This document shows positions 1-64,000 of a DNA stretch of 64,000 bases, piece after piece. The translations under genes and the position numbers were made by a program. This DNA is from Aliidiomarina haloalkalitolerans (GTDB lineage Bacteria > Pseudomonadota > Gammaproteobacteria > Enterobacterales > Alteromonadaceae). The first letter of the stretch is position 1. Each line of letters begins with the position of its first letter. The notes under the pieces were generated by a model. That model was not told where the DNA came from. It was given only the letters and a program-made list of their open reading frames with translations, and did no database searches. The stretch is taken from assembly GCF_003987315.1 (NCBI RefSeq), contig NZ_PIPI01000001.1, positions 558,001 through 622,000 on the forward strand, written 5' to 3'.

Positions 1-1
1 G

Positions 2-178
2 AGTACTGCCAGCAAAAAAACAGCGACAAGCGACAAGAAAGCCAGCAAAACGCCCGCAACGAAAAAAGCCACGACTCAATCAAAGTCGAGTAGTGGCGGG
101 CTAAGTGCGAAAGAATTGTGGCAACAGCGCCTCCGTGAAACTAAAGGCGACTCGCGGTTGCCACGCGGTATGCAATAG
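2..178 (+). CDS. C-terminal fragment of an unidentified protein with a Lys/Ala/Thr-rich tail
   Basis: An open frame enters from the left edge and stops at TAG 176-178, leaving 58 residues. The first half is a low-complexity Ser/Thr/Ala/Lys run, followed by a short ordered end with LSAKELWQQRLRETKGD and the terminus LPRGMQ. Such basic tails are common on nucleic-acid-binding proteins, but nothing here identifies the family. It converges with the DUF3833 gene, whose stop is only 2 nt away, so it is probably not part of that operon. The main part of the gene lies outside the window. Confidence 0.6.
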   Translation, partial: STASKKTATSDKKASKTPATKKATTQSKSSSGGLSAKELWQQRLRETKGDSRLPRGMQ

Positions 179-180
179 AC

Positions 181-711
181 TTACTGCGCTTGTTTACGCT
201 CGATGAAAATAGTGATATCACCAACGCGGAAACCGAATTTGCGCATTTCCGTTTTGTTAATTAAGCGGTTTTCATCGAGCAAAAACATCCAATCATCAAG
301 GGTGACTGATATCGTGCCATCACGAAATGGCACTTCTAATTGGTAGACCCAGTGCAGTGCGTTACCCACGGTGGTACCCCGGGCTTCGCCAACCACATCA
401 CCGGCTGTACCGATATAAGTATTATCGGCCACTTTGGTTAAACGCCAAACTCGCGTTTGCTCGCGGCCGTCGTCCCAATAAAAGACTTCATCGAGCACGC
501 CGTTGGCACCTTCCCAACTGGCGTCAATTTCAGCTCGAAAGCGCTGAGTTACTTTGCCTGAGCGATCTTGTACCATGCCATACGCGACTAGGTCGCCAAC
601 AAAGAACTCATCTAAATGTAATGCTGGTTCCACGCCCTGATAATCCTCGATCTTGCTACTGCAACCTGCTAATAAACAGACTGCTATCAACCCTAACCAA
701 ACTTGTTTCAT
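181..711 (-). CDS. DUF3833 family lipoprotein
   Basis: This 176-residue protein starts with a lipoprotein signal: MKQVWLG, a hydrophobic stretch and the lipobox LLAGC, so it should be anchored in the envelope. The rest is a beta-rich domain (motifs FFVGDLVAYGMVQDRSG, WRLTKVADNTYIGTAGDVVGEA) matching DUF3833, a family of unknown function. I chose the ATG at 711 because it follows a purine-rich GAGAGCGGGG and overlaps the stop of the upstream gene by 4 nt, which indicates translational coupling. It is the last gene of the photolyase/CFA operon. DUF3833 proteins recur in ChrR-linked lipid clusters, so a lipocalin-like role with a modified lipid is possible, but that is inference. Confidence 0.85.
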   Translation of the reverse strand: MKQVWLGLIAVCLLAGCSSKIEDYQGVEPALHLDEFFVGDLVAYGMVQDRSGKVTQRFRAEIDASWEGANGVLDEVFYWDDGREQTRVWRLTKVADNTYIGTAGDVVGEARGTTVGNALHWVYQLEVPFRDGTISVTLDDWMFLLDENRLINKTEMRKFGFRVGDITIFIERKQAQ

Positions 712-1262
712 CCCCGCTCTCCTACTAATTCGTCGCGACTGCGACGAAAACGTGCCTGTTCTGACAGCCAAATGGCAAAAAACCGTTCCGCGAATCCGGG
801 GGCTTCAATTACACCGAGCTCGCGCTCACGCGAAAAGAATCGGGTTCCACCCTCTTCATTACGTACAGCAACGATACAGTCGCCTGAATTAACGTCTGGC
901 CACATAGCGTTGAGTTCAGCAAGCCAAGTTTCCGAATCAGAGGTCACGAGATCCATACGTTCCCACTCGTCACGGGTTTGATTGACCAACTGTTGTGCAC
1001 TGAAGTTTCGCGCGTATTCGATAGCTAAAGCGACTTGTTCGGCATTGTCTAAATCACCGCTATCGGTAAACAACGCAGCATCGTAGATACGCATGAATAG
1101 AACTCGTAAACGCGTCTCACCGACAGGCTTTAACGCTTCCGCGATTTGCGCTTCGTTTTGGCTTTTAGCTGCATTTAAACATTGTTGTGAAGCCTGTACT
1201 GGCAACGCAACACACGCTGCACAAAAAGCGAATGAGACGAGAGCTTTACTTAACTGCACCAT
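708..1262 (-). CDS. Chalcone-isomerase-like exported protein
   Basis: A 184-residue protein with an N-terminal signal peptide (hydrophobic core, cleavage after PVQA) followed by a chalcone isomerase-like fold; the stretch LRVLFMRIYDAALFTD is typical of the family. In bacteria this fold is not known to isomerise chalcones. Related proteins bind fatty acids or are of unknown function, so the export signal and the neighbouring CFA-like enzyme suggest a lipid ligand (inference). The ATG at 1262 is preferred over a start 30 nt upstream because it follows AAGAGG at 7 nt and begins right before the signal peptide. Its end overlaps the DUF3833 start by 4 nt. Confidence 0.8.
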   Translation of the reverse strand: MVQLSKALVSFAFCAACVALPVQASQQCLNAAKSQNEAQIAEALKPVGETRLRVLFMRIYDAALFTDSGDLDNAEQVALAIEYARNFSAQQLVNQTRDEWERMDLVTSDSETWLAELNAMWPDVNSGDCIVAVRNEEGGTRFFSRERELGVIEAPGFAERFFAIWLSEQARFRRSRDELVGERG

Positions 1263-1314
1263 AGACAAACCTCTTAGTGATGCGATGACCAACCGGTATA
1301 TGTTGCTATAGTGC

Positions 1315-1872
1315 TCAGGATCGAGAGTCAGCTGGCGCTCGATGTGGTTGCACTATCGCAGCAATAATCACCATCATTACGCTCCAAAACAGGCTATAGA
1401 CCACCAGCGCAGGTAAGAAATTGACTTGGAGCTCGGCCGCACCTAAGCGCTCACCGGCGAAATAGGTAATGGGGCCAAAAATAGCTCCGAGCACCGCCGC
1501 AATTACGAAGCGTTTGCGCAAGTAATCAAAAACCACCAATGCCATGCCGCTAAAACCAACCCAAAGCAAAATCAGCCAGAGGGGAATCCAGTCTGTGCCA
1601 GTAAAGCGGATAACACCGAAGGTTACAGTCGCCAACTCGAGCAAACAACCTAGCACCACTAAACCCATTAACTGCCAACGTTGCCGCCAGAGTATCTTGG
1701 GTGTTGCCGCAAACATCAGGAAAATCAGTAAAAATGTCAGCCAAAGCCAGCCTTCGCGCCCGAGCACTGCTGCTAACCAGACAAAGTCGAAGATGAAAAA
1801 AGCTGCTAAGCGATGATTGCCTAACAGCTTCCAAAGTAAGGCCCTTAGGCGCGGGAAGATTTGCTGGCGCAT
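1315..1872 (-). CDS. DUF2878 family inner-membrane protein
   Basis: This 185-residue protein is strongly hydrophobic, with about four to five predicted membrane helices (for example FFIFDFVWLAAVLG, LTFLLIFLMFAA, GLVVLGCLLELATVTFG, VVYSLFWSVMMVIIAAIV). It matches DUF2878, a family of unknown function often found beside CFA-like methyltransferases and DUF3833. Its start overlaps the end of the methyltransferase gene by 28 nt, so the two are co-translated. The first 20 residues are basic and the exact start is uncertain. A role in moving or presenting a membrane lipid intermediate is possible but not shown. Confidence 0.8.
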   Translation of the reverse strand: MRQQIFPRLRALLWKLLGNHRLAAFFIFDFVWLAAVLGREGWLWLTFLLIFLMFAATPKILWRQRWQLMGLVVLGCLLELATVTFGVIRFTGTDWIPLWLILLWVGFSGMALVVFDYLRKRFVIAAVLGAIFGPITYFAGERLGAAELQVNFLPALVVYSLFWSVMMVIIAAIVQPHRAPADSRS

Positions 1873-3089
1873 AATTGAATGGCACTGATTGTACGTTGTT
1901 TAAAACCACCTTCGCAGTAGCAGAAATAGTAATTCCACATGCGTGCAAAACGTTCGTCATAGCCTAGAGGCTCAAGCTCATGCCGACGGGCGTTAAAACG
2001 CTGACGCCAAGCATTCAAGGTTTTGCCATAGTCAAGACCAATGTCACTCACAGACCGAATAACCATATCGGTGTGGCGGCGATACATTTTGCCCAGTAAC
2101 TCAATCGACGGCAAATAGCCCCCTGGGAAGATATATTTTTGAATGAAATCAACGCTGCGGTTATAACGCTCAAGGCGTTGATCAGCGATAGTAATCGCCT
2201 GTAGAACCATCAACCCACCTGGCTTCAATAACGCATTGCACTGTTTGAAAAAGGTACTCATGTATTCAGCACCGACCGCTTCGATCATCTCGACTGAAAC
2301 AAGCTTGTCATACTGACCACGCAGGTCACGGTAATCTTCAATCAACAAAGTGATTTTATCTTCCAGCCCGCGTTCTTTCACCAAAGCCTGGGCATAGTCA
2401 TATTGCTCACGAGAGATGGTGGTCGTCGTCACCTTGCAGCCATAATTTTCTGCGGCGAAAATAGCTAAACCACCCCAGCCCGTACCGATTTCCAACAAAT
2501 GGTCCTCGGGAGTTAGAGCAAGTTGATCACACAGGCGCTTCAATTTTTCGCTCTGCGCTTCATCAATGGTCATCTCGTCGGTCGCAAAAACAGCACTTGA
2601 ATATTGCATACGTTCGTCGAGGAAGCGTGTATACAACTCATTACCCAAATCGTAGTGCGCTGAAATGTTCTCTTTTGCCCGCGCTTTACTGTTTCTGCGA
2701 CGAACATGGCTGAGCATATGTAGCGGCCAAGACAGCCACGCTAGGCGCTTGTCGAGTTCATCGAGAACGTTTAGGTTTGCGGCGAACAGTTCGATCACCG
2801 CAGTCAGGTCATCAGATTCCCAGTAACCGGCCATGAAAGCCTCACCGGCACCAATGTCACCAGAGAAAACGAGCGCACGATAAGTGCGTGGGTCATGAAT
2901 TCTAATCTCAGCTTGGGGGCCAGGGTGATTGCCGCTAAACCTAGCAACTTCTGTTTGGCCTTCACGAATCACTATGGTTCCATATTGCAAGCGTTTGAGA
3001 ACGGTAAATAGAATCTTGCGCGCAAAGCGGTCGAAACGACTAAACGACTGACTTTGGGTCATAAATGATTCACTCGTTGTTGATGGCAT
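1845..3089 (-). CDS. Cyclopropane-fatty-acyl-phospholipid synthase-like methyltransferase
   Basis: A 414-residue SAM-dependent methyltransferase of the CFA family, which methylates unsaturated acyl chains already in membrane phospholipids. The N-terminal lipid-binding domain (about 1-125) is followed by the catalytic core with SAM motif LLEIGTGWGGLAIF near residue 195, then QKYIFPGGYLPS and the C-terminal YYFCYCEGGF, all family hallmarks. The ATG at 3089 follows AAGGA at good spacing. Genes of this family within RpoE/ChrR regulons (Rhodobacter CfaA/UfaM) make methylated unsaturated chains en route to furan fatty acids rather than plain cyclopropanes. The flanking FAD and DUF1365 genes make that a real alternative here, but sequence alone does not settle the product. 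Confidence 0.93.
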   Translation of the reverse strand: MPSTTSESFMTQSQSFSRFDRFARKILFTVLKRLQYGTIVIREGQTEVARFSGNHPGPQAEIRIHDPRTYRALVFSGDIGAGEAFMAGYWESDDLTAVIELFAANLNVLDELDKRLAWLSWPLHMLSHVRRRNSKARAKENISAHYDLGNELYTRFLDERMQYSSAVFATDEMTIDEAQSEKLKRLCDQLALTPEDHLLEIGTGWGGLAIFAAENYGCKVTTTTISREQYDYAQALVKERGLEDKITLLIEDYRDLRGQYDKLVSVEMIEAVGAEYMSTFFKQCNALLKPGGLMVLQAITIADQRLERYNRSVDFIQKYIFPGGYLPSIELLGKMYRRHTDMVIRSVSDIGLDYGKTLNAWRQRFNARRHELEPLGYDERFARMWNYYFCYCEGGFKQRTISAIQLCASKSSRA

Positions 3090-3120
3090 ATCAGTTCCTT
3101 GGAAACTTATTTGAGCGTTC

Positions 3121-3882
3121 TTATTGACGCTTGTTTTTGCCGGGATGGCCGTAAAATGGGACGCGTTTGACTATTAAACGCAAAGCTTGCCAATAAATCG
3201 CAGCAACTGCTTTTGCGGTCATCCAAGGCGTTTGCTTAAATACGTAGCGAATGCTCGAACGGTTTAATGGCATTCGTTTTAAACGCATTGACGCCGTAAA
3301 TATTTTTTCTTGTCGCCACAGCTCAATTTGCACGCCTAGCGGCGAATCTGCAACGAATTTAGGCAGCTCTAAGCGCCACCGGTAATCCATATCGATGGGA
3401 TTAAACGGTGACACATGAAAAGCTTTTTCATGTTCAAGTGCTTGGTCGAGAGCCAACAAGTAGTAATGACGCTCATTCCAGGGTGTATTACTTACCTCAG
3501 CGAGAACATGGGTGAATTCGCCGTCGTCATTCTCAAGGTAGTAGCAATTCAGGGGACTGAAGTACACACCAAAACAACGGACGTTGCCAAGTAAGTAAAC
3601 TCGGCCCGTTAGTTCGCGTTCGGCTAGCTCAGACATTTTTCGACGCACGCAATCGGCTAACGACTCGTTAGACTCGCGGGGTTCATCGCGAAGGTAATCT
3701 TGTTGACGCAACGAAAAGGCAGCAAAACCACCGTCAACCCGCAAAAGCCGACTGTTGTCCCCTGCCGTTGCAAGATCATCAAGGTCGAGCCACCACTGTG
3801 ACAATTGATAACGGAAACCATGTCGCTTTGGTGTATAGCGTTGGTGGCCGACATGGCCGATGTAAACCGCATGATTACTCAT
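3121..3882 (-). CDS. DUF1365 family protein
   Basis: A protein of about 253 residues of the DUF1365 family. It has the characteristic start AVYIGHVGHQRYTPKRHGFRY, a central YFSPLNCYYLENDDG and the FHVSPFNPIDMDYRWR segment. No enzymatic activity is established, but the gene is almost always adjacent to an FAD amine-oxidase-like gene and a CFA-like gene, as here. The preceding gene ends 8 nt inside this one. An ATG 15 nt further upstream (3897) is possible, but the start at 3882 aligns better with the family N-terminus. DUF1365 and CFA-like proteins were reported as needed for singlet-oxygen signalling to ChrR in Rhodobacter, which supports a membrane-lipid role. Confidence 0.88.
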   Translation of the reverse strand: MSNHAVYIGHVGHQRYTPKRHGFRYQLSQWWLDLDDLATAGDNSRLLRVDGGFAAFSLRQQDYLRDEPRESNESLADCVRRKMSELAERELTGRVYLLGNVRCFGVYFSPLNCYYLENDDGEFTHVLAEVSNTPWNERHYYLLALDQALEHEKAFHVSPFNPIDMDYRWRLELPKFVADSPLGVQIELWRQEKIFTASMRLKRMPLNRSSIRYVFKQTPWMTAKAVAAIYWQALRLIVKRVPFYGHPGKNKRQ

Positions 3883-5176
3883 AATAAGCTGGTTCATCCG
3901 GTGTGATTTCTATTCCTAAGCGACGCACTACGTCAATGGCACTGCGGACGCCGTCCTCATGAAAGCCGTTGTACCAGTATGCACCACAAAAATGCGTTCG
4001 ATTCTGACCACAGATTTCATCACGGCGTGCGCGTGCTCTAAATGACGCCAGCGAATACACCGGATGCGCGTAAGTGAAGCGACGTAGAATTTTGTCCTCA
4101 GCAATTGCGGCGGTATTGTTCAACGTCACGCAGAACGTTACCGGAGCGTGTTCGATGCCTTGCAGAATATTCATATTATAAGTCACGGTCGCTGGCTTCT
4201 CTTCGGCCTGCTCACGCACAGATGCCGGCAGTAAATAGTTCCAACTAGCCCAGGCGGCTTTGCGTTTGGGTAGCTGACTCACATCTGTATGCAAGACCAC
4301 ATCGTTATCTTGATAAGGAATGCCGCCCAGCACTTCTTCTTCAGCCACAGTAGCATCGGAAAGTAACGCCAGGGCTTGATCACTATGGCAAGCAAAAACA
4401 ACCTGATCGAATTGTTCAATGCGCCCGTCGGCAAAGTAAAGTACCGCTGCATTCACATGGCGCTCAACCCGCTCAATTTCTGCGTTTAATTCGATACGTT
4501 CAGCGAATGGCTGTGTAAGAGCAGGAATATAGCTTCGGGAACCACCTTTAATTACATGCCATTGCGGACGGTCTTGAATGTTCAACAAACCATGGTTCAT
4601 AAAAAAGCGCAGGAAAAAACCAAGTGGGAATTGTGCCGACTCTTTTAAACTCGCCGACCAAATCGCCGCACACATCGGGTATAAGTAGTTGTTTGCGAAA
4701 TCCTCGCCAAGCTGCAATGCCGATACGAAGTCAGCCAAAGTTTGACCATCCACCTCAGCTTCCGAGCGTGTTTCAAGAGCCTCTTTAGCCGCCTTATTGA
4801 AGGTCACAATATCACCGAGCATACGATAGAAGCTTGGTCGTAAAAGATTGCGTTTCTGTGCAAATAACGTCCATAGACTATGGCCGTTGTATTCAAGACC
4901 ACTCAGAGGATTCTTGACTGAAAAGCTCATTTCCGTGTCTTGCCATGCCACCCCATTCCGCCGCAATAAAGTTTTAAAGTAAGGGTAAGTACGGTCGTTA
5001 AAGACAATAAAACCGGTATCGATTGCGAAACTCTTGCCGGCAACTTCAACATCAACTGTCGCAGTATGGCCGCCAATATAATCACCTTTTTCAAAGACCC
5101 AAACTTCATGCTGCTCACTTAACAAATGCGCTGCCGTTAATCCAGCAATACCCGAGCCAATGACGGCAATTTTCAT
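3875..5176 (-). CDS. FAD-dependent amine-oxidase-like dehydrogenase
   Basis: A flavoprotein of about 433 residues. The N-terminal dinucleotide-binding motif is IAVIGSGIAGLTAAHLL with the following acidic strand end (VFEKGDYIGGHTATV), and the body is of the flavin amine oxidase / protoporphyrinogen-oxidase-like type; the C-terminal FAD segment includes HFCGAYWYNGFHEDGVRSA. The ATG at 5176 follows AAGGAT and lies directly before the Rossmann motif; an in-frame start 33 nt upstream adds only a Cys-rich stub. In this context the substrate is more likely an acyl chain of a phospholipid than an amine (compare the UfaD desaturase of the Rhodobacter furan fatty acid pathway), but orthology needs a search. 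Confidence 0.9.
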   Translation of the reverse strand: MKIAVIGSGIAGLTAAHLLSEQHEVWVFEKGDYIGGHTATVDVEVAGKSFAIDTGFIVFNDRTYPYFKTLLRRNGVAWQDTEMSFSVKNPLSGLEYNGHSLWTLFAQKRNLLRPSFYRMLGDIVTFNKAAKEALETRSEAEVDGQTLADFVSALQLGEDFANNYLYPMCAAIWSASLKESAQFPLGFFLRFFMNHGLLNIQDRPQWHVIKGGSRSYIPALTQPFAERIELNAEIERVERHVNAAVLYFADGRIEQFDQVVFACHSDQALALLSDATVAEEEVLGGIPYQDNDVVLHTDVSQLPKRKAAWASWNYLLPASVREQAEEKPATVTYNMNILQGIEHAPVTFCVTLNNTAAIAEDKILRRFTYAHPVYSLASFRARARRDEICGQNRTHFCGAYWYNGFHEDGVRSAIDVVRRLGIEITPDEPAYYE

Positions 5177-5268
5177 ATGAAATCCTTTAGTAAAACAAGG
5201 GTGACACAAGCACCCAAAGCAACAACGAGTGAAATTTTATAAGGTTAGATGTAGTCGCTTACCAAAGG

Positions 5269-6003
5269 TTACGAGCGCATACGGGACGATAGTCCTACTT
5301 GCCAACGGTAAGGCAGCCGATGTAAAAACGCCAACATCCAGCCAAATATACGTGGGAAAGCGATATGTGGTTTACCACCCGCTAAACCTTTTTGAATGGC
5401 GATACTTGCCTTGGCAACCGAGATTCGCATGGGCATTTCAAAATCATTGGCATCGGTCATGGGCGTTTCGACAAAACCGGGTGAAATAGTCGTCACCGCG
5501 ATGCCATGATCTTTCAGATCCGTCCGCAAGCTGCTGGCGAAATAATGTACAGCAGCCTTGCTTGCGCCGTAGGCTTCCGCTCGGGTGAATGGAAACAGCC
5601 GCGCCATGCTATCGACGATCGCAATCCGAGCTCCGCTTTGCATGTGCTGAACTAAGGTTTCACAACAGTACACCACACCGAAAAAGTTCGCGGCAAAAAC
5701 TCGTTCGACGAGAGCTGCATCGAATGACTTTGCATCGTCGATATATTCACACACCCCAGCGTTGAGGATCGCTAGGTCTAACTGTTCTAGGTTGCTCAGT
5801 GCATTTTGTACCTGCTCGCGCTCGGTAACGTCAAATACGACGGCATGAAAATGATTCTGCTGAGTCGGTGGCAGTTCACTTTGCAGCGCTGCTAGTTTTT
5901 CCTGATTGCGCCCGCAAGCATAAACATCATGTCCAGTAGCAAGGTAATCAAGCGCCAGCTGTTTCCCAATTCCTGAGCTTGCACCGGTAATTAATATGTT
6001 CAT
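5269..6003 (-). CDS. Short-chain dehydrogenase/reductase
   Basis: A classical SDR of 244 residues. It has the cofactor motif ITGASSGIGKQL at the N-terminus, the NAG motif in ILNAGVCEY, a catalytic Ser in AIVDSMAR and the YxxxK motif in YGASKAAVHYFASSL. The substrate cannot be read from sequence. Its ATG overlaps the stop of the NTF2-like gene by 4 nt, so translation is coupled; a 92-nt gap separates it from the FAD gene. SDRs are regular members of the ECF/ChrR-associated lipid cluster, where they may reduce or oxidise an oxygenated lipid product (inference). Confidence 0.92.
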   Translation of the reverse strand: MNILITGASSGIGKQLALDYLATGHDVYACGRNQEKLAALQSELPPTQQNHFHAVVFDVTEREQVQNALSNLEQLDLAILNAGVCEYIDDAKSFDAALVERVFAANFFGVVYCCETLVQHMQSGARIAIVDSMARLFPFTRAEAYGASKAAVHYFASSLRTDLKDHGIAVTTISPGFVETPMTDANDFEMPMRISVAKASIAIQKGLAGGKPHIAFPRIFGWMLAFLHRLPYRWQVGLSSRMRS

Positions 6004-6452
6004 ACACCCGCCAATTTATTGCGTACTTTGCCAACCACCCAGCCTAACAGTGGAATATGTTCATAAATCATCGCGCCAAGGTCATAGTAATCAACATGCT
6101 CTTTGATCCGATTTTCATCCTCAGCAAACAACAAATGACTCGTGCCCGGAATTTGAATCTCGCGCCCGCCAGCAAGTTTCTCGTGTTGTAAACGCATTTG
6201 CCAAACGAGAAAGGCCTGTTCGCGGTCGACCATGGTTTTTTCTATGGCAAATTTGCACGTCAATGCATTTTCCAAACCATGGGCTAAATAGTCACGTAAC
6301 TGATCGCGACCTTGAACTAATTGCACTGGATCTTTAAAAGTCACATCGTCAATGTAGATTTGCTTCAAACTTGCCAAATCACGATCGTCGAGTTCGGCAT
6401 AAAAATCGCTAAACGTAGCAATTAACTCTCGACGTTCTGCTGTTTTAATCAT
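6000..6452 (-). CDS. NTF2-like / SnoaL-like protein
   Basis: A 150-residue nuclear-transport-factor-2-like protein. It opens with TFSDFYAELDDRDLASLKQIY followed by DVTFKDPVQLVQGRDQL, the usual helix and first strand of the fold. These small cone-shaped proteins act as enzymes (isomerases, dehydratases) or ligand-binding accessories, and the pocket residues do not identify the reaction. It begins with a well-placed AAAGGG and overlaps the SDR start by 4 nt. The consistent pairing with the SDR suggests the two act on one metabolite. Confidence 0.85.
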   Translation of the reverse strand: MIKTAERRELIATFSDFYAELDDRDLASLKQIYIDDVTFKDPVQLVQGRDQLRDYLAHGLENALTCKFAIEKTMVDREQAFLVWQMRLQHEKLAGGREIQIPGTSHLLFAEDENRIKEHVDYYDLGAMIYEHIPLLGWVVGKVRNKLAGV

Positions 6453-6488
6453 GTCATGCCCTTTCGCGTATGAGACCGAGTCTGAAGC

Positions 6489-7979
6489 CTAACCAGAGGC
6501 TGCAGACTTCGCTACCTTAAACTTAGCAATAAAATCCGTTCGGCGCTCAGCATGATCAACGATTGGTACAGGATACGGTAAATCCTGACCATACTGAGCC
6601 GCCAAGTAGCTCGCTGGGTCGTGAATATACTTAGTCGGAACATCCGCTAACTCTTTGACCCACCTACGAATATAGCTTCCTTCCGGATCAAATTTTTCGC
6701 TTTGTCGGAATGGATTAAAAACACGAAAATACGGTGCAGCATCGGTGCCTGTGCCCGCACTCCATTGCCAACCACCATTGTTGGCCGCAAAACTACCGTC
6801 AATGAGTCGTTGCATGAAATAGCGTTCGCCCCAGCGCCAGTCAATATGCAAATCTTTCACGAGGAAACTTGCCACAATCATCCGCACTCGGTTGTGCATC
6901 CAACCTGTCTCATTGAGTTGCCGCATACCAGCATCAACAATCGGAACACCGGTTTTGCCTTCGCACCAAGCGGCAAATTCAACTTTATCATTGCGCCATG
7001 GGAAACCGTCGGTCTCCACTTGAAATGCTTCACCGCGACTCAAGCGTGGCTCATGAAACATTAAATGTTGGTAAAATTCTCGCCAAGCCAATTCCGACAA
7101 CCACGTGTGCGCACCTTCCGACAGCCCGAATGGAAAATCCGGTGATTGTTTTTGGAGTAAGTGCGCAGCCACTCGGGGCGACAGCACACCGATTTCAAAA
7201 TAAGCTGAAAGCATTGATGTCCCGTCTAGGGCAGGTAAATCACGTTGCTGCTTATAATCCTGCACTTGCTCGCGTACATAGCGCTGTGCCTTGCGCCGGA
7301 CATCACCCTCTGTTACCGACCAAGCCTCGCTCGTCAAGACGGGTCTGGCAGTTTGTGCGGGTGCTTGGGCTGTTACATCATGTTTGGCAGTATTCTGATT
7401 GGCGCGTTTGATTGTTTCGCGAGTATAAGGCGCGGGTATGCCAACGTTGGCCAAATGCTGAAGCCAGGCTTTGAAAAACGGCGTAAACACTCGATAGTAC
7501 TCACCTTTGCCGTTCTTAATTTGTTCCGGTGCCACTAGCACGTTGCTATCAAGCTGATTAACGTGCACATCAACTTCGACCAAAACCTGCTCAACTTGGT
7601 GATCGCGCCGGACTTCATCGAGTGCATAATCACGATTCCAGTAAACAGCAGTAGCATTGTGTCGTTGCGTAAACTCACACAATGCATCAGGAATCGCCGC
7701 ATAATCCGGAACGTCAAGGACCGTCAATACAATCCCGAGCTCGGCAAGTTCATTGGCTAAAGTAACGAGACGACGCTCATATAAGTCCCATTTAATCGCT
7801 GACCAGTCGTGCTGCAGCCATTGTTTCGGAGTTCGAAGGGCAACTGCATGGACGCATTCATGATTCACACAGGCTCGCTGCAGCGCATCATTATCGAGTA
7901 CTCGCAAATCCTGGCGAAACCAAACTATTGCCGCACTTGTTTCTCGGTGACTGGTCTCTGCTTTAACTGTGGATGCCAC
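6489..7979 (-). CDS. phrB: Deoxyribodipyrimidine photolyase
   Basis: A 496-residue class I photolyase/cryptochrome-family flavoprotein that repairs UV-induced pyrimidine dimers with blue light. The N-terminal alpha/beta antenna-binding domain opens with AAIVWFRQDLRVLDNDAL. The C-terminal FAD domain has FYQHLMFHEPRLSR, TGWMHNRVRMIVASFLVKDL and GGWQWSAGTGTDAAPYFR, the flavin- and DNA-contact segments of CPD photolyases. The start is GTG at 7979 after AAGGAAGAG; no better ATG lies upstream. Photolyase is a core target of ChrR-linked ECF sigma factors, and a candidate promoter of that type lies upstream at 8062-8089. It follows a YbgA-like gene, as in Escherichia coli. Confidence 0.95.
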   Translation of the reverse strand: MASTVKAETSHRETSAAIVWFRQDLRVLDNDALQRACVNHECVHAVALRTPKQWLQHDWSAIKWDLYERRLVTLANELAELGIVLTVLDVPDYAAIPDALCEFTQRHNATAVYWNRDYALDEVRRDHQVEQVLVEVDVHVNQLDSNVLVAPEQIKNGKGEYYRVFTPFFKAWLQHLANVGIPAPYTRETIKRANQNTAKHDVTAQAPAQTARPVLTSEAWSVTEGDVRRKAQRYVREQVQDYKQQRDLPALDGTSMLSAYFEIGVLSPRVAAHLLQKQSPDFPFGLSEGAHTWLSELAWREFYQHLMFHEPRLSRGEAFQVETDGFPWRNDKVEFAAWCEGKTGVPIVDAGMRQLNETGWMHNRVRMIVASFLVKDLHIDWRWGERYFMQRLIDGSFAANNGGWQWSAGTGTDAAPYFRVFNPFRQSEKFDPEGSYIRRWVKELADVPTKYIHDPASYLAAQYGQDLPYPVPIVDHAERRTDFIAKFKVAKSAASG

Positions 7980-8061
7980 GGCCTCTTCCTTCTCACGATG
8001 ACGACAATTTTCAGCTGATGGTTTAAGTTTTTAACCACAAGCCTTCGATTAGAGCCAACAA

Positions 8062-8089
8062 TTACAGCCCATAACGCAGTTTTAGATCA
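8062..8089 (-). promoter_or_regulatory. Candidate ECF-type promoter for the photolyase operon
   Basis: On the minus strand TGATCT (8084-8089) is followed after 16 nt by CTGTAA (8062-8067). This resembles the TGATCC-N16-CGTTAA arrangement before the sigma factor gene. It sits at the very end of the upstream DUF523 gene and would give a leader of about 70 nt. Matched by eye only; the -10 is not identical to the other site. Confidence 0.35.
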
Positions 8090-9006
8090 TCGGGATAAGG
8101 TTGAAAATACGATTGCTCCTGCAAATATAGGTCGGGAAACATGTGAAGGTAATGCCGCATCATAGTTAGTGGTGCTGCTAACGGTTCAGTTCCGCGGCGA
8201 TAGTCTAAGACTAATTGTGCTAAGGCAGTGCGTTGCTTCGAGTCAATGTGCTTTCGGAAATACCCTTGTACGTGCTGCAACACGTTGGTGTGATCACGGC
8301 GTGAAGCAGGTTTGCTAAGAGCACGCATTAAACGAAATATATAATTAGTCAAAAATTCATCACTCAGCAAATCTTGCTGCGCAAGCTCTTTGCCTAGCGC
8401 ACGATAGACGCCCTGATTATGCGCAAGTAATAACAATTTATGACGGGCATGAAAACGATACAGGTCTTTCTTCGTGAGCGGTTGTGGTAAGTTTTTCCAT
8501 TCGTAGTACACGTACATGCGTAAGACAAAGTTTTCCCGCAAAGCCGCGTCATTTAAGCGACCATCTTCTTCCATCGGCAAGGCTGGATAAAGTACACGTA
8601 ATTTAGCTGCAAAAATGCCCATACCTTCCTTGCGATTAGCGTTGCTCTCTTCGTTGTAAAGCCTCACCCGCTCCATCCCGCAGCTCGGTGATTTCGCACA
8701 AAGAATATAACCCGACAATTGATCGAGCTGCGATGTACGAACCGTGGCGAAATTGGCTAACTTATCGGTCACATCCTCACCCGTCTTTTGCACCACAGCG
8801 CGCGTGTCTTCGGGCGTGCCAACCAAACGAATGGTGGGTCGCGGTACGGACATGCCAATTCCGACTTCTGGACAAAGCGGCAAGTACTCAACATGTTTTG
8901 CAAGTTGATGCTGACAAAAATCGTTAGCTTTATGGCCACCGTCATAGCGAACTTTTTTTCCAACTAAACATGCGCTAATACCCACGTACACTGGCGCTTG
9001 ACTCAT
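8062..9006 (-). CDS. DUF523 and DUF1722 domain protein (YbgA-like)
   Basis: A two-domain protein of 314 residues. The N-terminal DUF523 part (about 1-155) has cysteine motifs GISACLVGKKVRYDGG and LCAKSPSCGMERVRLY. The C-terminal DUF1722 part (about 190-310) resembles E. coli YbgA (FHARHKLLLLAHNQGVYRALGKELA). The function is unknown; the cysteines suggest a metal or Fe-S site. In E. coli ybgA lies directly before phr, and the same order is kept here, 82 nt before the photolyase. The ATG at 9006 follows AAAGGA. It may be co-transcribed with phr or have its own promoter in the short divergent gap. Confidence 0.9.
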   Translation of the reverse strand: MSQAPVYVGISACLVGKKVRYDGGHKANDFCQHQLAKHVEYLPLCPEVGIGMSVPRPTIRLVGTPEDTRAVVQKTGEDVTDKLANFATVRTSQLDQLSGYILCAKSPSCGMERVRLYNEESNANRKEGMGIFAAKLRVLYPALPMEEDGRLNDAALRENFVLRMYVYYEWKNLPQPLTKKDLYRFHARHKLLLLAHNQGVYRALGKELAQQDLLSDEFLTNYIFRLMRALSKPASRRDHTNVLQHVQGYFRKHIDSKQRTALAQLVLDYRRGTEPLAAPLTMMRHYLHMFPDLYLQEQSYFQPYPDDLKLRYGL

Positions 9007-9138
9007 TTTCTATCCTTTAAAATAGTTTTAACCAACATAGATCCACTTTCTTCATCCTGACGTAAAAATTTGCATACGCCAACCTCTGGCATGAAATTGT
9101 TTGATCTTAGTCGTATTCATAGGCACAGGAATTTAGTA

Positions 9139-9759
9139 ATGGCGACGCCAAACTCAACAACATTAGGGTTATTTCCTTTGACCTCCACGGTACTCCCGGG
9201 CGGTCGCATGCAGTTGCGTGTGTACGAACCTCGCTACTTACGGCTCGTGCGTGAATCGTTACGTGAGCAAACCGGCTTTGGATTGTGCATGCTCAATCCA
9301 AATGGTGACCGCGACCTAAACACTCACGTCTACAAAGTTGGTACTCTTGTACGAATTATCGATTTCGAAACACTCGCAGATGGCTACTTGGGTATCACGA
9401 TTCTTGGCGAACGTTTATTCGAAATCGATGAAATTGAAACTGAGTCAGACGGCTTACGACGCGGCCACGTGCATTTTAAGTCGCCTGCTGCCTCGATTCC
9501 GATGACCGATTCGGAAGTTTGGGCACATGAATTGAAACAGCGTCTCGAAGAAGTTTTTAATAACTACCCAGAAATCGCGCGACTCTATCCGGATCGAAAC
9601 TTTGAAGACCCAACTTGGGTCTGTAATCGTTGGTTAGAATTATTGCCGCTGCCTGGGGAAGTGAAACAGGATCTCTTGAGCGAAAATAACTTTAGCCAGA
9701 TGTTGGCTTACCTCGCCCAACTGTTTGCGGAAAATGAACAACAAAACGAATTAAACTGA
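9139..9759 (+). CDS. LON substrate-binding-domain protein
   Basis: A protein of about 206 residues consisting of the N-terminal (LAN/PUA-like) domain of Lon without the ATPase or protease parts; the diagnostic opening is LGLFPLTSTVLPGGRMQLRVYEPRY. Stand-alone proteins of this type exist widely and their role is not well defined. A TTG at 9070 is in frame, but the ATG at 9139 has an AGGAA 9 nt upstream and fits the family start. It lies between the divergent DUF523 gene and the ECF sigma gene. In other marine gammaproteobacteria a LON-domain gene is often near the photolyase cluster (from memory). Confidence 0.88.
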   Translation: MATPNSTTLGLFPLTSTVLPGGRMQLRVYEPRYLRLVRESLREQTGFGLCMLNPNGDRDLNTHVYKVGTLVRIIDFETLADGYLGITILGERLFEIDEIETESDGLRRGHVHFKSPAASIPMTDSEVWAHELKQRLEEVFNNYPEIARLYPDRNFEDPTWVCNRWLELLPLPGEVKQDLLSENNFSQMLAYLAQLFAENEQQNELN

Positions 9760-9768
9760 TCTCGATAC

Positions 9769-9796
9769 TGATCCAAAATTACAGCCATTACGTTAA
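9769..9796 (+). promoter_or_regulatory. Candidate autoregulated ECF promoter of the sigma/anti-sigma operon
   Basis: TGATCC (9769-9774) is followed after 16 nt by CGTTAA (9791-9796), 56 nt before the sigma factor ATG. TGATCC is the -35 type I recall for Rhodobacter RpoE (ChrR partner). A second partial copy, TGATCT, lies at 9757-9762. Autoregulation is usual for such ECF operons. Found by eye; no transcription data. Confidence 0.5.
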
Positions 9797-9852
9797 TCCA
9801 TGTAGTCGATAATTCAAGTTTGTTTGGTGCGGGTTAAATAAAGGCGTACACT

Positions 9853-10488
9853 ATGATGCAAGTCATGCCAGAAAAGCGGGTCAACCGACAGTACATGAAA
9901 ACGAACAGTGCAAGTCCGCAAGACATTACCCCAGAACACCTCGCTGCGTTGTTAGCCGAGGTAGCAGTGCAGCGTTCGCGGCGCGCCTTTGCCGAGCTCT
10001 TCAAGCACTTCGCGCCACGCTTGCAAAGCTTTGCAACCCGTCAGTTCGGCAATGAACAGACAGCGATGGACTTGGTTCAAGAAACCATGACCAATGTTTG
10101 GCACAAAGCGCATTTGTTTAGCCCTGAGAAAGGCTCGCCCACCACTTGGATTTTCACCATTGCGCGAAATATTCGGTTTGATATCTTACGGAAAAGCAAG
10201 AAAAACCAAAATGACATAAGTGCTGAAGAGTTGTGGCCAGTGTTGTCTGAAGAAATGTCTGACAGCGACGATGAGTTCGCCATCGACCAAACCATTCTTC
10301 TGCAAGAAATTACAAGTTATTACAACCAATTACCAGACGCACAGCGTGAGGTAATTGTTTCCATTTATATCGAAGGCAAGTCGCAACAAGAAGTATCGGA
10401 CGAGCTTGGTATTCCATTGGGTACGGTAAAATCACGTACCCGCTTGGCGTTACAGAAACTTAGAGAGTTGATTACTGACCATGATTAA
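9853..10488 (+). CDS. ECF RNA polymerase sigma factor (ChrR-partnered, RpoE-like)
   Basis: A 211-residue extracytoplasmic-function sigma factor. The sigma2 region spans about 35-105 (AFAELFKHFAPRLQSF, AMDLVQETMTNVWHKA, PTTWIFTIARNIRFDILR) and the sigma4 region about 150-205 (LPDAQREVIVSIYIEGKSQQ, IPLGTVKSRTRLALQKL). The ORF starts ATGATG after AAAGG; a start at 9895 is less likely. It overlaps the ChrR-type anti-sigma gene by 8 nt, which fixes them as a pair. In Rhodobacter and Vibrio the orthologous pair responds to singlet oxygen or light stress; the adjacent photolyase and CFA-like genes support the same role here. Confidence 0.93.
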   Translation: MMQVMPEKRVNRQYMKTNSASPQDITPEHLAALLAEVAVQRSRRAFAELFKHFAPRLQSFATRQFGNEQTAMDLVQETMTNVWHKAHLFSPEKGSPTTWIFTIARNIRFDILRKSKKNQNDISAEELWPVLSEEMSDSDDEFAIDQTILLQEITSYYNQLPDAQREVIVSIYIEGKSQQEVSDELGIPLGTVKSRTRLALQKLRELITDHD

Positions 10489-11143
10489 ATTCCATCCAAA
10501 CGAAGAACTGCTTGTGCAGTACGTACAGGGAAATCTCGACAGCGCCCTCGCCGTTGTGGTTGGTACCCATATTGACATGTGTCAGCACTGCAAAGCTCAC
10601 GCACGAGACATCGAAACTCATTTATCAGCAAAAGAGCTCGGTGCCAGTACCGACTTCAGCGAGCTGACGATGCAAGCGATGCTTGAAGATATTCTCAATT
10701 CGGCTGCGCCAGCAATCAGTGCGCCACAACAGATCCTTGATAAAGTAACGGTTGAAGGCAAGCAGTTCCGCCTCCCACCGGCGCTTAAGCGCGTTTCTCA
10801 CCGCTTAGGCGACTGGAGCAAAGTGCCTGGCTCAGTATGGCGTGCACCATTAAAAGTAGATGATCACAGTGCAGTGAATCTAATCTACATGGGTGCAGGT
10901 GCGTCAGTACCTGAACATACTCATCGCCAACACGAAGCCACTTTGGTAATCAACGGTACCTTCAATGATGAACACGACCGCTATCACGATGGCGACTTTG
11001 TTTTCCTTGGTGCGGATCATCGTCATTCGCCACAAACTGCAGAGGAAGACTGCTTAACCTTGGCTTGGCTCGATGCCCCACTACAATTTACTTCAGGTAT
11101 GGCTCGTTTACTCAATCCGTTTAGCAGTTTATTCTTTAAGTAA
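10481..11143 (+). CDS. chrR: ChrR-type zinc anti-sigma factor with cupin domain
   Basis: A 220-residue cytoplasmic anti-sigma factor. The N-terminal zinc-binding domain (about 1-85) has His5, His30, Cys34 and Cys37 (HIDMCQHC), the ligand set of the ZAS fold that holds the sigma factor. The C-terminal cupin (about 100-195) has His146, His148, Glu152 and His182, which correspond with a uniform offset of 5 to the cupin zinc ligands of Rhodobacter ChrR as I remember them (141, 143, 147, 177). All eight ligands are therefore present, so a singlet-oxygen-type release mechanism is plausible. It starts inside the last codons of the sigma gene and is followed by two hairpins. Confidence 0.93.
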   Translation: MIKFHPNEELLVQYVQGNLDSALAVVVGTHIDMCQHCKAHARDIETHLSAKELGASTDFSELTMQAMLEDILNSAAPAISAPQQILDKVTVEGKQFRLPPALKRVSHRLGDWSKVPGSVWRAPLKVDDHSAVNLIYMGAGASVPEHTHRQHEATLVINGTFNDEHDRYHDGDFVFLGADHRHSPQTAEEDCLTLAWLDAPLQFTSGMARLLNPFSSLFFK

Positions 11144-11181
11144 GAAACAACCTATAAGGTTGTTCTCTCCCAATAAAAAAA

Positions 11182-11207
11182 CGAGCAGGAACTTCCTGCT
11201 CGTTTTT
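11182..11207. terminator. Bidirectional rho-independent terminator between chrR and ihfA
   Basis: A 9-bp stem, CGAGCAGGA paired with TCCTGCTCG around the 3-nt loop ACT, is flanked by A7 on the left and T6 on the right, so it can act on both strands. A weaker hairpin AACAACCT-ATA-AGGTTGTT precedes it at about 11146-11164, right after the chrR stop. Confidence 0.85.
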
Positions 11208-11305
11208 TATTTCGTCTCTTTTTTACTTCGTCACTATTAAATGGCCACGACAATAGATTAAATTGCAAACCTTAATAGCACCCGACTAGAGGAGCTAACA
11301 TCGAG

Positions 11306-11602
11306 TTACTCTTCAAAGTTAGCGTCTTCAACACGCGCTTTAAACTTCTGACCGGGTCGAAAGGTAACCACTCGACGCGCCGAAATTGGAATATCTTCAC
11401 CAGTTTTAGGGTTACGTCCCGGGCGCTGTGCTTTGTCACGCAAGTCAAAATTCCCGAATCCAGAAATTTTAACCTGTTCACCACTTTCAAGCGCTTGGCG
11501 AATTTCTTCAAAGAATGTTTCCACTAACTCTTTGGCATCCCGCCGGTTCATTCCTAATTTTTCAAACAAATGTTCGGCAATTTCAGCTTTGGTCAGCGCC
11601 AT
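11306..11602 (-). CDS. ihfA: Integration host factor subunit alpha
   Basis: A 98-residue DNA-bending protein of the HU/IHF family. The start [19 protein letters not shown] and the DNA-arm segment with [13 protein letters not shown] followed by [14 protein letters not shown] identify the alpha subunit. It forms a heterodimer with IHF-beta and shapes DNA for recombination, replication and transcription. It lies 1 nt after the pheT stop, the conserved gammaproteobacterial arrangement, and is likely transcribed with pheST. A gap of about 100 nt follows before the shared terminator. Confidence 0.97.
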
Positions 11603-11603
11603 A

Positions 11604-13994
11604 TTAACTGTCCCTCAACACCGCATTGAATTCATTTCGCAGCGCGTTTATCACCTGTTCCATCAAGGAATTTACTTCCTGATCTTCCAGGGTACGATCT
11701 GCCGCCTGTAACGTCAGAGCAATGGCCAAGCTCTTCGACTCGGCTGGCACATTTTCTCCGGTGTATACATCAAACAAGTTTAGGTCAACTAACTGATTTG
11801 CGCCAATTTTTTTAATTGATTCTAACACTTCACCCGCTGCAACTTGGCGGTCAACCAAAATAGCGATATCGCGACGGATAGACGGGAACTTTGAAATTAC
11901 GCCAGCTTGCGGTACTAAACGTTCACGCAACAGGTTTAAATCAAGTTCAAAGACAAACGCACGCCCTTTCAGGCCAAACAGCTTTTCGAATTGCGGATGC
12001 AACGCCCCACAATAACCAACTAACGTTTCGCCACGATAAATCGCAGCGCTCTGCCCTGGATGCAAGGCTGTATGTGCTGATGCAACAAAACGGAACTCAT
12101 CAAAACGACCGGTCGCCCGCAACAGCGTTTCGACGTGCCCTTTTAAATCATAAAAGTCAACGGCACGAACGCCATCGCGCCAGTGTTCGCCTTGAACAGT
12201 CCCCATAATCACACCCGCGATCATCGGCTGTTGCGCAATACCATTTTCAGCACTATTGTCCGGCACAAAACGTAAGCCAGTTTCAAATAAGCGGATATTT
12301 TGTTGCTGACGTTTTTGGTTATAACCCGCAGCCGACACCAGCCCTGGCCATAAGCCTAGACGCATCGATGACATTTCAATCGAAATTGGATGCGGCAGCG
12401 TTAATGCAGCAAGCTCTGGATACAATTGCGCTTGGTGTTTTGGGTCAACAAAACTGTAGGTAATCGCTTCCTGATAGCCTTGTGCGAGCATAACTTGCTG
12501 CACGGCGCGCAGCGGCAAGTGAATTTCTTCAACTCGCGTCATGCGTAGTTCTGCAGTTGGGGCGACGGCTGCAATGTTGTTATAGCCGTAAACCCGAGCA
12601 ATCTCTTCGATTAAATCTTCTTCAATTGCAATATCAAAGCGATAAGTGGGGACTTGGACTTGCCAACCACTAGCGTCTTTCGCAACGGTAAAACCTAAAC
12701 GTGTCAGAATCGCTTCAACATCCGTCACAGCAATGTCAGCGCCTAAGACACGACTTAACCGTTCTGCCCGCAGGTTGATATTGGCTGGTTTTGGCAGATG
12801 ATCAACGCTCACTGCTTCCACCACTGGGCCTGCTTCTCCGCCACAAATTTCAAGGATTAACGCCGTAGCGCGTTCCATGGCAGTGCGCTGCAACTCAGGG
12901 TCGACACCGCGCTCATACCGATGCGAAGCGTCAGTATGTAAGCCGAATCGACGTGCTCGTCCCATTATCGCGTCAGGTGCAAAGAATGCACTTTCTAGGA
13001 AAATATCTTTTGATTCAGTGGTTACACCGGTTTGTTCGCCACCGAAAATGCCCGCCATCGCTACCGCTTTTTGCTCATCCGCAATGACTAAAACGTCGTC
13101 CTGCAAGGTGACTTCTTGACCATCAAGTAGCGTTAGCTTCTCTTCCGGCTTCGCCATACGCACATGAATATCACCATGCAGCTGACTTAAATCAAATGCA
13201 TGCATCGGGTGGCCGAGTTCAAGTAAAACATAGTTGGTGATATCCACAACGGCATCGATTGAACGCACGCCGGCGCGACGTAAACGCTCTTGTAGCCACA
13301 ACGGCGCTTGCGTATTGGCATTGATATTGCGAATAACGCGGCCCAAATAGCGTGGGCAAGCGTCTGCAGCATCCAAATGAATGGCCCGTTGGTCGTCAAT
13401 AGTCGCAGCAACTGCCGCAAATTCTGGTACATTGACGTCAATCCGGTTTAACACCCCAACTTCTCGAGCTAAACCACGAATACCTAAACAGTCCGCCCGG
13501 TTTGGGGTTAAATCAATTTCAATCGCATGGTCGTTTAAACCGAGCCATTCACGAAAGTCAGTCCCCACCGGTGCTGCGGCAGGTAGTTCTAGAATACCGT
13601 CGTGATCATCACTGAGTTCAAGTTCCGACGCTGAGCACAACATGCCGTGGGAAGGTTCTCCACGTAGTTTGCTCTTTTTGATTTTAAAGTCACCTGGCAA
13701 TTCTGCGCCGACCGTTGCCACTGCCACTTTGATACCAGTACGGCAATTCGCTGCACCGCAAACGATGTCCAATAACTCGTCAGCACCGATATCAACTTTC
13801 GTTACCCGCAACTTGTCTGCATTCGGGTGTTGTTCACAAGCTTTCACTTCGCCAACAACAACACCATGGAAAACACCGGCAACTGGCTCGATACCATCAA
13901 CTTCTAAACCAGCCATGCTTAATTGTTCGGCTAATTGCTCGGTGCTCAGCTCTGGGTTGACCCACTCTCGTAGCCACTGTTCACTGAATTTCAT
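11604..13994 (-). CDS. pheT: Phenylalanine--tRNA ligase subunit beta
   Basis: The 796-residue beta subunit of the alpha2-beta2 PheRS. In order: B1 ([14 protein letters not shown]), the tRNA-binding OB domain at about 40-150 ([21 protein letters not shown]), the B3/B4 editing domain at about 210-390 ([17 protein letters not shown]), B5 at about 400-475, the catalytic-like core, and the C-terminal FDX-ACB anticodon-binding domain from about 700 ([17 protein letters not shown]). Length matches the E. coli protein (795). It lies 22 nt downstream of pheS and 1 nt upstream of ihfA. Confidence 0.98.
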
Positions 13995-14016
13995 AATCTA
14001 TTCTTCCCTCTACCGC

Positions 14017-15021
<1,005 letters not shown>

Positions 15022-15160
15022 TCAGGAGTTTTGCATCACGTATTAAGAACCGAGTATTTGGCGTCTTCAATGTATTCAGACTATCGCCCAAGTCACGGTC
15101 AATAGCCGACCTTCTAAAAACGCACCCACGCTCACAAATAACGTTGAAAAATAAGCCGAT

Positions 15161-15169
15161 ATGATAACA
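15161..15169 (-). promoter_or_regulatory. Possible extended -10 promoter for pheST-ihfA
   Basis: The 309-nt gap 15010-15318 holds a terminator near its upstream end (15219-15254), so pheS needs its own promoter. On the minus strand TATCAT (15161-15166) is preceded by TGT, giving an extended -10, but there is no good -35. No Phe-rich leader peptide followed by a terminator (as E. coli pheM) could be recognised. Confidence 0.35.
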
Positions 15170-15218
15170 GATCGCAACGCCAACCTGCACATAAAATTGC
15201 GAGTAAAAGGTACATGTT

Positions 15219-15254
15219 CAAAAAAGTAGCCAGCGCAAAACCGGCGCTGGCTAC
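15219..15254 (-). terminator. Rho-independent terminator downstream of the inserted exported-protein gene
   Basis: On the minus strand an 11-bp perfect stem, GTAGCCAGCGC paired with GCGCTGGCTAC around a 7-nt loop, is followed by T6. It lies 64 nt after the stop of the 15319 gene and before pheS. Position and strength make it a terminator for that gene; an attenuator role for pheS cannot be excluded. Confidence 0.88.
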
Positions 15255-15318
15255 TCATCATGACAGTAAGGCCGCTAAACTCTAAAACCACAAACCATCG
15301 TTTTATTTAGTTAGCTAT

Positions 15319-16539
15319 TTAGGGAAAGTTCACTGGGCACATCTCCCAAAAACCGACCGTTTGCGGTAAACATTGACGCGTATTATCGTCATTGACGATA
15401 CAGCTTTGTGTTTTCACGGTTTTATAACAGCGTTCGACAAAAGGACTCGCTGGGTTGTCTGGGTTTTGGCGAACAAACTCTGGTTCGCCGTGTGATATGG
15501 GCTCAAAGAATTCAGGATTATTTAATAATAACGATAAGCATCCGATATCACCTAACGAACGTAAACTTAAGTGTGCGCCACTGATTAAATCACTGACTAA
15601 AACGCCACCAATCGCCGAGGTGCCTGGGGCTAAGATAAACCGAACGAGGTGCGGTTCTATGGGGCCTTCTGAGACATTACCTTCATAGCTGACTTTAAAG
15701 TTCAAACGGTTATTCCACGGGTCTGAAAAGCGGTACATGGTCCACAAGTCATTGCGGCTATATTCCCAACTAACCCCGACTTGTTGTTTCCCAAAAGACA
15801 AGCCATTCAAACGTTTATCTGTCACCACTGCTTCAAATGAACGAGTACCGAAGCGACTACTGATCCCGGTTGCCAACATGCGGTGGAATGCGTTACGCCA
15901 GTTTAAATTTGTGAAATACTGCACTGGATGCCCCTCACAACTTTCTGCCGACAAATTGTAGTTTTCGACAACGTCAAGTTCATGCGTAGTCCAGTCCACT
16001 AAGGGTATTGGTTGAGTGACTACTTCGAAATCATTTTGCGCCTGTAATGCGGCTAAAAAGCGTTGGTGAAAACTATAAAAGACAGCTAAATCTGCTAACT
16101 CCTCTGCTGTCGGTGCCAATTCTTGAGTCGTTGGATTACCTGACGCACACCAGGTACCATGGCATTGAACTTGAACGCGAAATTTATACGCTCGCTGTTC
16201 GATGGGATTAACGACCATGAGCACTCGTGGCGCTGCAAAACAAGACATATCATCGGGCGTAGGAATTTGCCCCTGTTCCTGTGTAAAGGTACATTCCGCC
16301 AACGGTGCCTGTGCATGCGCTATCGATATTGCTTCCTGACGATTACAGGTTTCGCAAACAAAGACTTTTTCGAGTCGTTGCGCGTCCGAAGAGGATTGAG
16401 AATGAGCAAACGAGGGATTAAACGCTGCGCTAAAAAACAACCAAGCGATTGTCACCAATAAGAAATTAGAGCCAAATAATAATCGCCACTTTCGCTGTCC
16501 TTGTGCCTGTTGACTATTCTCCATGTGATTGTTCTCCAT
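15319..16539 (-). CDS. Exported protein of unknown family inserted between rplT and pheS
   Basis: I do not recognise this protein (about 406 residues). After a short Asn/Met/Glu-rich leader it has a signal peptide: basic QRKWR, then a long hydrophobic core, cleaved near SFAHS. The mature part has about 12 cysteines, including a CETC pair early and several near the C-terminus, consistent with disulfides in the periplasm or outside the cell. The region VENYNLSAESCEGHPVQYF and the C-terminus FWEMCPVNFP give no family. The start lies in a 15-bp repeat with three in-frame ATGs; I chose the second (16539), the first with a GGAG at 9 nt. The third (16524) is equally good. The gene interrupts a normally contiguous translation cluster, which suggests acquisition or lineage-specific placement. 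Confidence 0.8.
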   Translation of the reverse strand: MENNHMENSQQAQGQRKWRLLFGSNFLLVTIAWLFFSAAFNPSFAHSQSSSDAQRLEKVFVCETCNRQEAISIAHAQAPLAECTFTQEQGQIPTPDDMSCFAAPRVLMVVNPIEQRAYKFRVQVQCHGTWCASGNPTTQELAPTAEELADLAVFYSFHQRFLAALQAQNDFEVVTQPIPLVDWTTHELDVVENYNLSAESCEGHPVQYFTNLNWRNAFHRMLATGISSRFGTRSFEAVVTDKRLNGLSFGKQQVGVSWEYSRNDLWTMYRFSDPWNNRLNFKVSYEGNVSEGPIEPHLVRFILAPGTSAIGGVLVSDLISGAHLSLRSLGDIGCLSLLLNNPEFFEPISHGEPEFVRQNPDNPASPFVERCYKTVKTQSCIVNDDNTRQCLPQTVGFWEMCPVNFP

Positions 16540-16563
16540 GTGATTGTTCTCCATGTGATTGTT
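16519..16563 (-). repeat. Three perfect 15-bp repeats, each carrying a Shine-Dalgarno and ATG
   Basis: The plus-strand unit CTCCATGTGATTGTT occurs three times without mismatch. Read on the minus strand each unit gives an ATG, a GGAG and the spacer AACAATCAC, so the GGAG of one unit lies 9 nt before the ATG of the next. Units are five codons long and keep the frame (Met-Glu-Asn-Asn-His). ATGs are at 16554, 16539 and 16524. Confidence 0.95.
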
Positions 16564-16685
16564 TATAAAACAACCAACAACAATTTTGGCCAAGATTTCA
16601 GCAGGATGCAAGGTCTATATTTGTTCTTAGTGTAGTTACCTTCAATTTCATATCGAAATTTAGCGGCCGTGAGATATCTGTGAAG

Positions 16686-16710
16686 TGAAATGAAATGAAA
16701 TGAAATGAAA
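16686..16710. repeat. Pentanucleotide repeat (TGAAA)x5
   Basis: Five perfect TGAAA units with degenerate units on each side (TGAAG, TGAAT), in the 207-nt gap between rplT and the exported-protein gene. It lies upstream of a possible minus-strand promoter TTGAAG-N17-AAATAT (about 16618-16646). A tract of this kind can change length by slippage. Confidence 0.9.
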
Positions 16711-16766
16711 TGAATTAAGAAAATTTAATACGTTTGCCTGAGCAAGAATTCATAAACGTCAGACAG

Positions 16767-16790
16767 CAAAAAGGGAGCCAATGGCTCCCT
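16767..16790 (-). terminator. Rho-independent terminator of the thrS-infC-rpmI-rplT operon
   Basis: On the minus strand GGGAGCC-ATT-GGCTCCC is followed by T5. It lies 28 nt after the rplT stop and separates the ribosomal operon from the inserted exported-protein gene. Confidence 0.88.
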
Positions 16791-16817
16791 TCTCTATTCT
16801 AGCTTGAAGCTGTTTGC

Positions 16818-17177
16818 TTACGCAGACAGACCTTCTTTCGCTTTCTCTACCAATGCAGCAAAACCTGCTTGGTCGTGAACAGCGATATCAGCCAAAATCT
16901 TACGGTCGATCTCAACAGATGCTTTCTTCAAACCGTTGATGAAACGGCTGTAAGAGAGGCCACCTTGACGAGCCGCTGCGTTGATACGAACGATCCATAA
17001 TTGACGGAACGTACGTTTCTTCACGCGACGGTCACGGTATGCGTATTGACCAGCTTTAGTTACAGCTTGCTTCGCAACGCGGAATACGCGACTGCGAGCA
17101 CCATAGTAACCTTTCGCCTGCTTCATGATTTTCTTGTGACGCGCGCGCGCCATCACACCACGTTTTACTCGTGCCAT
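16818..17177 (-). CDS. rplT: 50S ribosomal protein L20
   Basis: A 119-residue, very basic protein with the L20 signature: start [20 protein letters not shown], then [17 protein letters not shown] and [17 protein letters not shown]. It binds 23S rRNA early in 50S assembly and, in E. coli, represses its own operon at the rpmI leader. It lies 16 nt after rpmI. An operon terminator follows immediately, whereas in enteric bacteria the next gene would be pheM/pheS. Confidence 0.98.
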
Positions 17178-17193
17178 GTGTCAGTCTCCTCTC

Positions 17194-17391
17194 TTATGCG
17201 TACGGTAACATGCGATCGACTAAAGCAACATCGCTCTTATGAACCATGCTCTTAGCCCGCAGGTGACGTTTACGCTTTGAGCTCTTCTTGGTCAGAATGT
17301 GACGCAAGTGAGACTGCTTGCACTTGTAACCGCCTGAAGCAGTTTTCTTAAAACGCTTAGTAGCGCTTTTTACACTTTTCATTTTTGGCAT
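17194..17391 (-). CDS. rpmI: 50S ribosomal protein L35
   Basis: A 65-residue basic protein with the typical L35 start [19 protein letters not shown] and the [17 protein letters not shown] core. It is a small 50S component encoded between infC and rplT. The 79-nt gap to infC is the region that in E. coli carries the L20-binding operator; I did not model its structure here. Confidence 0.97.
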
Positions 17392-17470
17392 TGCAAAAAC
17401 TCCGCATTGAGATTGCCATTAAGTAGCCGGGGTGAAGCTTTCCGATTGAAAACTTACTTGTAAACCCACG

Positions 17471-18013
17471 TTACTTGTTACTAAGTGGTGCCAGAACCAT
17501 AATCATCTGACGCCCTTCGGCCCGACGAGGGAACGATTCACAAGTTGATACTTCTTCGAGATCGGTTTTAATCCGCTCAAGAAGGTCAATACCAATCTCC
17601 TGATGTGCCATTTCCCGGCCACGGAAACGAATAGTGACTTTTGCTTTGTCACCACCCTCAAGAAAGCGACGCAGGTTGCGCAGTTTTACCTGGTAATCGC
17701 CTTCATCAGTACCAGGTCGGAATTTAACTTCCTTGACCTGAATCTGTTTCTGCTTTTTCTTCTGCTCTTTCTGTTGCTTACTTTTCTCGTACAGGAACTT
17801 TCCGTAGTCCATGACGCGACACACAGGCGGCTCAGCATTTGGACTGATCTCAACGAGATCAAGCCCTGCTTCTGCAGCAACTTCAAGTGCTTCGGTTAAG
17901 CTTACAACACCACGCTGTTCTCCTTCGCCGTCGATTAAACGGACTTCTCCAGCCGTGATGTCTTCGTTAATACGTGTTTTGTCGGCCTTTTGGCCTTTTT
18001 TTCCGCCTTTAAT
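17471..18013 (-). CDS. infC: Translation initiation factor IF-3
   Basis: IF-3 (180 residues from the chosen start, the E. coli length) binds the 30S subunit and rejects non-canonical start codons. The N-domain has [28 protein letters not shown]; a lysine-rich linker precedes the C-domain with [16 protein letters not shown]. The start is ATT at 18011-18013, preceded by GGAGG at 8 nt and followed by the sequence Lys-Gly-Gly-Lys as in E. coli. A TTG 15 nt upstream lies inside the Shine-Dalgarno and is a false start. The AUU codon lets IF-3 repress its own translation. Confidence 0.97.
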
Positions 18014-18029
18014 TGTGTCTTCCTCCAAT
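18008..18029 (-). promoter_or_regulatory. infC AUU start and Shine-Dalgarno (IF-3 autocontrol site)
   Basis: On the minus strand GGAGG (within TTGGAGGAAG) precedes ATT at 18011-18013 by 8 nt. The rare AUU start with a strong Shine-Dalgarno is the known discriminator through which IF-3 limits its own synthesis. The site lies in the 21-nt gap to the thrS stop. Confidence 0.85.
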
Positions 18030-18034
18030 CAGTT

Positions 18035-19951
18035 CTAAGAAATTACGCGGGTTGTTACTTCTTCGCGTAAGCGAGCCATGAAATCGGCCACGGCAAATTT
18101 GCCGAGGTCTTCACCTCGCCGGGTACGAACCGCGACTTGTCCTTCCTCTACCTCGCGATCTCCTACCACCAATAAGTACGGCACGCGCTTAAGCGTGTGC
18201 TCGCGAATTTTAAAGCCTATTTTCTCATTTCTCAAGTCGGCTTTTGCTCTAAAGCCCTGTTTTTTCAATTCTGAGACGAAATTTTCGACATATTCGGCCT
18301 GATTATCGGTAATATTCATCACCACGACCTGCGTTGGTGCCAACCAAAGCGGGAAATAACCAGCGTACTCTTCGATCAAAATACCCATAAAACGTTCAAG
18401 CGAACCTAAAATCGCGCGGTGAATCATCACTGGTATGTGACGTTCGTTGTCTTCACCCATATAAGTTGCGCCCAAACGGTCAGGTAATGCAAAATCGAGC
18501 TGAATTGTACCACATTGCCACGCTCGACCGAGACAATCATGTAAAGTAAATTCAATTTTCGGTCCGTAGAAGGCACCTTCACCCGGTAAATACTCAAATT
18601 CGATGTCGTGGCTCTTCAATGCATCGGCTAGTGCAGCCTCTGCACGATCCCACATGGCGTCATCACCAAGACGTTTCGCTGGGCGGGTTGATAGCTTCAC
18701 GACGATCTTGTCAAAACCGAACGCCTGATACGTTTCATAAACCATACGGATACAGCCAGACACTTCGTCTTGCACTTGATCTTGGGTACAGAAAATGTGA
18801 GCGTCGTCTTGCGTAAAACCGCGCACCCGCATCAAACCATGCAAAGCACCGCTCGGTTCGTTACGGTGACAGCAACCAAACTCAGCCATTCGCAATGGTA
18901 GATCACGGTATGACTTCAGACCTTGGTTAAAAATCTGTACATGGCCCGGACAGTTCATTGGTTTGACTGCATATTCGCGGTTTTCCGAAGATGTTGTAAA
19001 CATCAACTCCGAGAACTTTTCCCAGTGGCCAGATTTTTCCCAGAGTACGCGGTCCATCATCAATGGGCCTTTTACTTCCTGATAGTCATAATCATGCAGC
19101 TTTTCGCGGACAAATTTTTCTAGCTCTTGGAAGATAGTCCAACCATTGTGGTGCCAAAACACCATACCTGGCGCTTCTTCCTGCCAGTGGAATAAATCTT
19201 GAGTTTTACCGATTTTCCGGTGATCGCGCTTTTCTGCTTCTTCTAAACGTTGCAAATAAGCTTTTAATTCTTTTTTGTCAGCCCAGGCAGTGCCGTAAAT
19301 CCGTTGCAACATTTTGTTATCGGAATTACCACGCCAATACGCTCCAGCCACTTTCATGATTTTAAAATGCTGACAAAAACGCATGTTAGGCACGTGCGGG
19401 CCACGACACATGTCGATGTATTCTTCGTGATGATAAAGGCCTGGACGGTCGTCACGGGCAATGTTCTCATCGAGAATTTCTACTTTGTAGCTTTCACCAC
19501 GTTGCACAAATACTTCGCGAGCTTCATCCCAGCTTACTTTCTTTTTAACCACGTCGTAATTAGTGCTTTGCAACTCTTGCATACGTTTTTCAAGTGCATC
19601 AAGGTCTTCTTGCGAAAGTGGTCGATCGATATCAACGTCGTAGTAAAAACCATTATCGATTGTCGGGCCTATCGCCATTTTTGTATTTGGCCACAACTGC
19701 TTGATGGCGTGCCCTAACAAATGCGCGCATGAGTGCCGAATAATCTCCACACCTTCAGGATTCTTAGGGGTAATAATTGCGAGCGTAGCGTCGTTTTCAA
19801 TCACGTCACAAGCGTCAACTAATTCGCCATTCACACGACCTGCAACCGTGGCTTTCGCTAGGCCTGGACCGATATCATTGGCGACATCAAGAACAGATAC
19901 AGGGCGGTCGAATTCGCGTTTGCTACCATCGGGGAGAGTAATTACTGGCAT
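18035..19951 (-). CDS. thrS: Threonine--tRNA ligase
   Basis: A ThrRS of 638 residues. The N-terminal TGS domain starts [15 protein letters not shown]; the editing domain has the [16 protein letters not shown] and [13 protein letters not shown] metal-site motifs; the class II core has [35 protein letters not shown] and [21 protein letters not shown]; the anticodon-binding domain is C-terminal ([14 protein letters not shown]). The ATG at 19951 follows AAGGAACGCTC; the in-frame extension of 14 residues upstream is not family-like. It is the first gene of the thrS-infC-rpmI-rplT operon. A leader of about 85 nt may carry the tRNA-Thr-like operator known in E. coli, not modelled here. Confidence 0.98.
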
Positions 19952-20043
19952 GAGCGTTCCTTTTTTACAGTGGTGACACCTACCAAGTGCCACTTGTATG
20001 CATTGATTACATAAAATAAGTAAGAGAAGAATTTAACCGGGCA

Positions 20044-20072
20044 ACTATACCGAAGCCAGCCCGATGACGCAA
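20044..20072 (-). promoter_or_regulatory. Possible thrS promoter
   Basis: On the minus strand TTGCGT (20067-20072) and TATAGT (20044-20049) are 17 nt apart, giving a leader of about 85 nt before the thrS ATG. The -10 is good and the -35 weak. By eye only. Confidence 0.4.
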
Positions 20073-20132
20073 TCAAGAATCGCTTTGAACCACAGCAAGG
20101 CCGCAACTTATCTGGTCGCGGCCATGTTGGCA

Positions 20133-21071
20133 TTAAAGCAAAAATAGAACACTAATACCGATCATCGCCACTAAGGTTCCGACGACAGCGCGAAAGCTTA
20201 CCCGCCGGCCCCGGATAACGTTGAGGCCAAGCATAAACAGTGGCGCAGTTGATAGAAGTGTTTGCGCGATGCCTGGCGTGACATAGGCGATTGCCGTTTG
20301 TTGTAACCAAATTGCCAAGAAGGTCCCTAAAACAATCGCACTGAAGAGTGTTGGTAAATGCGTGGCTCGAACTGCAGTAACGGTCTGCTTTAACATCCGT
20401 GGCTTTAACACCAGTAGTGCAACCGTTAACATGATCGTGCCGGCGGCAAGACGCAACATCGCGGCCTGCAAGGCGTTAATACTGAAATGTTGAAACGCAT
20501 AAAACGCCATGACCAAACCGACGGCTTGGCAAATCGCAGCGGCAACACCAAATAGTACGCCACTGCGCGACAATGGCACACCTGCGATCGGTTGCCGCTC
20601 GGTTAGCACCAAAAGAACGCCGGTAATGACGACTAAGGCTGCAACGATTTGTCCGCCACTTAGGGTTTCACTGAGAAACAACCACGCGATTACAGCCGCG
20701 AACGGAGGCGCTAGATACTCAAGTAAGATGGTATGCCCTGCCCCCAAGCGTCGTAGAGCTGAAAAATAACAGGTGTCGCCGATGGTGATACCAATCACAC
20801 CGCTTAGCAATAGCAGCCAAATTGGGGTGCTGTCCCAACTCAGTTGTTGCATGTTGGTAAAGAAGAACAACCCGAACGCGAGTAACGGTGTTGCGATTAG
20901 GCCTTTCACCAAATTTAACTGTGCAGAACTTAAGTGATGGCTGCTACGGGCATACATAAGTGTTGCTAACGCCCAGCAGAACGCAGCAAGTAATGCGGCA
21001 AGTTGGCCGATAAACGGACTCACTAAGCTACCGAGTTCCTGGATTGACGAAGCTCCAACAACGACGTTCAT
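20133..21071 (-). CDS. EamA/DMT-family transporter
   Basis: An inner-membrane protein of about 312 residues with ten predicted helices arranged as two EamA repeats (GQLAALLAAFCWALATLMYA at the start of the first, GVLFGVAAAICQAVGLVMAF at the start of the second). DMT proteins export amino acids, nucleotides or other metabolites; the substrate is not readable. The conserved ALRRLGAGHTILLEYLAPPF and FLSETLSGGQIVAALVVITG segments are typical. The start may be ATG 21071 or TTG 21080; spacing from GGAAAA suits either. No operon partner. Confidence 0.9.
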   Translation of the reverse strand: MNVVVGASSIQELGSLVSPFIGQLAALLAAFCWALATLMYARSSHHLSSAQLNLVKGLIATPLLAFGLFFFTNMQQLSWDSTPIWLLLLSGVIGITIGDTCYFSALRRLGAGHTILLEYLAPPFAAVIAWLFLSETLSGGQIVAALVVITGVLLVLTERQPIAGVPLSRSGVLFGVAAAICQAVGLVMAFYAFQHFSINALQAAMLRLAAGTIMLTVALLVLKPRMLKQTVTAVRATHLPTLFSAIVLGTFLAIWLQQTAIAYVTPGIAQTLLSTAPLFMLGLNVIRGRRVSFRAVVGTLVAMIGISVLFLL

Positions 21072-21211
21072 CGGTGGCAATTTTCCAAGAAAATTTGTTG
21101 ATATGACGTCACGTTACGCTCTCCAAAGGCGATTCTGCAGCAGGTTATCAGTGTCATTGCTATAGTTAACAAGGTGAAGGTTTTCCTTTTCTGCTGACAT
21201 AGGACATGACT

Positions 21212-21424
21212 ATGGACCAAGAAAAATTGCACGATGCAGCAGCGCATTGTCCGCATTGCGGGCACACCATTCACTTTTATGTGGATCTTTCCGAAGATGA
21301 TCCACAAAATTATGAAGAAGAGTGCCCTGTTTGCGGTGATGTTTTATACGTCGAACTTTTTCGTGATGTTGGTGACGACAAGTTCCATGTGCGCATTAAA
21401 GCGGACGACGAACAATACTATTAG
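21212..21424 (+). CDS. CPXCG-motif cysteine-rich small protein
   Basis: A 70-residue acidic protein with two Cys pairs, CPHC near residue 13 and CPVC near residue 42, each followed by Gly: the CPXCG family, which looks like a small zinc ribbon. The function is unknown. The ATG at 21212 follows AGGA at 7 nt; the ATG 6 nt upstream overlaps that site. It converges with riboflavin synthase (10 nt between stops). Confidence 0.85.
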   Translation: MDQEKLHDAAAHCPHCGHTIHFYVDLSEDDPQNYEEECPVCGDVLYVELFRDVGDDKFHVRIKADDEQYY

Positions 21425-21434
21425 GCAGCAACGC

Positions 21435-22058
21435 TTATTGCCGCTGCAACACGCGTTTCACTGTCTCGACAATCGTCACTGTTTGTTGATCCGCTTCGAT
21501 GTTGATACGTTGACCAACCTTCGCTTCACCGAGAATCGTTAGGGCTAAGGTTTCTGGAATTAAATGCAGCCAAAACCCCGTGGCGTCGACCTCGCCAACC
21601 GTTAAGCTGGCGCCATCCACAGCAACAAACCCTTTCGGCAGAATATATTCGAGCCACGACGGTTCTATTTGCAAATACAAACGACAATTATTGTCGCTGT
21701 CAATCCGTTGCGCCAAGGTTGCGGTGGTTTGAATGTGGCCTGAAACTAAGTGTCCACCAAGCTCTCGACCGAGTGTTAACGAACGCTCAAAGTTTACTTC
21801 GCTACCAACCTGTAAGTCGCCTAAATTGGTCAGTCTTAAGGTTTCATCGATGACATCAAAGCGAACCCAAGATTCGGTTGCTGAAACATTTTGGTCAAAG
21901 CCGGTTACCGTTAAGCAACAACCATTAATGGCAATACTGGCGCCCGTTTCGACAGCCTGCAAGTATTCAGGAGCAACGGCAATTTGGAGCTGACGAAATT
22001 GCCCCTGATCGTGAATCGCGTTAACCTTAGCTTTCGTTTGTACAATACCGGTAAACAT
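21435..22058 (-). CDS. ribE: Riboflavin synthase, alpha chain
   Basis: A 207-residue enzyme that dismutates two lumazine molecules to riboflavin, the last step of vitamin B2 synthesis. It is two tandem lumazine-binding barrels, about 1-95 and 96-195: the start MFTGIVQTKAKVNAI, the GASIAINGCCLTVTGF site of the first and the GFVAVDGASLTVGEV site of the second, with LGGHLVSGHIQ between. Here it stands alone, away from other rib genes. AAGGG precedes the start. Confidence 0.95.
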   Translation of the reverse strand: MFTGIVQTKAKVNAIHDQGQFRQLQIAVAPEYLQAVETGASIAINGCCLTVTGFDQNVSATESWVRFDVIDETLRLTNLGDLQVGSEVNFERSLTLGRELGGHLVSGHIQTTATLAQRIDSDNNCRLYLQIEPSWLEYILPKGFVAVDGASLTVGEVDATGFWLHLIPETLALTILGEAKVGQRINIEADQQTVTIVETVKRVLQRQ

Positions 22059-22092
22059 GTAAAACCCTTAACTTCACTGTGGACTGCCGACC

Positions 22093-23220
22093 ATGTCAGC
22101 TCAATTTGCCGCTAGTGTAGCGCAAAAGAAATATCTTGGCACGACTCTCATACCTACGCTTGTTAGCGTATTTTTGGTTCTGTTTTTGAGTGCCTGCTCG
22201 CGCACCAGTGATGATGCTCTGCTTGATTACCAAAAGCGTATTGCTCGTTTAACCGATGCACCATTGGTAGCGACTGAACGGCCAGAATTTCCGCAGCCGC
22301 CACGCGTCCAAGTCACACGTGAAGCTATCCCTGAATTCACCATTAGTTTAGTGGCAAGCCAGAGACTCAATCGTTGTCGGGCCGGACAACTAATTGCCGA
22401 ACGCAATAGTTCGCTTGGCCGTGTTCAACCACCGAATGCGCGCTTACGGCATGAACTTGCCATGCTCACTGCCCTCCCTGAATGTTTGCAGGATGCTCAC
22501 ATCGCTGACAGCTCGATTGCCAGTGAACTAACCGCAGCCATCGCCCACAAAACGTCGACATTACCAAATTGGCGGCAACGCATGATCACCAATGACCCGA
22601 TTATGCGTGATAGCTTGCGCCCGGGGCGTAACTTACTGGCGGTTGAAACTATGGCCGCAGCGTCAGAAACACTCGAAGCCATTGATTACTTTTTGTACAT
22701 ATTTACCGAGATAGAGCGATTCCTTGCTGCTACACAAACGTCAGGCAGTCTCACAGCTGAGTCTGACTTGCAGGTCATCGAAGTGAATTTAAACGATTGG
22801 CAAGTCGCCGTTGCTGCGCTCGGTCAAGGGGATTTCTTAGGTCGTTACCTACGCAGTCAACAGCACGCCCTAGGCTATATGCAAGCATTGAATCAACAGC
22901 TAACCGACGCTGGCACCTTGGTGGGTTGCCGCCCAAATCACCAACCCGCTGCTGCAGATTACCTGCATAACGTGCTCATGGCATTTTGGATAGGTGAATT
23001 ACAGCCCATGTTTGCCCGCTGGGATGGTTATCAGCAACAGCTTGAGCCACGTATTCAAGCTTTATCTGACTATGTTGATCATCCGCAATGGCATGCGTAT
23101 TTTCGCTATTTAGCAGGTTCTGAAAGCATTGCTCAGCAGCTACAGCAGGAAGTTCGCCACCATGCCGAACTGTGGCAACAGGTGCTGCAGACTTGTGGCC
23201 TTGAAGCCGGCTTACGGTAA
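22093..23220 (+). CDS. DUF3080 family lipoprotein
   Basis: A 375-residue protein with a hydrophobic signal and lipobox LLSAC-like end (LFLSACSRTSDDALLDYQKR). It matches DUF3080, found mainly in marine gammaproteobacteria; the function is unknown. The mature part is mostly helical with few conserved polar motifs (ELAMLTALPECLQD, MAFWIGELQPMFARWDGYQQ). The start ATG 22093 lacks a clear Shine-Dalgarno, so the N-terminus is uncertain. It runs divergently from riboflavin synthase across 34 nt. Confidence 0.85.
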   Translation: MSAQFAASVAQKKYLGTTLIPTLVSVFLVLFLSACSRTSDDALLDYQKRIARLTDAPLVATERPEFPQPPRVQVTREAIPEFTISLVASQRLNRCRAGQLIAERNSSLGRVQPPNARLRHELAMLTALPECLQDAHIADSSIASELTAAIAHKTSTLPNWRQRMITNDPIMRDSLRPGRNLLAVETMAAASETLEAIDYFLYIFTEIERFLAATQTSGSLTAESDLQVIEVNLNDWQVAVAALGQGDFLGRYLRSQQHALGYMQALNQQLTDAGTLVGCRPNHQPAAADYLHNVLMAFWIGELQPMFARWDGYQQQLEPRIQALSDYVDHPQWHAYFRYLAGSESIAQQLQQEVRHHAELWQQVLQTCGLEAGLR

Positions 23221-23233
23221 GTTATCATCGTAA

Positions 23234-24196
23234 TTAGTCAACCGCGCGCAGAAGGAATGCGGCGGGAATCGTTCGGATTCGCACTGGGGTCATGCCAATC
23301 AGTTCACCGTCAGCCTCAACGGGTAAATTCGGTGTTGTTATTTCAAGTGCCGAAAATTGACCTGTGTGCACCTTGTGAAGGTTGACATGGGCGCCACGGT
23401 AAAGCTTTTGTAACGCTAGCAACTTCCGCCAAAGGGGCATTTTTTCAACTAAACAATAAGCTAAGTAGCCGTCATCTACCAATGCATGCGGCGCAATGTG
23501 CATACCAGCACCAAAAAACTGATTATTCGCTGCAATTAACATAAACGTCGGTCGTTGCGACACTGCCAGAAGCTTTTGCTGCGTTCCACGAAGTGCCAGC
23601 GGCTGTTCACGATAACGCAACAAACTTAAGCAGGCCGACCAAAGATAGCTAAACCGCGGCCAAAGAAACTTTTTGACGCCCATGCGACGCACCAGATCAC
23701 CGTCAAAACCGACACCTGCAACATTAGCGAAATAGCGTGAACCAACTTGCCCTAAGTCAATCGCGTGTGGTGTCCCATGCAAAGCTTGTTCCACCCAGTC
23801 AGTCAATGTCGCAGTTGAGGTAAAAGCTGAAAACCAACCGCGGGCAAAGTCGTTACCAGTGCCGCATGGCAAATAACCAACCGGCAAACGACTTGCTACT
23901 AAAGCATTGACTGCTTGGTGTAACGTGCCATCGCCACCAAGCACCACCACGCGGTCAAACGTTTCTTGCTGCAGTAATGTTTCAACTGCAGCAACTGTCC
24001 GTTCTAATTGCGCGAAAGTTTCGAACCGATGCCATGTACTGCCCTCTTGCACGAGCGCATGTTCGAGCGCCGCAAGCAATTTTGCTTTGCGGCGATTCGG
24101 TAGTGGATTAAGAAAAATTAGGGCACGCCCTGACGTCGCGAGTTCGTTTGTATTTCCCTGAGCTCGCGCGTCTCCTCCGTGAGCATGAATTGTCAT
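23234..24196 (-). CDS. Diacylglycerol kinase-family lipid kinase (YegS/DgkB-like)
   Basis: A 320-residue protein of the DAG kinase catalytic family, which phosphorylates a lipid or sphingoid-like alcohol with ATP. The nucleotide loop is VVVLGGDGTLHQAVNAL near residue 90, then GYLPCGTGNDFARGW, and the second domain has NVAGVGFDGDLVRRMG and a VEADGELIG end. The first 25 residues precede the conserved FLNP strand and may be partly non-coding. It overlaps nothing and lies 13 nt from the convergent DUF3080 stop. Confidence 0.92.
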   Translation of the reverse strand: MTIHAHGGDARAQGNTNELATSGRALIFLNPLPNRRKAKLLAALEHALVQEGSTWHRFETFAQLERTVAAVETLLQQETFDRVVVLGGDGTLHQAVNALVASRLPVGYLPCGTGNDFARGWFSAFTSTATLTDWVEQALHGTPHAIDLGQVGSRYFANVAGVGFDGDLVRRMGVKKFLWPRFSYLWSACLSLLRYREQPLALRGTQQKLLAVSQRPTFMLIAANNQFFGAGMHIAPHALVDDGYLAYCLVEKMPLWRKLLALQKLYRGAHVNLHKVHTGQFSALEITTPNLPVEADGELIGMTPVRIRTIPAAFLLRAVD

Positions 24197-24216
24197 TGCG
24201 TACCTATCAGTTGTGC

Positions 24217-24723
24217 TTAGTCAGCGTCACGTGGGCGGAGGTTTTCAAAAACTTCACTGGCTTTGAAAACATTTTCGTCATCTGGAACAGGTCCTCGTCC
24301 GAGGCGAATTTCTAAATTCACTTCAACTTCGCTGCGGCCGTCCCCTAAGGTCATCCCTAGGTGATACCGAGTAAAAGGCCCTGGATAACCCATGCCGAAG
24401 CCAACGTGGCTGCTACTGACGCGTTCACGATCAACAAAAGTTTCGCGGTTGGTCACCCGAAACCAGTCATAACCGCGTTCAAGGGTAATTTCAGCAGCGC
24501 GAAGCATGGCGTAATCGACCGCCATCCCAATATTATCGCCGCGGGCTTTGAAGTTCACCCGGTATTGCTCTTCCGTAATTTGACGTTCGGAATAGCCAAA
24601 GCCACCACGCTCAGCTGCCCGGTAGGCCGGCTGTCCCGCACAGGCAGTGACGACGAAGACAGTCATCAAACTCAATGCTATTAGTTTAAGTCCATGGAAA
24701 TTTAATCGCGAAAATATCTGCAT
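24217..24723 (-). CDS. CC0125/CC1285-type lipoprotein
   Basis: A 168-residue protein with a signal and lipobox (FVVTACAGQPAYRAA). The following motifs, GGFGYSERQI, YRVNFKARGD and YAMLRAAEITLERGYDWFRV, fit the CC0125/CC1285 family of small envelope lipoproteins, whose role is unknown. AGAGGT lies 5 nt before the ATG. It lies 20 nt upstream of the lipid kinase on the same strand, so the two are probably co-transcribed. Confidence 0.82.
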   Translation of the reverse strand: MQIFSRLNFHGLKLIALSLMTVFVVTACAGQPAYRAAERGGFGYSERQITEEQYRVNFKARGDNIGMAVDYAMLRAAEITLERGYDWFRVTNRETFVDRERVSSSHVGFGMGYPGPFTRYHLGMTLGDGRSEVEVNLEIRLGRGPVPDDENVFKASEVFENLRPRDAD

Positions 24724-24760
24724 AAATGACCTCTCATGTTGGTCTCAATGACGCTATTAA

Positions 24761-25318
24761 TTATAGTCGTCGCCGACGATTTGGGTTTAATTCTTTATCG
24801 AATCTTTGCCAATTCGGCAGAAATCGGTCCATTAATCGGTAAAAACGAGCACTATGATTGGCTTCATGTAAATGAACGAGCTCGTGCACCAAGACGTAAT
24901 CAACCAACTCGAATGGTTTGTCCGCTAGCATCAAGCTGAGCCAAATTCGCTTACTCCGAATGTTACAACTACCCCAGCGACTGTGCATTTTTTTAATCCG
25001 CACTTCGAGTGGCTCGACACCAATACGTTCCGCCCAGTAAGGTAAACGCTGCTCTGCATATCGTTGCAAAGCCGCCCTTTGCTCTTCGAGCTTGTGCCAG
25101 TCCAGTGTTTCACCTTGATCCGGTTGCTGTTTAATTTGCTCAACATGGCCACGAATCCAGTCACTTTTCGCCGCTACAAACGCAAGGACTTGTTCCGTTG
25201 CCACTCGATGCGGTGCGGAAACAAGCACATCGCCCGATCGTGCTTTAATGCGTATGCGCATGGTTTTCATATTTTTCCGCGTCAGTTGAAAACGTACGCC
25301 TGCATGCTGGCACCACAT
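24761..25318 (-). CDS. YgjP-like M48-family metallopeptidase
   Basis: A cytoplasmic zinc protease-like protein (about 185 residues) of the YgjP/DUF45 group. It has the zinc motif HELVHLHEANHS near the C-terminus, the MHSRWGSCNIRSKRIWLSL segment and an N-terminal VSAPHRVATEQVLAFVAAK. Substrates are unknown. I chose ATG 25318; the frame stays open a further 27 codons upstream through an Asp/Ser/Asn repeat encoded by a 12-bp DNA repeat, which is not family-like. The Shine-Dalgarno GGTGGAG lies 11 nt upstream, so the start is moderately certain. Confidence 0.88.
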   Translation of the reverse strand: MWCQHAGVRFQLTRKNMKTMRIRIKARSGDVLVSAPHRVATEQVLAFVAAKSDWIRGHVEQIKQQPDQGETLDWHKLEEQRAALQRYAEQRLPYWAERIGVEPLEVRIKKMHSRWGSCNIRSKRIWLSLMLADKPFELVDYVLVHELVHLHEANHSARFYRLMDRFLPNWQRFDKELNPNRRRRL

Positions 25319-25348
25319 TGAGTTCACCACTCCACCCGTCTCGCTATA

Positions 25349-25383
25349 GTTGTCGTCTGAGTTGTCGTCTGAGTTGTCGTCTG
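25349..25383. repeat. 12-bp tandem repeat, nearly three copies
   Basis: GTTGTCGTCTGA occurs twice in full and once as 11 of 12 bases. It lies just upstream of the YgjP-like protease start; on that strand it would read as Asp-Asp-Asn-Ser if translated. It is in the 160-nt gap between two divergent genes. Confidence 0.9.
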
Positions 25384-25478
25384 CACAGCATACTGCCATA
25401 CTGCTGAAAACTCTATGGTTTAGACGAGATGTTTAGTCAACTTAAAATTAGCGTCAGCGACACAGTAGGAGTATAGCC

Positions 25479-26846
25479 ATGCACCGAACTCAGGACCGTC
25501 ATTCACACCGACATCAACACCGTCATCCACGTAGTACAGCACATCGTTTAGTTGCCGCGGCATTGCTTTTTGCCTCGCCGCTCGTGTTTAGTTCAGCCTC
25601 TGCTCATGACCACAGCTCACTTCATACCATCAGCTCAAACCTTGAGCAGCAAGTCATTGAGTGGCGCCGCGACATCCATCAACATCCTGAGCTAAGTAAC
25701 CGCGAATTTCGCACAGCCGCTTTAGTCGCCGAACATCTTCGAAATTTAGGTATTGAGGTACAAACAGATATTGCCCACACAGGTGTGGTTGGGTTTCTCC
25801 GTGGCGGCCAGCCCGGCCCCACCATTGCGTTACGCGCAGATATGGACGCACTCCCCGTAAAGGAGTTAACGGATGTGCCATTCGCCTCACAAGCAATGGG
25901 TGAGTATCGTGGCCGAGAAGTACCGGTGATGCACGCTTGCGGCCACGACCTGCATGTCGCCATGCTCATGGGTGCGGCCACGCACTTAGCTGCTCATCGT
26001 GACGAAATTACAGGTAATGTGATGTTTATCTTCCAACCTGCCGAAGAAGGTGCGCCAGAAGGCGAGGAAGGCGGCGCTGAACTCATGCTCAAAGAAGGGA
26101 TTTTTGCCGACGTGCAACCCGACGCAGTGCTCGGGATTCATGTTTGGTCAGCAGCCAATACCGGTGTTATCGGCTATCGTAAGGGCCCCTTGATGGCTTC
26201 TTCCGACCGTTTCGAAATAACCATCAAAGGCGAACAAACTCATGGCTCACGGCCATGGGGTGGCGTCGACCCTATCGTCACTGCAGCGCAAGTCATTAAT
26301 AATGTCCAAACCATCGTTAGTCGCCAGGTGGATATTACTAAAGCGCCAGCGGTCGTCAGCTTTGGAATTGTTGAAGGCGGTATTCGTAACAACATCATTC
26401 CAGACGAGGTTTACCTCGAAGGCACTATCCGTAATTTTGATATGGGTATTCGCTCTGAAATTTTCGATAAGCTAACCCGCACTGCTGAATACACCGCGCG
26501 CTCTGCCGGTGCCGAAGCTCACGTGCACATTCACGAAGGCTACCCAGTCACGGTGAATCATCCTGAATTGGTTGAACATCTATTGCCACTCACGCGACAA
26601 GTAGCCGGTGATTCCAACGTACGTGAAAATGACTTAGTCACCGGCGCTGAGGACTTCTCGTTCTTTGCTCAAGAAGTGCCTGGCATGTTTGTTTTCCTTG
26701 GCATAACACCGCACGATCAGGATCCTGCGACTGCACCAAGCAATCATTCGCCCTACTTCTATGCTGACGAAGCTGCATTAAAAGTCGGCACCGAGCTTTT
26801 CATTAACTGGGTGATGTCGTTTCCAGAGGAATTTCTGGCTCGATAA
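25479..26846 (+). CDS. Exported M20-family amidohydrolase
   Basis: A 455-residue M20D-type metallohydrolase with a signal peptide, so it acts in the periplasm or outside. The N-region is unusually His/Arg-rich (HSHRHQHRH) before the hydrophobic core and SASA cleavage site. Catalytic motifs are present: IALRADMDALPV, HACGHDLHVAMLMG, FQPAEEGAPEGEEGGAELM and the C-terminal TGAEDFSFFAQEVPGMF. Relatives cleave N-acyl amino acids or indole-acetyl and hippurate-type amides; the exact substrate is unknown. AGGAG precedes the start at 8 nt and a strong terminator follows. Confidence 0.93.
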   Translation: MHRTQDRHSHRHQHRHPRSTAHRLVAAALLFASPLVFSSASAHDHSSLHTISSNLEQQVIEWRRDIHQHPELSNREFRTAALVAEHLRNLGIEVQTDIAHTGVVGFLRGGQPGPTIALRADMDALPVKELTDVPFASQAMGEYRGREVPVMHACGHDLHVAMLMGAATHLAAHRDEITGNVMFIFQPAEEGAPEGEEGGAELMLKEGIFADVQPDAVLGIHVWSAANTGVIGYRKGPLMASSDRFEITIKGEQTHGSRPWGGVDPIVTAAQVINNVQTIVSRQVDITKAPAVVSFGIVEGGIRNNIIPDEVYLEGTIRNFDMGIRSEIFDKLTRTAEYTARSAGAEAHVHIHEGYPVTVNHPELVEHLLPLTRQVAGDSNVRENDLVTGAEDFSFFAQEVPGMFVFLGITPHDQDPATAPSNHSPYFYADEAALKVGTELFINWVMSFPEEFLAR

Positions 26847-26865
26847 CCCATGGGCGCCATTGACA

Positions 26866-26896
26866 AAGCTCACGCAAAACTGCGTGAGCTTTTTTG
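26866..26896 (+). terminator. Rho-independent terminator after the M20 amidohydrolase
   Basis: An 11-bp perfect stem AAGCTCACGCA / TGCGTGAGCTT around AAAC is followed by a T-run, 19 nt after the stop. The opposite side has only a short A-run, so it mainly serves the plus strand. Confidence 0.88.
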
Positions 26897-26938
26897 TTGG
26901 TCATTGCTGGAAGTCGATATCGAGGTAGCAATGAACGG

Positions 26939-28123
26939 CTAGTTTGCCCGTTCCGACCAAGTTGGCATCGTGATCCGTGGTTCGGATACTGCTTGTTCAT
27001 GTGGCCAAATCACACGTTTTTCGCCGTCTTGCCACTGCACAAACACGCCTTGATGAGCCGTTTGATAGCCGCGCTTATCAACTGCGAATGGGCCAAAAAC
27101 AGTGGTCATTTCTAAATTCAGTAACACATCGCGAATGGCGTCACTATTCAAGCTACCTGCGCTGGTAATCGCGTGGGCAAGCAGTTGACAACTGCCATAA
27201 GCGCCAGCGGCATGGAAGCTTGGAGCGCGCTGAAAACGAGCTTGGTAATTACGCACAAACTGTTCTGAACCAGGCAGTGGAACCGACGCTTCCCATGCCG
27301 ACAGCCCCATTACATAATCAGCGTCGGCACCAAGCGCGTGTTGAAACTCGTCCACGGCCCCCGAGGTACCCATGAGTTGAACATTAATATCAAGCTCTTT
27401 GAGTTGTTGCGTAATGGTGACAAAGTTGGTCAATGCGGACGCCGCTAACGCTAATACCTGCGTTTCTGCGGTAGCGATGTCGCTAAGGTAGCTACGGAAA
27501 TCCTCCGTGCCGCTGGTATACGCCTGTTGAAAGACAACGTCCATGCCTTTGCTAGTAGCTAAATCGATTGCTCCTTGTGCAGCAGCAGCCGGAAATAATG
27601 CGTCTTCATACAACACAGCTACGCGCTGATAACCGTGTTGTTCGGCCATGTTAATCAACCCAGCAAGGAAAACATCAGCGGGCGGCAATACCATAAATAA
27701 GTGATGTCGCCCTTGTTCCCAAATCGAAGAAGTCGCGGCCAATGGTGAAATATGTACGTAACGATGTTTCTCTGTAATCGGAGCAACCGCTTCGGTAAGT
27801 GTTGAACCATAGGGACCCATAATGGCGTCAACTTGTTCCACACTGATTAATTGCTCGTACAAGGCACGCGCTCGCTCTTGGCTCGACTCGTCATCATAAA
27901 CAACAAACTCAACCGGACGTCCCAAGAGTCCTCCTGCTGCATTTAAGTCCTGCTCGCAGAGTAAATAGCCGTTGCGTGCTGCCTGTCCTTGGGTTTGATA
28001 CGCGCCAGTCTGCGACATCGTCGCGCCAATGCGTAGTGGTTCTTGAGCTTGCTGACCACATCCAACAAGATGTAGCAGCAGAGCACTCGTTAATAGCGTA
28101 CCGACCTTCTTGGTTAAATTCAT
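26939..28123 (-). CDS. Branched-chain amino-acid-type substrate-binding lipoprotein
   Basis: A protein of about 394 residues of the periplasmic type I binding-protein fold (LivJ/HAAT family). The lipoprotein signal ends LLHLVGCGQQ; then LRIGATMSQTGAYQTQGQAA and AIMGPYGSTLTEAVAPI follow the family pattern, and the hinge contains AGAYGSCQLLAHAI. ATG 28123 follows GGGGGAGAG. No ABC permease or ATPase gene is adjacent, so it is an orphan binding protein for an unknown small ligand, perhaps partnering a remote transporter or a sensor. Confidence 0.9.
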   Translation of the reverse strand: MNLTKKVGTLLTSALLLHLVGCGQQAQEPLRIGATMSQTGAYQTQGQAARNGYLLCEQDLNAAGGLLGRPVEFVVYDDESSQERARALYEQLISVEQVDAIMGPYGSTLTEAVAPITEKHRYVHISPLAATSSIWEQGRHHLFMVLPPADVFLAGLINMAEQHGYQRVAVLYEDALFPAAAAQGAIDLATSKGMDVVFQQAYTSGTEDFRSYLSDIATAETQVLALAASALTNFVTITQQLKELDINVQLMGTSGAVDEFQHALGADADYVMGLSAWEASVPLPGSEQFVRNYQARFQRAPSFHAAGAYGSCQLLAHAITSAGSLNSDAIRDVLLNLEMTTVFGPFAVDKRGYQTAHQGVFVQWQDGEKRVIWPHEQAVSEPRITMPTWSERAN

Positions 28124-28332
28124 TCTCTCCCCCTTTTTATTATCTTTTTCATCGGCAATTCTCACGCTTGCAGTCCTTAACTTACGCCCTCTCGCACTGA
28201 AATGTAAGGGTTAACCGATTGGATTTTTACACCAATTTGACAATTGTTGACGATTTTTGCCACAGCGAAATGACAACCTCCAGTATACACTTAGGGCTGT
28301 TAGTCTCTGACTATAACGACAGGAGTAAGACC

Positions 28333-28899
28333 ATGAAGATGAACAAAACGACTGGACTCATTGCCTTAATGGTCGGCGCTTTACCGCTAACGACTATGAG
28401 TGTCGCCGCCAACGAGCCGGCTTTCGATTATATTGCGGCGCAATACCAAGAAACACGCGTGAACAATACAGACCTGGACGGTTATAAGTTAGCCCTCTCC
28501 GCATCTGTCACCGAAGATTTCTTTTTCCGCTTAAGCCATGCTAACCAATCCGTACAAAGTTTCGATGTCGACCTCACCAAGCTCGGCTTTGGCTACAAGC
28601 ATTATGTTCAACTTGATACCGTCGCTTACGGTGGTGCGGGTCTAGTGCGTGAACGCTTTAAGTTTAACGGTATTTCAAGTTCAGATTCAGGATTCAACGT
28701 GTTTGTTGGTGCCCGCCACAAGCTCGCTCATAACCTTGAACTTGGCGTTGAAGCTGAGTATATCGACGTGAATGACGACGATGATGTGGTGATTCATTTA
28801 CAAGGACGCTACTGGATTGCCCCGACCTTTAGCATTGTCGCAGGCTATTCATTTGCGAATAACGATCGCTGGATGTTAGGCGCTGCGTTTCACTTTTAA
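28333..28899 (+). CDS. Small outer-membrane beta-barrel protein
   Basis: A 188-residue protein with a signal peptide (cleavage after SVAA) and alternating beta strands throughout, ending in the aromatic terminus FHF typical of outer-membrane barrels. Strands such as FDYIAAQYQETRVNNTD, YKLALSASVTEDFFFRLSHA and WMLGAAFHF suggest eight strands (OmpA/OmpW-like size). The function is unknown. ATG 28333 follows AGGAG at 8 nt; the frame is open upstream but carries no signal. The 209-nt gap to the divergent binding protein holds its promoter. Confidence 0.85.
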   Translation: MKMNKTTGLIALMVGALPLTTMSVAANEPAFDYIAAQYQETRVNNTDLDGYKLALSASVTEDFFFRLSHANQSVQSFDVDLTKLGFGYKHYVQLDTVAYGGAGLVRERFKFNGISSSDSGFNVFVGARHKLAHNLELGVEAEYIDVNDDDDVVIHLQGRYWIAPTFSIVAGYSFANNDRWMLGAAFHF

Positions 28900-29010
28900 G
28901 CGCTCTGCGGTTTAGGTAAGGACTTTTGCCGCTAGGCAATAGCATTGGCGTCTAGTTAAGAACATTGCGACAAGGTTCTTCTTGCAACAACTAATTAAGC
29001 AACAGCTAAA

Positions 29011-29051
29011 CAAAAGGCTTGCGGTTCAACCATAAAACCGCAAGCCTTTTT
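29011..29051. terminator. Bidirectional terminator between convergent genes
   Basis: A 12-bp perfect stem AGGCTTGCGGTT / AACCGCAAGCCT with A-rich left and T-rich right flanks separates the beta-barrel gene (stop 28899) and the CsgG-like gene (stop 29074). The 110 nt between 28900 and 29010 show nothing further. Confidence 0.88.
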
Positions 29052-29073
29052 CGTATACCTGAATTGAACTTGC

Positions 29074-30246
29074 TTAGGTGCGATCACGCAAGAACGTATA
29101 TGGTGCTCCGACGCTGACGGCAAATACTCGCCGCTCACTGTCTGGACGATAGATACCGCCGTTGGCGGCACTTCGTACTCGGCGTGCATCTGCTGAGTTT
29201 TTCCAGCGCACAATTTCACCCACCGAGCTGGTCATCGACGGGGTCACTTCTGCGACGCCAATGGGGGTTGCAAAGCCGGCTTCGTACTCAAAGATGATCA
29301 TGGTTTCGTTCGGCAGTACACCGGCGTTTTGACCACGGTCTAAACTAATTTGATCACCACGAATGCCGACCACCTGTGCAGTAGCTGGCATTTCTGCCAA
29401 CATCCGGGTAAGCAAAATATCGATTCCGCGCGACGCCATATCATTGAGTACTGCTTGCACGTGAGCCGAATCAAAGTAACGGAAACCACTTACGTAACGG
29501 TCATTGGCGGTGACAAACTGCAGTTGCCGACGATCGCGAACATCGGCTGAGTCCACTCGCACTTTACCAAGATTTGGATACGCCATAATCTCACGGCTAA
29601 ACGGGTTCAATACCGACGCGGTAATTTCGAAGCTGTAATCCATCCAACCTGTGATACTGCCTTGGTTTTTTACTGACCGTAAGGTGTCGAGTTTAATCAC
29701 ATAATCCGGCGCCAGAATTCGCTGCTCGGCAGCACGTGCATCCGCAGCGGCATCGCCCTGTTGCTGACGAAATGTCGCTAGCTCTTGACTCACAACTTGG
29801 TCGTCACGAGTCACGATCCGAAAACGATTAATCCCAGCGAATTGATTTTCTAGCATGTTCACTAAGCCGCGAGCGTCGTAATCACGCACCGCGTCGACAC
29901 CAAAACCTTCACCACTGACGTCCGCCACGTCAAAGTACATGCGCACAACCGGCCGATACAACGGACAGTTCGGGTGCTCATTTTGAACGTCGAAGGTACA
30001 AAACTCGAGCCCTTGGGTGTCGAAGTAGTTCGGCACCCGAATATCAGCGTCACGGAAATCAAACGCGCGCCGAGCAATGGAAGCCGTAGACGGGTCTGAG
30101 GTTGTCGCAACACGACGAGTTTGCTCTGCTGGCTGTGTGCTACAAGCTGCGATCGTTAGCGCGCCAAGCGCGATAAGTACAGCAAGTGCTGATTTACGGA
30201 AAAACGGTCGCCGTTCTTGTGCGATTGTTGCTGTTACATATTGCAT
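29074..30246 (-). CDS. Lipoprotein with CsgG/FlgO-like fold (tentative)
   Basis: A 390-residue envelope lipoprotein (lipobox LTIAACSTQ). The central part resembles CsgG-type domains: MLENQFAGINRFRIVTRDDQ, then a helix and APDYVIKLDTLRSV, followed by a long strand region. The C-terminal segment VVGIRGDQISLDRGQNAGVL is like the FlgT C-domain, which is linked to outer-membrane assembly. I do not recognise the exact family. AGAGG lies 9 nt before the ATG. It lies 16 nt after a second lipoprotein gene, so the two probably form one unit, perhaps a secretion or surface-assembly apparatus. Confidence 0.75.
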   Translation of the reverse strand: MQYVTATIAQERRPFFRKSALAVLIALGALTIAACSTQPAEQTRRVATTSDPSTASIARRAFDFRDADIRVPNYFDTQGLEFCTFDVQNEHPNCPLYRPVVRMYFDVADVSGEGFGVDAVRDYDARGLVNMLENQFAGINRFRIVTRDDQVVSQELATFRQQQGDAAADARAAEQRILAPDYVIKLDTLRSVKNQGSITGWMDYSFEITASVLNPFSREIMAYPNLGKVRVDSADVRDRRQLQFVTANDRYVSGFRYFDSAHVQAVLNDMASRGIDILLTRMLAEMPATAQVVGIRGDQISLDRGQNAGVLPNETMIIFEYEAGFATPIGVAEVTPSMTSSVGEIVRWKNSADARRVRSAANGGIYRPDSERRVFAVSVGAPYTFLRDRT

Positions 30247-30262
30247 CAGAGATTACCTCTCA

Positions 30263-30961
30263 TCACTGGTTAAGTCTTTCTAAGTCGCGTTGCAAATCAT
30301 CGATAGCGGCAATGGTTGCCTGCTCAATTCGAATCAAAGCATTAGCTTCCCGAGCTAACTGCAATTGGTCTCGTGCCCGCAGCAGCGCTAAAATTAAATC
30401 GTTATCATGAGTTCGGTTGCCATGCCCTCCGGTCAACCCACTTAACATATTAGCAAGCGCAAAGACCATAACCGCATCGCGATGCTCCTTCAGCAAATAC
30501 CCAGCCACTAACATTTGCGCTGAAATTTCTACCGCCAGAGCCCGATTGCGTTCTTGAATGCGTCGGTTAGCCAGTTGGTACGCGGCTAACTTCGGCGCTA
30601 TCTTGTCTTCGTCAGCGCTTGCTTGGGCATCAAACGCACGCGCCGCCGCTTGCAACTCATCAGTACTCGCACCTTGATAGGCCCACAAAAATGCTTGCAC
30701 ATCACGATGAAATTCCGCGCGGATTCGGTATTCGTACATCAGTTCAGCTTGCTGCTCTAATATTGCTGCGGCGACATTTAAAAACTCGTCCACGCCTGGC
30801 GATATGCGCACGCGCCGATAACCGACCCGCTCAATTCGTTGGCTCAATTCAGTCATCGCGGCTTCCCGATCGAGCGTATGGGCATTTTCGGGTAGACGAC
30901 TTGCGCAGCCCGTTAACTGGCCAAGCAACAGCAGAATTAATAAGATAACGCTTCGTTTCAT
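30263..30961 (-). CDS. Helical lipoprotein of unknown family
   Basis: A 232-residue protein with a lipoprotein signal (LLLGQLTGCASR) and an almost entirely helical mature part rich in Ala, Glu, Arg and Leu (AARAFDAQASADEDKIAPKL and QLANRRIQERNRALAVEISA), with an amphipathic C-terminus. A short hydrophobic stretch AVMVFALANMLSGLTGGHG may contact membrane. I do not recognise it. It is the first gene of a two-gene unit with the CsgG-like lipoprotein, which suggests a shared envelope complex. Confidence 0.75.
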   Translation of the reverse strand: MKRSVILLILLLLGQLTGCASRLPENAHTLDREAAMTELSQRIERVGYRRVRISPGVDEFLNVAAAILEQQAELMYEYRIRAEFHRDVQAFLWAYQGASTDELQAAARAFDAQASADEDKIAPKLAAYQLANRRIQERNRALAVEISAQMLVAGYLLKEHRDAVMVFALANMLSGLTGGHGNRTHDNDLILALLRARDQLQLAREANALIRIEQATIAAIDDLQRDLERLNQ

Positions 30962-31047
30962 AGCCTTCAGACTGCTTCAAATGAATTAAGTTGCTAGCTC
31001 GTACTCGCAACATAACTGAGAAAAGCGCAAGAAACTGTCAAAGATTG

Positions 31048-32412
31048 TTAGTCAAGTAACCGCAGGCATTGGCTGCGCTCGAGCGAGTCATCAAACTTTT
31101 CCTGGTTTAACGTGGACCACTGCGGGTGGGCGCGAGCGCGGGCAAGAAATAATTTAAAGCGAGCAGGCTCATGGAACTCAGCGTTCTCGTTAACTAGACT
31201 AAGTGGTGTGATTGCAGCGTGACCGCGCCGCATGAGGGCTTGAACGAGCTGTTGTTGGCGAGCTGCCAACAACCGAATAATTTCTGGTTGGATATGGATT
31301 TCACTGTGCCCTTGCACCGCATGTTTAATCCGCCGGCCATACTGCTGCCAGCTTTGCCAAAGCCCACCCGCGGCCGCACCGATAACCGTACCAGCACCAA
31401 GGCTGAGGCCGCCAACCATCAAATCAAAACCAGCACCCGCTGCACCACCGGTGACGATGCCTTTCGACGCTTTGATGCCGAATTCTTTAAGTGTTTCCGG
31501 CGCAAATAAAGGGGCTTGCCAAGCTTGTTGACCAACGGCCAGACGTTGCAAGGTCGCGGCATTGGCTGGGAAACCAAAAATCTGCAAAATTGCCGTCACG
31601 CTACGCTGTTCACGGGCCACCACGCGCTGTTCCATCGCTGCAGTTATCTGACTCAATTGGTCGAGCTCATCACTCGCTATTCGTTCTGAATAGGCCGCCA
31701 CGTCTAAGAGTAACTCACTTATTTCCCGGCGTGCAGCGATTATTCTTTGTTGCGCTTGGCGTTGTCGTTGCTGCTGAATGGTGTGTAAGTGCGTTCGATG
31801 TTTCGGTAGTAAGGTTGCTAGATGCTGGAAAATCTCGCTGTCGCCATGTTCGGGCAAACTCACCGTATCGAATTCAATCCAGCCATGCAAATTCACTTGC
31901 GCTAACGCTTGTTGCCAAGCTGCTGATTGCTGATCAGCATGCGCGGTGAAATTGAGCACCGGTAAAATTGGTTTCCCGCAGCGCCGTAAAATATCGAGCT
32001 CGTCTTGATATTTCGGCAGGACGGGATCGCGGCAATCGATTAAATAAAAAGCCGCGTCAACCTGAAGCAATTGTCGCAATACTTTTGCTTCTTGCTCAAA
32101 TTCATCTTTTGCGGCTGGCGCTTGCAGAAATGTCCGAATCTGTTCCGGACCGTTGTGGCGAGACCTGTCTTGGTCAGTCTGCAAGGACTGTAAATACTCA
32201 TATAGGCCTAGCCCATCTTCAAGACCTGGAGTATCAAATATTTCGAGCACGACGTCGTCGCCTAACTTCAGCTCCGCTCGACGGACGTCACGGGTTGTGC
32301 TTGGACGATCTGACACCTCACCAAAACTGGTATTCTGCAGCAATGTCCGCACAAACGAGGTCTTGCCAGTGTTAGTATGGCCAACCACGCAAACTTGTAA
32401 TGCTTCAGCCAT
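31048..32412 (-). CDS. DUF3482-domain GTPase
   Basis: A GTPase of about 454 residues. The N-terminal Era/TrmE-like G domain has P-loop GHTNTGKTS near residue 10, DTPGLED (G3) near residue 60, and a weak G4 region around LPVLNFTAHADQQ without a clear NKxD. DUF3482 follows, with hydrophobic glycine-rich segments (GGAAGAGFDLMVGGLSLGAGTV) that look membrane-inserting. ATG 32412 overlaps the DUF2868 gene by 8 nt. The two genes form a conserved pair of unknown function, likely acting at the inner membrane. Confidence 0.88.
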   Translation of the reverse strand: MAEALQVCVVGHTNTGKTSFVRTLLQNTSFGEVSDRPSTTRDVRRAELKLGDDVVLEIFDTPGLEDGLGLYEYLQSLQTDQDRSRHNGPEQIRTFLQAPAAKDEFEQEAKVLRQLLQVDAAFYLIDCRDPVLPKYQDELDILRRCGKPILPVLNFTAHADQQSAAWQQALAQVNLHGWIEFDTVSLPEHGDSEIFQHLATLLPKHRTHLHTIQQQRQRQAQQRIIAARREISELLLDVAAYSERIASDELDQLSQITAAMEQRVVAREQRSVTAILQIFGFPANAATLQRLAVGQQAWQAPLFAPETLKEFGIKASKGIVTGGAAGAGFDLMVGGLSLGAGTVIGAAAGGLWQSWQQYGRRIKHAVQGHSEIHIQPEIIRLLAARQQQLVQALMRRGHAAITPLSLVNENAEFHEPARFKLFLARARAHPQWSTLNQEKFDDSLERSQCLRLLD

Positions 32413-33847
32413 GATCAATATCCTCGTCGCGTAGCCACCGAATTGCTTCGTCAGGAAAGGTAAAGCCGGAAATGTGTTGTTCTGCTAACAGCTCCTGCCA
32501 TTGCGTTTGATACTTACCATGACCGACACACCAAACCGCAAGTTGATTACAGTGCGGTTGCAGTTTCGCCAGATAGCGCAAACTACCGCGGTCTGGTGTA
32601 ATTTGTGTATCAATCCGAACCAACACTTTGCGTGCAGGTTTGGCCGCTAATGCCTGCAATAGCGTCTCGCGCTGAGCTTGAGAGGCAACCACACCACGGT
32701 CTTCAAGTAAAAATACGTCATTCCACTCCGGAACAGGCTCGTAATCTAACGTGAAAACTAAATAGTCCTTCCCTATGACCGCCGACCGTTGACGTCTCTG
32801 CGTTGGAAGCGCATCGGGTTCTGGATCAACCACGTCCGATTGTTGCGGTTGCAATCGCGGTATCAATTGAGCTAAGCCGGGTTGGGTGAAGTCGAGCTGC
32901 ATACGCCGTTGGCGACGTTGATACAGCTTCCGAGTGACTAGCCATAAAATTAACCGCGGCAAAACACCAAACAGGATAATAACACTGAGAATCCATAACC
33001 CTGTGCTACGTGGCGACAGGATGTAACTGTATGACTGACCTGCTTGGTGGGCTTCAATTAAGGTGGGTGAAGCAATACCGAATAGTTCAGTTGCCCACGT
33101 AAACAGCGCTAAAAATACAAAAACGCTGTCGTCGCTAAGAATCGTCGTTGACCAAACGAGCTGGTAGCCTTCAAATGCGAAACGCAGACTGATATGAATC
33201 GCCGCTACAACCAGTGTCGTCAACCAAAATAAGTGTGTCCATCGACTCAACCACAGTTGCAATAAGCCAGCTTGTTGCTGCACCGCTAACCAACTTTGCA
33301 ACGTGCTTTCGCGCTGCTTGTTGCTTTTCTCTTTGCTCTTCTCTGGGCGAAACGTTTTTTGCATCCAACTAAATAAAGCCAGAACGCGCCCCGCAATTCC
33401 GCCCTGCCACGACGGTCGCCAAACCATGCTGATGCCCCACAGTATGAGCATGATAAAATTGACGAACAACACCGCAGCTAACAGCCCGAGTACATTGATA
33501 TTCGGGTGCGAAAACATCAATGCTGAATTCACCAACGAAAACCCCGTCAAAACCGCTAAGCCCAGAATAATCCAGCGTAACGAAGACAAGGCACCTTGGG
33601 TGCTTTGCATTGCACTCAGAACTTGCCGTGACTCGGCTAGATGATGCGCCCGCGCCACAATTTTCTGTGTCAGCGATTGATCGCTATTGTGTAGCTTCGC
33701 AACCACTTCGCGATCGTCAAACCGCTCCTCATGAGCGTCTTGACGACGGATGTGTTCCACGACCCAAAAATCCTGCTCCCTGTCTTGCGGGGAAACCGGT
33801 ACAACATTCGGCCGTTGATCGCGTTGGCGCTGTAATCCTTTTCGCAC
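32405..33847 (-). CDS. DUF2868 family membrane protein
   Basis: A 480-residue protein with four to five predicted membrane helices: LRWIILGLAVLTGFSLVNSA, LAAVLFVNFIMLILWGISMV, LFWLTTLVVAAIHISL and WILSVIILFGVLPRLILWLV. The C-terminal soluble part begins after the last helix (about residue 310). It matches DUF2868, co-occurring with DUF3482 GTPases; the function is unknown. The start is GTG at 33847, with GGAAGGAG 12 nt upstream, so the exact start is uncertain. It is transcribed divergently from the TetR gene. Confidence 0.87.
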   Translation of the reverse strand: MRKGLQRQRDQRPNVVPVSPQDREQDFWVVEHIRRQDAHEERFDDREVVAKLHNSDQSLTQKIVARAHHLAESRQVLSAMQSTQGALSSLRWIILGLAVLTGFSLVNSALMFSHPNINVLGLLAAVLFVNFIMLILWGISMVWRPSWQGGIAGRVLALFSWMQKTFRPEKSKEKSNKQRESTLQSWLAVQQQAGLLQLWLSRWTHLFWLTTLVVAAIHISLRFAFEGYQLVWSTTILSDDSVFVFLALFTWATELFGIASPTLIEAHQAGQSYSYILSPRSTGLWILSVIILFGVLPRLILWLVTRKLYQRRQRRMQLDFTQPGLAQLIPRLQPQQSDVVDPEPDALPTQRRQRSAVIGKDYLVFTLDYEPVPEWNDVFLLEDRGVVASQAQRETLLQALAAKPARKVLVRIDTQITPDRGSLRYLAKLQPHCNQLAVWCVGHGKYQTQWQELLAEQHISGFTFPDEAIRWLRDEDIDHG

Positions 33848-33953
33848 GGTTGGTACGTACTCCTTCCTCTTACGATGTTCTTGATAAACATAGCATAAGG
33901 CACGAAAAAGCCGAACATAAAATGATTATTCTCCAACTTCCCTTTTTAATTAC

Positions 33954-33983
33954 TTGACAACTTAGTCGGTTTTACGGGAGAAT
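33954..33983 (+). promoter_or_regulatory. Promoter of the TetR-RND operon
   Basis: Consensus TTGACA (33954-33959) is followed after 18 nt by GAGAAT (33978-33983). The predicted start lies at the operator palindrome 33985-34006, so a bound repressor would block initiation. Confidence 0.6.
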
Positions 33984-33984
33984 C

Positions 33985-34006
33985 TCGGACTGACTAGTCC
34001 GTCCGA
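33985..34006. promoter_or_regulatory. 22-bp operator palindrome for the TetR regulator
   Basis: TCGGACTGACTAGTCCGTCC plus GA forms a palindrome with a single mismatched pair (centre between 33995 and 33996). It lies between the -10 and the TetR start codon, the expected place for autorepression. The core GACTAGTC is a common TetR-family half-site arrangement. Confidence 0.75.
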
Positions 34007-34051
34007 TGGTTTGTAAACTCATTTTTTGACCACATATTTTGATGAGAAGGT

Positions 34052-34768
34052 ATGACTTCAAACGCTATGGAATCGATTGAAAAGCCCCCTAAACGGGTTC
34101 ATAAACCAGCCGAACAGCGCCAACAAGAAATTATTGCCGCTGCCGTTCGTGCGTTTGCTGACCGTGGTTATCAAGTCACTGATATGCAAACCATTGCTGA
34201 ACTTGCCGGCGTCGGCAAAGGCACCTTGTACCGTCATTTTCCGAATAAGGAAGAGTTATTTAAGTTGGTTCTTGCCCACCAGCTTGATATTTTGCGTGAC
34301 CGGATGTTGCAAGCGCGCGATAGCACCACCAACCCACTCTGTCGGCTTTACGCCATGATGCATGCCTACCTTGAGTATTTTGATACGCACCCAGACACGG
34401 TCGAACTGTTTATTCAAGAACGCGCCGAATTTGGTCGTGAGGTTACACCACAATATTTCCAGCGCATGCACCATAGCAAAGATGATTGGTTATTCGTCTT
34501 TCAAGATATTAAAAACACCTACCCAGTGCGCGAATTTTTAAGTGCCGAAGAAATGTCGTCTTTGTCGGGCGAGCTGCTGCATGGTGCCGTTTATCTCAGT
34601 ATGGCAAGCGTACCGAAGCGCGCTTCACTCACGCGCCTTGATCAAGTTTTTTCATTTTACCTCCACGGCATCATGCACGTGCAGAACCCTCTCAGTTTTG
34701 TTGAGCAACTTCGTGAGTGCTCAAAGAATTCTATTTCTCAGCAGACCAAAGAATTGGAGAATTATTAA
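34052..34768 (+). CDS. TetR/AcrR-family repressor of the efflux operon
   Basis: A 238-residue regulator. The N-terminal HTH (about 20-75) is well conserved (RQQEIIAAAVRAFADRGYQV, MQTIAELAGVGKGTLYRHFP, NKEELFKLVL). The C-terminal ligand domain is of the AcrR type. The stop overlaps the start of the adaptor gene (TAATG), so it is co-translated with the pump and should repress the whole operon from the 33985-34006 palindrome. Confidence 0.93.
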   Translation: MTSNAMESIEKPPKRVHKPAEQRQQEIIAAAVRAFADRGYQVTDMQTIAELAGVGKGTLYRHFPNKEELFKLVLAHQLDILRDRMLQARDSTTNPLCRLYAMMHAYLEYFDTHPDTVELFIQERAEFGREVTPQYFQRMHHSKDDWLFVFQDIKNTYPVREFLSAEEMSSLSGELLHGAVYLSMASVPKRASLTRLDQVFSFYLHGIMHVQNPLSFVEQLRECSKNSISQQTKELENY

Positions 34769-35946
34769 TGAACGCATCATTTCGCGCTCACTCTCACCCT
34801 CGTCGTCACACTTGGGTTACACCAAAGCAGATCGCCCTCAGTGCCAGTGCGCTGGTTATGTTAACCGCTTGTAGCGGTGATGCTAGCAACGGTCAGGGCA
34901 ATGGCCAAAATGGTATGCCGCCTTCACCAGTCACCATTGCTGAAGTGCAAACTGAATCAGCAATTTATACTGCACAATATCCAGCGCGAGTGCGTGGTGC
35001 TCGAGAGGTTGAAGTTCGCGCCCAAGTCGGTGGCATTCTTCAGCAACGCAATTTCCATGAAGGTCATGCTGTCAGTCAAGGCGATACCCTCTTTCAAATA
35101 GACCCAGAACCGTATCAATTGGCTGTGAATGCGGCACAAGCAGAGCTTGCCGACGCCACTGCTATGCACCAGCAAGCGGATCGCGAATGGCGACGCGTGT
35201 CTGGTTTGTTTGAGAGTAACGCAGCCAGTGAGCGCGAATACGACCAAGCTCGTTCGGCAATTGAAGCGGCAAAAGCGCGTTTGGCACGCGCCGAATCAGG
35301 CCTTGCAGATGCACAACGCAACCTTCGTTATACCCGGGTTGAAGCGCCTATTTCTGGTTTGGCCGGCGTCGAATCGGTGACTGAAGGAAATCTCATTAGC
35401 ACGGGCACCTATTTGACCCACATCGTGCAAACCGACACGGTCCATTTGCACTTCGCTATTCCAGAAAGTGACGCGCAACTCTATCGCGTTCATTTACAAC
35501 AAACTCATGCGCAACAAAGCAACGAGCAAGGCAGCTTCGTTGCGGTTACCAACAGTCAAGGTCAGAGCTACGCTGTGCAAGGTCGCATTAACTACGTTGC
35601 ACCAAGCGTCGATACACAAACTGGTCGCGTGGTGATGCGTGCCGAAGTCGACAATACCAATGCAGAACTATTACCAGGCCAGTTCGTTCGTGTAGAACTC
35701 GCCCTGCAAGCGTTTGACGACGTCGTGTTAATTGACCCAACCACAGTGAGTCAAGGCCCGGACGGCCCGCAAGTGTATGTGGTGAATGGCACTGAACAAG
35801 CGCAAGCGCGGCCAGTAACATTGGGACCGAAAGTCAATGGCAAGCAAGTTGTACTTGAGGGTCTATCAGCCGGCGACAAGTTAATCATTAATGGTCATGT
35901 TGCTGTTCGTGACGGCGCACCAGTGATGATCACCAACGGTCAATAA
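34768..35946 (+). CDS. RND efflux periplasmic adaptor (membrane fusion protein)
   Basis: An adaptor of about 392 residues (AcrA/MexA type) that links the inner-membrane pump to the outer-membrane channel. The lipoprotein signal is MLTACSGDAS; then a beta-barrel/lipoyl part (EVRAQVGGILQQRNFHEGHA), a helical hairpin (about 110-180), the second lipoyl half (YTRVEAPISGLAGVESV) and a C-terminal barrel (GQFVRVELALQ). ATG 34768 overlaps the TetR stop. The upstream in-frame extension is part of the TetR gene. Confidence 0.95.
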   Translation: MNASFRAHSHPRRHTWVTPKQIALSASALVMLTACSGDASNGQGNGQNGMPPSPVTIAEVQTESAIYTAQYPARVRGAREVEVRAQVGGILQQRNFHEGHAVSQGDTLFQIDPEPYQLAVNAAQAELADATAMHQQADREWRRVSGLFESNAASEREYDQARSAIEAAKARLARAESGLADAQRNLRYTRVEAPISGLAGVESVTEGNLISTGTYLTHIVQTDTVHLHFAIPESDAQLYRVHLQQTHAQQSNEQGSFVAVTNSQGQSYAVQGRINYVAPSVDTQTGRVVMRAEVDNTNAELLPGQFVRVELALQAFDDVVLIDPTTVSQGPDGPQVYVVNGTEQAQARPVTLGPKVNGKQVVLEGLSAGDKLIINGHVAVRDGAPVMITNGQ

Positions 35947-35964
35947 ACGACTAAAGGAAGGTTT

Positions 35965-38900
35965 ATGTTACGTTTTTTCATTGACCGCCCGCTGTTTGCG
36001 TCGGTTATTTCAATCATTATTGTCATCGCCGGGATTGTTTCAATTCGTGCGCTGCCGATTGAGCAGTATCCCAACGTTGTACCACCTCAAGTGGTTGTAA
36101 GCACCATTTATCCTGGCGCAAGTGCGGACGTTTTAGCGAGCTCGGTTGCGGCTCCCTTGGAGCAGGAAATTAACGGTGTCGACAACATGTTGTACATGGA
36201 AACGACCACCACCGACTCTGGTATGCTGCAAATTACCATTTCCTTCGAAATGGGCTCAGATCCGGATCAGAACACCATTAACGTCAACAACCGTGTGCAG
36301 GCTGCATCAGCGCGCTTACCACAAACGGTCCGCGATCTCGGTGTTCGCGTGGAGTCGCGCTCGACCAATATCTTAATGGTGGCGACACTCTTCTCTGACG
36401 ACGGTAGCATGAGTACCCTGGATATCAGTAACTACACCCTACTGAATATTCTCGACGAATTAGTTCGTGTTGAAGGGGTTGGTGACGCTTCACTATTTGG
36501 TGCCCAAGATTATTCCATGCGGATTTGGACTGACCCCGCTAAGTTGGCTGAGTACGGCTTAATGCCAGCTGACGTGAGCAATGCGATTCGGGATCAAAGT
36601 GCGCAATATGCGGCCGGTCGTTTTGGTGCAGACCCAGCACCAAAAGGTAATGCATTTACCTTCGCAGCGACCACTAATACGCAATTAAGTAACCCAGAAG
36701 AATTTGCCAACGTAATTATCCGCACCGACGACACAGGCAATAGCATTCGGGTTGGTGACGTCGCTCGCATTGAGCTTGGCGCTCAAACCTACGGCTTCTC
36801 AGCAATCTATAACAACCAAGACGCGGTGCCTTTTGGTGTCTTCTTGCAGCCTGGCGCGAATGCCCTAGAAACAGCGGAAAACGTCCACAACAAACTCGAA
36901 GAGCTTGCCGCACAATTTCCTGCCGGCCTGTCCTACTATGTGCCGTACGACACCACTGAGTTTATTCAAATCTCGGTAAACGAAGTAATCGTGACTCTGC
37001 TCGTTGCGGTCGTACTTGTTGTTTTTGTAACTTTCCTGTTTTTACAGCACATTCGCGCCACATTAATCCCAGTAGCGGCTATTCCAGTTTCACTGATCGG
37101 GACGTTCGCGGGAATGCAAGCACTTGGTTTCTCGATCAACATGTTGACCTTGTTTGGTCTCGTGCTCGCCATCGGGATTGTCGTCGACAACGCCATTATC
37201 GTCATGGAAAACGTCGAACGATTAATTTCAGAAAAAGGCATGAAAGCCAAAGAAGCGTCGATCGAAACCATGAAGCAAGTTTCTGGTGCGGTGGTGTCCT
37301 CAACCCTAGTGCTTGTGGCCGTATTCGCGCCAGTGGCGTTTTTAGGTGGCTTGAGTGGCGAATTGTATAAACAGTTTGCCGTGACCATTGCGGTATCGGT
37401 GGTGGTGTCTGGGGTTGTCGCTCTGACCCTCACCCCTGCGATGTGCGCACTCTTACTTGACAAGCAAAGTCACAAAGTATCGAAGCCGTTTGCCTTGTTT
37501 AACGCTGGCTTTGATAAGTTGACGAATGGCTTTGTGAGCACAGTCGCATTTTTTATTCGGCGATCTGTTTTTGGCGTACTTTTGTTTCTTGCCTTTGTGG
37601 TCGGTACCGGTTTCCTCATGAGCCGCATGCCAACTAGCTTAGTACCGGGCGAAGACCAAGGTGTCGCCTTAGCTGTTGCACAATTACCTGCAACCGCGTC
37701 GCTTGAACGCGCTGAAGAGTTCCGTAACGAACTGTCGCGGCAGATTCGCGAGCTCGATACTGTACAAGATTTCACCACCTTCGCCGGTTTCGATATTATC
37801 GCCAGCGCGTTGCGAACCAACGCACTAGCTGGCTTTATTAACCTAACCGATTGGAGCGAACGGACAGCGCCAGGGACAAGTGCACAAGAGATAGCGCAAC
37901 AAGTAATGGGCATGGGCTTTGGTATGCAGGAAGCAAACGTATTTGTGTTCGTACCACCTCCCATTCAAGGTTTATCGCTGACTGGTGGCGTTGAAGGCTA
38001 CCTGCAGTTACGGGGCGACTCAGATCCGATTCGATTAAACACGATTGCCCAGCGCGTTGTTGCGGCAGCAAACGAACGGCCTGAATTAATGGGTGTGCGC
38101 AGCACCTTAGAAACGAACATCCCGCGTTACATGATTCATGTTGACCGTGAAAAAGCGCAAGCCCTGGGTGTGCCTCTCAGTGCGCTGTTCAGCACCATGC
38201 AAGCCACATTTGGGTCAACCTATGTGAATGACTTTACCTATCAAGGACGTTTGTGGCAGGTCAACTTGCAAGCCGAAGGCGAATACCGCATGTCACCAGA
38301 AAATCTGCGCGACGTATTTGTCCGCGCAAATTCGGGTGCAATGGTGCCGGTGAGCAGCCTAGTGACCGCTGAGCGTGTTTCAGGTGCCGATATTCTTAAC
38401 CGATTCAACCTTTATGTATCGGCGAAAATCATGGCAGACCCTGCTCCGGGGTTCACAACTGGACAAGCCAAAGATGCGCTCGATGCCGTGATCAACGAGT
38501 TACGCTCAGAAGAGAACATTCAAATGGGCTGGGTTGGTGAAGCTTATCAGCTCGAAGCCGCATCTGGTGCAGCTGCGTCAGCATTCGGCCTAGGTTTACT
38601 GATGGTTATCCTCATTCTTATCGCGCAATATGAGCGGATTACCTTGCCGTTTGCGGTTGCAACCGCGGTGCCATTTGCTGTGTTTGGTGCGGCATTGTCA
38701 TCGATGCTGCGTGGCTTCCCGAACGATGTTTACTTCCAAGTTGGATTGCTTGTATTGATTGGGTTAGCGGCAAAGAACGCGATTCTCATTGTTGAGTTTG
38801 CGGCCCAAAACCGCAAGCAAGGCATGAGCTCAAGCGAGGCTGCGATCACCGCTGCCCGTCAACGTTTTCGTGCAATTATTATGACTGCTGCAACATTTGT

Positions 38901-39102
38901 CGTCGGTAGCTTCCCGTTAGTTATCGCTTCAGGTGCGGGAGCGGTCAGCCGTCAAGAAATCGGTACTGTTGTGGTGGGTGGCATGTTAGCAGCAAGCAGT
39001 CTTGCGCTGATATTTGTGCCGCTCGCTTACAAACTGCTCGAAGACTTTAGCACTTGGCGGAATGACCGATTAGCTAAGTCTGAAACTGACGCACAAGTAT
39101 AA
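35965..39102 (+). CDS. RND multidrug efflux permease (HAE1 family)
   Basis: A 1045-residue AcrB/MexB-type proton-driven pump. It has the N-terminal [21 protein letters not shown] helix, two large periplasmic loops, and twelve helices. TM4 contains [18 protein letters not shown] with the paired acidic residues of proton relay, and the second half has [19 protein letters not shown]. It should export hydrophobic or amphiphilic compounds from periplasm and membrane. It starts after AAAGGAAGG, 18 nt after the adaptor stop, in an operon with adaptor and channel. Confidence 0.97.
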
Positions 39103-39112
39103 GGACGAACCA

Positions 39113-40549
39113 ATGAACAAGCATTTCTCAAAGTTAGCCTTGGTGTCCTTCGGAGTCGCAACCACTCTATTTCTGAGTGGTTGCACCATGGGGCCTGACT
39201 ATCAAAGCACTGAGACAGAGTTATCTGAAGAATGGATCAGTAGTTTTCCGAGTGAAGCCGAACTGACCCGTGAATTGCAACAATGGTGGCAGCAGTATCA
39301 GGATCCGAATCTGAACGCATTAGTCGAACGCGCTCTTACTGACAATTTGAGTTTACAGGTGCAACTCGCACGAATCGAACAAGCGCGCGCAGAACTTGGA
39401 TTTGAAAACGCTAACCGCTGGCCACTATTAAGTGCTCAAGCTTCTGCAGCACGTGAGCAACAGCCAGAAACCTTGATGCCGACAGCGCTCGGTGGTGGCA
39501 CGCCACGCAATCAGTTCAGTGTTGCTGGCGTGCTCTCGTATGAGGTTGATTTATGGGGACGTTTAGCACGTCAGCGCGAAGCTGCAGGTGCGATGTTGGC
39601 CGAGTCGATGTTCGGAACTGAAGCCGTCAAGTTAAATCTAGTTGCTGACGTAGTTACCACGTATTTCAACTTATTAGCCATTGAGCAACAGTATGCGGCC
39701 CTGAATAGCAACATTGCATCGCTCGAACAAACGCTGGAGTTAGAGCAACTGCGCTATAACAGCGGCTCGACCAATGTTTTAAACCTGCGCCGTGCCGAAG
39801 CTGCGGTTGCGGCTGCAAAAGCGAACGTGCCAGACTTACGCGAAGCTCGTCAACTTGCTCGCAGTGCACTCGCCATTTTAGTCGGCGCAACACCAGAAGA
39901 ATTGCTGCAAGGCTTCAACACTGACCATGGCAAACTAACTGAGTTGCAATTGCCACAGGAGCTACCGGCACATACACCGTCAGAATTGCTTCAGCGCCGC
40001 CCTGATGTTCGTGCAGCTGAAGCGAGCTTAATTGCCGCCAACGCGCGCATTGGTGTGGCCCAAGCTGCTCGTTTTCCAAGCCTTAACTTAATGGCATTGG
40101 GCGGTAGCGCTGCAATGACAACTGGCGACCTGTTCAGTGCAGCAAGCGAAACTTGGAGTGTTGGTGCCGACCTTGCGGGGCCGCTGTTTGATTTTGGTCG
40201 CTTGGCACGCCGTGTTGAAAGTGCCAAAGCCCAACGCGAACAAGCTGAAATTGGCTATCAACAGGCCATTCTTGCTGCTGTTCGTGATGCGAGTGACGCC
40301 ATTGCACTGCTGCATATTGCAGAAGAGCGTAGTGTTGCCGTGCAAGCACAATATGATGCAATCGCCGATACCTATCGCTTAGCAGAAATGCAATATGACC
40401 TCGGCGCCATTGGCTTTTATGAATTGTTAGCGAGTCAGCGGGAACTGATTAATGCGGAACTCGCTTTAACAACTGCTAAACGCGATCATTTCGCTGCGTA
40501 TACCAATGTCTTTAAAGCCTTCGGTGGCGGTTGGGCTGCTAACGAATAA
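39113..40549 (+). CDS. Outer-membrane efflux channel lipoprotein (OprM/NodT family)
   Basis: A 478-residue outer-membrane factor of the TolC-like type. The lipoprotein signal ends FLSGCTMGPDYQ; two OEP repeats follow (about 60-250 and 270-460) with AELGFENANRWPLLSAQAS and QRRPDVRAAEASLIAANARIGVAQAARFPSL. It completes the tripartite pump and is separated by 10 nt from the permease gene. The TetR-adaptor-permease-channel set is complete and intact. Confidence 0.96.
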   Translation: MNKHFSKLALVSFGVATTLFLSGCTMGPDYQSTETELSEEWISSFPSEAELTRELQQWWQQYQDPNLNALVERALTDNLSLQVQLARIEQARAELGFENANRWPLLSAQASAAREQQPETLMPTALGGGTPRNQFSVAGVLSYEVDLWGRLARQREAAGAMLAESMFGTEAVKLNLVADVVTTYFNLLAIEQQYAALNSNIASLEQTLELEQLRYNSGSTNVLNLRRAEAAVAAAKANVPDLREARQLARSALAILVGATPEELLQGFNTDHGKLTELQLPQELPAHTPSELLQRRPDVRAAEASLIAANARIGVAQAARFPSLNLMALGGSAAMTTGDLFSAASETWSVGADLAGPLFDFGRLARRVESAKAQREQAEIGYQQAILAAVRDASDAIALLHIAEERSVAVQAQYDAIADTYRLAEMQYDLGAIGFYELLASQRELINAELALTTAKRDHFAAYTNVFKAFGGGWAANE

Positions 40550-40570
40550 GGCCTCAGCGACATCCAGTCA

Positions 40571-40612
40571 AGCGGCTAGTTCGTTACCAAAGAACACTTG
40601 CAACTAGCCGCT
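40571..40612. terminator. Inverted repeat between convergent efflux and CDF genes
   Basis: An 11-bp perfect inverted repeat AGCGGCTAGTT / AACTAGCCGCT with a 20-nt loop lies between the two stops. There is no strong T-run on either side, so termination is likely but weaker than at other sites here. Confidence 0.5.
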
Positions 40613-41791
40613 CTACTCTTCAATGCCATACCAAACACGCACCTTGGCAATACCGTCAACATCGGCAAACTGGGTGCGATAAAACTGCGCCAAGGTTCTA
40701 AGTTGCCGTTCATCGCGCTGCAGCTTATCTTGTGCTTCGTTGGCACTCATCGGCACGTCAAGTTTGACATCAATGACGATGCCTTCTGCTAAATAATGTA
40801 GATTCAGTTGTGAGCCTGAAACCAAATCTTTTAAATTGGCCGGCAACCGCGCATGAAACTGACTAAATAATCGTTCTATTTCAACTCGATTCGGCAAGGT
40901 TAACTCGGCTCTTGCTGTTGCCTGATCATTGCGCGTATCAATGTGATAAATCACATAGGTCACTTCATCAAACGTCCTTAGCAGACGCTCCACGACCTGT
41001 TCACCAATATAATGCCCCTCGGTTACGGTTAATTCTGGTGCAACCTGAATATGCAACTCGAGGAGAATATTGCCACCACTGAAACGGCTTTTTGCGCTAT
41101 GTACGTCGAGGACACCATCAATTTCTCGTGCCGTCGCTTTAATTTTCTCCAGTTGTTGAGCTGGTACTGCTGTATCCACGAGCTCTTTGGCGTTGGTTAA
41201 TAGCATATCGAGCGCAACTTTACCGATCAGCAACGCCACCAGCACCGCTGCTAATGCGTCAAGCCACCAAATGCCCGCGATAGCACCAGCAATGGCGACG
41301 AGTACCACAATCGAAGACAGGCTATCGGTGCGATGGTGCCAAGCATTGGCGATCAATAATTGCGAGTTGGCTTTTTTACCGGCGCGAACCGTTAGCCAAT
41401 ACAGCCCTTCATTAGCAATAATCGATATGGCGGCAACAATAAGCGTCCATTGACTCGGTGCACTTAACGGCTCACCAGCAAGAAGAACTTGTACGCTATC
41501 CCAGGCCATCAGCACGGCCACAACACCGAGGATGACTGCGAGTGCAATGGTCGCGAGGGTCTCGATACGTTTGTGCCCCCACGGATGCGATGCGTCAGGC
41601 GCGCGGTGAGCTACCCTAAATACCCAATAGACCAATACATCTGTGATTAAATCGGAGAACGAATGGAGACCGTCTGCGACTAATGCAGCTGACCCACCGA
41701 ACCAACCTACGAGCATTTTCATTGCACTCAAAATGGCATTCACAAATGCGCCGATTAACGTCACCCGTTTACCTTCTTTTACACCTTCCAT
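40613..41791 (-). CDS. Cation diffusion facilitator family transporter
   Basis: A 392-residue inner-membrane metal/proton antiporter (FieF/MamM-like CDF). Six helices in the first about 210 residues carry metal-site motifs ALVADGLHSFSDLITD and NAWHHRTDSLSSIVVL with the conserved Asp/His pattern, plus HPWGHKRIETLATI. The C-terminal cytoplasmic domain (about 215-392) is longer than usual, about 70 residues beyond the standard CDF C-domain, with LTLPNRVEIERLFSQF. Export of Zn, Fe or Mn is likely; the metal is not determined. Confidence 0.92.
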   Translation of the reverse strand: MEGVKEGKRVTLIGAFVNAILSAMKMLVGWFGGSAALVADGLHSFSDLITDVLVYWVFRVAHRAPDASHPWGHKRIETLATIALAVILGVVAVLMAWDSVQVLLAGEPLSAPSQWTLIVAAISIIANEGLYWLTVRAGKKANSQLLIANAWHHRTDSLSSIVVLVAIAGAIAGIWWLDALAAVLVALLIGKVALDMLLTNAKELVDTAVPAQQLEKIKATAREIDGVLDVHSAKSRFSGGNILLELHIQVAPELTVTEGHYIGEQVVERLLRTFDEVTYVIYHIDTRNDQATARAELTLPNRVEIERLFSQFHARLPANLKDLVSGSQLNLHYLAEGIVIDVKLDVPMSANEAQDKLQRDERQLRTLAQFYRTQFADVDGIAKVRVWYGIEE

Positions 41792-41813
41792 CGCCTGAAA
41801 ACCCCTGTAAGAT

Positions 41814-41842
41814 TGAATAAAATCGCGTTCAGTGACATACTA
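41814..41842 (+). promoter_or_regulatory. Likely icd promoter
   Basis: TTGAAT (41814-41819) and CATACT (41837-41842) are 17 nt apart, and TGA directly before the -10 makes it an extended type. The predicted start is about 60 nt before the gene. Confidence 0.5.
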
Positions 41843-41893
41843 TCGCGCGAACTTTTTCCAGCACATTGCAGTACACTTGCAACGGTGATCTAA

Positions 41894-44134
<2,241 letters not shown>

Positions 44135-44176
44135 GTCTCGGTTTAGCGGTCAATAGATCGTTACAAACAACCTCAA

Positions 44177-44206
44177 AGCCCAATGTTGCGACATTGGGCT
44201 TTTTTA
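44177..44206 (+). terminator. Rho-independent terminator of icd
   Basis: A 10-bp perfect stem AGCCCAATGT / ACATTGGGCT with tetraloop TGCG and a following T6, 42 nt after the icd stop. Confidence 0.92.
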
Positions 44207-44238
44207 ATGCCTACTGTCCTCGCCTAAAGTCGAATAGT

Positions 44239-44251
44239 ATTCTCGGAGAAT
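44239..44251. promoter_or_regulatory. Short palindrome upstream of prpE
   Basis: ATTCTCGGAGAAT is a perfect 6+1+6 palindrome 51 nt before the prpE start, with an outer AGTCG / CGACT pair nearby. It could be a regulator site. A -10-like TATAAC lies at about 44268; no good -35 was found. Confidence 0.35.
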
Positions 44252-44302
44252 CCGACTACAGTAAGCCTATAACAACGAAAATAGGCAAAAAAAAGGACGA
44301 TT

Positions 44303-46216
44303 ATGAGTTACCAACTGCAACATCAAGAATCAATTAATAATCCTGAGCAGTACTGGCGTCGGCAAGCAAGCAAACTCGCTTGGTACCAACAGCCAACTCA
44401 AACTCTCAGTTACACTGATGGTAACGACCCAGAAAGCTACCAATGGTTTGCAGATGGTGAACTAAACTTGAGCTATCTGACGCTTGACTACCATGTTGAA
44501 CACGGTCGTGGGGACCAAGTCGCTATTTTTTATGATTCGCCTGTGACGGGCGTACAAACGTCCTATACCTATGCGCAATTACGTGATGAAGTCGCCTGTT
44601 TTGCGGGTGTCCTGCAAAAACACGGGGTGAGCAAAGGTGACCGCGTTGTAATTTATATGCCGATGATTCCGCAAGCGGCCATTGCTATGCTTGCGGTGGC
44701 ACGCTTAGGAGCCATTCACTCGGTCGTTTTTGGAGGTTTCGCCGCTCATGAACTCGCAGTGCGTATTGACGATGCTGAACCAAAAGTTGTGGTCTCTGCG
44801 TCACACGGGATCGAACCACATCGATTGGTACCCTACAAGCCGCTGCTCGACAAAGCCATTGAAAAAGCCGAATTCAAACCACAAGCGAGTATTATTTATC
44901 AGCGTCTGCAGGTTCCTGCTGACAAGCAAGTCAAACTTGATCTCAACCCAGGCTTTGACTTTGATTGGCAAACCGAAATGAGCGCCGCACAGCCGGTCGC
45001 TCCGGTCGCGGTAAAGAGCACCGATCCGCTATACATTTTATATACATCGGGCACGACCGGTAAACCGAAAGGGGTGGTCCGCGATAGCGGTGGTTATGCA
45101 ACCGCTCTGCACTTTAGCATGCAATCTGTCTATAACTTGAAGCCCGGTGACACCATGTTTACCGCCTCCGACGTCGGTTGGGTTGTCGGTCACAGTTATA
45201 TCGTCTACGGCCCATTGCTGCTCGGTTGTAGCACCGTTCTGTACGAAGGAAAGCCTGTATTTACGCCCGATGCTGGCGCGTTTTGGCGTATTGCCGAACA
45301 GTATCAAGCCAAAGTGATCTTTGCCGCACCAACCGCATTTCGAGCAATCCGCAAAGAAGACCCGAATGGTGATTTTCTAAAGCATTATGATTTAAGTCGT
45401 GTCGAAACCATATTTATGGCTGGCGAACGTCTTGATCCTGCCACTTATGAATGGGCGCAAGACGTCAGTGGTAAGCCTGTTGTCGATCACTGGTGGCAAA
45501 CTGAGAGCGGCTGGCCAATCTGTGCTAATCCGACAGGAATTGAAACACTGGCTACGAAAGTTGGCTCATCTTCTGTGCCGGTGCCGGGCTATCAAGTGCA
45601 GGTACTCGATGACCTTGGCGAACCCGTGGCGGCAAACCAACAAGGTAATATCGTTATTCAGCTGCCCTTGCCCCCGGGCTGTCTGGCTGGTATCTGGCAA
45701 AACCCAGAGCGTTTTCGCAGTAGTTATTTACAGCAATTTCCTGGCTATTACAGCAGTGGTGACGGCGGTTATATAGACGAAGATGGTTACGTGTTCATTA
45801 TGGGGCGTACCGATGATGTCATTAACGTTGCCGGGCATCGACTCTCGACCGGAGAAATGGAAGAAGTTGTTGCTAGTCATAGTGCCGTCGCTGAATGCTG
45901 TGTTATTGGTGCCCATGATAGTCTCAAGGGCCAACAACCGCTTGGCTTAGGGATTATGAAGAATGGTGTCGATATCAGCGCAGAGCAACTCGAGAAAGAA
46001 TTGGTTGCCCTCGTACGTGAAGAAATCGGCGCTCTCGCCTGCTTTAAAACCGTAGTTGTGGTAAAGCGGCTACCAAAAACGCGCTCAGGTAAAATCTTGC
46101 GTAAGATTGTGCGTAATATTGCCGATGGACAAAGCTATAGTGTCCCTTCGACGATTGATGATCCGGAAAGTCTAGCGGAAATTGCAGAAGCTTTAGCGCA
46201 GCGCACAACTAGCTAA
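44303..46216 (+). CDS. prpE: Propionyl-CoA synthetase
   Basis: A 637-residue acyl-CoA synthetase of the PrpE/ACS type, activating propionate with ATP and CoA. The adenylate-forming motif is ILYTSGTTGKPKGVVRDSGG near residue 248, DHWWQTESGWPI identifies the short-chain group, and GRTDDVINVAGHRLSTGEME and the C-terminal lysine motif PKTRSGKILRKIVRN follow. AAAGGA lies 5 nt before the start. No prpB, prpC or prpD is adjacent, so here it stands alone. Acetate use cannot be excluded from sequence. Confidence 0.94.
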   Translation: MSYQLQHQESINNPEQYWRRQASKLAWYQQPTQTLSYTDGNDPESYQWFADGELNLSYLTLDYHVEHGRGDQVAIFYDSPVTGVQTSYTYAQLRDEVACFAGVLQKHGVSKGDRVVIYMPMIPQAAIAMLAVARLGAIHSVVFGGFAAHELAVRIDDAEPKVVVSASHGIEPHRLVPYKPLLDKAIEKAEFKPQASIIYQRLQVPADKQVKLDLNPGFDFDWQTEMSAAQPVAPVAVKSTDPLYILYTSGTTGKPKGVVRDSGGYATALHFSMQSVYNLKPGDTMFTASDVGWVVGHSYIVYGPLLLGCSTVLYEGKPVFTPDAGAFWRIAEQYQAKVIFAAPTAFRAIRKEDPNGDFLKHYDLSRVETIFMAGERLDPATYEWAQDVSGKPVVDHWWQTESGWPICANPTGIETLATKVGSSSVPVPGYQVQVLDDLGEPVAANQQGNIVIQLPLPPGCLAGIWQNPERFRSSYLQQFPGYYSSGDGGYIDEDGYVFIMGRTDDVINVAGHRLSTGEMEEVVASHSAVAECCVIGAHDSLKGQQPLGLGIMKNGVDISAEQLEKELVALVREEIGALACFKTVVVVKRLPKTRSGKILRKIVRNIADGQSYSVPSTIDDPESLAEIAEALAQRTTS

Positions 46217-46249
46217 ACAGAACGCCGCTCTCATTCAAAAAACCATAAA

Positions 46250-46281
46250 AAAAGGCAACTTAATTAAAAGTTGCCTTTTTC
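46250..46281. terminator. Bidirectional terminator between prpE and the cold-shock gene
   Basis: Stem GGCAACTT / AAGTTGCC with loop AATTAA, flanked by A-run and T-run, serves both convergent genes. Nothing else is visible in 46282-46351. Confidence 0.88.
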
Positions 46282-46351
46282 GAATCACTGTAGCAGAGCT
46301 ACGTAGTCAAAATGTTTAGCAGCGCGGCTTCTCAGCTAGCTGCGTAAGCAC

Positions 46352-46561
46352 TTACAGAGCTACGATGTTCTCAGCTTGAGGACCTTTCTGGCCCTGAGTA
46401 ACAGTGAAAGAAACTTTTTGGCCTTCAGCTAAGGTTTTGAAACCGTTGCCTTGAATAGCACTGAAGTGAGCGAATACATCTGGACCGCCTTCGCGCTCGA
46501 TAAAACCAAAGCCTTTAGACTCGTTGAACCACTTAACAGTACCAGTAATTGTATTAGACAT
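46352..46561 (-). CDS. CspA-family cold-shock / nucleic-acid chaperone protein
   Basis: A 69-residue OB-fold protein with RNP1 GFGFIE and RNP2 VFAHFSAI, start [17 protein letters not shown] and end PQAENIVAL. It binds single-stranded RNA or DNA and prevents RNA structure. ATG 46561 follows AGGA at 7 nt; 17 in-frame residues upstream are not family-like. Whether it is cold-inducible or constitutive cannot be read, though a long leader (see next) is typical of the inducible ones. Confidence 0.96.
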
Positions 46562-46871
46562 AATCTTATCCTGAAATTTTAAAAAATAAATGTGCGCTTT
46601 ACTTTTCGGCACCGAAGGGTGCTGATAAAGACCAAACGCGGGGCATGCTGGAAAAATAAACTGAAACTTAAAAACTACAGGACGATGTTGAGCTTATGGC
46701 TTAATACAACGTGTGGAGCATTAAATTGTACTTTTCGTGCATTAGCTCCGCACTATACAGCATTTGCGCAGAAAAGATACCGAAACTTCGAGTTTGCAGC
46801 AAAAATCTTTGCTTTTTTGTGAAGAGATGAACATCATAATGCCGAATTATTGTTATAACGAGGAGCAAACC
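46562..46871. other. 310-nt intergenic region: cold-shock gene leader and divergent S9 peptidase promoter
   Basis: No gene is supported here. The minus-strand part next to the cold-shock gene contains the small hairpin GCACCCTTCGGTGC and a TATAGT-like -10 about 190 nt upstream, compatible with a long structured leader. The right-hand part must hold the S9 peptidase promoter; AGGAG at 46861 is its ribosome-binding site. No match to an E. coli cold box was seen. Confidence 0.5.
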
Positions 46872-48911
46872 ATGCGTAAATATGCCGGTTTAGCCTTGTG
46901 TTTTATGGCTGCTAGCCTGTTGGTCGCGCCAGTTACAAACGCACAGGCTGAACAAAAATTACTCTCCGCTGAGCTTATTTGGGAGCTTGAGCGAATTGGC
47001 TCACCTGTCATTAGCCCCAACGGCCAACAAATCGTGGTGCCAATTACAAAATATGATCTTGCTACCGACCGTGGTCAGTCGCAACTGTGGCTGTATTCAC
47101 CTGACGCTGGTGAACAGCGTTCACTTAGTGCTGCTGGCACCCGTGCAAGCGAAGCTACATTCTCACCTGACGGCAGCATGCTTGCGTTTATTTCTCAACG
47201 TGACAAAGACGACGCTGGCCAAATTTATTTACTGCCGATGGACGGACCGGGTGAAGCTAAGCGCTTAACCAATGTACCTACCGGTGTGTACGGCATCCAT
47301 TGGGCTGGTAACTATTTATACTTCATTAGCAATATTTGGCCCGATAAAAACTGGGAAGAAATGAGCGAGCAGCTCACTGCAGAAAAAAACAAAAAAGTAT
47401 CTGCGCATCGCTGGACTGATTTACCTTATTCCTCATTCGATCGTTGGTTGGACGAAAACCGTGAAGCACATGTGTTCCGGATTCCTGCCTCCGGTGGTGA
47501 CGTCGAAGCCGTCACGCAGCCTCTCGGTTATCAGTTACCACGCTCTTCGCAAAGCGCCTCAAGCTATGCGGTTCACCCAAACGGCGAGTGGATCGCATTT
47601 AATACCGATACGTCCGACTCTGTCGTACCGAATATCGATTTATTCTTAGCCAAAATTGGCAGTGGTGAAGCGAAAAACTTAACCGCAGACAATCCAGCAC
47701 CAGACGCAAATCCAATGTTCAGCCCGGACGGCAATACTCTAGCCTTTACCCGTCAACGTATTGTTGGGTTTTATGCTGATCAAACTAATTTGGTTTTACA
47801 CGACCTTGCTTCAGGCAACGAGCGTGAAATCACTTCAGATTTCGATCGTTCTGTCAGTGGTTTAGTCTGGACCCCAGACAGTCAAGGCTTCTACGGCTCA
47901 ATTGATGATGCCGGTACAGTGCGGGTTTATCATATTAATGCCAACACGGGTGCGACCCGGGCGATTACCGGCGCAACCAACTTTGGTGGTTTAAGTGTTG
48001 CCGCCAACGGTACACTGGTCGGCACCAATGAAAGCTTCCTCTATCCAGCACGGTTAGTCAAAATCAACCCAACTACTGGTGAGATTACTCGTTTAGACAG
48101 CCGCAATGACGAACTCCTTGCCGATGTTGACCTCGGTCATTATGAGTCAGTGACCTACGAAGGTTACAACGGTCAAGAAATTCAAATGTGGGTGCACTAC
48201 CCTCCTGGATTTGACCAGAATAAACAGTATCCATTGTTTTTACTCATCCATGGCGGCCCGCATAGCGCGATTACCGATGGCTTTCACTACCGTTGGAATG
48301 CGCAAACCTTTGCGTCATGGGGTTATGTGACAGCATGGCACAATTTCCACGGCTCAAGCGGCTTTGGACAGGATTTCACTGACTTTATTAACCCCGACTG
48401 GTTAACAGCCCCTTATGCGGACACTCTCGCAGCTGCAGACTGGTTTATGGAAAAAGACTGGATTGATAACGAGCGCATGGTCGCCGGTGGTGCAAGTTAC
48501 GGCGGTTACTTAAGCTCAATTTTGCTGGGTCACGAGCATCCATTCAATGCCTTACTGATTCACGCGCCAGTGTATAATATGTACTCACAAATGTCGGCCG
48601 ACTTTGCGGTACATGCTGATCGCTTTGGCGGTTACTGGGAAAACCCAGAAATTTACCAAATGATCTCGCCGCATTATTACGCTGAAAACTTCAATACCCC
48701 AGCGCTCGTCAGCCATGGTCAGCTTGACTATCGAGTGCCTGTTGGTCAAGGTTTTGAAATTTTCCGCACCCTGCGCAGCCGCGGCATTGAGTCACGGATG
48801 ATTTACTTTCCAGACGAAAACCACTGGATCTTAAAACCCAATAACTCAATCTATTGGTACAACGAAGTGAAAGACTGGATGGGTAAATTTGCCGAGCCAG
48901 GCGCTCGCTAA
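46872..48911 (+). CDS. Exported S9-family prolyl-oligopeptidase-like peptidase
   Basis: A protein of about 679 residues with a signal peptide (cleavage after NAQA), an N-terminal beta-propeller (WD40-like repeats: TFSPDGSMLAFISQRDKDDA, MFSPDGNTLAFTRQR) and a C-terminal alpha/beta hydrolase (from about 420). The nucleophile Ser is in GGASYGGY near residue 542; the Asp (HGQLDYRVPVGQG) and His (FPDENHWI) complete the triad. It resembles acylaminoacyl and dipeptidyl peptidases that degrade peptides in the periplasm or outside. ATG 46872 follows AGGAG at 6 nt. Confidence 0.94.
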   Translation: MRKYAGLALCFMAASLLVAPVTNAQAEQKLLSAELIWELERIGSPVISPNGQQIVVPITKYDLATDRGQSQLWLYSPDAGEQRSLSAAGTRASEATFSPDGSMLAFISQRDKDDAGQIYLLPMDGPGEAKRLTNVPTGVYGIHWAGNYLYFISNIWPDKNWEEMSEQLTAEKNKKVSAHRWTDLPYSSFDRWLDENREAHVFRIPASGGDVEAVTQPLGYQLPRSSQSASSYAVHPNGEWIAFNTDTSDSVVPNIDLFLAKIGSGEAKNLTADNPAPDANPMFSPDGNTLAFTRQRIVGFYADQTNLVLHDLASGNEREITSDFDRSVSGLVWTPDSQGFYGSIDDAGTVRVYHINANTGATRAITGATNFGGLSVAANGTLVGTNESFLYPARLVKINPTTGEITRLDSRNDELLADVDLGHYESVTYEGYNGQEIQMWVHYPPGFDQNKQYPLFLLIHGGPHSAITDGFHYRWNAQTFASWGYVTAWHNFHGSSGFGQDFTDFINPDWLTAPYADTLAAADWFMEKDWIDNERMVAGGASYGGYLSSILLGHEHPFNALLIHAPVYNMYSQMSADFAVHADRFGGYWENPEIYQMISPHYYAENFNTPALVSHGQLDYRVPVGQGFEIFRTLRSRGIESRMIYFPDENHWILKPNNSIYWYNEVKDWMGKFAEPGAR

Positions 48912-48952
48912 AGCCGCCAACGTCCGCCATTTATCGCATCAACGATAATCGA

Positions 48953-48986
48953 AAGCGCCGCAGCTCAAGCTTGCGGCGCTTTTTCT
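48953..48986 (+). terminator. Rho-independent terminator after the S9 peptidase
   Basis: Stem AGCGCCGCA / TGCGGCGCT around a 9-nt loop, followed by a T-run, 42 nt after the stop. Confidence 0.9.
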
Positions 48987-49077
48987 TTAACCAATCTATA
49001 CGCTCAGACGACTACACACTCACGCAAAAGCAAGCTAGTATATTTATCAAGACCTTACTGAATTCAAGGAGCGTGCT

Positions 49078-50031
49078 TTGCAGGCTGTGCCAATCGTTTG
49101 TGTCACCATGAATCCCGCGGTCGACCTATTTGCCGTGACTGATACCATCTATGCTGACAGCAAGAGTCGATGCGACAAAGCCCAAGAAGAGCCCGGCGGA
49201 GGCGGTATTAATGTCGCCCGCAATATTCAGCGTTTAGGCACGAATACTCTCGTGGTCTTTCCTGCTGGCGGCTTAAACGGCGAACGCTTACAACAATTAT
49301 TAGAGCGTGAAGGTTGCATGTTTCGTTCGGTACCGGTCGCTAGTGAAACTCGGCAAAATTTTGCGATCACCGAACGCACCAGCGGGGCCATGCACCACTT
49401 TGTATTCCCCGGCCCCGATTTATCGACCGATGAGTTAGCTGCCTGTCGGCGCGCTATTCTCGAACATCAACAGCCGCCAGACTATCTGGTCTTAAGCGGC
49501 AGTATTCCTGCTTCTGTGCCAGCTGATTTTTACGGTGAACTCACGCGCAGCGCCAGCGCCCTTGGCACGAAAGTTATCCTCGATAGTTCCGGTCGTGCGT
49601 TACACGGTGCGCTGTATCAAGGTGCTTATTTAGCTAAGCTCAATCGCTATGAGTTTGCTGAGCTCGGTTATCCGACCGACGCCCCCATTCATGAATTAAA
49701 ACGACAAATGGAAGAAGAAGTCGGCAAAGGTACGGTAGATGTCTTAATCGTCACCTTAGCACGTGGTGGTGCGCTGCTCTGCAGTAAAAACGGTGAACAC
49801 TATTATTTTATGCCGCCGCCAAGCCCAATTGTCAGTCATGTTGGTGCCGGTGACAGTTTTGTTTCGGCTTTAGTGTTCCAATTGCAGCAGGGAAATTCAT
49901 TGCGCGAAGCGTTTCGTTACGGCGTCGCAGCAGCGAGTACGAAGGTACAGACCGAAGGGAATCAACTGACAGACTTTAACAAGCTTGCAGCTGTTTATGC
50001 ACAAACAGATACTCCGCAAGTGGAGGCTTAA
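49078..50031 (+). CDS. PfkB-family sugar kinase (1-phosphofructokinase-like)
   Basis: A 317-residue ribokinase-superfamily enzyme of the LacC/FruK/PfkB group. It has the start VPIVCVTMNPAVDLFAV, the ligand loop GGGINVARNIQRLG and the catalytic HVGAGDSFVSALVFQLQQG near residue 260. It phosphorylates a hexose phosphate, but the exact sugar is not set. The start is TTG at 49078 after AAGGAG, 6 nt; the family N-terminus supports it over an internal ATG. It is followed after 3 nt by an Mla-like permease gene, so translation is coupled to a lipid transporter operon, an unusual partner. Confidence 0.9.
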   Translation: MQAVPIVCVTMNPAVDLFAVTDTIYADSKSRCDKAQEEPGGGGINVARNIQRLGTNTLVVFPAGGLNGERLQQLLEREGCMFRSVPVASETRQNFAITERTSGAMHHFVFPGPDLSTDELAACRRAILEHQQPPDYLVLSGSIPASVPADFYGELTRSASALGTKVILDSSGRALHGALYQGAYLAKLNRYEFAELGYPTDAPIHELKRQMEEEVGKGTVDVLIVTLARGGALLCSKNGEHYYFMPPPSPIVSHVGAGDSFVSALVFQLQQGNSLREAFRYGVAAASTKVQTEGNQLTDFNKLAAVYAQTDTPQVEA

Positions 50032-50034
50032 CGG

Positions 50035-51174
50035 ATGGCAAAGGCGACATTTACTTACCACGCCAACGACCATCGCCTCGAATTGCACGGGCATTGGACC
50101 GTTGATGAGTATCCTCAGCTGTTACGCGCTCTAGTGCAATTTTTTCGAGCCCGCAGCGCTGACAGTGCCACACAGCAGCCCATTCAACAGCTGGATACCA
50201 GCGAATTAGTCAATATTGATAGCAGCGGAGCGAGCCTGCTGCATTATTTCTTCGATCAGGAGCAGCTAGCGGCCGCTATTCGCAATAACTCTGCGCTGTC
50301 GCCGCAGCAACAAGCCCTTATGCTCACCGTAACCGAATCGCTCGCGAACGACGCCCCTCCCCCTGCTAAACCCTATCGGTTTGGTGACGGGCTAGCGAAG
50401 CTTGGCGAACAAGTCATGCGCCAAGTGAAACACAGCAAAACCTTATTTGCGTTCATTGGTCTTACCATGATTACGCTCTTCAGTGTGTTGTTGCGTCCAT
50501 GGCGTTGGCGGATCACTTCCTTGGTCTATCACATGCAGCACTCGGGTGTGCATGCTGTGCCAATCATTGCCTTATTGACCTTCTTAGTGGGTGCCGTAGT
50601 TGCATTCCTCGGTGCAACTGTCCTCAAAGATTTCGGTGCCACAATTTATACGGTCGACCTCGTGGCCTATGGCTTTATGCGTGAGCTTGGCGTGTTATTA
50701 ACCGCTATTTTACTCGCAGGACGCACGGCCAGTGCTTACACTGCCCAAATCGGTTCCATGAAAGTGAACCAAGAAATTGACGCCATGCGGGTTCAAGGTC
50801 TAAACCCCATCGAACTTTTGGTCATTCCGCGCTTGCTAGCACTGCTCATCATGATCCCGATACTCACTTTTGTTGCCATGATTTTCGGTATCCTCGGCGG
50901 CGCCACCGTTGCGCTGTTTTCACTCGATATCAGCACCACGCAGTTCCTCTATATCTTACAAGAGATTCCAGCCAAACATTTCTGGGTGGGAATGAGTAAA
51001 GCACCGGTTTTTGCCGCTGTTATCGCTATTATTGGTTGTTTAGAGGGCTTTAAAGTGGGTAACAGTGCAACCTCTGTCGGCATTCATACAACCTCAAGTG
51101 TTGTTCAAACTATATTCATCGTGATTTTATTCGATGCCCTCGCCGCACTGTTTTTTATGGAAATGGGGTGGTAA
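50035..51174 (+). CDS. MlaE-type permease with N-terminal STAS domain
   Basis: A 379-residue inner-membrane protein. The N-terminal STAS-like domain (about 1-110) has HGHWTVDEYPQLL and NIDSSGASLLHYFF, normally supplied by a separate MlaB. The C-terminal MlaE part (about 150-379) has five to six helices with GATVLKDFGATIYTVDLVAYG and LLTAILLAGRTASAYTAQIG. It should be the membrane core of an ABC transporter that moves phospholipid between membranes. Its stop and the ATPase start abut exactly (TAAATGG). Confidence 0.93.
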   Translation: MAKATFTYHANDHRLELHGHWTVDEYPQLLRALVQFFRARSADSATQQPIQQLDTSELVNIDSSGASLLHYFFDQEQLAAAIRNNSALSPQQQALMLTVTESLANDAPPPAKPYRFGDGLAKLGEQVMRQVKHSKTLFAFIGLTMITLFSVLLRPWRWRITSLVYHMQHSGVHAVPIIALLTFLVGAVVAFLGATVLKDFGATIYTVDLVAYGFMRELGVLLTAILLAGRTASAYTAQIGSMKVNQEIDAMRVQGLNPIELLVIPRLLALLIMIPILTFVAMIFGILGGATVALFSLDISTTQFLYILQEIPAKHFWVGMSKAPVFAAVIAIIGCLEGFKVGNSATSVGIHTTSSVVQTIFIVILFDALAALFFMEMGW

Positions 51175-51954
51175 ATGGCAACTCAACCCATTATTCATAT
51201 TCGCGGTTTACGTAATCAATTTGGCGCTCAGGTGGTGCATGACAATCTCGATCTTGATGTCCACCGTGGTGAAATCCTTGGGGTTGTCGGCGGTTCTGGT
51301 TCAGGTAAGTCTGTACTCTTGCGCAGCATCATCGGTTTACAAACACCTGCGGCGGGAACCGTTGAATTACTGGGTACTAACGTACGTAACATCAAAAAGT
51401 CCCAGCTTGAAAAACAAACCGGTGTATTGTTTCAATCTGGCGCACTTTATTCGTCTATGACGGTTGCTGAAAATATTAGTGTTCCGCTGATTGAACATGC
51501 CAAATTCAGCCGTCGTGAAGCGGCCTTATTAGCGCGGATGAAAATTGCTTTAACCGGTTTACCTGCCCACGCAGCAGATTTGTATCCAGCCGAGTTATCC
51601 GGCGGCATGATTAAACGTGCTGCGCTGGCACGTGCCCTAGCCCTTGACCCAGAAGTGTTATTTCTAGACGAACCGACTGCGGGGCTCGACCCCATTGGCG
51701 CTGCAGCTTTTGATAAACTGCTTGTGACATTGCGTGACGCACTCGATTTAACCGTATTTTTAGTCACCCACGACCTCGACACCCTGTATAGTAGTTGTGA
51801 TCGCGTTGCCGTATTGGCCGAGAAACACGTCATTGTGGCTGAACCATTGGCTACCGTGAGTGAGTTTGATCACCCATGGATACAAGATTATTTCCATGGC
51901 CCACGTGGTCGTGCAGCAATTCAGGCGCAAACTCGTTTGCACCAGGAGGATTAA
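51175..51954 (+). CDS. MlaF-type ABC transporter ATP-binding protein
   Basis: A 259-residue ATPase. It has the Walker A GGSGSGKSVLLRSI near residue 40, the Q-loop region, the signature LSGGMIKRAALARALAL and Walker B VLFLDEPTAGLDP, and a His switch in LVTHDLDTLY. It powers the adjacent MlaE permease. It lies directly after the permease gene and 1 nt before the MlaD-like gene. Confidence 0.95.
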   Translation: MATQPIIHIRGLRNQFGAQVVHDNLDLDVHRGEILGVVGGSGSGKSVLLRSIIGLQTPAAGTVELLGTNVRNIKKSQLEKQTGVLFQSGALYSSMTVAENISVPLIEHAKFSRREAALLARMKIALTGLPAHAADLYPAELSGGMIKRAALARALALDPEVLFLDEPTAGLDPIGAAAFDKLLVTLRDALDLTVFLVTHDLDTLYSSCDRVAVLAEKHVIVAEPLATVSEFDHPWIQDYFHGPRGRAAIQAQTRLHQED

Positions 51955-51955
51955 C

Positions 51956-52885
51956 ATGGAAACACGTGCCCACCATTTATTGGTCGGACTCTTTACCGTT
52001 ATTGCATTAGTGGCAGCGGTGTTCTTTACGTTATGGCTGACGAAGGCAGGCAGCGAACGTGCCGTTAGTGAGTACGAAGTTGTGTTTACTGACGGTGTTT
52101 CGGGCCTATCAATCGGCAGCCCTGTGCAATTCAATGGTATTCGAATTGGTGAGGTCGCGACGTTACAGCTCGACCCTAACGACCCGAATCAAGTTCGCGC
52201 TCGCGTCCGTATCGATAATCAAGTCACCATTACGCCGAACACTTCGGCCCGCTTAGCCCTATTGAATGTTACCGGCGCCACTGCCATCGACCTGTACGTC
52301 AATGAAAAGCGCTTGGACGAACATGTCTACAATAGCCGCGGTATCCCCGTGATCGTGGCTGAACCGAGCCCGTTTACCCGCTTACGGGTCAGTAGTGAAG
52401 AGCTACTGGTTAATTTAAATAGCTTTTTGAATAACGCTGCGAACATCGTATCCGATGAAAACAGCGAAAAAATCGCAAGTATCTTAACCAATCTCGATCA
52501 GCTGAGCGCTTCTTTGGCGCAGCAAAGTGACTCGCTTGGATCGGATTTAAGCGCACTCATGGCCAACTTGAATACAACCAGCGAGCAATTTAACCAAGTA
52601 CTTACTCGTGTGGATGAGAATATTCTGAGTCAGAGTGAGCCTGTTATGGCAAATGCGGCAGCAGCCATGCAGCATCTCGCTGATATGAGCCAACGCGTCG
52701 ATGCGCTGGTCGCTCAGCATGAAGGTTCCGTTGCCGCTGGGCTGGACGGAGTTAGTGAAATTGGCCCAGTTATCCGTGAGCTCCGCAATACCATTCACAC
52801 CGTAAATATGATTCTACTGCAAATCGACCAAGATCCTGCCGGCTACCTGCTTGGCCGTGAACAACTGAAGGAGTACAAGCCATGA
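51956..52885 (+). CDS. MCE/MlaD-type lipid-binding membrane protein
   Basis: A protein of about 309 residues with an N-terminal anchor (HHLLVGLFTVIALVAAVFF) and an MCE domain (about 40-120: VVFTDGVSGLSIGSPVQFNG, IRIGEVATLQLDPNDP). A long helical C-terminal part with repeated Leu/Gln (NLDQLSASLAQQSDSLGSDL) follows, likely a coiled coil across the periplasm. It is longer than canonical MlaD (about 180). ATG 51956 follows AGGAGG; the upstream extension lies in the ATPase gene. It overlaps the lipoprotein gene by 4 nt. Confidence 0.92.
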   Translation: METRAHHLLVGLFTVIALVAAVFFTLWLTKAGSERAVSEYEVVFTDGVSGLSIGSPVQFNGIRIGEVATLQLDPNDPNQVRARVRIDNQVTITPNTSARLALLNVTGATAIDLYVNEKRLDEHVYNSRGIPVIVAEPSPFTRLRVSSEELLVNLNSFLNNAANIVSDENSEKIASILTNLDQLSASLAQQSDSLGSDLSALMANLNTTSEQFNQVLTRVDENILSQSEPVMANAAAAMQHLADMSQRVDALVAQHEGSVAAGLDGVSEIGPVIRELRNTIHTVNMILLQIDQDPAGYLLGREQLKEYKP

Positions 52886-53481
52886 GATATGCCCTGCTTG
52901 CGCTACTAACTTTAAGCTGGCTGAGCGCCTGTACCGTCTTACCTGAAGCCGAAACCGTTGAAGTTTATCGCCTGCATCCGGTCACCACAGCAAGCTCTGC
53001 AAGCACTGAGCCGTTTCCTCATGCTGTTCGTGTTACACGCCCCCTGGTCACCGATTTGCTCGCTGGTAATCGTATTCTGCGCTTGCATTCAGACCAAAGC
53101 CTATCAGCCTACGCAGGGGCACGTTGGAGCAATGCAATTCCGGTGTTATGGCGGGACTGGATGACGAATGCACTCACACAACACCCAGCATTCGCTCAGA
53201 TCAGCAGTGATGTTGACAATGTCGCGGCTGACTTTGAGCTCGCCGGAACCTTAAGAAACTTCCAAATTGAAAGCCGTGATGGGACAAGTTATGCCATTGT
53301 ACAATTTGATGCGCGCTTGGTTGCCCTGAGTAGCCGGAGCGTCGTCGCCCAACAACGGTTGAACGCCCGCATACCAGTCACTGGTAATTCGAGTGCTGCC
53401 GCTGTCGCAGCGCTCAGCCAAGCAACCGAATCTGTCTATAGTGACTTGGTCGCTTGGCTGCTCAGCACAAACGCGGATTAA
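52882..53481 (+). CDS. PqiC-type ABC-transport auxiliary lipoprotein
   Basis: A 199-residue lipoprotein (lipobox LSWLSACTVLPEAE) of the PqiC/ABC_trans_aux family. The SDQSLSAYAGARWSNAIPVL segment and a C-terminal beta-helix part match the family. It sits on the outer-membrane side and probably docks with the MCE protein. Its ATG overlaps the MlaD-like stop by 4 nt. With permease, ATPase and MCE protein it makes a four-gene transporter without MlaC or a separate MlaB. Confidence 0.9.
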   Translation: MRYALLALLTLSWLSACTVLPEAETVEVYRLHPVTTASSASTEPFPHAVRVTRPLVTDLLAGNRILRLHSDQSLSAYAGARWSNAIPVLWRDWMTNALTQHPAFAQISSDVDNVAADFELAGTLRNFQIESRDGTSYAIVQFDARLVALSSRSVVAQQRLNARIPVTGNSSAAAVAALSQATESVYSDLVAWLLSTNAD

Positions 53482-53903
53482 CGCTTCATGACGAATGCGT
53501 ATGCAGTCATAAATGCAGTTTGTTGAAAGCCTTTTAAACCGGTTTCTGCGTAATCCACTGCAAGCGGATTACGCTTCAGGATTTCTTTCTGCTCGGTGCC
53601 ATTGAGGATATGCGTCTGCACACCTTCAAGTAACTGCATGACGGTTTCAATTTTAAACCCTACTGCTCCTCCAGCAAATTTACCTTTCTGCGGGCGCTCT
53701 TTTATCACCACATGTTCAACTCTGTAGTCGACCATGAGTTTTTGCAGGGTAAAGTGAAACTTTTGCACCTGTTCTTGCATCGCATCTTTGGTTAATTGTA
53801 GACGGACTGTTCGACAGTCTGGCAGGCCAATTAATCCTTGGTCCATATCCATGAGAACCAAAATAGCTTCATTACTTTTAATTTCTACACCACAAACACG
53901 CAT
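53478..53903 (-). CDS. DUF3010 family protein
   Basis: A 141-residue cytoplasmic protein starting MRVCGVEIKSNEAILVLMD, with KERPQKGKFAGGAVGFKIE and the terminus FMTAYAFVMKR. It matches DUF3010; the fold resembles an RNase H-like/RuvX-like core, but no function is known. Its stop overlaps that of the convergent lipoprotein by 4 nt. It lies 9 nt after guanine deaminase on the same strand, so the two are probably co-transcribed. Confidence 0.85.
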   Translation of the reverse strand: MRVCGVEIKSNEAILVLMDMDQGLIGLPDCRTVRLQLTKDAMQEQVQKFHFTLQKLMVDYRVEHVVIKERPQKGKFAGGAVGFKIETVMQLLEGVQTHILNGTEQKEILKRNPLAVDYAETGLKGFQQTAFMTAYAFVMKR

Positions 53904-53912
53904 GCTTGCTCC

Positions 53913-55193
53913 TTAATGAGATTGAGCCTGTTCACCTAAAATATAGGTGGCGGCGACGGCGCGATCATCCGCCAATGTATTTAACACAAAAATCGTTTCT
54001 TGAATGCTACGGCAACGTGCAGTTCGGCTGGCTAATAGTGGCGTCGCGGCTAAATCGAGAACAACAAAGTCTGCTTCTTTACCATCGGTAAAGTTACCAA
54101 TGCAATGATCAAGTGACAGTGCTTTTGCTCCGCCAAGTGTGGCCAGATAGAGCGTTTCAAGCGCTGCTAAACTCTGACCTTGTAACTGCTGAACTTTGTA
54201 GGCTTCGCCCATGGTCTGTAGCATCGAAAAACTCGTGCCAGCACCAACGTCTGTGCCTAAACCGACTCGGATACCATGCTGCTGTATCTTGCGTAACGGA
54301 AACAAGCCGGAACCAAGAAATAAGTTTGAAGTTGGGCAATGGGCAACGACTGAGTCGGTTGCAGCTAAACGCTCGCAACTTGCTTCACACAAATGCACAC
54401 CGTGCGCAAATACACTGCGTTTACCAAGTAAGCCAGAGTGCTCGTAAACATCAAGATAGTTATCACTTTCTGGAAAAAGCTCAGCAACCCATGCGATCTC
54501 GGCTTCATTCTCGGCCAAGTGTGTATGCATGTAAACGTCGGGGAATTCTTGCAATAACTCCCCTGCTTTATCGAGTTGCGCACGGCTGCTTGTTGGCGCA
54601 AAGCGCGGGGTTACTGCGTAAAGTAGGCGGTCAACACCATGCCAGCGTTGAATGAGTTCTTTGCTCTCAGCGTAGCCCTGCTCGGCTGTATCACACAAAT
54701 TTTCTGGCGCGTTGCGATCCATGAGGACCTTGCCAGCAATCATCCGCAACTGACGTTGCTGTGCTGCTTGAAAGAAAGCGTCTACCGATTGCGGATGCAC
54801 CGTACCAAAAACGAGCGCAGTTGTGGTGCCGTTACGCAATAGTTCATTCAAGAAACGTTCTGCAACGTCGCGTGCATGATGCTCGTCAGCAAACTTTGCT
54901 TCTTCAGGGAACGTATATGTTTCTAGCCAATCGAGCAACTGTGCGCCGTATGCGCCGATCATATCAGTTTGCGGATAGTGGATATGGGTATCGATAAAAC
55001 CTGGAATAATAAGTTTGCCGCGATAATCGACCACCTCAAAATCTATGGTGTGCGTATACTCACCGACAGCGACAATTTTGCCTGCTTCAACCACCAATAA
55101 ACCATCGGCAAAATACTCCCATGCTGCATCACCAGCGATCGACGGGTCATCCAAAAAATGCAAAATGGCAGCACGAAAACCACGCTTCCCCAT
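53913..55193 (-). CDS. guaD: Guanine deaminase
   Basis: A 426-residue zinc amidohydrolase converting guanine to xanthine and ammonia. Metal ligands are in FIDTHIHYPQTDMIGAYG, the catalytic region has HTHLAENEAEIAWVAELFPE and FAHGVHLCEASCERLAATDS, and the Asp ligand is in GLGTDVGAGTSFSMLQTM. Length suits the family. A TATAAT-type -10 lies at 55240-55245 on this strand. It is the first gene of a pair with DUF3010; no other purine-degradation genes are nearby. Confidence 0.95.
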   Translation of the reverse strand: MGKRGFRAAILHFLDDPSIAGDAAWEYFADGLLVVEAGKIVAVGEYTHTIDFEVVDYRGKLIIPGFIDTHIHYPQTDMIGAYGAQLLDWLETYTFPEEAKFADEHHARDVAERFLNELLRNGTTTALVFGTVHPQSVDAFFQAAQQRQLRMIAGKVLMDRNAPENLCDTAEQGYAESKELIQRWHGVDRLLYAVTPRFAPTSSRAQLDKAGELLQEFPDVYMHTHLAENEAEIAWVAELFPESDNYLDVYEHSGLLGKRSVFAHGVHLCEASCERLAATDSVVAHCPTSNLFLGSGLFPLRKIQQHGIRVGLGTDVGAGTSFSMLQTMGEAYKVQQLQGQSLAALETLYLATLGGAKALSLDHCIGNFTDGKEADFVVLDLAATPLLASRTARCRSIQETIFVLNTLADDRAVAATYILGEQAQSH

Positions 55194-55239
55194 ATTCGTA
55201 ACAATCCTTTACTCAGCTTGAATTCAAAACGAACCGCAT

Positions 55240-55245
55240 ATTATA
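55240..55245 (-). promoter_or_regulatory. -10 element likely for guaD
   Basis: A perfect TATAAT on the minus strand, 47 nt before the guaD ATG. No convincing -35 17 nt upstream, so confidence is limited. Confidence 0.45.
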
Positions 55246-55286
55246 CATGAAAAGCTGTTCAACATGCCGCTTTAAAAACGTAGGAG

Positions 55287-56465
55287 CTACGAGGCGCGAT
55301 AGCGGAGTTCCGCTTCGCGCACTTTCTGCAAATAATTGCGGGTTTCAGCAAAAGGATGGTAGCGCAAAAGATGCTGATAGACTTGCTCGGGAGTCATCCC
55401 ATTAATCCGCCGTAAAGCTTCATCACGATTGCTAGAAAACGCTCGAAAGACATTTCCCGAACCGCCGTTGTAACCAGCTATTTTCGCATACTGCCGGCTA
55501 AGTGGATCGTTAATTTGCTGCAAGTAAACGTCATCAAGCAAGAATAGATAAGCACTACCAATATCGATGTTGTAGTCGGGTTTAAATAAGTTTTCCCGGG
55601 TTGGCTCGCCCGGTAACCCTTTTACCCGCTCATACACATCCCGTCCGGCTGTCGCTTGGACAATTTGCATGAGGCCGAGCGCATTTGCATGGCTCACAGC
55701 ATAAGGGTTAAAACTACTTTCAACCTCGATCACAGCGTAGACCAAAGTCGGTGGAATGCGATATTGATTGGCATACCGCAATACCGAATCGGAGTACTGT
55801 AATTGCCGTAAATGTAGATGATTATCCACTAGGTTCACGCGCACAGAGCTAATCAGACGGCCTTCACTTCGGCGTTGGCGAAATTGATTCGTAATCAAAT
55901 GCTGGGCAAAGCGCTCAGCGCGCCATTCATAACGAATTGGCTCACCATCTTGGTCGAGAATTTGCTGATATAAAAACGGTTCGTCACCAAGCTGCGGTTC
56001 TTGGTCGGTAAAAATGTCTTCAACTGTTAGGTCTTTGGGTGTTAAAAGAGTGAGGATAAGTGCTTTCTGAAGCATGGTTCGTGGGGCTTCTTCGTCAATC
56101 GTTTCAACCTGCAAATAGCCTTGCTCAAAATCGATGATAGCGCGCGCTAAATAATCATTACTGTATTTAACGTATCGCTTTTCCGAAGGCAGTTCTTCAT
56201 TGTCTTTGCCCCAGACGTCTTCAAGGATAATGGCAATAACTTCAATAATTTCACGAATTGACGAGATATTTTTTAAGCCTTCAATTCCGCCATAGGGCTC
56301 AAGGCGATCGTTAACTATAATCCGTGCATAATCGCGGGCGCCTGTACGCTCGGCGATCTCGCGCCAATCATCATGACTAAGTGCACAGCTCACTACTGAT
56401 AGGGCAAAAACCGCCAGAATAATGCCGCGAAGGGTATTTCCGGACCATAACGTACAGTTCAACAT
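55287..56465 (-). CDS. mltC: Membrane-bound lytic murein transglycosylase C
   Basis: A 392-residue peptidoglycan-cleaving lipoprotein (lipobox VVSCALSHDD). The N-terminal MltC domain (about 25-190) precedes the Slt-type lysozyme domain (about 225-380) with the catalytic Glu in YAVIEVESSFNPYAVS, then ALGLMQI, and the AGYNGGSGNVFRAFS segment. Length matches E. coli MltC (359) with a longer N-terminus. It remodels peptidoglycan from the outer-membrane inner leaflet. Confidence 0.95.
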   Translation of the reverse strand: MLNCTLWSGNTLRGIILAVFALSVVSCALSHDDWREIAERTGARDYARIIVNDRLEPYGGIEGLKNISSIREIIEVIAIILEDVWGKDNEELPSEKRYVKYSNDYLARAIIDFEQGYLQVETIDEEAPRTMLQKALILTLLTPKDLTVEDIFTDQEPQLGDEPFLYQQILDQDGEPIRYEWRAERFAQHLITNQFRQRRSEGRLISSVRVNLVDNHLHLRQLQYSDSVLRYANQYRIPPTLVYAVIEVESSFNPYAVSHANALGLMQIVQATAGRDVYERVKGLPGEPTRENLFKPDYNIDIGSAYLFLLDDVYLQQINDPLSRQYAKIAGYNGGSGNVFRAFSSNRDEALRRINGMTPEQVYQHLLRYHPFAETRNYLQKVREAELRYRAS

Positions 56466-56563
56466 TGGTTTTCCTCAAGCTGCCCATAGACTCATTCAAT
56501 TGCTAGTTTAACTAAGTTCCACGCGCTCATCGGCTTCGCTCAAGGTTTTTTACCGAAATTTTG

Positions 56564-56995
56564 CTAACGCAAATCAACCTCGACATCACCATTTGCTGCT
56601 TTTCGAACCAGATAGCTAATTGGAATTTCAACGCCAACCGGCGTTTGTAATCGACCGATACAGGTCACTTCTTGATCTAAATAATTTTTATGAGCTTCGC
56701 GGCCATACAAAAATTTTAGCTTACTCGCTTGTAGTCCAGCAAAACGTTCAATCGCATCATCTGCATCTAAGTTTATTGCTGGGTCGACCTCTCCACGCTC
56801 GTTGGTCACAGGCCACGCTTGGTCACCGTTACGGTATTCAAATGCCAATTTTTCGGCAAATAGTCTTTGACTTTGACCACGCACTTCATCGACAACCGTG
56901 TCACTGTCACAGCGAAAAACTGCATCGCCACACGCAGTTAGTGAAACAATTAGAACAACGACTAAAGACGCTTTGAAAGGAATGTACGTGCGCAT
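56564..56995 (-). CDS. Small lipoprotein of unknown family
   Basis: A 143-residue protein with lipobox VSLTACGDAVFRCDSD. The mature part has three Cys (after the lipid Cys, FRCDSD and VTCIGRL, which could pair) and an IPISYLVRKAANGDVEVDLR end. I do not recognise the family. ATG 56995 follows AGGAGAGG; the longer in-frame ORF upstream has no signal. It lies 98 nt upstream of mltC on the same strand. Confidence 0.78.
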   Translation of the reverse strand: MRTYIPFKASLVVVLIVSLTACGDAVFRCDSDTVVDEVRGQSQRLFAEKLAFEYRNGDQAWPVTNERGEVDPAINLDADDAIERFAGLQASKLKFLYGREAHKNYLDQEVTCIGRLQTPVGVEIPISYLVRKAANGDVEVDLR

Positions 56996-57108
56996 GAATG
57001 GGCCTCTCCTTGTGAAGTTGCCACATTCTACCAATGCCCATTTAATAATCAATACATATAGTTAAGCTCATTATTACATTATGTAACAATTTGTAACCGT
57101 GTCATTGG

Positions 57109-58056
57109 TTAGTTTTGTTGGTCCTTCGCAATCAGAACTTCCGCTTGGCCGTAACGCGGATGCTCTGGTGCCAACTTTGCTGCAACTCGCGCAGCATCAA
57201 GAGCTTCTTGATGTTTCCCTTGGCGTTGAAATGCCCAAGCTAAATTAAAGAATCCGGCCGCTTGGCGAGGTTGTAGCTCAGTCACGCGATAGAAGTGTTC
57301 TTCGGCGTCAGCAAAGTCCCCCTGTTGGTAGGCAAGCCCTCCTAGCCCAAGGTAACCAATGGCTTCGTTTGGCCAGCGCTTAATGCCGACTGTATATCCT
57401 TGCGCTGCTAACTCGCGGCGACCTTGCTGTTCAACTGCTGTAACGGCGGCGTAATAATCGAGCGCTGACAACGTGCGCGGCGTTTGACCGACCGGCGGTA
57501 CGACCATGCCCCAATATTGACCAAGCCGCCAACTACGCTCGAATTTGGCGAATGACATCACTTCTCGCTCTGTGGTGCCCGAGCGCAAGATAACGTGTTG
57601 CTGTCTTGGATCAACACCAATGACCACCGCGTAATGCCAGATGGGAAAGCGCGAGAAACCAAGGTTTTGTAAGACTAAAACTGGATAACCCGCGTTTACT
57701 TCGGCGAACAGTGCATCAAGCTGACGTGGGATAACGAATGGAATTCGTTCAGCTCGTCTTGTCGCAGCGAGCAGCTCTGTTTGTAAGCTACCTTCACGGC
57801 CAGGAATGTAAACCTGAGGCGTCAGATCATCTGGCTCGATATCGCTGACGCCGGCTACTTGCAGGACTGTCGCAAGGGCCGCTGGACCGCATTGAAATTC
57901 CTCTTGCGGATGAAATGGTGTTGCGCTGAGCTCAACCGCCGAGAGTGATTGAATATCGATATGCGGATACTGGTAGGGAGCGGTTGCACAAGCGCTTAAC
58001 AGTGCACAACCAAGCAGGACCAAGCTGATACGAAAAGACTGCATTATTCGAGTCAT
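57109..58056 (-). CDS. PA2778-family C39-like cysteine peptidase lipoprotein
   Basis: A protein of about 315 residues with a lipoprotein signal (LLSACATAPYQ). The papain/C39-like domain (about 45-190) has the catalytic Cys in FQCGPAALATVLQ and His in FPIWHYAVVIGV, and C-terminal TPR-like repeats (about 215-310: GYLGLGGLAYQQGDFADAEE and GFFNLAWAFQRQGKHQEALD). It is paired with a PA2779-family gene immediately upstream, as in Pseudomonas PA2778-PA2779. Start 58056 is set by AAGGA at 5 nt. Confidence 0.9.
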   Translation of the reverse strand: MTRIMQSFRISLVLLGCALLSACATAPYQYPHIDIQSLSAVELSATPFHPQEEFQCGPAALATVLQVAGVSDIEPDDLTPQVYIPGREGSLQTELLAATRRAERIPFVIPRQLDALFAEVNAGYPVLVLQNLGFSRFPIWHYAVVIGVDPRQQHVILRSGTTEREVMSFAKFERSWRLGQYWGMVVPPVGQTPRTLSALDYYAAVTAVEQQGRRELAAQGYTVGIKRWPNEAIGYLGLGGLAYQQGDFADAEEHFYRVTELQPRQAAGFFNLAWAFQRQGKHQEALDAARVAAKLAPEHPRYGQAEVLIAKDQQN

Positions 58057-58073
58057 GGGCATCCTTGAGGTAA

Positions 58074-58108
58074 AGAAAAACGCTTGCTAGGGCAACCTAA
58101 CAAGCGTT
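58074..58108 (-). terminator. Rho-independent terminator-like hairpin between PA2779- and PA2778-type genes
   Basis: On the minus strand AACGCTTG plus TAGG pairs with CCTA plus CAAGCGTT (one mismatch) around TTGC, followed by a T-run. It lies between the two genes and could reduce read-through from the PA2779-type gene into the peptidase gene. Confidence 0.7.
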
Positions 58109-58123
58109 CATAGCGACAATCAA

Positions 58124-58483
58124 TTATCTAAAAAATACGAGCCAAATAATCAAGGCAATTAAAATAACCGTGGTACTTACACTAATTCCCGCGCCAGCAG
58201 GTAATTCGTCTAAGTGAGCGGTTAACTCAAGGACTTCAGCATCTGTCAGTGCGTCAACCCGGGCAATTGCGTCATCAGGGTTTACGCCATAACGAACGAG
58301 CTGTTCACGCACTTCATCACGATGCAGCTGTTCAACCAATTGCGCTCTGTTCCAGCCGGATTGTTGCTCGGCAACAACATCTGCCGTAGACACAATATCA
58401 GCTTGTGCAGTTGGTACGACCGCAGTCGTAAGGGCAAAGCTAGACAATAACATTGTAGTTCCAAGGAACAGTGATTTCTTCAT
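58124..58483 (-). CDS. PA2779-family protein
   Basis: A 119-residue protein with a cleavable signal (AQA at about 28), a helical core (NRAQLVEQLHRDEVREQLVR, VDALTDAEVLELTAHLDELP) and a C-terminal hydrophobic helix ending with two Phe and Arg (VSTTVILIALIIWLVFFR). The GAG before the helix and the basic end recall C-terminal sorting tags. ATG 58483 is used because the signal starts there; no clear Shine-Dalgarno. It lies upstream of its usual partner, the PA2778-type peptidase, 67 nt away, with a hairpin between. Confidence 0.88.
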   Translation of the reverse strand: MKKSLFLGTTMLLSSFALTTAVVPTAQADIVSTADVVAEQQSGWNRAQLVEQLHRDEVREQLVRYGVNPDDAIARVDALTDAEVLELTAHLDELPAGAGISVSTTVILIALIIWLVFFR

Positions 58484-58654
58484 GACAAGTCTCCGTGTTT
58501 TGTTGTCACTTTTGTTGTCATTTATAACCGTAGACCATTTTTTTTTACTTGTCTGTAAAGTTAGCGTTATTTTTTCATCTTCGCTATGCTGATAAATAGA
58601 TAGTCTGTTCAATAGTTTAAATGTCGGTAACGGCAAATCCTAAGGAGCTTGACC

Positions 58655-59146
58655 ATGAGTACTGCAAAATCCCAAGTCACACTTTGCACCAATATCGTTC
58701 GCTATGAACGACTCCTTGAATTGAGTAAAGCTCAAGCAAATGCAGCCGTGAGTTTTCAACAGCATACTTTATCGAAACTAGCCGAGAATTATGACGGCTA
58801 TATAAGTGAACGTGTTGGCGGCCGATTGATGGTAACGTTTAGCAGCCCTGACGCCGCTATGGCTGCTGCACTGAGCCTACTGAAAGCGATTGAAGATGAG
58901 CCTTTTTACGTGCGGATTGGCATGCATTTCGGCGACACTAGCGGCGTCGGCCAACATGTATCAGGGCTTGGTGTGGTCATTGCGACTGAGCTAGAAGAAT
59001 TGGCGAGTCCAGACCACATCGTCATTTCCGACGCTTTACGGCAGCAGCTTAGCAGTCTTCCGCATGTCAAAATCTACCCATTGGGGGAGCGTTTTTTACC
59101 TGGCGTGCCAGAACCGGTAGTCGCTCATCGAGTTGAACGAGTTTAG
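58655..59146 (+). CDS. Degenerate class III nucleotidyl cyclase domain protein
   Basis: A stand-alone cyclase homology domain of 163 residues. The fold-typical order is present (VTLCTNIVRYERLLELS, GYISERVGGRLMVTF, VRIGMHFGD, ELASPDHIVISDALRQQL). Metal-binding Asp positions appear changed: the first (usual FTDI) is Asn13 in CTNIV and the second (usual GDG) is Gly56 in VGGR. It is therefore probably not an active cyclase but could bind nucleotide or a partner. ATG 58655 follows AAGGAG at 7 nt; the TTG 6 nt upstream is not needed. Its stop overlaps the convergent synthetase by 4 nt. Confidence 0.8.
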   Translation: MSTAKSQVTLCTNIVRYERLLELSKAQANAAVSFQQHTLSKLAENYDGYISERVGGRLMVTFSSPDAAMAAALSLLKAIEDEPFYVRIGMHFGDTSGVGQHVSGLGVVIATELEELASPDHIVISDALRQQLSSLPHVKIYPLGERFLPGVPEPVVAHRVERV

Positions 59147-61035
59147 AAACGGACACTACCCTGCTCGATCGCCTGAACAACATCAGTCGACATGCGCTGA
59201 TAACCTTTCTCGCGGTCGAGCAAGACGTAGACCATATCGGTTTCAGTGAGTAACTGAAAACCCTGGCGTTTTAACTCTGTTTTCTTGATTTTGAACGTGC
59301 CTGTAACCTCGTGAAAATCGCGCAGGCGCACAAATAGTGGAATCGCATAATCCGGCAAGGTTTGCCGCACATGTTGATAAAATGCTTGCGGATTAAAACG
59401 ACGATCTTCGGCAACTGTCAATGAAGCCATGCCTGCTCGACCCTCTGCATGAGGCACTTTGACGCCATAAACCACCGCTTCAACGATATCGCTATATGTT
59501 TGCAGTTGTGCTTCCACTTCCGTGGTCGCAACATTTTCCGCTTTCCAGCGGAAAGTATCACCAACGCGATCGACAAAGGCTATGTGACGGAAGCCCTGAT
59601 TGCGCACAAGATCACCGGTATTAAACCAACAATCATCGGCCTTAAAAACGCCACGTAATAATTTAGCTTCATTCGCCTTCGGATTGTTTGCATAGCCGTC
59701 AAATGGTGTTTTTTCGGCCACTTCGGCTAGGAGTAAACCGACCTCACCTTTCTTGACCGGAATTAACCGTCCCTTTTGGTCTAGAATGACCTGCTCGTTA
59801 TCAATATCGAATTTGACAATAGCGTAGGTCATTGGCGAAAAACCGACTGTGCGCTTTAGATTAAACGCATTAACAAAGCCGATATTACCCTCACTTGCGC
59901 CATACAATTCACAGATTCGTGATATTCCGAAGCGCTGTTGAAAGTCATCCCAGATTTCAGAGCGCAAACCATTGCCAATGGTGGCACGAATTGTATGCTG
60001 CTGGTCGAGGTTCGAGACCGGTTGATTCAGCAGATAACGACACATTTCACCAATATAAACAAACACTGTGGCTTGAAGTTCACACATTTGCTGCCAAAAC
60101 TGCGTCGCACTGAAACGGCGACCAAGTAGCAAGCAGGAATGAGTCATGACCACGGAGCTTAATGCAATTGACAAAGCCGTATTGTGATACAGAGGCGAGC
60201 AGCAATAGAGACGGTCCTGAGACTTAAGACCGGCCGCCATTTGGCCAAAGCCGATACCCGCTTTGTACCAACGCAAATGCGTCATTGGCGCTGCTTTAGG
60301 CAATCCGGTAGTGCCCGAAGTGAAGACGTAGAAACAAGGTGTTCCAAGAGTAATCGTTGCTGTCACGTCAGGGTTGTGCGTACTGGCTTTGATACTCATC
60401 GACATGAGGTCTAAATAACCCGCTGGGCAGCCCAGTGTTTCCTCTTGTGACTGTGGTTCCATGACAGCCGAATCTGCGCCTTGAGAAAAGTCGTCAGCCA
60501 TTGGATGTAGCTCCGGATCTGCCACAAAAAAGCGAGGAACGTCGTCGATTAAGCCTTCAGCTGTCGCTAACGCCGCTAAACACTCTTCACCGACGACCAA
60601 CATGCTTGGCCGGATTAAACTGAAGCTATGCGCAAGCACATCGGCCTTTTGCTTGTGGTTCATCATGCCAGCCATTGCCCCAAGTTTGTTTGCAGCAAAC
60701 ACACAAGCGAGCAACTCCGCCCGATTTTCCATCAGTAATGCAACGCAATCACCGGCGTTGAGCCCTTGGGCTTGCAGGGTATGGGCGATTTGGTTTACCC
60801 AGCGGTTAAATTCTGCGTAGGTATATTGACGGCCATCACATTCAAGAAATACTTGCTCGGGAACACGCGCAGCCGCTTGCTGCAAATAGAACCCCGTCGA
60901 GCCGACGTCGGATTTCTGAGCTCGTTTAAGCTTTATATTGGACCACAAAAAACTCGGCAAACGCGGTAAGAAACGACCCACCGCTAACAGTACGTCGCCC
61001 CATGAATGCGTATTTTTATTATTATTTACACTCAT
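59143..61035 (-). CDS. FATP-type long-chain acyl-CoA synthetase
   Basis: A 630-residue adenylate-forming enzyme of the very-long-chain/FATP group (FadD6-like). The AMP-binding motif is FVFTSGTTGLPKAAPMTHLR near residue 240, then LYGASEGNIGFVNAF and the motif WFNTGDLVRNQGFRHIAFVDR followed by GDTFRWKAENVATTEVE. It activates fatty acids for membrane or degradation routes. The start is ATG 61035 after AGGGGGAG. A tandem repeat lies upstream. Confidence 0.93.
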   Translation of the reverse strand: MSVNNNKNTHSWGDVLLAVGRFLPRLPSFLWSNIKLKRAQKSDVGSTGFYLQQAAARVPEQVFLECDGRQYTYAEFNRWVNQIAHTLQAQGLNAGDCVALLMENRAELLACVFAANKLGAMAGMMNHKQKADVLAHSFSLIRPSMLVVGEECLAALATAEGLIDDVPRFFVADPELHPMADDFSQGADSAVMEPQSQEETLGCPAGYLDLMSMSIKASTHNPDVTATITLGTPCFYVFTSGTTGLPKAAPMTHLRWYKAGIGFGQMAAGLKSQDRLYCCSPLYHNTALSIALSSVVMTHSCLLLGRRFSATQFWQQMCELQATVFVYIGEMCRYLLNQPVSNLDQQHTIRATIGNGLRSEIWDDFQQRFGISRICELYGASEGNIGFVNAFNLKRTVGFSPMTYAIVKFDIDNEQVILDQKGRLIPVKKGEVGLLLAEVAEKTPFDGYANNPKANEAKLLRGVFKADDCWFNTGDLVRNQGFRHIAFVDRVGDTFRWKAENVATTEVEAQLQTYSDIVEAVVYGVKVPHAEGRAGMASLTVAEDRRFNPQAFYQHVRQTLPDYAIPLFVRLRDFHEVTGTFKIKKTELKRQGFQLLTETDMVYVLLDREKGYQRMSTDVVQAIEQGSVRF

Positions 61036-61087
61036 AACTCCCCCTCTAAGTTTTCATCATAACCAACCCTGTGAAAGTCGCCAAGTA

Positions 61088-61176
61088 ATTCCAGCTACGG
61101 TCCGGAATGCGATTCCAGCTACGGTTCACAATGCCATTCCAGCTACGGTCCGGAATGCCATTCCAGCTAAGGTCCC
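61088..61176. repeat. 24-bp tandem repeat, 3.7 copies, in a 346-nt gap
   Basis: Units begin ATTCCAGCTACGGT (last ATTCCAGCTAAGGT) at 61088, 61112, 61136 and 61160. Junctions contain GGAATGC-(C/G)-ATTCC, so adjacent units can form small hairpins. The period is eight codons and both strands stay open across it, but neither reading looks like a protein. The rest of the gap (61036-61087 and 61177-61381) has no further gene I can support. Confidence 0.92.
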
Positions 61177-61381
61177 TACCGGGCGCGCGCAATGGCTTGC
61201 CTTTTATTTTTTGTGGGCTATGATGGTGGTTCACGTGTTTGAGGACGCCATGTTTAAATACGATTATTCAATTCTGAGTACCGCACTCACCTTTCCAGTC
61301 TAAAGCCGATCGCGTTCAGCGCTCGGCGGTAAATCCTGTACATTTTGTTTGTGTTCTGTTGGTTCGGTTGGAGAAAAAGCC

Positions 61382-61789
61382 GTGCTGTCACATTCGTGGA
61401 AACGTATGTTCAGGTTTTGCAAAACCTCAATTTGCTACACCCATCCAATGCTACAAGATTCGAGTCATAGTCTGTTACTCGATCCGGTGCAATTGGCCAC
61501 TATCTTAAATCAGCTCGAAGCGTCTCAGCGCCCTGCTTCGCGTCTATACGCTCGGGTGCGATTAGGCAGTTTCGTAACGCTGACGGCAAAAGACTACAGC
61601 GAAACATTGGAGTTGCAGTTAGTCGAGCCCGGGGACAGTAATCCCGCATTAAACAAAGTGTCGTTTTTATCACCTGTTGGAGCAGCTATTTTGGGCAAAC
61701 GCAGGGGGGCAGAAGTCGTCGTTAAAACCAGTATTGGTGATTTTGAATGGATTATTACCTGCGTACGCCAGCATCGAGGAGATTTTTAA
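61382..61789 (+). CDS. Rnk/GreA C-terminal-like protein
   Basis: A protein of about 135 residues (113 if the ATG at 61448 is used). The C-terminal part (about 75-130) has the FKBP-like GreA/GreB C-domain pattern, with KVSFLSPVGAAILGKRRGAEV as in Rnk, which binds RNA polymerase near the secondary channel. The N-terminal helix region (DPVQLATILNQLEASQRPAS) is shorter than in Rnk and lacks a coiled coil. Start: GTG 61382 has GGAG at 8 nt; ATG 61448 has no Shine-Dalgarno but gives a more family-like N-terminus, so the start is uncertain. Confidence 0.8.
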   Translation: MLSHSWKRMFRFCKTSICYTHPMLQDSSHSLLLDPVQLATILNQLEASQRPASRLYARVRLGSFVTLTAKDYSETLELQLVEPGDSNPALNKVSFLSPVGAAILGKRRGAEVVVKTSIGDFEWIITCVRQHRGDF

Positions 61790-61907
61790 AAGGCTTGCCA
61801 CAATAACCTGTTACCAATGGAGGGCCAACGCCATGAAGTAACCACTGGGTTTAATTCGAACTGCGCAACCCACGCAGTATGGTTTTTAACTTAGATAGGT
61901 GACGATC

Positions 61908-62030
61908 ATGAGTAAAGAAAAAGCGAAAAAACCCGCAACAAAAACCCTAAAAGAGAAACGTCGCGAGAAAAACAAAAACAACAAAGCGATTAAAAAAAAG
62001 CCCGGCCATTTTGGCCGGGCTTCATTTTAG
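61908..62030 (+). CDS. 40-residue lysine-rich protein overlapping a terminator
   Basis: A small ORF with an AGGTGA Shine-Dalgarno 5 nt before ATG. It encodes about 40 residues, MSKEKAKKPATKTLKEKRREK followed by a Lys/Asn-rich part and GHFGRASF. The last ten codons lie within the palindrome of the terminator 61998-62022. Highly basic small proteins of this kind (KKPATKTLKEKR) appear conserved in related marine gammaproteobacteria as far as I remember, but I cannot test this. A nucleic-acid or ribosome association is possible from charge alone. Confidence 0.55.
   Translation: MSKEKAKKPATKTLKEKRREKNKNNKAIKKKPGHFGRASF
61998..62022. terminator. Bidirectional terminator between the basic small ORF and the TonB receptor
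   Basis: Perfect 11-bp stem AAGCCCGGCCA / TGGCCGGGCTT with a 3-nt loop. On the minus strand it is followed by T8, making it strong for the TonB receptor gene; the plus side has a weaker T-run. Part of it is coding for the small ORF. Confidence 0.88.
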
Positions 62031-62040
62031 CTATTCGCGA

Positions 62041-64000
62041 TTAAAACTGATAACGGAAACCAATTTCAAAAGCACGTTCTGGACCAACGTAAATACCCTG
62101 GCGTAAACCGGCAATGTATTGCTTGTCAGTTAAGTTTTTAACTGAGCCAAATACCGTAAAGCTCGGATTAAACTGGTATTGTGCAAAGAAGTCATACACA
62201 GTGTAAGACGGCAGTAATCCACCCCAGATACCACCTGCGGCATCGGCTGGAATATCAACGCGATTGCTCGGGTCACCAAACTGCTCGCCTTGATAATGAG
62301 CCATTACAGCTGCGCTAAAGCCTTCGAAGCTATACGTTAAACCTAAGTTTGCAAGGTACTCAGGCGCGTACGGTAAGCGATTACCGCGGTTGTCTCCGGA
62401 CATAAATTCAGACTTAGGAATCCAGGTTGCATTGCTGTCGAGCATGAATCCACCGCCTAATTCGAATCCAAACTGTAATTCGACACCATAGTGTTCGGTT
62501 TTACCAGCATTTGACTGGGATAGATTCGGGTCGCTGTTACCTGTTACAACTTGATTATCAAAGTCCATCATAAAGGCTGCAACTTCATAGCTTAAGCGGT
62601 TATACACGCCGCGGACACCAATTTCGTAATTCGTCGAGCGTTCACCGTCAAGCTGCTGATCTTGCAGACCATCTAGCGCAACACCATTCGATGCGGGTGA
62701 AAATGCCCGATAAACACCACCGTACATCTCGGCGGTTGCAGTGAGCTCAAAAGTCGCCCCTACGCCTGGCAAAAACTCTGTGTTCGAGGTCTTTGCAGAA
62801 GCATTACCGTCACTCAGTACCGTACGCACTTGTTCGTATGACTCAACACGCAAGCCTGGTGTTACTGCAAAGCGATCAGAAACGCGCAGTTGCGTTTGCG
62901 CATATGCAGCATAGCTATCCGCTGAATCTTGAATATGACGGTCATTCACGCCGGTGCGATCATTGGCACGGGTCGCGCGAATACGCGTGTCGTCAGACTC
63001 TTCGGTCATAAAGCGAAGGCCGAATTCACTATTGGCGTCCATGTCCATCAGTGTGTGGCGATAAGCTAAACGTGTCTCGACACCGAAGCGTTCGAAGCTG
63101 CGGTTGTTGCCCGTTAACGCATCGGTATAGACCCAACGACCAGCCTCATTTGAAGCAGCGGTGTCGACATTATAGCGCCAGTAATCACGTGATACGTCGC
63201 TCCAGTAAACTAATGTATTGAGCGTCATTGCTGAATTAATTAACCATTCGTGATTCACGTCGAAGGCAATACGCTCTTGCAAATACCAATCATCTGGAGC
63301 TGGGTTATAACGCTCGCCATTGCGATAATCATCAAGCAACAAACCACGATAGGAAATATTGGCGTCGTTTTGGTGGTATGAGAACTTCAAGCCGACCCGT
63401 TGATCACCCGTCAACGCCATACCGGCTTTCACCATCACGTCAGTTAGGTCATAGCCTTTGTCCATAAAGCCATCACTGCTCGCGTGAGTAAACACCACGC
63501 CCGCAAACGCATCACCTGCAGCATTATGATTACCTGCTTCGAGATTCAATTCACGCATATTGTGTGAACCGACACGGCTAGAAAGCAAAACACCCTCGTC
63601 TGGCGTTTTGGTTTGATAGTTGACAACACCACCGATTGTCGAAGGGCCATAGCGCAACGAAGACGATCCTTTCAGGATTTCGACCCGCTCAACACGCTGA
63701 ATGCGTGGATTGAAGTAACGGTCATTACCAATAAACAATCCAGGGGCAACCGGAACGCCGTCTTCAAGGACAAGCGATTTGGATTCGCTAGCTGAAAGGC
63801 CACGAATACCAAAATTGGTCACAATTGAAGATTCTTCTTCACCTTTGACGTTAATACCCGCAATACGCCGTAAAACGTCTTCATTCGAAAGCGGCTGAAC
63901 GCGCTCAATTTGGTCGCGGCTAATTAAGTTCACAGTGCCGGTTTCATCGTAGCTATGAGCACGGCGTTCACCATGAACACGGATAACTTCAATGCTCGGC
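62041..64000 (-). CDS. TonB-dependent outer-membrane receptor (N-terminus beyond the window)
   Basis: A 653-residue visible part of a TonB-dependent receptor; the frame stays open to the right edge, so the TonB box and signal peptide are missing. The plug domain (IEVIRVHGERRAHSYDETGTV, then DVLRRIAGINVKGE and GIRGLSASESKSLVLEDGVP) is followed by VERVEILKGSSSLRYGPSTI and a 22-stranded barrel ending IGFRYQF. The FecA-like pattern RYGPSTIGGVVNYQTK suggests a ferric-citrate or siderophore-type ligand, unproven. The annotated start at GTG 63933 would be inside the plug and is wrong. Confidence 0.95.
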   Translation of the reverse strand, partial: PSIEVIRVHGERRAHSYDETGTVNLISRDQIERVQPLSNEDVLRRIAGINVKGEEESSIVTNFGIRGLSASESKSLVLEDGVPVAPGLFIGNDRYFNPRIQRVERVEILKGSSSLRYGPSTIGGVVNYQTKTPDEGVLLSSRVGSHNMRELNLEAGNHNAAGDAFAGVVFTHASSDGFMDKGYDLTDVMVKAGMALTGDQRVGLKFSYHQNDANISYRGLLLDDYRNGERYNPAPDDWYLQERIAFDVNHEWLINSAMTLNTLVYWSDVSRDYWRYNVDTAASNEAGRWVYTDALTGNNRSFERFGVETRLAYRHTLMDMDANSEFGLRFMTEESDDTRIRATRANDRTGVNDRHIQDSADSYAAYAQTQLRVSDRFAVTPGLRVESYEQVRTVLSDGNASAKTSNTEFLPGVGATFELTATAEMYGGVYRAFSPASNGVALDGLQDQQLDGERSTNYEIGVRGVYNRLSYEVAAFMMDFDNQVVTGNSDPNLSQSNAGKTEHYGVELQFGFELGGGFMLDSNATWIPKSEFMSGDNRGNRLPYAPEYLANLGLTYSFEGFSAAVMAHYQGEQFGDPSNRVDIPADAAGGIWGGLLPSYTVYDFFAQYQFNPSFTVFGSVKNLTDKQYIAGLRQGIYVGPERAFEIGFRYQF

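Follow-up and report, generated by a model that had tools for sequence, protein, structure and literature searches.

Does the run of minus-strand genes at 1845–6452 of the window, a 64,000-nucleotide stretch of the Aliidiomarina haloalkalitolerans genome, encode a furan fatty acid (FuFA) pathway? An initial annotation had listed five genes there as a candidate furan-type modified fatty acid cluster, and all five ORFs were recovered with Pfam matches: an NTF2/SnoaL-like protein (6000..6452; SnoaL_2, 8.2e-17), an SDR (5269..6003; adh_short, 7.8e-45), an FAD oxidoreductase (3875..5209; Amino_oxidase, 1.6e-19; its ORF starts with TTG, and M12, at about 5176, is the likelier start), a DUF1365 protein (3121..3897; DUF1365, 1.3e-72), and a CFA-like methyltransferase (1845..3089; CMAS, 1.3e-86). 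The overlapping order ascribed to these genes holds for the NTF2/SDR and FAD/DUF1365 pairs but not for SDR/FAD and DUF1365/CFA, which are separated by gaps of 59 and 31 nt, respectively. The proposed boundary encloses the five genes but is too narrow, as neighbours from 181 to 11143 also belong to the locus. Downstream of the methyltransferase gene, from 1872 down to 181, the minus strand carries genes for a DUF2878 predicted membrane protein (1315..1872; Pfam, with hydrophobic stretches seen in the sequence), a chalcone-isomerase-like protein with an N-terminal hydrophobic stretch (708..1292; Pfam Chalcone_3, 7.1e-07), and a DUF3833 lipoprotein (181..771, likely start 711, lipobox LAGC; Pfam, 9.4e-66). 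Upstream of the NTF2 gene (6489–11143) lie, on the minus strand, the deoxyribodipyrimidine photolyase gene phr (6489..7979; NCBIfam NF007955, 531 bits, cut-off 506) and a gene for a YbgA-like DUF523/DUF1722 protein (8062..9006; Pfam), followed on the plus strand by genes for a LON substrate-binding-domain protein (9070..9759, likely ATG about 9139; weak NCBIfam lon match over 39–228), an ECF sigma factor of the RpoE-ChrR type (9853..10488; NF008890, 291 bits, cut-off 284), and the anti-sigma factor ChrR (10481..11143; TIGR02451, 174 bits, cut-off 124.5). The LON name is also given to the gene at the equivalent place in Pseudoalteromonas. A PHROGs scan of four small proteins of the locus returned no match.

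Read as a whole, the locus is very probably a complete furan fatty acid operon under, or beside, RpoE-ChrR singlet-oxygen control. In the Rhodobacter sphaeroides pathway, as described in the portions of the report drawn on here (PMC7380195), UfaM is RSP2144, UfaD is RSP1091, and UfaO, which carries DUF1365, is RSP1090; enzymatic activity on lipid was directly demonstrated, and ufaM, ufaD, and ufaO alone suffice. By analogy, UfaM would place a methyl group onto the cis double bond of phospholipid vaccenoyl chains to give 11-methyl-12-trans-18:1, the FAD enzyme UfaD would desaturate this to the 10t,12t diene, and UfaO would add one atom of O2 and close the methylfuran ring. The resulting furan lipid would then scavenge light-generated singlet oxygen while photolyase repairs DNA. 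This chemistry has been demonstrated in R. sphaeroides and R. palustris, not here, and a furan product in A. haloalkalitolerans is presumed from the genes. The core itself is not new, and the locus is a further copy of a known gene set. All three of UfaM, UfaD, and UfaO are encoded here; in both sequence and gene order they agree with the characterised set, and their genes lie beside those for the sigma factor and ChrR, so that the furan-type reading is upheld for each of the three enzymes, by tree and residues for UfaM, by identity for UfaD, and by domain and gene order for UfaO. Two links were absent from the initial annotation, namely DUF1365 as the UfaO counterpart and the singlet-oxygen context given by the adjoining sigma-E/ChrR pair.

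Identities were computed against four Rhodobacteraceae loci with the published layout, R. sphaeroides itself being outside the set. Window UfaD is 43–45% identical to their UfaD proteins over 399–405 aa, and at E ≤ 0.001 its genome contains no second match. The corresponding values for UfaO are low (31–33% over 139–231 aa), and the protein is the genome's only DUF1365 match and sits directly after ufaD. For UfaM, identity to the same loci is 39–44%, compared to 41% over 328 aa to E. coli Cfa, so that raw identity separates UfaM from Cfa poorly, and the two were told apart by tree and residues instead. Both enzymes belong to one Pfam family, and both act by SAM-dependent methyl transfer to phospholipid cis double bonds.

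In a CMAS tree that retained the five signature columns, and in which the UfaM references came from Rhodobacteraceae with the published gene arrangement rather than from R. sphaeroides itself, the 80 rows with Q266 formed one clade (SH-aLRT 97). This clade includes the window methyltransferase as well as 11 photolyase-type UfaM (10 from Rhodobacteraceae and one of the same family code), and places the CFA-like protein apart from true Cfa. E. coli Cfa and the other CMAS of this genome fall in one group, although support for the branch of that Cfa group itself is low (35). At E. coli Cfa positions 139/239/266/268/317, the window UfaM reads S-E-Q-I-Y and departs from the canonical bicarbonate site (C139, E239, H266, I268, and Y317), with S and Q in place of C139 and H266, whereas the second CMAS keeps all five residues (C-E-H-I-Y). 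H266 is found in 31/31 rows of the Cfa group. Independently of the tree, Q266 is present in the CMAS nearest UfaO at 75 of 76 loci; L118, the one exception, has only a third-type CMAS nearby. Mechanistically, replacement of H by Q (and of C by S) in the bicarbonate site may redirect deprotonation to the chain and away from the newly added methyl group, which would yield a methyl-alkene in place of a cyclopropane.

Alternatively, the CFA-like gene might encode a second cyclopropane fatty acid synthase, with the roles of the FAD and DUF1365 proteins confined to modifying cyclopropane lipids or signalling through them. This view corresponds to the older annotation of RSP1090/1091, and annotation pipelines name such genes cyclopropane synthase. 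The residue signature was rejected as proof of product, because cotton GhCPS1 also has S and Q at 139/266 yet is described as making cyclopropanes in yeast and plants. Plant synthases likewise depart from the five-residue Cfa site. The two halves of plant CPS have homologues in an Agrobacterium pair, which is described as giving no cyclopropane in yeast. Expression of Halomonas ufaM in E. coli is reported to produce the methyl-alkene, with cyclic fatty acids seen too in that strain. Against a second synthase stand the separate clade of the window enzyme, the partition of Q266 and H266 between CMAS nearest UfaO and Cfa rows, the presence in this genome of its own five-residue Cfa, and the biochemistry published for the family, as far as described. 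Tree and residues, with the plant caveat, thus disfavour this alternative, which we consider highly improbable.

We also searched the genome for a FufM-like (coclaurine N-methyltransferase-like) methylase and found none: just two of its CMAS matches are strong and the third reaches 2.4e-9, whereas third-type CMAS, presumably FufM, fall between 8e-43 and 3e-36 (four matches, three of them in ufa loci). A monomethyl furan is therefore the expected product.

The predicted structure of UfaO is a beta-barrel (pLDDT 77.4), for which Foldseek returned no match at E ≤ 0.001, and the best VIA match (Z 6.8, rmsd 3.9, 122 aligned) is at a level typical of models without a clear match. Since no structural match stands out, "beta-barrel" is used here as a description and not as a family call. 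A PDB sequence search with UfaO gave nothing at E ≤ 1. Only a single His and a single acid exceed 93% conservation in the alignment (H18 in 81/81 and E134 in 80/81 sequences), and a 2-His-1-carboxylate iron site was not found there. In balanced form, the reaction can be written diene + O2 → furan + H2O and may therefore need no reductant. We suggest that UfaO may convert diene and O2 to furan and water via an endoperoxide or hydroxy-enone, with no conserved metal triad. The literature passages retrieved for an endoperoxide mechanism, all from one paper, concerned chemical synthesis.

Gene order across genomes supports the assignment of the three enzymes as a unit. We compared 80 loci, hand-picked from the roughly 142 genomes in which DUF1365 was matched. 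In 80/80 loci, the profiled gene immediately preceding UfaO on the same strand was UfaD, and UfaD-UfaO-UfaM were consecutive in 74, a grouping far beyond chance. In the named Rhodobacteraceae loci, the profiled RSP1091–1087 genes followed the published order (57/80), and UfaM adjoined photolyase in 10 of 11 short loci.

The locus also shows features of an RpoE-ChrR regulon, with adjacent ECF sigma and ChrR genes and a site of the TGATC...CGTAW type before the sigma gene, although the window site ends in CGTTA (TGATC-N17-CGTTA, 9769..9795, plus strand). TGATC-type motifs occur upstream of sigma in 26/49 regions, compared to 0.1 in shuffled sequences. A second promoter-like site with one mismatch, AGATC-N17-CGTAA (9039..9065, plus strand), lies upstream of LON, where 12/13 genus members have a site at ≤1 mismatch (0.8 in shuffles). 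Ahead of the window's own phr-ufa run, whether before the DUF1722 or the photolyase gene, no clear sigma-E promoter could be identified; at ≤1 mismatch, sites were present in 3/13 genus members at DUF1722 (shuffles 0.7) and 6/13 at phr (0.5), and across all loci exact sites preceded phr in 6/43 (shuffles 0.0) and ufaD in 6/81 (shuffles 0.2). Motifs about 180–250 nt before the NTF2 gene were rejected as promoters, as they lie inside the photolyase coding sequence, and TGATCC...CGTA there is due to a conserved photolyase peptide (DPEGSYIR in the window). Over the whole window, the bare motif is not above chance (three found, 2.0 expected); what exceeds chance is solely its placement ahead of sigma and LON across genomes.

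Another possibility is that the main role of UfaD and UfaO is regulatory, their products destabilising ChrR and switching sigma on, with lipid protection secondary. In R. sphaeroides, loss of RSP1090 is described as stabilising ChrR under singlet oxygen, and many loci from several classes have ufaD-ufaO close to sigma and ChrR. ChrR is, however, within 9.5 kb in only 50/80 loci, and the published activity on lipid is direct. A regulatory effect would also be compatible with a lipid role, the furan or its oxidation product acting as signal. We consider a mainly regulatory role unlikely.

The SDR, NTF2-like, DUF2878, chalcone-isomerase-like, and DUF3833 genes are accessory rather than core. The window SDR is 28–33% identical to Rhodobacteraceae operon SDRs and is classified from its sequence as the RSP1087-type subfamily with intact catalytic residues. 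N106/S132/Y145/K149 are found in 52/52 of the best-scoring cluster SDRs. Cluster SDRs score 224–358 bits, and the remaining SDRs of the loci reach at most 97. In the NTF2-like proteins scoring over 140 bits, D41, D121, and D124 are kept in 50/50. Within 9.5 kb of UfaO, an NTF2 gene is found in 54/80 loci and an SDR gene in 64/80, and NTF2-SDR-UfaD-UfaO-UfaM is the gene order in 47/60 same-class loci. These patterns, together with the intact SDR residues, would fit further biosynthetic steps by the SDR and NTF2-like protein, leading to a furan-derived product not yet described. The five-gene order is, however, seen in 0/20 loci of other classes, and in 20/20 of these the NTF2-like gene is missing from the operon strand within 9.5 kb of ufaO. 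The FuFA pathway is known to work in alphaproteobacteria. As described for R. sphaeroides, deletion of RSP1087 in a chrR deletion background caused no detectable change in the fatty-acid (FAME) profile (PMC7380195), which goes against the earlier suggestion that the SDR adds a biosynthetic step; together with the sufficiency of the three core genes, this makes further steps improbable.

Instead, the accessory proteins may form a module downstream of furan quenching. The DUF3833 protein, which by position and length is probably the RSP1088 counterpart, is modelled as a calycin-like barrel (pLDDT 89.8, structural matches up to Z 16.2). With the SDR, NTF2-like, chalcone-isomerase-like, and DUF2878 proteins, this barrel lipoprotein may bind, reduce, or clear the reactive enedione lipids left after the furan catches singlet oxygen. 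Such a salvage module would explain an unchanged FuFA profile in an SDR deletion without singlet-oxygen exposure. The joint proposal of a reductant-free UfaO acting as an O2 cyclase in a ligand-binding beta-barrel and a downstream accessory module for spent furan lipids is tentative, and we hold it with low confidence.

Comparable loci have been published or annotated in Shewanella, Pseudomonas syringae, Aeromonas, and Pseudoalteromonas, and 13 genes of the window locus are annotated together in Pseudoalteromonas sp. CuT4-3. The R. sphaeroides ufaM gene (RSP2144) and operon RSP1091-1087 (ufaD-ufaO-transporter-RSP1088-SDR) have in common with the window the three FuFA enzymes, the SDR, the likely DUF3833 counterpart RSP1088, sigma/ChrR, and the photolyase linkage. 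They differ in that ufaM is separate, whereas in the window ufaM is in one run with ufaD-ufaO. NTF2-like, DUF2878, and chalcone-isomerase-like genes are extra in the window, and no RSP1089-type transporter gene (about 400 aa) was seen in its run. As described in the available accounts, the S. oneidensis counterpart (SO_3386-SO_3374) includes ybgA, phrB, and cfa, the P. syringae counterpart (PSPTO_1121-1116) includes phrB, SDR, amine oxidase, RSP1090 homologue, and cfa, and A. salmonicida AxA69_RS13645-13670 has the order NTF2-SDR-FAD-DUF1365-cfa-DUF2878, all runs of the same type as in the window. Those accounts present the runs as an RpoE-ChrR regulon or riboflavin-responsive genes, with a cfa annotation and, in the passages concerned, no furan-pathway name. 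V. cholerae VC1122, another counterpart, is induced by blue light. In Halomonas sp. YLGW01, described as having the three ufa genes consecutive as in the window, ufaM (and cfa) were expressed, with ufaM tested in E. coli. Arabidopsis AtUFAMD1 and AtUFAO1 are homologues of UfaM plus UfaD and of UfaO, the plant having its UfaM-like and UfaD-like parts within a single protein.

Taken together, these results indicate that, among the proteobacteria sampled, a light-stress locus commonly includes the full FuFA pathway, frequently under a cyclopropane synthase annotation. In this sample, Q for H at position 266 separates UfaM from bacterial Cfa and could help correct that annotation. The stoichiometry of the UfaO step makes its need for a cofactor or reductant a direct test, and the conserved accessory genes do the same for the fate of spent furan lipids.

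The roles of the bacterial furan fatty acid enzymes are known from Rhodobacter sphaeroides, where the methylase UfaM (RSP2144) acts on cis-vaccenoyl chains, the FAD desaturase UfaD (RSP1091) gives the methyl diene, and the DUF1365 protein UfaO (RSP1090) gives the furan, the three together being reported as sufficient for furan formation (Lemke et al. 2020, PMC7380195). On this basis, the window holds counterparts of all three in a row, which bears out the core of the initial annotation's reading of five genes at 1845-6452 as a candidate furan-type pathway. Open reading frames and domain matches confirmed these five genes and their coordinates, but the setting was under-described, as they form the middle part of a larger locus. 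In transcription order, its minus-strand run comprises DUF523/DUF1722 (9006-8062), photolyase (phr, 7979-6489), NTF2/SnoaL-like (6452-6000), SDR (6003-5269), FAD oxidoreductase (UfaD, 5209-3875), DUF1365 (UfaO, 3897-3121), CFA-like methyltransferase (UfaM, 3089-1845), DUF2878 (1872-1315), chalcone-isomerase-like (1292-708), and DUF3833 (771-181) genes, and is adjoined on the plus strand by LON-domain, ECF sigma, and anti-sigma chrR genes (9070-11143). DUF1365 occurs once in this genome, in which no second UfaD match was found at E ≤ 0.001.

UfaM and the cyclopropane fatty acid synthase Cfa both belong to the Pfam family CMAS, for which we assembled 134 proteins (129 distinct), numbered as in E. 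coli Cfa, whose bicarbonate-site residues are 139/239/266/268/317 (PMC3132707). Q occupies position 266 in 88 distinct proteins (residue 139 being S in 72, A in 14, C in 1, and G in 1), 31 are of a C139..H266 type (residue 268 I in 30, V in 1), nine have H and F and make up a third type, and one is a fragment. Each residue group formed one side of a branch in a 120-row tree, which retained the signature columns but neither the fragment nor 8 of the 12 rows from the genus (SH-aLRT 97 for 80 Q266 rows, 100 for 9 third-type rows, and 35 for 31 Cfa-type rows). The window protein was placed in the Q266, UfaM-type group, apart from the Cfa-type rows; the second CMAS of the genome, 54% identical to E. 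coli Cfa, groups with the latter. When classed by place instead of residue, the CMAS nearest UfaO has Q266 in 75 of the 76 loci possessing one, and one locus (L115) additionally carries a Cfa-type gene farther from UfaO. This S/Q signature marks the UfaM clade and does not prove the product, since cotton GhCPS1 has identical changes yet is reported to make cyclopropanes in yeast and plants. Counting for a methyl-alkene reading, E. coli expressing Halomonas ufaM is reported to produce the methyl-alkene (PMC12089945), and no cyclopropane is described from yeast carrying an Agrobacterium pair whose members are homologues of the plant enzyme's two halves.

DUF1365 matches were detected in 45/58 genomes of relatives and 106/249 genomes of the phylum (own genome counted in both), corresponding to ~142 distinct genomes once pooled and the own genome excluded. 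From these, we fetched 80 neighbourhoods hand-chosen for spread (20 kb each, two of 15 and 15.5 kb), annotated by profiles made from matches of the window's proteins. Among profiled genes, UfaD directly precedes UfaO in 80/80 loci, and UfaD-UfaO-UfaM are consecutive in 60/60 same-class and 14/20 other-class loci, while the order NTF2-SDR-UfaD-UfaO-UfaM is seen in 47/60 same-class vs. 0/20 other-class loci. NTF2 and SDR genes lie ≤9.5 kb from UfaO in, respectively, 12/12 and 12/12 loci of the genus, 13/14 and 12/14 of the rest of the family, 15/15 and 14/15 of the rest of the order, 11/19 and 12/19 of the rest of the class, and 3/20 (0/3 on the operon strand) and 14/20 of other classes. The window locus is ordinary in kind and well conserved. 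Two relatives (L006 from genome G057, L018 from G018) have one in-frame stop each within the DUF1365 match and may thus carry a broken ufaO.

Named genomes were scanned with an alignment of five UfaO from one alphaproteobacterial family, and the best 80 loci belong to Rhodobacteraceae and relatives other than R. sphaeroides itself. In 57 of these 80, chrR and sigma genes on one strand are followed by UfaD-UfaO-DUF3833-SDR on the other (profiled genes), and three other loci of this type have a 428-434 aa ORF where a transporter, which had no profile, is expected. This layout agrees with the published R. sphaeroides RSP1091-1087 operon, which adjoins rpoE-chrR (PMC3818230). CMAS genes were also sought in 11 genomes, where the UfaM-type gene adjoins a photolyase gene in 10/11 short loci, and RSP2144 likewise adjoins RSP2143 in a published table. 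Window proteins are 43-45% (UfaD), 39-44% (UfaM), 31-33% (UfaO, over 139-231 aa), and 28-33% (SDR) identical to those of four such loci, and 28-33% for DUF3833 (three loci).

Cluster SDRs scored 224-358 bits against the cluster profile vs. ≤97 for other SDRs of the same loci, hence a single subfamily probably includes the SDRs of both Rhodobacteraceae and the window's class; N106, S132, Y145, and K149 are kept in 52/52 better-scoring cluster SDRs. DUF3833 has an N-terminal lipobox by direct reading, and its confident predicted model (pLDDT 89.8) is a ten-strand barrel resembling a designed barrel (Z 16.2, rmsd 2.2, 128 aligned), BFA1 (16.0, 3.5, 155), the OssO spirocyclase (14.8, 2.5, 132), CpeS (14.2, 3.5, 144), and, lower, FABP4 (9.7, 3.2, 114). 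The predicted fold is of a ligand-binding type, which does not show function. Deleting RSP1087, RSP1088, or RSP1089 one at a time from a strain that lacks chrR reportedly caused no detectable change (PMC7380195).

In published FAME analyses, the diene has a mass of 308.2 and the furan one of 322.2, or 324.3 with 18O2 (PMC7380195). By our arithmetic, the +14 gain is +O -2H, and diene + O2 (340) equals furan (322) + H2O (18); the net UfaO reaction therefore requires no external reductant, which would agree with the wheat-germ assay, where none had to be added (PMC7380195). A literature search of incomplete coverage found no published statement of this stoichiometry. The UfaO model (pLDDT 77.4, pTM 0.79), mostly strands with a long C-terminal helix, had no clear match in structure comparisons, and its alignment shows only a single His and a single acidic residue to be conserved.

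Furans react with singlet oxygen to give an enedione product. RSP1090 is reported as required for ChrR degradation under singlet oxygen in R. sphaeroides (PMC3818230), and RpoE-type promoters are described before rpoE2, a LON-domain gene, and the ybgA-phrB-cfa operon of S. oneidensis (PMC4336711). TGATC-N16..18-CGTWW occurred without mismatch at the sigma gene (from 150 nt before its start to 20 nt within it) in 26/49 loci vs. 0.1 in shuffles, and with ≤1 mismatch at LON in 24/29 vs. 1.6. In the window, the sites are TGATC-N17-CGTTA (9769-9795) and AGATC-N17-CGTAA (9039-9065); since the latter ends at 9065, an ATG near 9139 is a likelier LON start than the listed TTG at 9070. No clear site of this type was found for the window's own phr-ufa run; exact sites precede ufaD in 6/81 loci (shuffles 0.2) and phr in 6/43 (shuffles 0.0). 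Promoter scans can easily be misled at 6665-6690 (minus strand), ~200 nt ahead of the NTF2 gene, where the photolyase coding sequence resembles a sigma-E promoter (TGATCC...CGTA), as it also does in many relatives.

The third CMAS type (H266, F268) was found in 9/80 fetched ufa loci (L082:13116-14150, L098:6425-7513, L104:12842-14140, L108:12684-14138, L111:5981-8059, L112:14609-15655, L116:14249-15289, L118:11974-13020, and L127:13951-15123). For L116, the one compared, the closest PDB entries are plant coclaurine/pavine N-methyltransferases, the family of Arabidopsis LIME1, a reported homologue of the dimethyl-furan methylase FufM. These third-type proteins are candidate dimethyl-furan methylases.

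This locus type is already in print, with published counterparts in P. syringae (PSPTO_1121-1116, PMC5507510), V. cholerae (VC1122, PMC5241685), and A. salmonicida (an NTF2-SDR-FAD-DUF1365-cfa-DUF2878 operon, for which the paper states that there is no experimental information on function, PMC10012899). DUF1365 genes were also present in 93/72,556 plasmid-filed records, e.g., H9 (Aeromonas, 98 kb) and H38 and H39 (Acinetobacter), with H1 and H12 chromosome-sized. Since 18 of the 93 were typed as mobilizable or conjugative, the ufa pathway may move on plasmids.
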